Below are positions 1 through 34,870 of a DNA stretch of 34,870 nucleotides, piece by piece; positions within the stretch are counted from its first letter, which is position 1, and each line of letters opens with the position of its first letter. The stretch comes from Deltaproteobacteria bacterium (GTDB lineage Bacteria; Desulfobacterota; Desulfobaccia; Desulfobaccales; 0-14-0-80-60-11). The position numbers and the translations under genes were made by a program. The stretch is from NCBI GenBank assembly GCA_016874915.1, contig VGSW01000021.1, positions 1 through 34,870 on the forward strand, written 5' to 3'. Under the pieces are notes generated by a model. It saw nothing but the letters and a program-made list of their open reading frames with translations. It made no database searches and was not told where the DNA came from.

Positions 1-295
1 CCCCGGCAATCTCGCAGGAGGCCGGGATAAAGGACATGAGCAGGGCCGGGCGGGCGGTGCGGTTCAGGGTCTCCCGGCGCAAGGTAAACCCGGCTCGAAG
101 TAGGATGACAATCAGGGCGATTCGGCGGAAGTCGGCGGAAACCGCCATCATTTCGGGCTGGAGCAAGCCCAGGACATGCGGGCCCACCAGGATGCCCACC
201 AGCAGCATACCCACCAGGCCCGGCAATTTCATCCGGCGGAACAGGTAATCCGCCGCCAACCCCAGGATGATGATGATTGCTAAACTGACGGCCAT
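1..295 (-). CDS. Cation (Na+/H+):proton antiporter, N-terminal part, truncated by window edge
   Basis: Reverse-strand translation from ATG at 295: MAVSLAIIIILGLAADYLFRRMKLPGLVGMLLVGILVGPHVLGLLQPEMMAVSADFRRIALIVILLRAGFTLRRE..., typical of CPA-type antiporters; RBS GGGGAGGA just upstream. Not in the supplied ORF track because it is open at the edge. Confidence 0.85.
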   Translation of the reverse strand, partial: MAVSLAIIIILGLAADYLFRRMKLPGLVGMLLVGILVGPHVLGLLQPEMMAVSADFRRIALIVILLRAGFTLRRETLNRTARPALLMSFIPASCEIAG

Positions 296-332
296 AATTC
301 CTCCCCAAAATCTAGCCGTGGAGGAGGCCAAT

Positions 333-430
333 AAAAAAAAGCCCCTGACCGCACCCAGCGAGATCAGGAGCCATCAGCGTTTCCGCGGTTCGGGTGAATG
401 GCACTCACCCCGGCGGACTCCATCGCCGCA
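333..430 (-). promoter_or_regulatory. Fluoride riboswitch (crcB motif) with overlapping intrinsic terminator
   Basis: Reverse strand reads GGCGATGGAGTCCGCC-GGGGTGAGTGCCATTCACCC-GAACCGCGGAAACGCTGATGGCTCCTGA, matching the crcB-motif core (GGCGAUGGAGUUCGCC...AACGCUNAUGNCUCCU). GCTCCTGA then pairs with TCAGGGGC followed by T8 (terminator). It lies upstream of the antiporter gene. Confidence 0.9.
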
Positions 431-866
431 TGATTGGTCGGTATTAAACCTTGCTCCATTTTTAAAGTCAAGAAATTTTGGGACAATAGCGCATCTAACA
501 AAATTGCCCGGCCTTTTTACAGCCGCAGGCTTCAACCTGAGCCACTGGATATTGGGGAAGCAATTTAAGCGCGGGGCAAAAATCCATGGGGGCATCCTGA
601 GCCAAGCGATATATCATCCGGAATGAAGTGGATGACATAGAACTTACTAAAATAACAAGGTTTTTAGGTCGCTTCGCCCCCTCAGAATGAAAAATAAACG
701 ACTTTGCAGAAGTTCTAATTTGAGACTTCTTTACAAGGACCCAGGGAGGACTTAACTTTGAAACTAAGAAAGGAGGTGGGAGCGTAACTGATCATGAAAC
801 GGTGTGGAATCGAAGAAGTGTCCAATCAGCTGGTATAGCTAATTTGTGCTCTCACAGGAGGTTAAC

Positions 867-1151
867 ATGAAGGACTATGAAGAGATCATTAAGAAAAAGG
901 GGCTGCCCGGCGTTGGGCAGACCGTGCGCAGTAAAAAATATGGGACCCTGTGGCGGATCATGGAGAAACGGGAGGTCTGGCAGAATATCGATCCCGACCC
1001 CAAAACCGGGGAGCCCCGCATGGTGCCGGCAATTTATCTTTGCTTCTGGAAAGTCAGAGAAGACGTCTCCCCTGGGGTGGGCAAAATGATGGGGTTTCTG
1101 TACACCCTTTATGACAACACCTTTGAAGCGAACTGGAAAATTGTCTCCTGA
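867..1151 (+). CDS. Hypothetical protein, 94 aa
   Basis: ORF with AGGAGG RBS directly before ATG 867 (MKDYEEIIKKKGLPGVGQTVRSKKYGTLWRIMEKREV...); followed by a terminator. Confidence 0.7.
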   Translation: MKDYEEIIKKKGLPGVGQTVRSKKYGTLWRIMEKREVWQNIDPDPKTGEPRMVPAIYLCFWKVREDVSPGVGKMMGFLYTLYDNTFEANWKIVS

Positions 1152-1187
1152 ATCCAACTCCAGTATCCAAGACCTATCTGTCATCAG

Positions 1188-1220
1188 GACCGGGGCGCAT
1201 CAGTCCCGGTCTTTGAATTT
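1188..1220 (+). terminator. Probable intrinsic terminator
   Basis: GACCGGG...CCCGGTC stem followed by TTTGAATTTT. Confidence 0.6.
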
Positions 1221-1287
1221 TAGCCCGATTTTGTTGGGCAAAGAGGGTTTAAAGCTCTTTGGCTCCTGAAAATGTATACTTGATCCT

Positions 1288-2049
1288 ATGAAGTTAAAAA
1301 TTTTGGGGCTTATTTGCTTTATTCCGGCAGCGCTGGCCGGCCTGGCCTTTGCCATCATCGCCCAGACCTATGACGCGGCGGCCCGGGAGCGCATGGTGGC
1401 CCATCAATTAAAGGGGCGGGATATCACCGACCCCCGGGTCCTGGCGGCCTTTGCCAGGGTCCCCCGGCACCTCTTCGTGCCGGAGCGTCTGACTCCCCTG
1501 GCCTACGGCGACCATCCGCTACCTATCGGCTCCGGGCAGACCATCTCCCAGCCCTACATCGTGGCCATCATGACCCAATGGGCGGAAGTAAAGCCGGGGG
1601 ACAAAGTCCTGGAGATCGGCACCGGTTCCGGCTACCAGGCCGCCATCCTGGCGGAGCTTACGGAAAAGGTCTTTACCATCGAACTTCTCCCGGAGCTGGC
1701 GGAAGCGGCCGGGGCCCGCTTAAAGTCCTTGGGATATGGGAAGGTGCGGGTGAAGACCGGGGACGGTTATCAAGGGTGGTCCGAGGAAGCCCCCTTTGCC
1801 GCCATCCTGGTCACCGCCGCGGCTCCCCGAGTGCCGCCAGCCCTGGAGGCCCAACTGGGAGAAGGGGGCCGCCTGATAATTCCCGTGGGACCGCCGGGAG
1901 CGCCCCAGATTTTGATTCGCTATCGCCAAGCCGGCGGGAAGCTCAAGGAGGAGGCCCGGCTGCCGGTGGCCTTCGTCCCCTTGGTGCAGCCTGGGTCCAA
2001 GGGGGATGACGAGGGGCTTAAGATCATCCGGCCGGGCCTGCCGCCTTGA
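1288..2049 (+). CDS. pcm: Protein-L-isoaspartate O-methyltransferase with N-terminal signal/TM segment
   Basis: RERMVAHQLKGRDITDPRVLAAFARVPRHLFVP...GSGQTISQPYIVAIMTQ...VLEIGTGSGYQAAILAEL motifs of PCMT; N-terminus MKLKILGLICFIPAALAGLAFAIIAQ is hydrophobic. Confidence 0.92.
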   Translation: MKLKILGLICFIPAALAGLAFAIIAQTYDAAARERMVAHQLKGRDITDPRVLAAFARVPRHLFVPERLTPLAYGDHPLPIGSGQTISQPYIVAIMTQWAEVKPGDKVLEIGTGSGYQAAILAELTEKVFTIELLPELAEAAGARLKSLGYGKVRVKTGDGYQGWSEEAPFAAILVTAAAPRVPPALEAQLGEGGRLIIPVGPPGAPQILIRYRQAGGKLKEEARLPVAFVPLVQPGSKGDDEGLKIIRPGLPP

Positions 2050-2094
2050 AAAACTTCACCACCAAGGCACAAAGACAAGTTGCGCAAAGACAAT

Positions 2095-2132
2095 AAAATT
2101 GACCGGACCCTCGTTCGGTCAATTTTTTCTTT
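2095..2132 (+). terminator. Intrinsic terminator after pcm
   Basis: AAAATTGACCG-gaccctcgtt-CGGTCAATTTTTTC perfect 11-bp stem plus T-run. Confidence 0.8.
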
Positions 2133-2174
2133 CTTGGTGATTCTTGGTGTCTTGGTGTTTGGGGGGTTATTCTT

Positions 2175-3107
2175 TTAACCCACCCGCATATCCCCGGCCC
2201 GGCCCCAGGCCCGCAGCAACTGGGTTAACACATAGTTAACCGGGGTAGCCACCCCCAAGGCCGCCCCCCGGGCCACCACCTGGGCGTTCAAGGCTTCGAT
2301 CTCCGTGGGCCGCCCCGCCAAGACGTCCTGGAGCATGGAAGACCGGTTGGCCGCGGTGGCGGTGCAGACCTGGCGCAGCCTTTCCTCCGGATCGCCCCTT
2401 AAGGGAACGCCCCCGGCCTGGGCCACCGCTTGGGCCTCCCGGGCCGCGGCCACCGCCAGGTCCCAGGCTTCGGGCAACTCCAGGAGAACGCCGTTGGGCA
2501 CCCGGAGCAGGGCGGTGAAGGGATTGATGCCCACATTGACCAGCAGTTTGTCCCACAGGAGGGTCTGGATATCCGGATGGGCCTGGCAGTCCCATCCGGC
2601 CCGGCGAAACATGGAAACTATTCCTTGTACCTCTTCCTCGGTCACCCGGGACCCGGGAGGCGCGCCGATGATAATGGCCCCGGCCCCGGCGTGGACGACC
2701 CGGCCCTCGTCCCGGCGGGTGACGCCCAGGAAGGCCACGCCGGCCAGCAATGGCTCCCGACCCACCACCCCGGCCATTTCCTCCAGGTTGCCCAGACCGT
2801 TTTGTAGGGTGAGAACCACGGTATCCTTGGCCATCAAGTCCGGCAGGGACCGGGACGCAGCCCGGGTCTGGTGGGCTTTCACCGCCATGATAACCAGTTG
2901 GCACACTCCCGCTTCCGGGGGCAGGTCATCGGGGACGTGCACCACCTTTTGGGCGCCGTCCAGGGTTTGGATCTGAATCCCCTGTTTCCGGAGCAAGGCG
3001 GCCCGTTCCGGACGGTAGTCCACCAGTACCACCTCTTCTCCCGCCTCCAGGAAGGAGGCGGCCAGCAAACAGCCCAAAGCGCCGGGTCCCACCACCGCAG
3101 TTTTCAT
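2175..3107 (-). CDS. panE: 2-dehydropantoate 2-reductase (ApbA/PanE family)
   Basis: MKTAVVGPGALGCLLAASFLEAGEEVVLVDYRPERA (Rossmann), DKLLVNVGINPFTALLRVPNG; start chosen at internal ATG 3107. Confidence 0.88.
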   Translation of the reverse strand: MKTAVVGPGALGCLLAASFLEAGEEVVLVDYRPERAALLRKQGIQIQTLDGAQKVVHVPDDLPPEAGVCQLVIMAVKAHQTRAASRSLPDLMAKDTVVLTLQNGLGNLEEMAGVVGREPLLAGVAFLGVTRRDEGRVVHAGAGAIIIGAPPGSRVTEEEVQGIVSMFRRAGWDCQAHPDIQTLLWDKLLVNVGINPFTALLRVPNGVLLELPEAWDLAVAAAREAQAVAQAGGVPLRGDPEERLRQVCTATAANRSSMLQDVLAGRPTEIEALNAQVVARGAALGVATPVNYVLTQLLRAWGRAGDMRVG

Positions 3108-3531
3108 TTTTCCTGCCGCATGGAGCAATATATTAGTCTGAATTAATAATATTTTCCATTTAATGCAAAAAGGAAAATAGTTCCTAACCCTGCCGGGCGG
3201 CTGGGGATAGGGGAGGAAAGCCTGGTATTTCAGATACTTTGCCTCCTGCCAACCCGCTTTCCCGGAGAAAGGTGAGTTCCGTAGGAGAAGCAACTATTTC
3301 ACATGCTTGACAGAAATTTTGTTTAACATTATTTATCTTATAAGAAAACCATAGTAAAATAATAGCGCACCTTATTTTTTAGTCTTATTATTTTTTTCCG
3401 AATGTCTTATTAACTCCTTCCTCGGTGGGAGTTGGTAAGGGGACCAGCGGGTGGCGACCCGGGCGGGGCGAACAACTCAGATGGCAGCCGCGCCGCCCGG
3501 ATCTCGGATCCCTTCAGCAAGGGGGCAGGTG

Positions 3532-4233
3532 ATGGCAACGCCGGTAAGAACAGCCAGGCAGTTCGACAATGAACTGGACGAACTGAAGCAGAACCTGCTG
3601 CGCATGGCGGGCCTGGCCGAGACCGCGGTAAGCAAAAGCGTCATTTCGGTGATCAACCGGGACTCGGATTTGGCCCGGGACGTGATAACCGATGACATCA
3701 ATATTAACCGCATGGAATTGGAAATCGAGGACCGGGCCTTTAAGCTCCTGGCCTTGCGCCAGCCCCTGGCCACGGACCTGAGGCTCATCGTGGCGGCCAT
3801 GCGCATCGCCACCGAGTTGGAGCGCATCGGCGACCAGGCGGTGAACGTCGCCGAGCGGGCCCTGGAACTCAACAGTCGTCCTCCGCTGGAAATTCCCATC
3901 GACCTCCAGGTCATGGCCGATCTGGCCTTGGGCATGGTTCGCACCAGCATCGAGGCCTTCACCCAGCAAAACCCCAAGCTGGCTATCCAGGTGTGTCAGC
4001 GGGACGTGGAAGCGGATCTCATGGATGACGAATACGTCCAGAAGCTCCTGAAGTTCATGGTCCAGGAGTCCCGCTGGGTGATGCGCCTGCACCACTTCAT
4101 CATCATCGTCAGGAACCTGGAGCGGATTGCGGACCTGGCCACCAATATCGCCGAAGACATCGTCTTCATCATCGAAGGGCGGGTCATCAAGCATCGCTGC
4201 GAGGAGTGGATGCTCGCCGCCACCCCGCCTTAA
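3532..4233 (+). CDS. phoU: Phosphate signalling protein PhoU
   Basis: Translation RQFDNELDELKQNLLRMAGLAE...RDVITDDININRMELEIEDRAFKLLALRQPLATDLRLIVAAMRIATELERIGDQAVNVAERAL is PhoU. Start at ATG 3532 or upstream at 3451. Confidence 0.92.
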   Translation: MATPVRTARQFDNELDELKQNLLRMAGLAETAVSKSVISVINRDSDLARDVITDDININRMELEIEDRAFKLLALRQPLATDLRLIVAAMRIATELERIGDQAVNVAERALELNSRPPLEIPIDLQVMADLALGMVRTSIEAFTQQNPKLAIQVCQRDVEADLMDDEYVQKLLKFMVQESRWVMRLHHFIIIVRNLERIADLATNIAEDIVFIIEGRVIKHRCEEWMLAATPP

Positions 4234-5560
4234 CCTGGGCCTCCGCCAGCTTTTCTTCCAACAGTTCCACTTCCTGGGCCAGCCGGGGCTGGGTCTTGCG
4301 GTCCCGTTCCAGGGTCTGCAGGGCATGGGTCACCGAGGCGTGGCTGCGCTGAAACAGGCGCCCCAATTCCACCAGGGTCTTGTCCGTGTACAGGCGGGAG
4401 AAGTACAGAGCCATCTGCCTGGCCCGCACCAGCCGCTTCTGTCGGGACCGCCCCAGCAGTTCCGCCAGACTCATCCGGTAATAAGCCGCCACGATTTTCT
4501 GGATTTCGGCAATGGTCAATCCGGGTTTCACCGCCTGGAGGTCCTGAAGCACTTCCTGGGCCAGGCGCAGACTGACAGGCTCTTCCAGAAGGGTGGACCG
4601 GGCCACTAGCCCGTCCAGGGCGCTTTCCAGCCGGCGCACGTCCTCGGTTAAGTATTCCGCCAGGTGTTCCAGGATCTTCACCGACACCTGCACCCCCCGG
4701 TTTTCCGCTTTCTTGTGCAAGATATTGAGCCGAGTGGAAAAATCCGGGGCGCCGATGGGGATGATGACGCCACCCATGAGGCGGGAGCGCAGTTCCTGGG
4801 ACAGGTGGGGAATCTCCCCCGGCAGGCAGCAACTGGTGAATACCACCCGTTTGCCGCGGCCCACCAGGGTGTCCAGGGTGTAGCAGAATTCCGCCTGGAT
4901 CTTTTCTTTGCCGCTTAAGAATTGGACTTCTTCCAGGAGCAGGGCTTCGCACTGGCGGAAGCGCTCCTTGAACTGGCCCATGCGGCTGCCCTTTAAGGCC
5001 GCCACCATCTCGTTGGCAAAATTTTCGGCGCTGAGATAGAGCACCTGGCTGGCGGGGAGAGACTGGGTGAGAAAATGGCCCACCGCCTGGGAGAGGTGGC
5101 TCTTTCCCAGACCCGGGCCGGAAGTGAGAAACAGCATCTGGTTGTAAAAAGTGTCGTTGCGGGCCAGGGCTTGGGACGCCTGGAACGCCAGGCGGTTGCT
5201 GGACCCCACCACAAATTGCTCGAAGGTGAAAGCCCGGTTGAAAGACGACCGCGATTTGTCGGGCAGCAAGGGCAGGGCCGGCTGCTGCCAGGTCATGGTC
5301 CCGGGGGAGAGGCGGGGCTTGCCCGGGGCCACGGTGAGGTTCACCGGCAGGCTCATGCCGCAGGCGCTTTTTAGGCCCTGGCGGATGAGCGGGAGATAAT
5401 TCGATTTGATCCAACGCAAGGCAAAGGAGTTGGGGCAGATAAGGGTGAGTTCCCGGTCCTCATCGGGCTTGGCCAGAAGGGGTTCAATCCATAAATGAAA
5501 CCCCGAATCGGGCATCTGCTCTTTGAGACTGGTTTTGACGGATTCCCAGACGCCCTTCAT
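4187..5560 (-). CDS. dnaA: Divergent DnaA-family replication initiator (all four domains)
   Basis: Domain I (WESVKTSLKEQMPDSGFHLWIEPL), AAA+ (SGPGLGKSHLSQAVGH; ALLLEEVQFLSGKEKIQAEF; ELRSRLMGG), domain IV (RARQMALYFSRLYTDKTLVELGRLFQRSHASVTHALQTLE). Confidence 0.85.
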   Translation of the reverse strand: MKGVWESVKTSLKEQMPDSGFHLWIEPLLAKPDEDRELTLICPNSFALRWIKSNYLPLIRQGLKSACGMSLPVNLTVAPGKPRLSPGTMTWQQPALPLLPDKSRSSFNRAFTFEQFVVGSSNRLAFQASQALARNDTFYNQMLFLTSGPGLGKSHLSQAVGHFLTQSLPASQVLYLSAENFANEMVAALKGSRMGQFKERFRQCEALLLEEVQFLSGKEKIQAEFCYTLDTLVGRGKRVVFTSCCLPGEIPHLSQELRSRLMGGVIIPIGAPDFSTRLNILHKKAENRGVQVSVKILEHLAEYLTEDVRRLESALDGLVARSTLLEEPVSLRLAQEVLQDLQAVKPGLTIAEIQKIVAAYYRMSLAELLGRSRQKRLVRARQMALYFSRLYTDKTLVELGRLFQRSHASVTHALQTLERDRKTQPRLAQEVELLEEKLAEAQVKAGWRRASTPRSDA

Positions 5561-6092
5561 GGTCCCCCTTCGGTACCCCCCTGAGAAGTGGGGCTATCTT
5601 AAAAGGGACCGATTCCCAGGTCAAAGGAGATGGCCCGAAATGGAGATTAGCTTCTAGCCTTCCCAAAGGATAGGGGCCTGGGGGCCGCAGTTGTCTGTCA
5701 TGGGCTTTTCCCCGGTCAGTTTAATATTTAATTATATTAGATAGTTACAAGGTAGAGTCCATAAGGGCAAAAGCCCTTCCTCCCCTTGAGAGTTTTTTTC
5801 CAATCTCTTTTATCCTACCTTTTTCTCCCATTTTCATAGGGGGCAAAAATTAATCCTAACAAAAATCGGTATCTCTTGAACTTCAATCTAAAAACTTATT
5901 TCTCTTATAATTACAGATAGTTAGACGAATATCCTGTCACCCGTGGGGGTTGTCTGTGATTCTATGTTTGTGAAAGTTTTCTTAAATAAAAAGCGGCCTG
6001 GCTTCTCTTCCGCTCAACCCGAAACATAACTCCGGCCTGCTATTTTCTTTTCAAAACGATATGATAGAATTTCTTATCGAAGAGAGGGTGTC

Positions 6093-7358
6093 ATGACACA
6101 GCGACAAGCGGCCCTGGAAGGGCGCATCACTTCGGCCATGAAACACGCGGCCCGCCGGGAAGGGCTGGACCCGGAGGTGATCCGCCAGGGTTTGGCCCGG
6201 GGCGCCGTGGTGATTCCGGCCAACAAGGGCCATAAAGGTCTCAAACCCGTGGCCATCGGTGAGGGGGTGCGGGTCAAGATCAACGCCAACATCGGCACCT
6301 CCCCCCACGACGTTAGCCTGGACAAGGAAAAAGCCAAGCTGGCCGCGGCCCTCCAGTACGGCGCGGACGCGGTCATGGACCTGTCCACCGGCGGCGACCT
6401 GGATGATATCCGCACCACCCTTTTGGCTCAATGCCCCGCGCCCTTCGGCACCGTGCCCATTTACCAGGTCATGACCCAGGCCCGGTCCCTGGAGGAAGTG
6501 AAAGGCGACTGGTTCCTGGATATGGTGGAACACCACGCCCGCCAGGGAGTGGACTTCGTCACGGTGCACTGCGGCGTCACCCGCAAGGCCGTGCCGCTGC
6601 TCAAAAACCGGGTCACCGGGGTGGTCTCCCGGGGCGGGTCCTTCACCGTGGCCTGGATGCGCCGCCACGGGAAAGAAAATCCTTTATACGAACATTACGA
6701 CCGCCTCCTGGACATCGCCCGGAAATACGACGTCACCCTGTCCCTGGGAGACGGCCTGCGCCCCGGCTGCCTGGCCGACGCCACCGACAAGGCCCAACTT
6801 CATGAACTGAAGATTTTGGGGGACCTGACCAAACGAGCCTGGGCCCAGGGGGTCCAGGTCATGGTGGAAGGCCCGGGGCATCTGCCTTTGCACGCCATCA
6901 AGAAAAACGTCCGCCTCCAGCAGAAGTATTGCCATAACGCCCCCTTTTACGTCCTGGGCCCCCTGGTCACCGACGTGGCCTCGGGCTACGACCACATCGC
7001 CGGGGCCATCGGCGGCGCCCTGGCCGCCACTTTGGGCGCCGCGTTTCTCTGCTACGTCACCCCCGCGGAACACCTGAAACTCCCGGAAGTGGAAGACGTC
7101 ATCGACGGGGTGGTGGCCTCCAGGATCGCCGCCCACGCCGCGGATATCGCCCGGGGCCTGCCCGGGGCCGGGGATTGGGACCTGAAAATGTCTAAGGCCC
7201 GCCGCGCCCTGGACTGGGACACCCAGATCAAACTCTCCATCAACCCGGTCAAAGCCCGGCGCTACCGGGAAATCAGCCGGGCCATCGAAGACCAGTGCAC
7301 CATGTGCGGCAGATTTTGCGCCATGAAGGTCTTCGACGAGAAGTTCGAGGCGGAGTGA
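6093..7358 (+). CDS. thiC: Phosphomethylpyrimidine synthase ThiC (short form)
   Basis: VKINANIGTSPHDVSLDKEKAKLAAALQYGADAVMDLSTGGDLDDIR...TVHCGVTRKAVPLL...C-terminal Fe-S motif CTMCGRFCAMK. Confidence 0.93.
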   Translation: MTQRQAALEGRITSAMKHAARREGLDPEVIRQGLARGAVVIPANKGHKGLKPVAIGEGVRVKINANIGTSPHDVSLDKEKAKLAAALQYGADAVMDLSTGGDLDDIRTTLLAQCPAPFGTVPIYQVMTQARSLEEVKGDWFLDMVEHHARQGVDFVTVHCGVTRKAVPLLKNRVTGVVSRGGSFTVAWMRRHGKENPLYEHYDRLLDIARKYDVTLSLGDGLRPGCLADATDKAQLHELKILGDLTKRAWAQGVQVMVEGPGHLPLHAIKKNVRLQQKYCHNAPFYVLGPLVTDVASGYDHIAGAIGGALAATLGAAFLCYVTPAEHLKLPEVEDVIDGVVASRIAAHAADIARGLPGAGDWDLKMSKARRALDWDTQIKLSINPVKARRYREISRAIEDQCTMCGRFCAMKVFDEKFEAE

Positions 7359-7380
7359 TGTGGTGATGGATGGAATGATT

Positions 7381-7425
7381 TTTGGGGGAGGGCGGGGGAC
7401 AACCAGTCCCCCGCCCTCCCCCAAA
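7381..7425. repeat. Perfect 20-bp G/C-rich inverted repeat
   Basis: tttgggggagggcgggggac-aacca-gtcccccgccctcccccaaa. Confidence 0.9.
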
Positions 7426-7502
7426 CCCCCACCCAACCCCCTCTAAGAAATTTGGCCCCGCCCCCCCAGTTCTCAAAATAAGCTAACAACTCCATGGTGC
7501 CT

Positions 7503-7542
7503 CAGGCTTTCCAGCCTGTGCCAACGCAGGCTAAAACCTGCG
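7503..7542. repeat. Two adjacent short palindromic units
   Basis: CAGGCTTTCCAGCCTG and CGCAGGCTAAAACCTGCG; related units at 13574-13598 and 24411-24430. Confidence 0.75.
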
Positions 7543-7680
7543 GCTACCCAATTACCCGGCTGACTGCAATTTGGCATTAGGGGGCGCGTCGGCCTAGGGG
7601 CGTTCCCCAGGGCGCCCAGCGTTAATCGTCCCCAAACCCCCGCCCCCGATCCTGTGGATGCAGTTTACAAATTAACCAAA

Positions 7681-7702
7681 TGTTAATGGAGAAACATTAA
7701 CA
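7681..7702. promoter_or_regulatory. Operator-like palindrome
   Basis: TGTTAATG-gagaaa-CATTAACA perfect 8-bp arms, 6-nt spacer, just before TTGACT (7710-7715). Confidence 0.4.
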
Positions 7703-7739
7703 AAGCCCATTGACTATAGATAATCTCTTGTAATTAATG

Positions 7740-7852
7740 GGAGTTATGAAATGCCGAGGTGGTACCTTTATTGCACTTTTAAGAGTGCCCATTTCAACCC
7801 TCAACCGGCCTTGGCAGGTCAGTCCCTTTGCCTGTCAAGGCCATCGTTTTTT
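7740..7852 (+). ncRNA. Candidate orphan small RNA ending in an intrinsic terminator
   Basis: No ORF, weak TTGACT-17-ATTAAT promoter, internal hairpins, then the terminator at 7807-7852. Confidence 0.3.
7807..7852 (+). terminator. Strong intrinsic terminator not adjacent to any CDS
   Basis: GGCCTTGGCAGG-tcagtccctttg-CCTGTCAAGGCC then TCGTTTTTT. Confidence 0.75.
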
Positions 7853-8064
7853 AGTACGGCCTTAACTGCTTGGGGCTCTTTGATAAATCAACGCCTTGAA
7901 ATGACAAACATTTAGAAAAAATTTCCCCCCCATCTCACTTTATCTTTTCACTTCTTTGATCCATACTTAACCTTTGTAAATGAGAGAAACAGATGTTAAT
8001 AGGAGAACTTCCGCATCGTCACCTTAACTTCCCGTAAATCCAAGACTTTTCTATGTCCTTCCAC

Positions 8065-8080
8065 TGGCACAGGCTTTGCT
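8065..8080 (+). promoter_or_regulatory. Sigma-54 (-24/-12) promoter
   Basis: TGGCACAGGCTTTGCT fits the full TGGCACRNNNNTTGCW consensus, 41 nt before the DsrE-family start codon. Confidence 0.8.
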
Positions 8081-8120
8081 TCTTTTGAAAATTGGTCAAG
8101 TTTGCGTTTAAGGAGCTCGA

Positions 8121-8483
8121 ATGACTAAGTTGCTGTTTATCATCACCAAGGGCCTGGAAAAATCCGGCAGCGCCACCCGGGCCTTGCAGTTTGCCAGCAT
8201 CGCCGCGGAGCAGGGAAATCACGTAGAGATTTTCTTGATTGACGAGTCGGTCCATTGGGCCCAGATAGGCATGGCCGACGGTATCCGGGCCTCCACCGGC
8301 GAGTCCATGAAGGATTTCCTGGACTTACTCACCCATAAAAATCACCCCATCCACGTGTGCAAGGCCTGCGCCGACAAACGCCTCATCAGCCCCGATGACC
8401 TGATTACGGGCGCCATCATCTCCCCGGCGCCGGTGCTGGTCAAGATGATGACCAGCCCGGATTATAAGGTATTTACTTTTTAA
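8121..8483 (+). CDS. DsrE/F family (sulfurtransferase-like) protein
   Basis: MTKLLFIITKGLEKSGSATRALQFASIAAEQGNHVEIFLIDESVHWAQIGMADGIR... DsrE-like fold signature; RBS AAGGAG. Confidence 0.8.
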   Translation: MTKLLFIITKGLEKSGSATRALQFASIAAEQGNHVEIFLIDESVHWAQIGMADGIRASTGESMKDFLDLLTHKNHPIHVCKACADKRLISPDDLITGAIISPAPVLVKMMTSPDYKVFTF

Positions 8484-8552
8484 TGAATGATTCATCCGTG
8501 TTTATCTGCGTTAATCGGCGGTTTAAAAAAACTCCCCCAGGAGTCAGCCATT

Positions 8553-11066
8553 ATGCGAAAAAATCCTTATAAAATCTGGAGCCCGGCCCTGGTAGTCCTG
8601 GCCGTGGGACTGGCGCTGCTGCTGCCGTCCCTCGCCGGTGCCAAAATCCGGACACATGCCCCCATCCAGCTGAAGACGGAAGACGGTAAAATCATCAACC
8701 CCCTGACCGGCGAAAACGCCGACCAGCCCTACAGCCCCCGCCAGACCTGCGGCGCCTGCCATAACTACAACGACATCACCAAGGGCTACCACTTCCAGCA
8801 AGGGTGGGACCGGGTTAAGGACAACTTCAATGCCAAGAAGCCGTGGGTCCTGTCCGACGGCATGATGGGCAAGTTCTGACCGCCTTCCTTTCGCCAGTTG
8901 GCGAAAAAGAAGAACGACCATCCCGACCAGATTGACATGACCCCCTTCGGCTTCGCCAGCGCCGGGGACCCCAAAAATCCGGTGATGCCCGGCTGCGGCG
9001 CCTGCCACCCCGGAGGCGGCGGCCTGGAGTTCGACCGGGACGGCAAGCGCTATGACGCCCGCCTCAAGGCCGAACCCCAACTGGCCCAATCCCTGGACGG
9101 CGACTATTTCAAAAGCCCCTGGGACAAAACCGGCGTGGTGGAGGCGGATTGCCTAGTCTGCCACCTGCCGGGCTACAATTTTAAGGACCGCATCAAGCAG
9201 CTGATTATGCTGAACTTCAAATGGGCCTCCACTTCCGCGTCGGGCATCGCCCAGGTCACCGGCACCGTCCGGGAAGGCCAGACCCCCGCGGTGGTGTACA
9301 ACAAGCGCCTGTTCAACGAAGACGGCAAGATTTACCTGGAACTGTCCGGGCCCCCGCCATCGGAGAATTGCACCTTCTGCCACAGCTTTTCCGACATGCG
9401 CAAGCGGGGGTTCTCCTGGAATGACCGGATCAACCACGACGTCCACAACATGAGGGGCATGGCATGTGTGGACTGCCACTGGAGCATTGACAAAGAGCAC
9501 AACTTTGCCAAGGGCGATGAAAACGTCTCCACGGTGCGGGACGACCTGGACAACACCATGAAGAACTGCAAGCAGTGCCACGAACAGGGCTTCATGGGCG
9601 CGCCCCGGCCAGCCCACTTGAGCGTCCGGCCCAACCACCTGGAGAAGCTGGCTTGCGAAACCTGCCATATCCCCACCCTGCACCGGGCCGCGGCGGAGGG
9701 CTTCGACGTCACCACCGGCATGCTGGTCAACTACCCCAAGCTGGGGGCCAAACAGGTGGGCGCGGCCTTCGATTGGAAACCCCGCTACGCTCGCAAGCAC
9801 AAAGACGGCAAGGTCTGGCCGGTGAACAACCTCCTGCCCACCATCTATACCAACCAGGATAAGGACGGCACCTATTATCCGCTCTATGCGAGAGAGATCG
9901 GCAAGGGTTATGAGAAGATCAAAGGCCAGTTAAAGGATAAAAAGCCCAGCAAGCCGGAGCTCCACAAACCGGAAGAGATCAAACTCATGCTCACGGCCCT
10001 GGCGGAGACCCTGAAGGGCAATAAACGCTTCCAGCAGGTGCGGCCCAATTACCATAAAGGCGGCCAGATGCACTCTTTAAATGAGAAAGGCGAGATCGTC
10101 ACCGCCAAGGACGAGACCTGGTGCGGCGAAGGGGAGGGCTTCAACGTTAACCACAACGTGGCCCCGGCCAAACTGGCCCTGGGCGCGAACGGCTGCGCCG
10201 ACTGCCACTCCTCGGAAGCTCACATGTTCAAGGGGCAGATCGTCACCGACCTCTTTGGGTCTGACGGCAAGCCCACCTACATCAGTTCCGGGCGCCTCAT
10301 CGGCTGCCAGCCCTGGGCCTATTACGTCAACCAGTTCCACCAGACCTATCTAACGCCTTACGTGAGCATCATCCTCTTGCTCTTAGTCTTCGGACTGGTG
10401 CTGCACTACACCGGGCAAGGCCCCAAAGGGGCGGACTTCACTTATGAACCCGGGGAAATCCTGCGCTTCACCCTGACGGAACGGTGGACTCACCTGGTCC
10501 GCATGATCGCCTTTTTGCTGCTCACCCTCACCGGTTATATCTTCTTTTACAACAACGTCACCATGCTCCGGATGTTCTTCAGCACGCCGGCCAGTGCGGT
10601 GATTTTCCACTGGGTGACTGGCCTGATCTTCCTGGCGGCGTCGGTGGTGGCCCTAGTTCACTGGGCCAAGGACGCCCGCTTTGCGGATTATGACAAGGAG
10701 TGGCTCCGGAAACACGGCGGCTACTTCGGCGGCAAGGAACTGGAGGTGCCGGCCGGAAGGTTGAACGCCGGCCAGAAGATCTTTTTCTGGCTTACGGCGG
10801 GCCTGAGCCTGATCATGGGTGCAACGGGGGTTCTCTTGATCTTCAAAAACAGCCTGCCCCTGACCTTCAACTGCCTCATATCCACTATTCACGGCTTCTT
10901 CGCCATCATCTTCGTGGCCGCCATCATCGCCCACGCCTATTTGGGGACCATCGCCAACCCCGGCACCTGGCGGGCTTTGGTGGACGGCCAGGTGGGGCGC
11001 AAATGGGCCAAGAAGCACCATTCGGAGTGGTATAAAGAGATCGCGGCGAAGGAAGAAAAAGAATAA
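8553..11066 (+). CDS. Probable selenocysteine-containing octaheme c-type cytochrome fused to C-terminal membrane b-type cytochrome domain (Sec at codon 109, TGA 8877-8879)
   Basis: ORFs 8487-8879 and 8898-11066 are in the same frame, separated only by one TGA (…GMMGKF-U-PPSFRQLAKKKN…). Signal peptide MRKNPYKIWSPALVVLAVGLALLLPSLAGA; eight CxxCH motifs (1 before, 7 after the UGA); C-terminal TM helices with histidines (VLHYTGQG, RWTHLVRM, FHWVTG, IHGFFA, AHAYLG). Confidence 0.8.
8880..8918 (+). promoter_or_regulatory. SECIS-like stem-loop immediately downstream of UGA
   Basis: After TGA: CCGC-CTTC-c-TTTCGCC-AGTT-GGCGAAA-aa-GAAG; 7-bp apical stem plus 4-bp lower stem; loop starts 16 nt after UGA and has G at position 2. 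Confidence 0.7.
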
Positions 11067-11097
11067 TCTCTCGCTAAGCCGCAAAGGCGCAAAGCAA

Positions 11098-11131
11098 ACG
11101 GCGCAGGCGGAAACCGCCTGCGCCGTTTTTT
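11098..11131 (+). terminator. Intrinsic terminator after the cytochrome
   Basis: ACGGCGCAGGCGG-aaa-CCGCCTGCGCCGT followed by TTTTT; embedded in an outer inverted repeat (ctctcgc...gcgagag). Confidence 0.85.
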
Positions 11132-11215
11132 ATTTTTCTTTCTTTGCGTCTTTGCGTCTTGGCGAGAGAAATATTATTATATTCCAGTAATTCAAAGGCG
11201 TTTCTTGAGGCAATC

Positions 11216-13093
11216 ATGGCAGCCAAGCAACCTCGATTCTCCATCTGGTACCTGGTGGCCCTCTTGGCCGTCCTGTTTATCGTGCAGTATTACCTGGTGG
11301 CCCAGCAATCTTTCAGCGTCACTTACAGCGAATTCCGCCAGTTGATGGAGGCCGGCGGGGTCAACGACCTGGAAATCAGTGTTGACACCATTCGGGGGAA
11401 GCTTCTCCCCTCGGGGGTGGAGTGGCTGTCCAAGGCCCGGAAAGAGCCGGACCTCGCCCCGCGTCTGAAAAAGCAATTCGACAAAGAGATCACCTTCACT
11501 GCGGTCCGTCTGGAAGACCCGGACCTCATCAAGCTCCTGGAAAAACAGGGCTTGAAATACCGGGGCGTCCAGGAGAAGACCTGGCTTACGGCGCTCCTGT
11601 CCTGGGTCCTGCCCATGCTGCTGCTGGTGGGCATTTGGATTTACTTTTTCCGGAAGATGAGCACCGGGGCCGGCGGCATCATGACCGTGGGCAAGAGTAA
11701 GGCCCGCCTTTACATGGAAGACGAGACCAAGGTCACCTTTGGGGACGTGGCCGGGGTGGATGAAGCGGAGGAGGAATTAAAGGAAATCATCGAATTCCTG
11801 AAGACCCCGGCCAAGTTCCAGGTGCTGGGGGGAAAAATTCCCAAGGGCGTGCTGCTGGTGGGGCCGCCGGGCACCGGGAAAACCCTGTTGGCCCGGGCCG
11901 TGGCCGGAGAGGCCGGGGTGCCGTTTTTAAGCCTCACCGGCTCGGATTTTGTGGAGATGTTCGTGGGGGTGGGCGCCGCCCGGGTGCGGGACCTCTTCGC
12001 CCAGGCCCAGGAGAAGGCCCCCTGTATTATTTTCATCGACGAGCTGGACGCGGTGGGCAAGGCCCGGGGCTTGAGTCCCCTGGCGGGGCCGGAGGAACGG
12101 GAAAACACCCTGAACCAGCTTCTCTCCGAAATGGACGGCTTTGACACCCGCAAAGGGGTGATCATCATGGCGGCCACCAACCGGCCGGAAATTCTGGACC
12201 CGGCCCTCATCCGCCCGGGGCGCTTCGACCGCCACATCCTGGTGGACCGCCCCTCCCTCAAAGGCCGGGAAGACATCCTGAGGATTCATACCCGCAACAT
12301 TAAACTATCTCCGGAAGTGGACCTGAAGGTTATTGCGGCCCGCACCCCGGGAATGGTGGGCTCGGATTTGGCCAACATCGTCAACGAAGCGGCTCTCCTG
12401 GCGGCCCGGAAGAACAAGACCGGGGTGGAAAAGGAGGACTTCGAGGAAGCCATCGACCGGGTGATAGCCGGCCTGGAGAAACGCAACCGCTTGATGAATC
12501 CCCGGGAAAAGGAAATCGTGGCTTACCACGAAACCGGCCACGCTTTGGTGGCCGAGGCCCTGCCCACCACCGACAAGGTGCACCGGGTCTCCATCATCCC
12601 CCGGGGCATCGGCGCCCTGGGCTACACCATGCAGCTCCCCACCGAAGACCGCTACCTCATGACCAAGACCGAGCTGGAGGACCGCATGGCGGTGATGATG
12701 GGAGGGCGGGTGGCTGAGGAGCTGGTCTTCCAGGAGATTTCCACCGGCGCCCAGAACGATCTTTACCGGGCCACGGAAGTCGCCCGCTCCATGGTCCGGG
12801 AGTACGGCATGAGCGAGAAGTTGGGGCCCATCACCTTTGAGCGGGAGCGGCGGCCCCTCTTTATCGAAGCGGTTATGCCCCCGGCCAGCAAGGATTACAG
12901 CGAGACCACCGCGGAAGAGATTGACCGTGAAGTGGCGGCCCTGGCGGAGAAGGCCCACCGGCGGGCCCAGGAGGTGCTGGAGAGCCGCCGGGATGTCCTG
13001 GAGAAAGTGGCCCGGCTGCTCCTGGAAAAGGAAGTCCTGGAAGGGGAGGAGCTACGGGGGATCTTGAACGCCCAGGGAAGTTCCGAATCTTAA
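11216..13093 (+). CDS. ftsH: ATP-dependent zinc metalloprotease FtsH
   Basis: Two N-terminal TMs, [54 protein letters not shown], zinc motif HETGH. Confidence 0.95.
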
Positions 13094-13144
13094 TAACCTC
13101 ACGCAAAGACGCCAAGGCGCAATAGACGTGAAAGGAAACCATAG

Positions 13145-13549
13145 ATGATGGCGAACAATCTTTTCAGGGTTATGGCAGCCGCGATTTGCATTCTTATCCT
13201 GGGGGGCTGCGCCGGAGTCCAAACCGATCCCGTGGTGAGCTTTGAACAAATGCTCACGTCTGCCGGGTTTCGCATGAAGGCGGCGGACACCCCGGAGAAG
13301 CTGGCCCGTCTCCAAACCCTTCCCCCCCAGCGCATCGTGCCCCGGAATAAGGACGGCCGCGTTTACTATTTATTCGCCGACCCGGATCAAAAGGCCCTGT
13401 ATGTGGGCGACGAACAGGCTTACCGGAACTACCTGGATCTGCGGATGGCCAAGCAGGACGCGGAGGATAGTCATGAATCCACCATGAAGCGGATGGCGGA
13501 AATGGAGATGGACTACGAATTCTCCATGGAAATGGATGAAGGAAAGTGA
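13145..13549 (+). CDS. Putative lipoprotein of unknown function
   Basis: Signal peptide with lipobox ILGGC; acidic/Met-rich C-terminus. Confidence 0.7.
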   Translation: MMANNLFRVMAAAICILILGGCAGVQTDPVVSFEQMLTSAGFRMKAADTPEKLARLQTLPPQRIVPRNKDGRVYYLFADPDQKALYVGDEQAYRNYLDLRMAKQDAEDSHESTMKRMAEMEMDYEFSMEMDEGK

Positions 13550-13644
13550 CGGCCGGGGCCGGGTTTATTTGGGTGGCACACGCTTTCCCGCCTGTGCCAA
13601 TCGAGTTTTTACAAAGCCCTTTTTAAGACTACCGGGACGATGCC

Positions 13645-14040
13645 ATGAAGATTTCCGCTCTAGATAAACTCACCGGCTTTGACTGGGTCCTCAAGCTCAT
13701 CGGCGTGGGCATTGAATGCATAGGCATCGCCATCATCGTGGCGGGCGCGGTCATCACCACTGCCTTGTTCATCCGGGGGCTGCTCCAGGAGCGGGCTTTG
13801 GGGGAATGTTACCACCAGTACCGCAGCACCTTCGGCAAGGCAGTGCTTTTGGGCCTGGAGTTTCTGGTGGCTTCCGATATCGTCAGCACCGTGGCGGTGG
13901 GCCTCACTTTCCAGGACTTGGGGATGCTGGGCCTGCTGGTGCTCATCCGCACCTTCCTGAGCTTTGCCCTGGAAGTGGAGATTAACGGACACTGGCCCTG
14001 GAAGAGCAGCGAGATGGCCGGGAGGCTGGGAGCAAAATAA
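13645..14040 (+). CDS. DUF1622-like membrane protein
   Basis: GIECIGIAIIVAGAVITTALFIRGLL...YRSTFGKAVLLGLEFLVASDIVSTV...LGLLVLIRTFLSFALEVEINGHWPW. Confidence 0.75.
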   Translation: MKISALDKLTGFDWVLKLIGVGIECIGIAIIVAGAVITTALFIRGLLQERALGECYHQYRSTFGKAVLLGLEFLVASDIVSTVAVGLTFQDLGMLGLLVLIRTFLSFALEVEINGHWPWKSSEMAGRLGAK

Positions 14041-14066
14041 TCCTCACGCCAAGGCGCAAAGATGCT

Positions 14067-16790
14067 ATGTCTAATCGCAGCTTCCCCACCAGCGCCGCGC
14101 TGCAAAACTTTCTCTTAGAAGAGGCCGGCCCCGGCTCTTTGGTGATAGTGCCCCACATGCGGCTGGCCCGCCAGGTGTGGGACCGCCAGCGCCAGCGGGA
14201 GCTGGCCGCGGGCCGCCGGGCCTGGGAACCGCTGCCGCTCATCACCCTTCAGGGCTGGCTGCACGAGGTCTTTCAATCCCTCTGGCCGCCGTTAAGTTTG
14301 GCGCCCTATCTTAAACGGTTATCGCTATGGCGCCGGGCCTTGGCTTCCGGTCCCTCCCAGGAAGGCGCCGCCCCCACCTTGGAGTGGGCTCAGGCTCTGG
14401 ACGAGGCATACCTCATCCTTTGCCGCCATTCCCTCCTCCCCATCCTGTCAGACCCGTCGGACCCGCCCCTAGTGGCCTGGCGGCGGCAGATAACCCGCCT
14501 CTTTCGGGAGCAGTTATCCCAAGAGGGTTTAATCACTGAGGGCGGGTTGCCCGCTTATCTCACCCGAGCTTCGGAAGAGGGGAGAATCAGGCTGCCGGAA
14601 AAAGTCTATGTAGTGGGTTTTAAAACCCCGGCCCCGGCGGAAGGCGCCTGGTTTCAAGCCGCGGCCCGTCGCACTGAAATGATTTATCTGGAGGCGGCCG
14701 GCTCCGGGCAGGCGGTTAAAGCAGCCTTTACCCTACCCGACCGCGGCCGGGAGGTGGAGTGGGTGGCCGGAGAGGTGATCCGGGCCGCGGCGGAAGAAAA
14801 CATTCCCCCGCACCGGTTGGCGGTCACCTCGCCGGATATGGAGGATTATGCCCCGGGGCTGAGGCGGGCCCTGGCGGAACTCCTGGGCCCGGCCCAAACC
14901 GAAGCGGGTTTTGCCTACAACCTTTCCCAAGGCCCGGCCCTGGCGGAGACGCCGATGTTTCAGGCGGCGCTGCTCCCCTTGAGATTCGCTGCCGGCGGCC
15001 AGCGGCGGGAAGACCTCATATCCCTCCTGCTCTCTCCATATTACCCCGTCCTCCACGCTCGCCAGTTCGCTTTGGCCCGGTGGGACCGGGCCTTTCGGGA
15101 GCGGCGGGCCGATCAGGGCTGGCCGCGCCTCCGGCAAGCGGCGCGCCATTTTGAGACCTCTCCGGATTTGCTAACAATCCTGGACCTCCTGGAACAGGTA
15201 TTCGCCTCGTTAGTAGTAAGCACCCGAATCCCTGGCCCTCAATGGAGCCGCCGCCTCCAGGAGGCCTGGGCCCGCCTGGGATTTCCCGGGGAATTGAATC
15301 CCGAAGAAACCGCCGCCTGGAACCGGCTTACCGCGCTGCTGACGGAACTGGCCCCGGTGTTGGCGGAATCCCTGGACGCGGGAGAATTCCTGGAGTGGCT
15401 GGCCCACGGGGCCCGGGCGGCCCTCCTTCCCGGCCCCGGCATCCAGGAGGCGGGCCTCCAGATTCTGGGTCACCTGGAAATGCGGGGCCTGGATTTTGAC
15501 CGGGTTTACTGCCTGGGGATGAACTCCGAAGCCTTTCCGGCGCCGCCCCGGGCGCTGCCCCTGCTTAGCGTTAGGGAAAAAGCCCAGATCCTGGGCGGCA
15601 CTTACACTAGTCAACACCGCTTCGCCCGGGAGGTCTTTGACGCCTTGCTGGCCACGGCCCCCCAGGTCGTCCTGACCCGGCCCCAGGTGGCGGACCAGGA
15701 AGAACGGGCGGCCACCCCTCTGTATTTGGGGAAATGGGAGGCCGCGGACCTGGGCATCCTCAGCCTTCCTCACGTTTCCTGGCAGCCTCAACACCGGGCC
15801 TGGCTCCGGGCGCCGGCGGTGCAGGCGGCTTTTCAGGTGAGAGAGACCGGCCCCGAGGCGGAAGAAGAAATACCCGTCTTCCTTCCCACTCCCTCCCAGA
15901 TCAGCATTACCCAGGCCCAAACCGCCCTGGCCTGCCCCTGCCGGTTCTTGCTGGAAGTTTTGCTGGAGATTGAGGACCTGCCGGAGATCACCCCGGGTCT
16001 GGACCCCCGGGAGCGAGGCGCGGTGCTGCACCAGATCCTGGCCCGGTTCGCCGGGGAGTTTAAAAAGGTTCTAGACGAAACCGGGGGCTGGGAGGAGGAA
16101 CATCATCAAAAGGGCCGGGAATTGCTTGGGGCCGCGGCCCGGAAAATTTTCGGGGTGAGCCTCTCGGACCTCCACTGGCAGGCGGAGTGGGAGCGCCTGC
16201 TGGGTGAAGAGGCGGGGCTGCTGTGGGAGTGGCTCCACCAGGAACAGGAGAGGTTTGCCCGGGGCTGGCGCTGGCTCCACCTGGAAGCCAGATTCCAGGA
16301 CCTCAAAGGGAAAGACTGGCCTTTCGCCTTAAAAGGCCGCTTAGACCGCATCGACCATCACCCGGAAAATCGGGAACTGGTGGTCTGGGATTACAAGAGC
16401 GGCGAAGTCCCCAGCGCCAAGAAGATTTTTCACGAATTGGCGGACTTTCAACTGGCCGGATATCTCCTGGCCCTGCTCCATGGCCGGGGGCCGGCGACGC
16501 CGGACGCGGAAGAGGTGCGGGCCGGGATCATCGGCCTCAAGTCGTCCCGGAGCAAGCACTTGAAATATGAGGACTTTAAGTCCAAGGCGGCGGAATGGGC
16601 CCAGGTCCTGGCCCAATGGGAAGCCCGGCTCCGGGAACTGGGCGACCGCCTGGCCCGGGGGGATTTTAGCCCGGCCCCCCACCCCGCGCCCACGGGCAAA
16701 AACCGGCAAGCCTGCCGGTTTTGCGCCTACACCCTGGTCTGCGGCTTTGTCCCGGAGCCGGCCGGGGAAGGGGAAGAGGAGGACGAATGA
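14067..16790 (+). CDS. AddB-like PD-(D/E)XK nuclease / repair protein
   Basis: C-terminal nuclease (LKGRLDRIDHHPENRELVVWDYKSG) and Fe-S-type cysteines (CPCRFLLE ... CRFCAYTLVC); start GSLVIVPHMRLARQVWDRQ without Walker A. Confidence 0.8.
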   Translation: MSNRSFPTSAALQNFLLEEAGPGSLVIVPHMRLARQVWDRQRQRELAAGRRAWEPLPLITLQGWLHEVFQSLWPPLSLAPYLKRLSLWRRALASGPSQEGAAPTLEWAQALDEAYLILCRHSLLPILSDPSDPPLVAWRRQITRLFREQLSQEGLITEGGLPAYLTRASEEGRIRLPEKVYVVGFKTPAPAEGAWFQAAARRTEMIYLEAAGSGQAVKAAFTLPDRGREVEWVAGEVIRAAAEENIPPHRLAVTSPDMEDYAPGLRRALAELLGPAQTEAGFAYNLSQGPALAETPMFQAALLPLRFAAGGQRREDLISLLLSPYYPVLHARQFALARWDRAFRERRADQGWPRLRQAARHFETSPDLLTILDLLEQVFASLVVSTRIPGPQWSRRLQEAWARLGFPGELNPEETAAWNRLTALLTELAPVLAESLDAGEFLEWLAHGARAALLPGPGIQEAGLQILGHLEMRGLDFDRVYCLGMNSEAFPAPPRALPLLSVREKAQILGGTYTSQHRFAREVFDALLATAPQVVLTRPQVADQEERAATPLYLGKWEAADLGILSLPHVSWQPQHRAWLRAPAVQAAFQVRETGPEAEEEIPVFLPTPSQISITQAQTALACPCRFLLEVLLEIEDLPEITPGLDPRERGAVLHQILARFAGEFKKVLDETGGWEEEHHQKGRELLGAAARKIFGVSLSDLHWQAEWERLLGEEAGLLWEWLHQEQERFARGWRWLHLEARFQDLKGKDWPFALKGRLDRIDHHPENRELVVWDYKSGEVPSAKKIFHELADFQLAGYLLALLHGRGPATPDAEEVRAGIIGLKSSRSKHLKYEDFKSKAAEWAQVLAQWEARLRELGDRLARGDFSPAPHPAPTGKNRQACRFCAYTLVCGFVPEPAGEGEEEDE

Positions 16791-19700
16791 AGTCCTTTTT
16801 GCCGGCGGACCAGGCCAGCCGCGACCGGGCTTTGAGCGCGGGGGAGAGCTTCCACCTGGAGGCCCCCGCGGGGTCCGGCAAGACCTCGGTGCTCCTGGCC
16901 CGGTTTCTGGCCCTGCTGGCCCAGGTTGAGGAGCCGGAAGAACTCCTGGCCCTCACCTTCACCCGCAAAGCCGCGGGGGAACTGCGCACCCGGGTGGTGC
17001 AGCTTCTCTGGGCGCCCCCGGATTCGGGTCCTGACTCTTCTCCCCTGGACCAGCAGCTGGGAGCGTTGGCCCAGCAGGTATTCCGCCGCCACGGCGACGC
17101 CGCGGCCCTGAAACTGGCCCCGGAGCGCCTGCCCATCATGACCTTTCACAGCTTCTGCGCCCAACTCTTAAGACTGGCGCCCCAGGAGGCCGGAGTCCCG
17201 TTGGACTTTCAGCTTCTGGAAGAGCGGGAATCCGACTGGGTCAAGCAGGAAGCCCTGGAAGAGTTGAGGCGGCGCCTGGCCGCCCGCCCGGCTGACGACG
17301 CGGTGCGCCTGGCCCTGGTGCGGCGTCTGGTGCGCCTCAACAACGATTGGCCCCGGCTGGCCCGGGAACTTCGGGGGCTGCTCAGCCGCCGGGACAGCCT
17401 GGAGGATTTCCTGAAGCTGGCCCGGTTAAGCCGGGAGCCGGTAGACTACCAGGAATTGCTGGAGACGCGGTTCCGGATGGCGCTCACCCCGGCCCTCCAG
17501 ACTCTGCGCGATGAATTTGTCGCCTGCCCCCTGGGAAGCCGCTGGCCTGATTTCTGGGGTGAGCTGAACCGCCTGGGAGCGGACCTGGCCCCGCACCTGC
17601 CGCCCCAGATTCCCGGCGACCGGCCCGAAGACCTCCCCCGCTGGCAGGCCCTGGCCCAGGCTCTTCTCACCAAGCAGGGGGAACCCCGGAAGCAGTTGAC
17701 CCCCAAGTACGGTTTCCCTCCGAACTTTCACAAAACTGTCTGGGGTGGGCTGGTGGCGGAGCTTCCCCCCACAGTGGCGCAATTGCTGAAGGAGTGCCGG
17801 GAATTGTCCCTCACCGGCGCCCATCCGGAGGAAGTGGCGGCCCTCCAGGACCTGGTGATTTTGCTGGGGGAAGCCCTGACCGTTTATGAGGAGCTTCTAA
17901 GCCGCCGCCGCGCCCTGGACTTCATCGGCCTGGAACGGGCGGCCCTGAAGCTCCTGGATGGGGAAGACCCCGGAGAGCTGCTCCTGCGCCTGGACTACCG
18001 CCTCCAGCACCTGCTGGTGGATGAGTTTCAGGACACCAGCGAAAATCAGTTGACCCTGCTGTGCCGCCTGGTTTCGGGGTGGGAAGCGGGGGCCGGGCGC
18101 TCCCTGGTGGTGGTGGGGGACCCCAAGCAGTCCATTTACGGCTGGCGTCAGGCCAAGGTGCGCCTGTTCCTGGACTCCCGCCAGGGGCTGCCGTGCTCCC
18201 AGGGCCGCTTTCCCCTAAAATCCCTCCTCCTCCGCGCCAATTTCCGGGCCACCCGCGCCCTGATCGCCTGGGTCAACCGGGTTTTCGGCAAGACCGTGAT
18301 GGCCGGGGCGTCCTCCCCCGGGAAAGTGGAGTTCCATGCGGCCACCCCCGGGCCGGGCGCGGCTCCGGGGGAAGCCCCATACCTGGCCCTCTTTTTGGGG
18401 TCCGCGGAGAACGACCCCAGGGGAATGGAGGCCCGGTGGCTGACCCGCCAGGTGGCCCAGGCCGCGGCCCAACAGCAACCAGGGGAGACTATCGGCGTCC
18501 TCCTCTTTGCCCGCACTCATCTGCCCATATACCTCAAGGCCCTCCACGAGGCGGGATTGGCGGTTAAGGTGCGGGAAGGCCTGAAGCTTGCCGAAAGCCT
18601 GGTGGTCCAGCACCTCCACAACCTGGCCCGGGCCTTGGTGCGGCCCCAGGATGAGGTGGCCTGGGCCGGGGTCCTGAGGGGTCCCTGGGTGCGCCAACCC
18701 CTGGAGGTCCTGGCCCGGGCCGCCCGGACTCCGGGGGAGGCCTGGCCGGAGAAACTTCAGAAATTTGCCGCCGCGCCGGAATGTCCCTCTGACCTTGCCC
18801 AACTCCTTAACTCGCTCCTGGCGGGCCGGGAGCAGTTGGGCCGCCGCCCCCTGGGAGAAGTCATCCAATCCTGGCTGGACCGCGGCCCGGCCTGGCAGGG
18901 TCTGGCGGCCTGGGAAGGCCCCGCCGGGGTGGCCAATGTCCGGGCCTACCTGGACCTCCTAACGGAAGCGGAATCGGGCCTGCCCGAGGCCACTTTGTCC
19001 GGGGCCGATTTTTACCTGGAGGATGCCTACCAGCCCCCGGACCCCCGGGCCCAGGACTCGCCGGTGGAAATTTTAACGGTGCACGGCGCCAAGGGCCTGG
19101 AGTTTGACCAGGTCTTCATCCCCTATCTTGACTGGCAGCCGCTGCAGGCCGATGACAAAACCCCGCCCTTTCTCCTGGAAGAGATGCCCGGGACCGGATG
19201 CCACGGCCTGGCCCTGGCCCGGCCTTACCTCCAGGAGAAACCGAGTTCTTTTTATCGGTTGCTCAACAACTTGAAAAAACAGCGAGTTCTGGACGAAGCC
19301 CGGCGGGTCTTCTACGTGGCCGCCACCCGGGCCAAGGGGCGGCTGGTCCTCTCCGGGGTGATAAAGATGGATAGAAATGGCCAGGGCGCAATCTCCGCCA
19401 ACAGTCCCCTGGGCTGGCTGTGGCAGCATTACGGGCGGACGGAAGCCTTCCCCGAAACTTTTAGCTGGGCCGATCCGGAGATCCACGGGGAGATGTTCAT
19501 GCGGGTCCCGCCCCCGACGGCCGCCGCGATTCAGCCCGAGGCGGTGGATCTGCCTCCGGCCTGTGGATTCACCCCTGAAGCCTCGCCTTACCGGATGGAG
19601 TATCCCTCTCGGATGGTCCAGGAGGTGGGGGAAGCTGAGCCTGCCGCGCCGGCCGAGGCCGGGGAAACGGACGCGAGTTTGGTTCGAGGCCGGGTGATTC

Positions 19701-20188
19701 ACCGCCTCCTGGAGACCCTGTCCCGGGGCGGGGACCTGCCCTTGGCGGAGTCGGTGGCCGCGGCCCTGCGCCAGGAGGGGTTGGCTCCCGAGGCCGCCAA
19801 GGGGCTGGCCCCGGAGATTTTGGCGGAAGCCGCGGCCTGCCGGGACGACCCGTTTCTGGGCCGACTCCTGGGCCCCAACCTGCCTTTCGCCGCCAGCGAG
19901 TGGCTCCTGGAAGACCAGCCCCAGCCGGGGGTGATCCGCCGGGGCGTCATGGACCGCCTGGCCTTCGACGGACAGGAATGGTGGCTGCTGGACTACAAGA
20001 CTTCCCGCCCGGAGCGGGAAGCAGATTGGGACGCGTTTATCGCCCGGGAAAAAGAAAAATACGCCCCCCAACTCCGGGCATATCAGGCAATGGCTGCCCA
20101 GGCCCGGCACCTGGCCCCGGAATCCATCCGCCTGGGCCTTTATTTCACCGCCATACAGAAGGTGGTGGAGGTGAATTTTAAAGGTTAA
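16787..20188 (+). CDS. addA: AddA-like UvrD-family helicase/nuclease
   Basis: EAPAGSGKTSVL, VDEFQDTSENQL, VVGDPKQSIYGWRQA, VHGAKGLEFDQVF, nuclease DYKTSRPE; ATGA overlap with upstream gene. Confidence 0.88.
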   Translation: MKSFLPADQASRDRALSAGESFHLEAPAGSGKTSVLLARFLALLAQVEEPEELLALTFTRKAAGELRTRVVQLLWAPPDSGPDSSPLDQQLGALAQQVFRRHGDAAALKLAPERLPIMTFHSFCAQLLRLAPQEAGVPLDFQLLEERESDWVKQEALEELRRRLAARPADDAVRLALVRRLVRLNNDWPRLARELRGLLSRRDSLEDFLKLARLSREPVDYQELLETRFRMALTPALQTLRDEFVACPLGSRWPDFWGELNRLGADLAPHLPPQIPGDRPEDLPRWQALAQALLTKQGEPRKQLTPKYGFPPNFHKTVWGGLVAELPPTVAQLLKECRELSLTGAHPEEVAALQDLVILLGEALTVYEELLSRRRALDFIGLERAALKLLDGEDPGELLLRLDYRLQHLLVDEFQDTSENQLTLLCRLVSGWEAGAGRSLVVVGDPKQSIYGWRQAKVRLFLDSRQGLPCSQGRFPLKSLLLRANFRATRALIAWVNRVFGKTVMAGASSPGKVEFHAATPGPGAAPGEAPYLALFLGSAENDPRGMEARWLTRQVAQAAAQQQPGETIGVLLFARTHLPIYLKALHEAGLAVKVREGLKLAESLVVQHLHNLARALVRPQDEVAWAGVLRGPWVRQPLEVLARAARTPGEAWPEKLQKFAAAPECPSDLAQLLNSLLAGREQLGRRPLGEVIQSWLDRGPAWQGLAAWEGPAGVANVRAYLDLLTEAESGLPEATLSGADFYLEDAYQPPDPRAQDSPVEILTVHGAKGLEFDQVFIPYLDWQPLQADDKTPPFLLEEMPGTGCHGLALARPYLQEKPSSFYRLLNNLKKQRVLDEARRVFYVAATRAKGRLVLSGVIKMDRNGQGAISANSPLGWLWQHYGRTEAFPETFSWADPEIHGEMFMRVPPPTAAAIQPEAVDLPPACGFTPEASPYRMEYPSRMVQEVGEAEPAAPAEAGETDASLVRGRVIHRLLETLSRGGDLPLAESVAAALRQEGLAPEAAKGLAPEILAEAAACRDDPFLGRLLGPNLPFAASEWLLEDQPQPGVIRRGVMDRLAFDGQEWWLLDYKTSRPEREADWDAFIAREKEKYAPQLRAYQAMAAQARHLAPESIRLGLYFTAIQKVVEVNFKG

Positions 20189-20272
20189 GAGGGGAAAAGG
20201 TTAAAAGGGGAAAGGCGAAAAACCTCTTAACCTTTTAACCCTTTAACCCTTTAACCTTTTAACCCCTCCCCC
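20186..20272. repeat. Period-8 purine/pyrimidine repeat with inverted arms
   Basis: ggttaagaggggaaaaggttaaaagggg ... ccttttaaccctttaaccctttaacctttt. Confidence 0.8.
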
Positions 20273-20922
20273 GAGCCCCCTCCCTCAATAATAATTTCCC
20301 GCAATTCCCTGGCCGCCGCGGTGACGTCCGGGGCGGCGGTGACCGCGCTCATGACCGCGGGGTGGCGGGCGCCCCGGGCCACGACCTGGGCGATGTTGCT
20401 CTGGTTAATGCCGCCCATGGTGGTCCAGGGGATGCGCAGGCGCGGGGCGATGGTTTCGATGGCCTCCACCCCCAGGGGTACTGCCTGAGGTTTGGTGGGA
20501 GTGGTGAAGATGGGGCCGATATTAACGTAGGAGGCCCCGGCTTCCTGGGCTGCCAATGCTTCTTCCAGGGAATGGGTGGACGCCCCGATGATCAGTTCCG
20601 GCGCGCTGCGCCGGGCCGCGGCTATGGGGAGGTCTTCCTGGCCCAGGTGCACGCCGTCGGCCTCCGCGGCCAGGGCGATGTCCAGGCGGTCGTCGATGAT
20701 CAAGAGAGCGCCTGCGGCCGCGGTGCGCCGCCGGAATTCCTTCGCCAGATCATAAAGGCCGCGGCCGTCCAGGTCCTTTTCCCGGAGCTGGATGAGCCGC
20801 ACCCCCGCGGCCAGTGTTTTATCCAAAACCTCCAGGGCGCTGCGCCCGGCGCAGAAGGCCCCGGTAATGACCACGTAGAGGTCGGCTCGATGGAACGCGG
20901 CCAGCCGCGCCGCCAGGTCCAT
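20251..20922 (-). CDS. thiE: Thiamine-phosphate synthase
   Basis: LYVVITGAFCAGRS...LIQLREKDLDGRGL...LLIIDDRLDIALAAEADGVHLGQEDLP...IGASTHSLEEALAAQEAGASYVNIGPIFTTPTK. Confidence 0.93.
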   Translation of the reverse strand: MDLAARLAAFHRADLYVVITGAFCAGRSALEVLDKTLAAGVRLIQLREKDLDGRGLYDLAKEFRRRTAAAGALLIIDDRLDIALAAEADGVHLGQEDLPIAAARRSAPELIIGASTHSLEEALAAQEAGASYVNIGPIFTTPTKPQAVPLGVEAIETIAPRLRIPWTTMGGINQSNIAQVVARGARHPAVMSAVTAAPDVTAAARELREIIIEGGGSGEGLKG

Positions 20923-21119
20923 CAGCCGCCCCCCACCAGGCGCACCAGTTCCAGGACGTCGCCTTCGGCCAGCCGGGTTTCCCTGTAGGCCCCCCGATCC
21001 ACGATCTCGTGGTTCCGCTCCACCACGGTGCCCTGGGGGTGCAGGCCCAGTTCTTCCAGGAGGCCCAAGACCGTATTCGCGGCCACTTCCCGGTATTCGC
21101 CGTTGATAGTCAATTTCAC
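20922..21119 (-). CDS. thiS: Sulfur carrier protein ThiS
   Basis: 65 aa, MKLTINGEYREVAANTVLGLLEELGL...GDVLELVRLVGGG, terminal GG; stop overlaps thiE start. Confidence 0.9.
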   Translation of the reverse strand: MKLTINGEYREVAANTVLGLLEELGLHPQGTVVERNHEIVDRGAYRETRLAEGDVLELVRLVGGG

Positions 21120-21149
21120 TGCACCTGCTCCGTACCTACTATTTTTATC

Positions 21150-21232
21150 TCACGCAAAGGCGCAAAGTCGCCAAGACGCCACGCATTAATTTTTTTTAAA
21201 ATTCTTGCGCCTTTGCGCCTTTGCGTGAGATA
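21150..21232. repeat. CGCAAAGGCGCAAAG-type inverted repeat
   Basis: tctcacgcaaaggcgcaaagtcgcc ... ttgcgcctttgcgcctttgcgtgaga. Confidence 0.8.
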
Positions 21233-21235
21233 TCT

Positions 21236-22414
21236 TTATTCCACAAACGCGCGATCAAAATCTTTCCACACCGGGTCGTAGCCGGCCCGGCGGATGGCTT
21301 CGGCCACTTCCTGGGGGCTGCGCCGGTCCTCGATTTCAAACTGCTCCAGGGCGCCGTCCCCCAGGTGGGAATAGCCCCCGGGGCGGGTGGAAGACCCGGC
21401 GCTCATCATGGTCACCCCCAACGGGATCAGGCGGTCCCGCAGGCGGGCGCTCTCCCGGGTGGAGAGATTGAAGCCCACTTCCGGCAGAAAGAGCCGCAGG
21501 GCCAGCATGAGCTGCACCAGGTCCCGGTCGGACAGGGGATACTGCACCTTAAACCGCTCCGGCGCGTGGCGGAGCCGGGGAAAAGAAATGGACACGGCGC
21601 TCCGCCAGCACTCTTTCTGGAGATAGCGGGCGTGAAGCGCGGTCCAGAAGCCGTCGGCCCGCCAGTCGTAGAGGCCCAGGAGGGCGCCGATACTGAGGCG
21701 GCGGACTCCGGCCCGCCCCGCCCGCTCCATGGCCCCCAGGCGGTATTCAAAGTCCTTCTTCCGGCCCTTCCGGTGCACCTGGGCGTAAGTGGGCCGGTGG
21801 TAGGTCTCCATGTACAGGGTGACGCCTTCCAGGCCCTTATCCGCCAGCTTGCGGTAGCCCTCCTCCTCCAGGGCGTAAACCTCCACGGCCACGGAGGCGA
21901 AATATTCCCGGGCCAGGGCCACGGCTTGGGCCAGGTACTCCACCGGCGCGGCCTGGGGGGCGTCGCCGGTGAGCAGCAGCACGCTCTGAAACCCGTGCCC
22001 GGCCAGGATGGCGCACTCGGCCCGGATTTCCTCTATGCTCAGGGTGCGCCGCTCCCCCGGACTGCCGGAGTGCACCGCGTAGCCGCAATAGGTGCAGTCG
22101 GCAGTGCAGATGTTGGACAGATAGATGGGAACATACAGCCCGATGGTGCGCCCGAAGTGCCGCCGGGTGATCCGATGGGCCGCCTGCGCCATCTCCTCCA
22201 GAAACGCCCCCGCGGCCGGCGACAACAACGCCAACACATCCTCCGGCTGCAACCCCTCCCGCCCCAACGCCCGCTCCACGTCCCCCGGCGTGGCTCGCTC
22301 AATAATCTCCCGAACCCGCCCCTCCGGCCAGGAATCTAAGATTTTTGAGAAGAAGGAATATATTAATTTTGTATTCATAGAGCTAAATAATGGGAGGATC
22401 AGACGTTTTTCCAT
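21236..22414 (-). CDS. thiH: 2-iminoacetate synthase ThiH (radical SAM)
   Basis: YVPIYLSNICTADCTYCGYAVHSG (CxxxCxxC), QSVLLLTGDAPQAAPVEYLAQAV; true start could be ATG near 22378. Confidence 0.92.
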   Translation of the reverse strand: MEKRLILPLFSSMNTKLIYSFFSKILDSWPEGRVREIIERATPGDVERALGREGLQPEDVLALLSPAAGAFLEEMAQAAHRITRRHFGRTIGLYVPIYLSNICTADCTYCGYAVHSGSPGERRTLSIEEIRAECAILAGHGFQSVLLLTGDAPQAAPVEYLAQAVALAREYFASVAVEVYALEEEGYRKLADKGLEGVTLYMETYHRPTYAQVHRKGRKKDFEYRLGAMERAGRAGVRRLSIGALLGLYDWRADGFWTALHARYLQKECWRSAVSISFPRLRHAPERFKVQYPLSDRDLVQLMLALRLFLPEVGFNLSTRESARLRDRLIPLGVTMMSAGSSTRPGGYSHLGDGALEQFEIEDRRSPQEVAEAIRRAGYDPVWKDFDRAFVE

Positions 22415-23106
22415 AGATCCCGTATCGGTTGTGGAGCATACGAAGGTACTTTAAAATGCAAAATTGAATCTGCGCACTCGACAAATAGACTGTCAAATGG
22501 CAGTGGGGTATCTAATGTTCCAAGCCACTGCAAAAAGTAGTCCGCTCCCGTCAGATATTCAACTGCGGGGAGAGGCCAGTTATCATAGATAAGCAGCCAA
22601 TTGACATCGAACCGTTCATATTCTGACTTTAAGAATTTATCCGCCTTCTGAAGCGAAAAGTAGGCCATTGCCTCCGCCCATTCTTTCTCGGGTGCATCAC
22701 CAACCCACCCATCTCCTCGGTTGGCCCCACTGGCAATGTTGTCGACTTCCATTTTTGACATCCGAGGCCCACCAGGCTGGAAACTTTGTAAGAAAATCAA
22801 GTTGCTGCCAATAAAATTCTCGCGTCGTGCATTTGCCCAAGCCCAATCAGGCGGAACTGCCTCCGTAACCTCAATACCGATTCGGGTCGATGGCAGGGAA
22901 ATTAAAAAATCTGGTTTTTCTCGTTTTTCGACTCGCATAGGATACTGAATTAAATTTGTCTCCGCATACGTGGCTAGGAAACGACAGATCGACCAACGCT
23001 CACAATGCTCGGTGTTACGCCCTTTTTTCCGTGGAGGTACATTAATTTCTATGGCTTTAAGTTTGGCAAGTAGATCGATGGCAGAATTTGCAGCTATATT
23101 GATCAT
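22399..23106 (-). CDS. Hypothetical protein, lower-GC insertion in thi cluster (possible PD-(D/E)XK-like fold)
   Basis: ORF reading MINIAANSAIDLLAKLKAIEINVPPRKKGRN...EKREKPDFLISLPSTRIGIEVTEAVPPDW...; start placed at 23106 because upstream codons run through palindromic repeats. Confidence 0.65.
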   Translation of the reverse strand: MINIAANSAIDLLAKLKAIEINVPPRKKGRNTEHCERWSICRFLATYAETNLIQYPMRVEKREKPDFLISLPSTRIGIEVTEAVPPDWAWANARRENFIGSNLIFLQSFQPGGPRMSKMEVDNIASGANRGDGWVGDAPEKEWAEAMAYFSLQKADKFLKSEYERFDVNWLLIYDNWPLPAVEYLTGADYFLQWLGTLDTPLPFDSLFVECADSILHFKVPSYAPQPIRDLWKNV

Positions 23107-23137
23107 GGCGACTTCTTTGCGGCGAAAATTTTTATGT

Positions 23138-23285
23138 CTAGATCCCAAGTTGCACTTGGGAACGCAATTGTGGCCCAAGCTTGGCTTGGGCAAAATAATT
23201 TCTAACGGCATTTCATAAAGATATGGATTCCATTAGCAAAGCCAAGCTTTGCAATCAATTGGGTTCCCAAGCGCAGCTTGGGAAC
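23138..23285. repeat. Cluster of CCCAAGC/GCTTGGG palindromic units
   Basis: cccaagttgcacttggg, cccaagcttggcttggg, gcaaagccaagctttgc, ttcccaagcgcagcttgggaa. Confidence 0.8.
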
Positions 23286-23297
23286 CAGGAGAAGTTA

Positions 23298-23372
23298 TGG
23301 AACCGCCGATGAACGCAGATTAACGCCGATACATGCAAATCTGTGTTCATCGGCGTTCATCGGCGGTTTCTT
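23298..23372. repeat. Inverted repeat of AACCGCCGATGAACGC... family
   Basis: aaccgccgatgaacgcagattaacgccgat ... atcggcgttcatcggcggttt. Confidence 0.8.
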
Positions 23373-23382
23373 TCATTTTGGG

Positions 23383-24162
23383 CTATTCCAAAAACCCCGT
23401 CAACGGACTCGAAGCCGCCGCCGTCTCCCGCTCCGGGCCCAGGCCGGAGAGATACGCCAGGCGGCCGGCCTCCACCGCCAGGGCGAAGGCCCGGGCCATG
23501 GCCCCGTGGTCCTGGGCGTCGGCCAGGGCGGTGTTCACCAGCACCGCGTCGGCCCCCAGCTCCATGGCCTCCGCGGCGTGGGAGGGCGCGCCCAGCCCCG
23601 CGTCCACCACCACCGGCACTTTGGATTGCTCGATGATGATGCGCACCATGTCCCGAGTGCGCAGGCCCCGGTTGCTGCCGATGGGCGCGCCCAGGGGCAT
23701 GACTGTGGCGCAGCCCGCTTCTTCCAGGCGCTTGGCTAGGATGGGGTCGGCCTGGATGTAAGGCAGCACCACAAAGCCGTCCTGCACCAGCCGCTCCGCG
23801 GCCTTCAAGGTCTCCAGGGGGTCGGGCAGGAGATACTTGGGTTCCGGGGTGAGTTCCAGCTTCACCCAGGGCTCCATGCCCATGGCCCGGGCCAACTTCG
23901 CCAGGCGCACCGCCTCGTCCGCGGTGCGGGCCCCGGAAGTGTTGGGGAGGATCAGATACTTCTGGGGGTCCAGCGCCGGCATGATGGAGTCGCCTTCCGG
24001 TTTCCCCAAATCCACCCGGCGCAGGGCCACGGTGACGATTTCCGCGCCCGCGTGGTCCAGCGCGGCTTTCAGGGCCGCGGCCGAGGGAAACTTCCCCGTG
24101 CCCACCATGAGCCGGGAGCGAAATCGCCGCCCCGCAATAATTAGAGGGTCATCTTTAATCAT
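23383..24162 (-). CDS. thiG: Thiazole synthase
   Basis: [45 protein letters not shown]...[23 protein letters not shown]...[33 protein letters not shown]. Confidence 0.96.
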
Positions 24163-24353
24163 ATAGGATTACTTTATCACCAAGACACAAAGACACAAAG
24201 GGCCGCCAAGAAAAATTATGAAATTTTGGCGGCTTCTTCCGGTTCTCAGGCTCATTGATCTAATTCATATCGGAGAGGAAAAGAAGTCGGTTCACCCCCA
24301 CCCCAACCCTCCCCCCTCTGTTTGGACTGGGGCACGGAGGCCCGCCCCACCCA

Positions 24354-24437
24354 GTAGGGGCGGCCCGGTGGGCCGCCCGTTGGCGGGCGTGCCACCGGCA
24401 CGCCCCTACGCACAGGCTGGAAAGCCTGTGCTACCAA
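24354..24437. repeat. Double-hairpin GTAGGGGCG...CGCCCCTAC element plus CACAGGCTGGAAAGCCTGTG unit
   Basis: gtaggggcggcccggtgggccgccc-gttggc-gggcgtgccaccggcacgcccctac. Confidence 0.85.
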
Positions 24438-24453
24438 GGCGGCTTTTGCTTTT

Positions 24454-24486
24454 ACTGCTCACTGCTTACTGCTCACTGCTCACTTT
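24454..24486. repeat. Heptamer tandem repeat (actgctc)n
   Basis: actgctcactgcttactgctcactgctcact; period 7. Confidence 0.9.
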
Positions 24487-25259
24487 CCCAGCCCGCATAG
24501 AGGGCAATCCGCCCGTTTAACCCGCTCCACGGACTGAAACCGCCCCTCCCGCCCGTCATAAGCCAGGAGGCGCCGGGTGAGGCCGCTTTCCCATCCCAGG
24601 AGCAGCTTCAAAGCCTCCACCGCCTGGAGGCAGCCCATGGTCCCGGCCACCGCGCCCAGGATGCCGATCCGGGTGGAAGAAGGCGAAGCCTCCGCCGGGG
24701 GCAATTCCGGCACCAGGCAGCGGTAACAGGGATTCTCCGGCCCGGGTATGGCCGCCAGGAGCTTCCCGTGCCACCCCGTGGCCGCGGCGGAAACCAGAGG
24801 CACCCTTTCCCGCCAGCAGGCCTCCGACACCAGGAACCGGGTGGGGAAATTGTCGCAGGAGTCCAGCACCAGATCAAAGCCCTGCACCACCTCCCGGACG
24901 TTGTCCGGCTCCAGGCGTAAATCAAAGGTTTCCACCCGGCAGTGGGGATTCAGCGCCGCCAAAGACTCTTTGGCCGACTCCGCTTTGCGACGCCCCACGT
25001 CATTCGTCCCGTGAAGAATCTGGCGCTGGAGGTTGGACAGATCCACCGCGTCGCCGTCCACCAGTCCCAGATACCCCACTCCCGCGGCCGCGAGATACAA
25101 GAGGGCGGCGGAGCCGATGCCTCCGGCGCCCACCACCAGGACCCGGGCCGCCCGCCACCGGGCCTGCCCTTCCCAGCCCACCCCGGCCAGAAGCGCGTTC
25201 CGGGAATAGCGTTCCCTCTCCTCCGGGGAAAAATCCCCCTGGTTTTCGGTCCCCATCAT
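24480..25259 (-). CDS. thiF: ThiF/MoeB/HesA-type adenylyltransferase
   Basis: ARVLVVGAGGIGSAALLYLAAAGVGYLGLVDGDAVDLSNLQRQILH...CPLCG. Confidence 0.88.
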   Translation of the reverse strand: MMGTENQGDFSPEERERYSRNALLAGVGWEGQARWRAARVLVVGAGGIGSAALLYLAAAGVGYLGLVDGDAVDLSNLQRQILHGTNDVGRRKAESAKESLAALNPHCRVETFDLRLEPDNVREVVQGFDLVLDSCDNFPTRFLVSEACWRERVPLVSAAATGWHGKLLAAIPGPENPCYRCLVPELPPAEASPSSTRIGILGAVAGTMGCLQAVEALKLLLGWESGLTRRLLAYDGREGRFQSVERVKRADCPLCGLGK

Positions 25260-25523
25260 GTTTTCCCAGACTTGGCCGCGGCAGCGGCGGGTGAAAATCG
25301 TCTCCTAACCTCAATATCCTGTGCAAATTATAAACTTCTGCAAGTCACTAGACAACATGGGGTTGTTGCGAAAGACGTCCCAGATAATGGGAAACAGGTC
25401 CGAGTATCAGTTGTCCTAATTCCTCCAGGTGTGTTATTAAACAGGCATAAAACCGATGCCATTTCCCTCATTTTGAACCGCAAGGGAAGGAAAAGTCATT
25501 TCCCCCGGTGGGCGCTGATACCC

Positions 25524-25994
25524 ATGTTAAATGTGGTAATCCTGGTGGTGGGCAAAACCCGGACAGGTTTTATCCAGGAAGGCCTGGCGTTCTACCAGAA
25601 ACGCCTCCAACCTTTCTTGAAACTGACCCTGAAAAACGTACGGGAAGAAAAAGAAGGGGGGAACCTCTCCCCGGAGACCCTGAAACTCCGGGAAGCCCAG
25701 CGCCTTCAGGCCCAGATTCCGCCCAAAGCCTGGGTGGCAGCCCTGGACCCCCGGGGGAGGGAATTCACTTCGGAAGAATTCGCCGCTTGGCTGGGCCAGA
25801 GGGAGGAAGACGCCCGCCCCCTGACCTTTCTCATCGGCGGGCACTGGGGCCTGGACCCGACCTTGCTGGCGGAAGCCCACGAGCTAGTGGCCCTGTCGCG
25901 CTTTACCCTGACCCACGAGATCAGCCGGCTGGTGCTGCTGGAGCAACTCTACCGGGCCATGACCATCCGGACCGGCCATCCGTATCATGTATAA
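25524..25994 (+). CDS. rlmH: 23S rRNA (pseudouridine1915-N3)-methyltransferase RlmH
   Basis: 156 aa; FLIGGHWGLDPTLLAEAHELVALSRFTLTHEISRLVLLEQLYRAMTIRTGHPYHV. Confidence 0.93.
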   Translation: MLNVVILVVGKTRTGFIQEGLAFYQKRLQPFLKLTLKNVREEKEGGNLSPETLKLREAQRLQAQIPPKAWVAALDPRGREFTSEEFAAWLGQREEDARPLTFLIGGHWGLDPTLLAEAHELVALSRFTLTHEISRLVLLEQLYRAMTIRTGHPYHV

Positions 25995-25997
25995 GGC

Positions 25998-26127
25998 AAA
26001 CAGGGGAAGAGGGGAAAGAGGAGAGGGGAAGAGGAAAAAGTGTCAGGCAGGCGCGGGTATTTGTTTTTAAAGAAACCGTGCCTTTTTTTAAACCTTTTCG
26101 CCTTTTCGCCTTTTCCCCTCTTAACCC
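25998..26127. repeat. Purine-rich/pyrimidine-rich period-8 inverted element
   Basis: aaacaggggaagaggggaaagagg ... ccttttcgccttttcgccttttcccctcttaaccc. Confidence 0.7.
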
Positions 26128-26133
26128 TGGTTT

Positions 26134-26352
26134 TTAAAGCGCCTGGACTTCTTTAACGCCCGGCACTTCTTTGACTAGGAACTTTTCCACGCCCTGTTTC
26201 AGGGTCATCTGGGACATGGGGCATCCTTTGCAGGCCCCGGTCAGCATCACCTTGACCACGCCGTCGGTCACGTCCACCAGTTGAATATCACCGCCGTCCC
26301 GCTGAAGCATAGGGCGGATTTTTTCCAAAGCTTTTTGCACCTGTTCTTTCAC
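26134..26352 (-). CDS. NifU-like Fe-S scaffold domain protein
   Basis: EKIRPMLQRDGGDIQLVDVTDGVVKVMLTGACKGCPMSQMTLKQGVE. Confidence 0.92.
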   Translation of the reverse strand: MKEQVQKALEKIRPMLQRDGGDIQLVDVTDGVVKVMLTGACKGCPMSQMTLKQGVEKFLVKEVPGVKEVQAL

Positions 26353-26525
26353 TTGGGTCCTCCGATGCGCGTTTAGATTTTTTAATAATAATATCCAGGG
26401 CGGAATTTGTCAAAATAATCCCGGAGATCGGCCTGGAACGCGGGTTTGGTGAATTATTGGCCCATTGGTGTATTTTCCCTTGATTTTCCTTCATATATAC
26501 CCATAATATTATACACGGGGGAAAA

Positions 26526-27107
26526 ATGGGTAAGAAACTTTGGGGGATAGCTTTTTGTCTGGCAGCCTCGCTGCTGGCGGGGTTACTGACCGCCCCCCTG
26601 ACCGCGTCCGCGGCCGGAGCCGCAGCGGAACGCTCCTTTTTCATCCTCCCCGTTGCCGCCCAAACCCCCATGGAAGCCCAGATGCTGGGGGAAAAACCTT
26701 TACCGCCCCAGGCTCCCGCGCTGATACCAGGAGCGGTTCGGGTGGGCGAGGAAAGCGCCAAAATCAGGCTTCCCTATAACCTGGAACTGGGCATCTCTTT
26801 CCGTTACCACCAGGATCCGGCCTTTGAGCCGTCCCGGCGCCCCCAGTCCTCCATGCTGTTTAACTCTTCCATGGACTACCGCCTGCTGCCCAACCTCAAG
26901 GTGGGTTTTCACGGTTATCTCTACCGGTATGACACCCAGGGCTTTGCCTTCCCCCGGGGGCTAGGGGACACGACCATGGGCCTGGGGCCGGCCCTCAAAT
27001 ATGACCTGGGGCGCTGGAGCTTCATTCTGAAGAGCCAGATGCAAACTGACCGGGAACGGGGCGATGCCGGGCTGGAGAACTGGTTTCGGGTCTGGTACGC
27101 GTTTTAA
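26526..27107 (+). CDS. Putative outer-membrane beta-barrel protein
   Basis: Signal peptide; amphipathic strands; C-terminal WFRVWYAF. Confidence 0.6.
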   Translation: MGKKLWGIAFCLAASLLAGLLTAPLTASAAGAAAERSFFILPVAAQTPMEAQMLGEKPLPPQAPALIPGAVRVGEESAKIRLPYNLELGISFRYHQDPAFEPSRRPQSSMLFNSSMDYRLLPNLKVGFHGYLYRYDTQGFAFPRGLGDTTMGLGPALKYDLGRWSFILKSQMQTDRERGDAGLENWFRVWYAF

Positions 27108-27110
27108 ATA

Positions 27111-27161
27111 CAGTTTTCAGTTTTTAGTTTTCAGTTTTCAGTAGTTTTCGGTTTTCGGTTA
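27111..27161. repeat. Heptamer tandem repeat (cagtttt)/(cggtttt)
   Basis: cagttttcagtttttagttttcagttttcagtagttttcggttttcggtta. Confidence 0.9.
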
Positions 27162-27198
27162 ATAGATTCAGTAACACCACTTCCTTTAGCCTGCCTGA

Positions 27199-27909
27199 AT
27201 GATTTTTCCCGGTCCCCTTATTCCCGCCCGGTTTTTGCAGCGGCGGCAGCGTTTCCTGGCGGAGGCGGAGTTCGCCGACGGCCGCCGGGAGTGGGTGCAC
27301 GTGCCCAATTCCGGGGCGCTCACCGGCTGCCTGACTCCCGGCCTGGAGATTCTTCTCACCCGGGAGAACCGCCCAGGGCGCAAGACCGCCTACACCTGGA
27401 GGTTCTGTAAAGGCCCGGCAGGTTGGATCTGCATCGACACCCTGGCCCCCAACCGCCTGGTGGCCGAAGCCCTGGCCGGGCCCGGCCTTCCGGGGTTGCC
27501 CCCTCCTATAGCGGTGCGGCCCGAAGTGGTCCTGCCCCAGGGCAGCCGCCTGGACTTTGTCCTGGAATACGACCAGTCCCCCGCGGTGTTTGTGGAAGTG
27601 AAAAGCGTCACCTGGGTGGAAGAGGGAGTGGCCCTGTTCCCCGACGGCGTCACCTCCCGGGGCCGCCGCCACCTGGAGCATCTGGAGGCGCTGGCGGCCC
27701 AGGGTTTCGGCGCCTGGCAGGTCTTTGTGGTCCAACGGGAGGACGCCCGCGCCTTTGACGCCGCGGCCACGGTGGACCCGGCCTATGCCCGGGAACTGGC
27801 CCGCGCGGCCCGAAACGGCGTACAAATTCTGGTTATCCAGGAAAAAATCAACCCCCCTGAAATTACCCTTGCCTCTTGCCTTCCTTTTGATTTAATATTC
27901 CTCCGGTAA
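27199..27909 (+). CDS. sfsA: DNA/RNA nuclease SfsA (sugar fermentation stimulation protein)
   Basis: PARFLQRRQRFLAEAEF...HVPNSGALTGCLTPG...SRLDFVLEYDQSPAVFVEVKSVTWVEEGVALFPDGVTSRGRRHLEHL. Confidence 0.93.
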   Translation: MIFPGPLIPARFLQRRQRFLAEAEFADGRREWVHVPNSGALTGCLTPGLEILLTRENRPGRKTAYTWRFCKGPAGWICIDTLAPNRLVAEALAGPGLPGLPPPIAVRPEVVLPQGSRLDFVLEYDQSPAVFVEVKSVTWVEEGVALFPDGVTSRGRRHLEHLEALAAQGFGAWQVFVVQREDARAFDAAATVDPAYARELARAARNGVQILVIQEKINPPEITLASCLPFDLIFLR

Positions 27910-27964
27910 ATTAAACTCTAGTTAACCCCCTAAGAAATCCCCATAAAATCAGGAATCGCGCCTC

Positions 27965-28915
27965 ATGAATAATAATATCCGGATCTTCACGGGAAACGCC
28001 AATCCCGAGCTGGCCGGCAAGATCTGCGACCACCTCCAGGTGCCCCTGGGCCGGGCCATGGTCACCACTTTTAGCGACGGAGAGATCAGGGTGGAGATCG
28101 GTGAGAACGTTCGGGGCCGGGACGTCTTTCTCATCCAGTCCACCTGCCCTCCGGCCAGTCAGAACCTGATGGAGCTGCTGGTGATGATGGACGCGGTGAA
28201 AAGGGCTTCAGCCCGGCGCATCACCGCGGTCGTTCCCTATTTCGGCTTCGCCCGCCAGGACCGCAAAGTGGCGCCCCGGGTGCCCATCACCGCCAAGTTG
28301 GTGGCGGATTTGCTCTCCACCGCCGGGGCCCATCGCGTTCTCACCCTGGACCTGCACGTGGGGCAGATTCAGGGTTTTTTTAACATACCGGTGGACAACC
28401 TCTACGCCTCTCCCATCATCATTCCCTATATCAAAGAGAAATTTCGGGACGATCTGGCCATCGTCTCTCCCGACGCTGGGGGTGTGGCCCGGGCTCGGGC
28501 TTATGCCAAACGCCTGGACGCCTCCCTGGGGCTTGTTGACAAACGCCGGGACGCTCCGGGCAAAGCCAAAGCCATGCACCTCATCGGCGAAGTCCTGGGA
28601 AAAGAAGTGGTGATTCTGGATGACATCATCGACACCGGGGGCACCTTGCGGGAGGCGGCCGGCGCCATTGTCCAGCGCGGCGCCCGCAACGTCTATGCCT
28701 GCTGCACCCACGCGGTGCTCTCCGGACCCGCGGTGCAGAATCTGATGGACTCACCCCTGACCAGCCTGGTGGTGACGGACACCATCCCCCTGGGGGAGAA
28801 AGCCGGCAACTGCCCCAAAATTGTAGTCCTGTCGGTGGCCCACCTCTTTGCCCGGGCCATCGAAAACATCCACAAGGAGGACTCCATCAGCTCCTTGTTC
28901 GAAATTCATTTTTAG
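27965..28915 (+). CDS. prs: Ribose-phosphate pyrophosphokinase
   Basis: RIFTGNANPELAGKICDHLQVPLGRAMVTTFSDGEIRVEIGENVRGRDVFLIQST...VVILDDIIDTGGTLREAA. Confidence 0.96.
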   Translation: MNNNIRIFTGNANPELAGKICDHLQVPLGRAMVTTFSDGEIRVEIGENVRGRDVFLIQSTCPPASQNLMELLVMMDAVKRASARRITAVVPYFGFARQDRKVAPRVPITAKLVADLLSTAGAHRVLTLDLHVGQIQGFFNIPVDNLYASPIIIPYIKEKFRDDLAIVSPDAGGVARARAYAKRLDASLGLVDKRRDAPGKAKAMHLIGEVLGKEVVILDDIIDTGGTLREAAGAIVQRGARNVYACCTHAVLSGPAVQNLMDSPLTSLVVTDTIPLGEKAGNCPKIVVLSVAHLFARAIENIHKEDSISSLFEIHF

Positions 28916-28916
28916 A

Positions 28917-28951
28917 CGCGCCCCCAAAGCTTGGGCTGGCGCACTTTTTAT
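28917..28951 (+). terminator. Probable intrinsic terminator after prs
   Basis: gcgcccccaaagcttgggctggcgc hairpin then actttttatt. Confidence 0.6.
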
Positions 28952-28980
28952 TATCAGGAGGATATGGCCCAGGGATTCTG

Positions 28981-29101
28981 ATACCAATTCGCAATCAAAC
29001 GTATATTTTTTTGTAGGGGCGAATCTTGTATTCGCCCAGCGTTCACGGCGAACACAAGGTTCGCCCCTACGGTTTGTTGTCTTTTGATTGCGAATTGGTA
29101 T
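28981..29101. mobile_element. MITE-like nested palindromic element (121 bp)
   Basis: 19-bp perfect TIRs ATACCAATTCGCAATCAAA / TTTGATTGCGAATTGGTAT enclosing GTAGGGGCGAATCTTGTATTCGCCC...GGCGAACACAAGGTTCGCCCCTAC double hairpin. Confidence 0.8.
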
Positions 29102-29158
29102 GAGTTTCGATTTCCCGTTACTAATAGTCTCCTTACAATTGAATACTAGACAACTGAG

Positions 29159-30070
29159 ATGGGGGGGTGGATGATGAAGCGCGGGCTGGTATGGGGGATT
29201 ATTCTTTGTTTGGGTCTGCTGCCGTTGAACTCTCAGGCCACGGAACGGGGGCTGGCGTCTTATCCCGACGGGGCCGAAAACTTCTTTGCCGGGGCCTTGC
29301 CGCCGCCGGGCGCATATTTCCAGTATTATTTTCTCTACTATAACGCCCCTCGGGTGCGGGAAGCGGTGCCGCCTCAGACCCATGCCGAGCTGGTGGCCAA
29401 CGTCTTTAGGTTCATTTATGTCAGCAAGATCAAGATTTTCGGCGCGACTTGGGGCGCTCATGTAGTTGTTCCAGTGATATACGCCGGCCTCCACTTCGAG
29501 CCGGCCCCGGTTAGCGACTACCGCTTCGGGTTCGGCAACATTTCCTTCGATCCCCTTCTCCTGGGTTGGCACTTTGATGACAAACACGTCACCTTCGGCT
29601 TCGACTTCGACTTTCCGGGCACCTTTAATCAGAACGCGCCGGCCAGCCCCTCCCAGAATTACTTCACTTTCCGGCCCGTACTGGGGCTGGCGTGGTTGCC
29701 CAAGTGGGGTTTGGGGGCCAACATCAAGATAATGTACGACTTCCCCACCAAAAACACTTCGCCCATCCTGGCCACCGGGGCCCGGAACGAATACCACTCC
29801 GGCCAGGCTTTCCACTTTGATTACTGCGTGGATTACGCCTTCCTGCCGAATTTGCGGATGGGGGTGGCGGGCTTTTACTACGTGCAGACCACCGGGGACA
29901 CCGTGGACGGGGTCAATGTGGGCCGGCACGCCCGCCAGTTCGCCATCGGGCCGGGGATCAAATACGATTACGGGAAGTGGAGCTTCCTGTTCATCCCCCA
30001 ATTCGAGATGGCCACTTTGAACCGCCCCGAAGGCCAGCGCTACTGGTTTCGCATCTGGTATGCTTTTTAA
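29159..30070 (+). CDS. SphA-like outer-membrane beta-barrel / transporter protein
   Basis: Signal peptide; NFFAGALPPPGAYFQYYFLYYNA...; YDFPTKNTSPILATGARNEYHSGQAFHFDYCVDYAFLPNLRMGVAGFYYVQTTGD; C-terminal WFRIWYAF. Confidence 0.75.
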   Translation: MGGWMMKRGLVWGIILCLGLLPLNSQATERGLASYPDGAENFFAGALPPPGAYFQYYFLYYNAPRVREAVPPQTHAELVANVFRFIYVSKIKIFGATWGAHVVVPVIYAGLHFEPAPVSDYRFGFGNISFDPLLLGWHFDDKHVTFGFDFDFPGTFNQNAPASPSQNYFTFRPVLGLAWLPKWGLGANIKIMYDFPTKNTSPILATGARNEYHSGQAFHFDYCVDYAFLPNLRMGVAGFYYVQTTGDTVDGVNVGRHARQFAIGPGIKYDYGKWSFLFIPQFEMATLNRPEGQRYWFRIWYAF

Positions 30071-30071
30071 T

Positions 30072-30128
30072 CCACAGATTACGCAGATTACCCAGAAAAT
30101 ATCTGTGTGAATCTGCGTTAATCTGCGG

Positions 30129-30129
<1 letters not shown>
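30072..30129. repeat. CACAGATTACGCAGATT inverted repeat
   Basis: ccacagattacgcagatta ... atctgtgtgaatctgcgttaatctgcgg. Confidence 0.8.
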
Positions 30130-31655
<1,526 letters not shown>

Positions 31656-31657
31656 TG

Positions 31658-31774
31658 CTACTTCACCTTTTTGGCGTCAGCCATGAGATAGTGTGACAGG
31701 CCCACCTGGTCGCCATTGGCGGCGCAGGTGTAACGGATGGAAATGGGTTTGATACTCTTTCCTTTTTGCTTCAT
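31658..31774 (-). CDS. Putative RiPP precursor peptide, 38 aa (CbpA-like)
   Basis: Reverse strand ATG 31774: MKQKGKSIKPISIRYTCAANGDQVGLSHYLMADAKKVK*; AGGAGG RBS; TAGCAATG junction with the rSAM gene. Below the ORF-track size cutoff. Confidence 0.82.
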   Translation of the reverse strand: MKQKGKSIKPISIRYTCAANGDQVGLSHYLMADAKKVK

Positions 31775-31847
31775 ACACGGTCCTCCTCGCCTCGGTGGTT
31801 TACCGGCCGGGCCGGATATCGGCGGCCGGGGTGGGAGCTTGGTAGTT

Positions 31848-31925
31848 GCCAGTTCCCAGTTCCCAGTTCCTGCTTTCTATTTTCAGTTTTTCACTTACTG
31901 AGAACTGGCAACTGGCAACTGCGAA
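31848..31925. repeat. Heptamer inverted/tandem repeat (cagttcc / caactgg)
   Basis: ttgccagttcccagttcccagttcc ... actgagaactggcaactggcaactgcg. Confidence 0.85.
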
Positions 31926-31926
31926 C

Positions 31927-31966
31927 AAAAAAAGGGAGTCCCATCGGTGAGATGGAACTCCCTTTG
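31927..31966 (-). terminator. Rho-independent terminator of the cobalamin riboswitch
   Basis: Reverse strand AAAGGGAGTTCCATCTCACCGATGGGACTCCCTTTTTTT. Confidence 0.88.
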
Positions 31967-31977
31967 CCATCAGGAGT

Positions 31978-32158
31978 TGTCCTCACAAGCCGCCAGGCAG
32001 GTCTTCTGGCTCTGGGATCAACCGGGAGGAGGCCGCCTTCCCGCCGGGCTTAAACCTGGCAGTGGCCGGCCTTGCGGCCTTAAACTCCCCTCGTCCCCCC
32101 ATCACAGCGGCGGGTCCGCCCCGGATTCGCACCGGGTTCCGGGATGCCTGGTGGTTTG
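31978..32158 (-). promoter_or_regulatory. Cobalamin (B12) riboswitch
   Basis: Reverse strand contains CCGGTGCGAATCCGGGGCGGACCCGCCGCTGTGATGGGG, GCCACTGCC, and B12 box AGCCAGAAGACCTGCCTGGCGG, followed by terminator. Confidence 0.93.
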
Positions 32159-32217
32159 TTTTCTTTTAGAAAAAATCCGCGGCCAAGTCAAGAAAAGATT
32201 GATTTATCCTAATATCT

Positions 32218-33138
32218 TCAAGGGTTACCCTCAAGGAAGTCTTTAACCGCGGCGATCACCTCCCCGGGCTTCTCTTCATGGGGGTTGTGGCCGCACTCTT
32301 CGATGATCACCAACCGGGAATTCTTCAGGTCCCGATGGAGGCGCTGACCATGTTCCACGGGAATAATTTCATCCTGCCGTCCCCAGATAATCAGGGTGGG
32401 AACCTCTATCCGGGGATACTGCGAGACGAGCTCCTCCATATCTTCCGGCAGAATCTGCCGGGCCGTCTGCCGCAAGGCATACTTGGCGCCGTCCTCTGCC
32501 AGGGGCGCGGCATAGGCGGCCACGTCGGCGTCGGTAATCTTGGTTTCATCAAAATAGGCCAGCTCCAGAATTTTTCGGACCTTCAGCGTGTCCGGGACCA
32601 GGTAAAGGGTTAAGGAACTCAATATGGGCTTTCTCAGGACGGCAACGAACCCGGGCAATTTTTGGGGATAAGAAACACTGTCAATGAGAATCAGCCGGGA
32701 TAACCAACCGGGCCGGGTTTCCCTTAATTTTAGGGCGGTCTGGAGGGCCACGCCCCCGCCCATGGAATGACCGGCCAGGATGACCTGGCGCAAGTCGTTC
32801 TTTAGGATAAATTGATAGATCAATTCCGCCTGGTCCAAAAGGGAATATCGGCCGTCCCGGGGCTTGGGGGAGGCGCCGAAACCTTTCAGATCAAATAAGA
32901 GGAGCCGGTATCGAGATGACAGCGCCGGCGCCAGGCATCTCCAGGTATAGGTATTGCCTCCGAAGCCGTGGAGCAGGATTATGGGCGGGCCGGCCCCCTG
33001 GACTTCGCAATAAAGCCCGGGGGGAGATTCCCGGCCGGGAAGCGATTCAGTACGAGAATCGGGCATTTCTTGAACCGCGGCGCAGGAAACCGCCGCCAGG
33101 AGCGCGGTGAAAACCAGAGGTTTCAATGTCTGCCGCAT
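32218..33138 (-). CDS. Alpha/beta hydrolase with lipoprotein-type signal
   Basis: ILLHGFGGNTYTWRCLAPAL, GHSMGGGVALQ, WGRQDEIIPVEHGQ, CGHNPHEEKP; N-terminus MRQTLKPLVFTALLAAVSCAAV. Confidence 0.87.
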   Translation of the reverse strand: MRQTLKPLVFTALLAAVSCAAVQEMPDSRTESLPGRESPPGLYCEVQGAGPPIILLHGFGGNTYTWRCLAPALSSRYRLLLFDLKGFGASPKPRDGRYSLLDQAELIYQFILKNDLRQVILAGHSMGGGVALQTALKLRETRPGWLSRLILIDSVSYPQKLPGFVAVLRKPILSSLTLYLVPDTLKVRKILELAYFDETKITDADVAAYAAPLAEDGAKYALRQTARQILPEDMEELVSQYPRIEVPTLIIWGRQDEIIPVEHGQRLHRDLKNSRLVIIEECGHNPHEEKPGEVIAAVKDFLEGNP

Positions 33139-33600
33139 GGCGTGGGCCCAATATCTCCTGGCAATCCTTGAATCGTGCCGCAGTGTGGAAAATTTTAACG
33201 GCAAATGAAGATTTAGGGAAGGGAAACTTGGATTTCCCAGTTCGGGGATCTCTGGAACAATCTACCCGGGCGGCACCACTGATCCAAATAAAGTGAGGGG
33301 ATGCTTCCATCCAGGAAGGACCCCCTCGTGGAAACCGGACTCCTGGCAAGATTAGGCGGCCAGCTCCAATCATCCTCATTCCATCCATGGAATTTCAGAA
33401 ATGAAAGGACTATCTAATCTTAGAGCCCGATTTCTTGTAAAAATCTTATACCATCATTTCCAAAAAAAGTTCAATAGGGCAATACCTAATTTTTGCCTCT
33501 GAAAAACCTGAGTCCATCTTAGGGAAAACCTTAAGGGGGGAAAAGTCCTTTCCAAAGGATTTTACCTTTACGGCTGGGCACAGGCACAATGTCTCGACGG

Positions 33601-34587
33601 TTACAGTTGGTGGTATTCCTTATACCACCGGATAAAGCGGCGAATCCCCTCTTCGATGGTGGTGGTGGGCTGGAAGCCCAGCTTGGCCCGGGCGCGGTCG
33701 ATGTCCGCAAAGGTGGCCGGCACGTCCCCCGGTTGGATGGGCAGCAGCTCCTGCCGGGCCGCTATCCCCAGCTCCTGCTCCAACAGCGCGATAACCTTCT
33801 GCAGCTGCTCCGGGCGGTGGTTGCCCAGGTTGATGATTTCATAAGGCTCCAGCCCCGGCGCCATAAGGGCCGCCAGGGTGCCCTGGACGATATCGTCAAT
33901 ATAGGTGAAATCCCGCTGCATTTGCCCGTAATTGAAGACCTTGATGGGCCGCCCGGCCAGCATGGCCTCGGTGAACAGCCACATGGCCATATCGGGGCGG
34001 CCCCAGGGGCCGTACACCGTAAAATACCTGAGGCCCACGGTGGGCAGTCCGAACAGGTGGGTATAGGCGTGGGCCATGAGCTCATCAGCCCGCTTGGTGG
34101 CGGCATAGAGGCTGATGGGAGTGTCCACCCGATGGGCTTCCGAGAAGGGCAGCTCCGTCAGCCCCCCGTAAACGCTGGAGGAAGAAGCATAGACAAAACG
34201 CTCTGGCGGGTGGCGTTTGGCCAGCTCCAGGAGGTGGAGAAACCCCTCCAGGTTGGCCCGTTGATAGGCGAAGGGATTGATGAGAGAATACCGCACCCCC
34301 GCCTGGGCCGCCAGATGGCAGATTTTCTGAATTTGGTAAGCGCCGAAGAGGGACTCCAGTCCCGGCAGGTCCGCCAGGTCCAGTTCCACGGAAACAAAGC
34401 GGGGGTGTTTCTTCAACTCCCGGTCTCGATCCCGCTTTAAGGCCGGGCTGTAATAGTCATTGAAGTTGTCCACCCCGATGACCTGGGCCCCGTGCTCCAG
34501 CAAGGTCCGGGACAGATGAAAACCGATGAACCCCGCCGATCCGGTGACCAGAAAGGTGTAATCCTTGATTTGAGAAGTCCAGTCCAC
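33601..34587 (-). CDS. NAD-dependent sugar epimerase (UDP-glucuronate 4-epimerase-like)
   Basis: FLVTGSAGFIGFHLSRTLLEHGAQVIGVDNFNDYYSPALKRDR, YASSSSVYGG, YAATKRADELMAHAYTHLFGLPTVGLRYFTVYGPWGRPDMA. Confidence 0.9.
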   Translation of the reverse strand: MDWTSQIKDYTFLVTGSAGFIGFHLSRTLLEHGAQVIGVDNFNDYYSPALKRDRDRELKKHPRFVSVELDLADLPGLESLFGAYQIQKICHLAAQAGVRYSLINPFAYQRANLEGFLHLLELAKRHPPERFVYASSSSVYGGLTELPFSEAHRVDTPISLYAATKRADELMAHAYTHLFGLPTVGLRYFTVYGPWGRPDMAMWLFTEAMLAGRPIKVFNYGQMQRDFTYIDDIVQGTLAALMAPGLEPYEIINLGNHRPEQLQKVIALLEQELGIAARQELLPIQPGDVPATFADIDRARAKLGFQPTTTIEEGIRRFIRWYKEYHQL

Positions 34588-34676
34588 GTCCGCCCCCTCT
34601 AGTGCCCATTTAGCATACTATCCGCAATCTTGAGTGTAAAGGACGGTTTTTTTATTTTCCTGCTCCGAAAAGTTTC

Positions 34677-34870
34677 TCAGGCTGCCTCCATGGTCACCTG
34701 GTAGCCCAGGTCTTTAATGCGTTTGACCAGGTAAGGGAACAGTCGGTTTTTGTTGAGCTTATCGAAGTAGTCGCCTCCGAGGTCTTTATAGGAAGAACCG
34801 GTTTTCAGCATATGGTAAATGACCACCAACAGAGAATGGGCCACCGCCAGAATGGCTCTTTTCTTCCCTC
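34677..34870 (-). mobile_element. IS110-family transposase, C-terminal part, cut by window edge
   Basis: Reverse strand ...GKKRAILAVAHSLLVVIYHMLKTGSSYKDLGGDYFDKLNKNRLFPYLVKRIKDLGYQVTMEAA*, typical IS110-type C-terminus. Confidence 0.82.

Follow-up and report, generated by a model that had tools for sequence, protein, structure and literature searches.

Our analyses indicate that the gene at 8553..11066 on the forward strand of the window (the whole 34,870-nucleotide stretch of DNA that was analysed) encodes a selenocysteine-containing octaheme c/b556 fusion protein. Selenocysteine (Sec) at residue 109 is strongly supported by comparison with homologues, and in the absence of peptide or selenium data we place its probability at roughly 0.97. 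The protein belongs to a family that has not been listed among selenoproteins, and its heme domain is remotely related to octaheme tetrathionate reductase (OTR).

A single reading frame interrupted by one UGA

In the ORF listing of the window, ORFs 8487-8879 and 8898-11066 share a common frame and the sole interruption is a TGA at 8877-8879. The first-pass annotation had described this arrangement, and both the frame and the translation bear it out, as does its remark that the codons from the TGA to the next listed start (8898) are all sense. Reading the TGA as U gives one uninterrupted protein of 837 aa, from ATG 8553 to TAA 11066, with U in the context GMMGKF-U-PPSFRQLA; full-length homologues with the same TGA were also found. 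A predicted signal peptide (approximately residues 1-30, MRK...SLAGA, 8553..8642, forward strand), based on a hydrophobic segment and with an inferred cleavage site, and one CxxCH motif precede U. The remaining seven of the eight CxxCH motifs, and then the membrane domain, follow it. This is the distribution noted earlier, and the opinion that neither half alone would make a sensible protein is upheld.

Mechanical ORF calling indeed yields two ORFs, as had been foreseen for automated annotation. The same output could be taken to favour a pseudogene, frameshift or sequencing artefact, with a nonsense TGA dividing the gene into two defunct parts. However, genomes of different phyla, those of named strains among them, keep the same TGA in proteins that are 48-92% identical, and protein conservation is strong in both halves. 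Since the TGA is conserved in many independent genomes, a sequencing error and a recent nonsense mutation are both excluded. Cys homologues and a covarying hairpin (see below) also speak against this reading, which is refuted by conservation and retains virtually no probability.

The residue at this column was followed across homologues. A scan of one genome per species recovered 16 other loci, including two fragments of one genome (L007 and L017), and TGA was present at exactly this codon in 15 of them. Further homologues came from searches of 395 phylum genomes and 29 order genomes. Among distinct close relatives, 21 of 22 have TGA at the column and the remaining one has TAT, and more distant relatives have Sec in 14 cases and Cys in 16. 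With duplicates removed, 35 distinct Sec genes were used: 21 from the window's own clade, 11 from a second clade flanked by RW-U-SPAP or RY-U-SAAP, and three from a third subclade (L062, L103 and L116) flanked by GKW-U-PPA, two of whose members have 15-16 CxxCH motifs. The 16 Cys genes include members from Acidobacteriota, and their flank, NW-C-SPAPLYRQL, matches RW-U-SPAPLFPQL and F-U-PPSFRQL of the Sec genes. On a tree, the Sec, Cys and other states amount to five changes and are strongly clustered. The TAT exception, which encodes Tyr, occurs in a Bryobacteraceae locus (L013) where the flank has been rewritten; because SelB is present in that genome, the Tyr is not explained by lost Sec machinery. 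One further subclade has neither Sec nor Cys at the column. Judging by these exceptions, Sec/Cys is dispensable for some members of the superfamily.

A stem-loop directly after the UGA had only been supposed in the first-pass annotation. It is present as a bacterial SECIS hairpin, TTTCGCC-AGTT-GGCGAAA, at 8889..8906 (forward strand), with a 7-bp stem, the loop AGUU and a spacing of 16 nt from the UGA to the apical loop. Its predicted folding energy is -8.8 kcal/mol for the hairpin or -13.2 kcal/mol for 45 nt (fold z=-2.95), and it conforms in all respects to the constraints of the published model for bacterial SECIS elements (PMC13188914). Compensatory changes were seen at three of the seven stem pairs (UA/CG, UA/GC and CG/AU/GC) across 21 diverse Sec genes. 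The covariation score was 0.265 against a shuffled mean of 0.120, a value reached in none of 500 shuffles, and sliding the helix as a control gave scores of at most 0.115. The third subclade has a stem with changed pairs, GCGGCC/GGCCGC and GCAGCC/GGCTGC. The hairpin codons CAG-TTG are found in all 35 Sec genes, and the Leu codon of the loop is TTG in 35/35 Sec genes versus 0/9 Cys genes that keep the QL motif (Fisher P 1.4e-9, which is optimistic since the sequences are related and not independent). The hairpin was absent from the Cys homologues compared.

The source genome also encodes the required machinery: SelB (352 bits), SelA (624 bits), SelD (380 bits) and tRNA-Sec with anticodon TCA, the last in two copies (L018 and L019; G000 C117 and C13). 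The frame would be open under any sense reading of the TGA, which leaves room for its decoding as another residue such as Trp or Gly, by a variant code or general suppression. Against this, the Sec machinery is complete, the SECIS hairpin is confined to TGA-bearing genes, and homologues with the same flank have Cys, not Trp or Gly. We regard such decoding as highly improbable, and retain Sec as the residue at position 109. SelB was found in 25 of 25 tested Sec-form genomes. Taken together, the original proposal of a Sec-containing multiheme cytochrome is supported: it would have been refuted by a lack of selA, selB, selC (tRNA-Sec) and selD, by a lack of homologues with Cys or Sec in this column, or by an erroneous TGA, and none of these applied.

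Some observations on the machinery stand apart from this argument. The two tRNA-Sec genes may be a real duplication or may reflect the estimated 5% contamination, and either is possible. The SelD gene of the source genome (L036) itself has an in-frame TGA, and selenoprotein-type SelD is known to carry one. The presence of SelB was also considered as a discriminator of Sec from non-Sec carriers, and it fails in that role, since nearly all carriers have SelB.

An octaheme domain fused to a cytochrome b556 domain

The eight CxxCH motifs, all on the forward strand, lie at 8748..8762 (heme 1), 8994..9008 (heme 2), 9150..9164 (heme 3), 9369..9383 (heme 4), 9465..9479 (heme 5), 9567..9581 (heme 6), 9654..9668 (heme 7) and 10194..10208 (heme 8). 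By alignment, the heme 2 motif, CGACHPGGGG, occupies the position of the catalytic heme in OTR. The match to the OTR model TIGR04315 is weak (31 bits against a cut-off of 375), and other members of the family also fall far below this cut-off. A profile-profile comparison (hhalign) with an alignment of true OTRs kept the hemes in register at E=1.2e-19; in it, the VKHG motif of OTR is aligned with the KRG at heme 4. The Lys of KRG, Lys284 (9402..9404, forward strand), is present in 41 of 47 sequences. We take the VKHG Lys as Lys153, the heme-2 ligand of OTR; Lys284 is conserved, and its ligation has not been shown.

An AlphaFold model of the heme domain built with 47 sequences reached a pLDDT of 88 and replaced an earlier run on the whole protein with 16 rows, in which the heme domain was poor (pLDDT 52). 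The only significant PDB match of the heme-domain model in Foldseek was the OTR structure 1SP3 (E=3e-7, TM 0.39/0.47). PDB sequence searches (queries A1 and A4) returned only FdnI and weak NrfA matches. The window protein and OTR thus share the octaheme fold, eight CxxCH in the same order, remote profile homology and the Lys of the heme-2 motif. In contrast, the window family occupies a separate branch of the tree, has a fused b556 domain and has one conserved distal His fewer. Based on these comparisons, the heme domain is a remote relative of OTR that lies outside TIGR04315 as defined.

The membrane portion, at 10458..11048 (forward strand), is a formate-dehydrogenase-gamma-like cytochrome b556 domain of the diheme b type, identified with TIGR01583, PF01292 and an alignment to formate dehydrogenase-N gamma (FdnI, 1KQF chain C). 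The TIGR01583 score of 128.2 bits exceeds the cut-off of 115.85, and the domain aligns with FdnI over its full length, with His at all four positions that match heme ligands of FdnI. These results substantiate the claimed fusion to a membrane b-type cytochrome. FdnI differs in forming a complex with FdnG/FdnH, whereas the b556 domain of the window is fused to the octaheme cytochrome. Because of the OTR profile and fold matches and the b556 match, we describe the protein as an OTR-like octaheme domain joined to a diheme cytochrome b on the quinone side. It is very probably a quinone-linked fusion, with the topology predicted and the quinone coupling inferred. By inference, including its periplasmic location, the protein would work like an OTR-type reductase tied to the quinone pool. 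CbcL is a quinone-linked fusion of multiheme c-type and diheme b-type cytochromes in which the membrane part comes first and which is not known to be OTR-like. Of the CbcL-like architecture first suggested for the window protein, fusion to a b-type cytochrome is borne out; the heme domain is related to OTR and has not been shown to be CbcL-like.

Possible roles of Sec109

Comparison strongly supports recognition by SelB of the hairpin directly after the UGA at 8877, with Sec inserted at residue 109. The mature protein would lie on the outer face of the cytoplasmic membrane, according to its predicted topology, with the C-terminal b556 domain exchanging electrons with quinone. The OTR-like octaheme domain would hand electrons on to a site of catalysis close to heme 2, with Lys284 and Sec109 inferred to form its pocket. 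There, by a less certain inference, Sec most likely serves either as the nucleophile in catalysis or as a heme ligand that can exchange, and the reaction would reductively split a sulfur-sulfur (or N-O/S-O) bond in a sulfur compound or an N-oxide. In the absence of activity data, a quinone-linked seleno-octaheme oxidoreductase is a probable description as long as no substrate is named. A catalytic position for Sec109 is only slightly favored, its geometry being inferred, and the suggestion that the substrate is a sulfur compound is tentative and also lacks activity data. Cys64 of the OTR structure 1SP3 lies near the OTR active site. We considered whether Sec109 and Cys64 are equivalent by sequence and do not claim this, as a low-confidence alignment puts another residue at that position. 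The spacing from Sec to heme 2 differs, at approximately 39 residues in the window family versus 10 in OTR.

An alternative, of which the heme-ligand part was raised as a possibility in the first-pass annotation, is that Sec109 serves as the axial ligand of a c-type heme in place of a distal His, where it would tune electron transfer or provide a switchable site. Only six non-motif His are invariant (80, 298, 316, 355, 362 and 534), so that, with Lys284 counted, one distal position among the eight hemes is unassigned. By this count, one heme position is left that either a substrate or Sec could occupy. In OTR, seven hemes are bis-His and one, heme 2, is Lys-ligated (PMC11024163). Further, among members with a conserved flank, Cys is the only residue that repeatedly replaces Sec. 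However, the subclade without Sec or Cys keeps the same six His, indicating no link between the missing His and Sec, and a non-conserved His or water could occupy the site. We consider this alternative unlikely.

A narrower version, in which Sec109 ligates a c-type heme directly and exchangeably and the protein is a quinone-coupled respiratory reductase with an active site of heme, Lys and Sec, is similarly doubtful. We know of no earlier natural selenolate-ligated heme enzyme; if heme ligation by Sec109 were true, this would be the first, as far as we are aware.

The protein might also be no more than an electron conduit, like CbcL or MmcA, with Sec in a structural or redox-relay role that is not catalytic. 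A fusion of multiheme c-type and b-type cytochromes resembles CbcL in outline. The window protein has an OTR-like multiheme scaffold in common with MmcA, matching the MmcA model TIGR04314 weakly (49 bits, where the cut-off is 250). MmcA itself functions as an electron conduit and has seven hemes, without heme 2 and its Lys (PMC11024163); in contrast, the window family keeps both. The use of costly Sec, with parallel Cys forms, is inferred to point to chemistry as well. A conduit role is thus improbable, and a quinone-linked oxidoreductase remains our preferred description.

Related selenoproteins, distribution and gene neighborhood

One in-frame TGA was also observed in genuine OTR genes, which score above the TIGR04315 cut-off, from about 30 places of the phylum; these loci include L072, L076, L077, L082, L086, L088, L090, L093, L095-L097 and L099, with approximately 18 more. 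In those inspected, the TGA lies between hemes 1 and 2, in the context NNF-U-I/V or NSF-U-I just before heme 2, and aligns with Cys64 of 1SP3; the hairpin differs in sequence from that of the window family. A 2026 catalogue contains a single OTR selenoprotein, only as a GenBank annotation, and also lists ExtKL and the GSU2204 family (PMC13188914). On the evidence of these reading frames, Sec in OTR is far commoner than the single catalogue row suggests.

ExtKL (NF040886) corresponds to Geobacter GSU2937+GSU2936, an identity that we inferred from two papers. Like the window protein, it is a multiheme c-type cytochrome with an in-frame UGA; it differs in having five CxxCH and an unrelated C-terminal part, and NF040886 gave no match to the window protein at E<=0.001. 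None of the NCBIfam selenoprotein models matches the window protein as a family, and the literature searched for Sec cytochromes of this kind held nothing beyond ExtKL, the GSU2204-family protein and the single OTR entry. Multiheme selenoproteins, including one of the OTR family, have thus already been catalogued; the window family itself is real and so far unlisted.

The result is a defined selenoprotein family, present in sulfate-reducer-like bacteria, Ammonifex and others, whose genes each appear as two broken ones under ordinary annotation. Considered with the TGA-bearing OTRs, it shows that several lineages employ Sec or Cys between hemes 1 and 2 of an OTR-like octaheme scaffold, which points to real chemistry, and it offers a way to approach the physiological role, so far unknown, of OTR-like enzymes. 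Since named strains carry the gene (Fundidesulfovibrio agrisoli SG106, Ammonifex thiophilus SR and Desulfoluna limicola ASN36), these ideas are directly testable. A plasmid search returned only the b-type domain among the matches listed, and no relatives were found in a viral scan.

Immediately upstream of the octaheme gene, at 8121..8483 (forward strand), is a gene for a small DsrE/DsrF-like protein of 120 aa (PF02635, E=9.5e-18) that is likely co-transcribed with it. DsrE-like homologues adjoin or lie near the octaheme gene, on either side, in approximately nine distinct loci and are missing in several relatives. We infer, with less certainty, that this neighbor might traffic sulfur. The wider flanks consist of unrelated housekeeping genes, with thiC upstream and ftsH downstream. 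In Ammonifex (L012:4587-8110), iron-sulfur and HdrA/FlpD-like genes of a kind known from electron-bifurcating complexes come after the Sec octaheme gene. Two riboswitches were also identified in the window with Rfam, for cobalamin at 31979-32166 and for fluoride at 358-436, both on the reverse strand.
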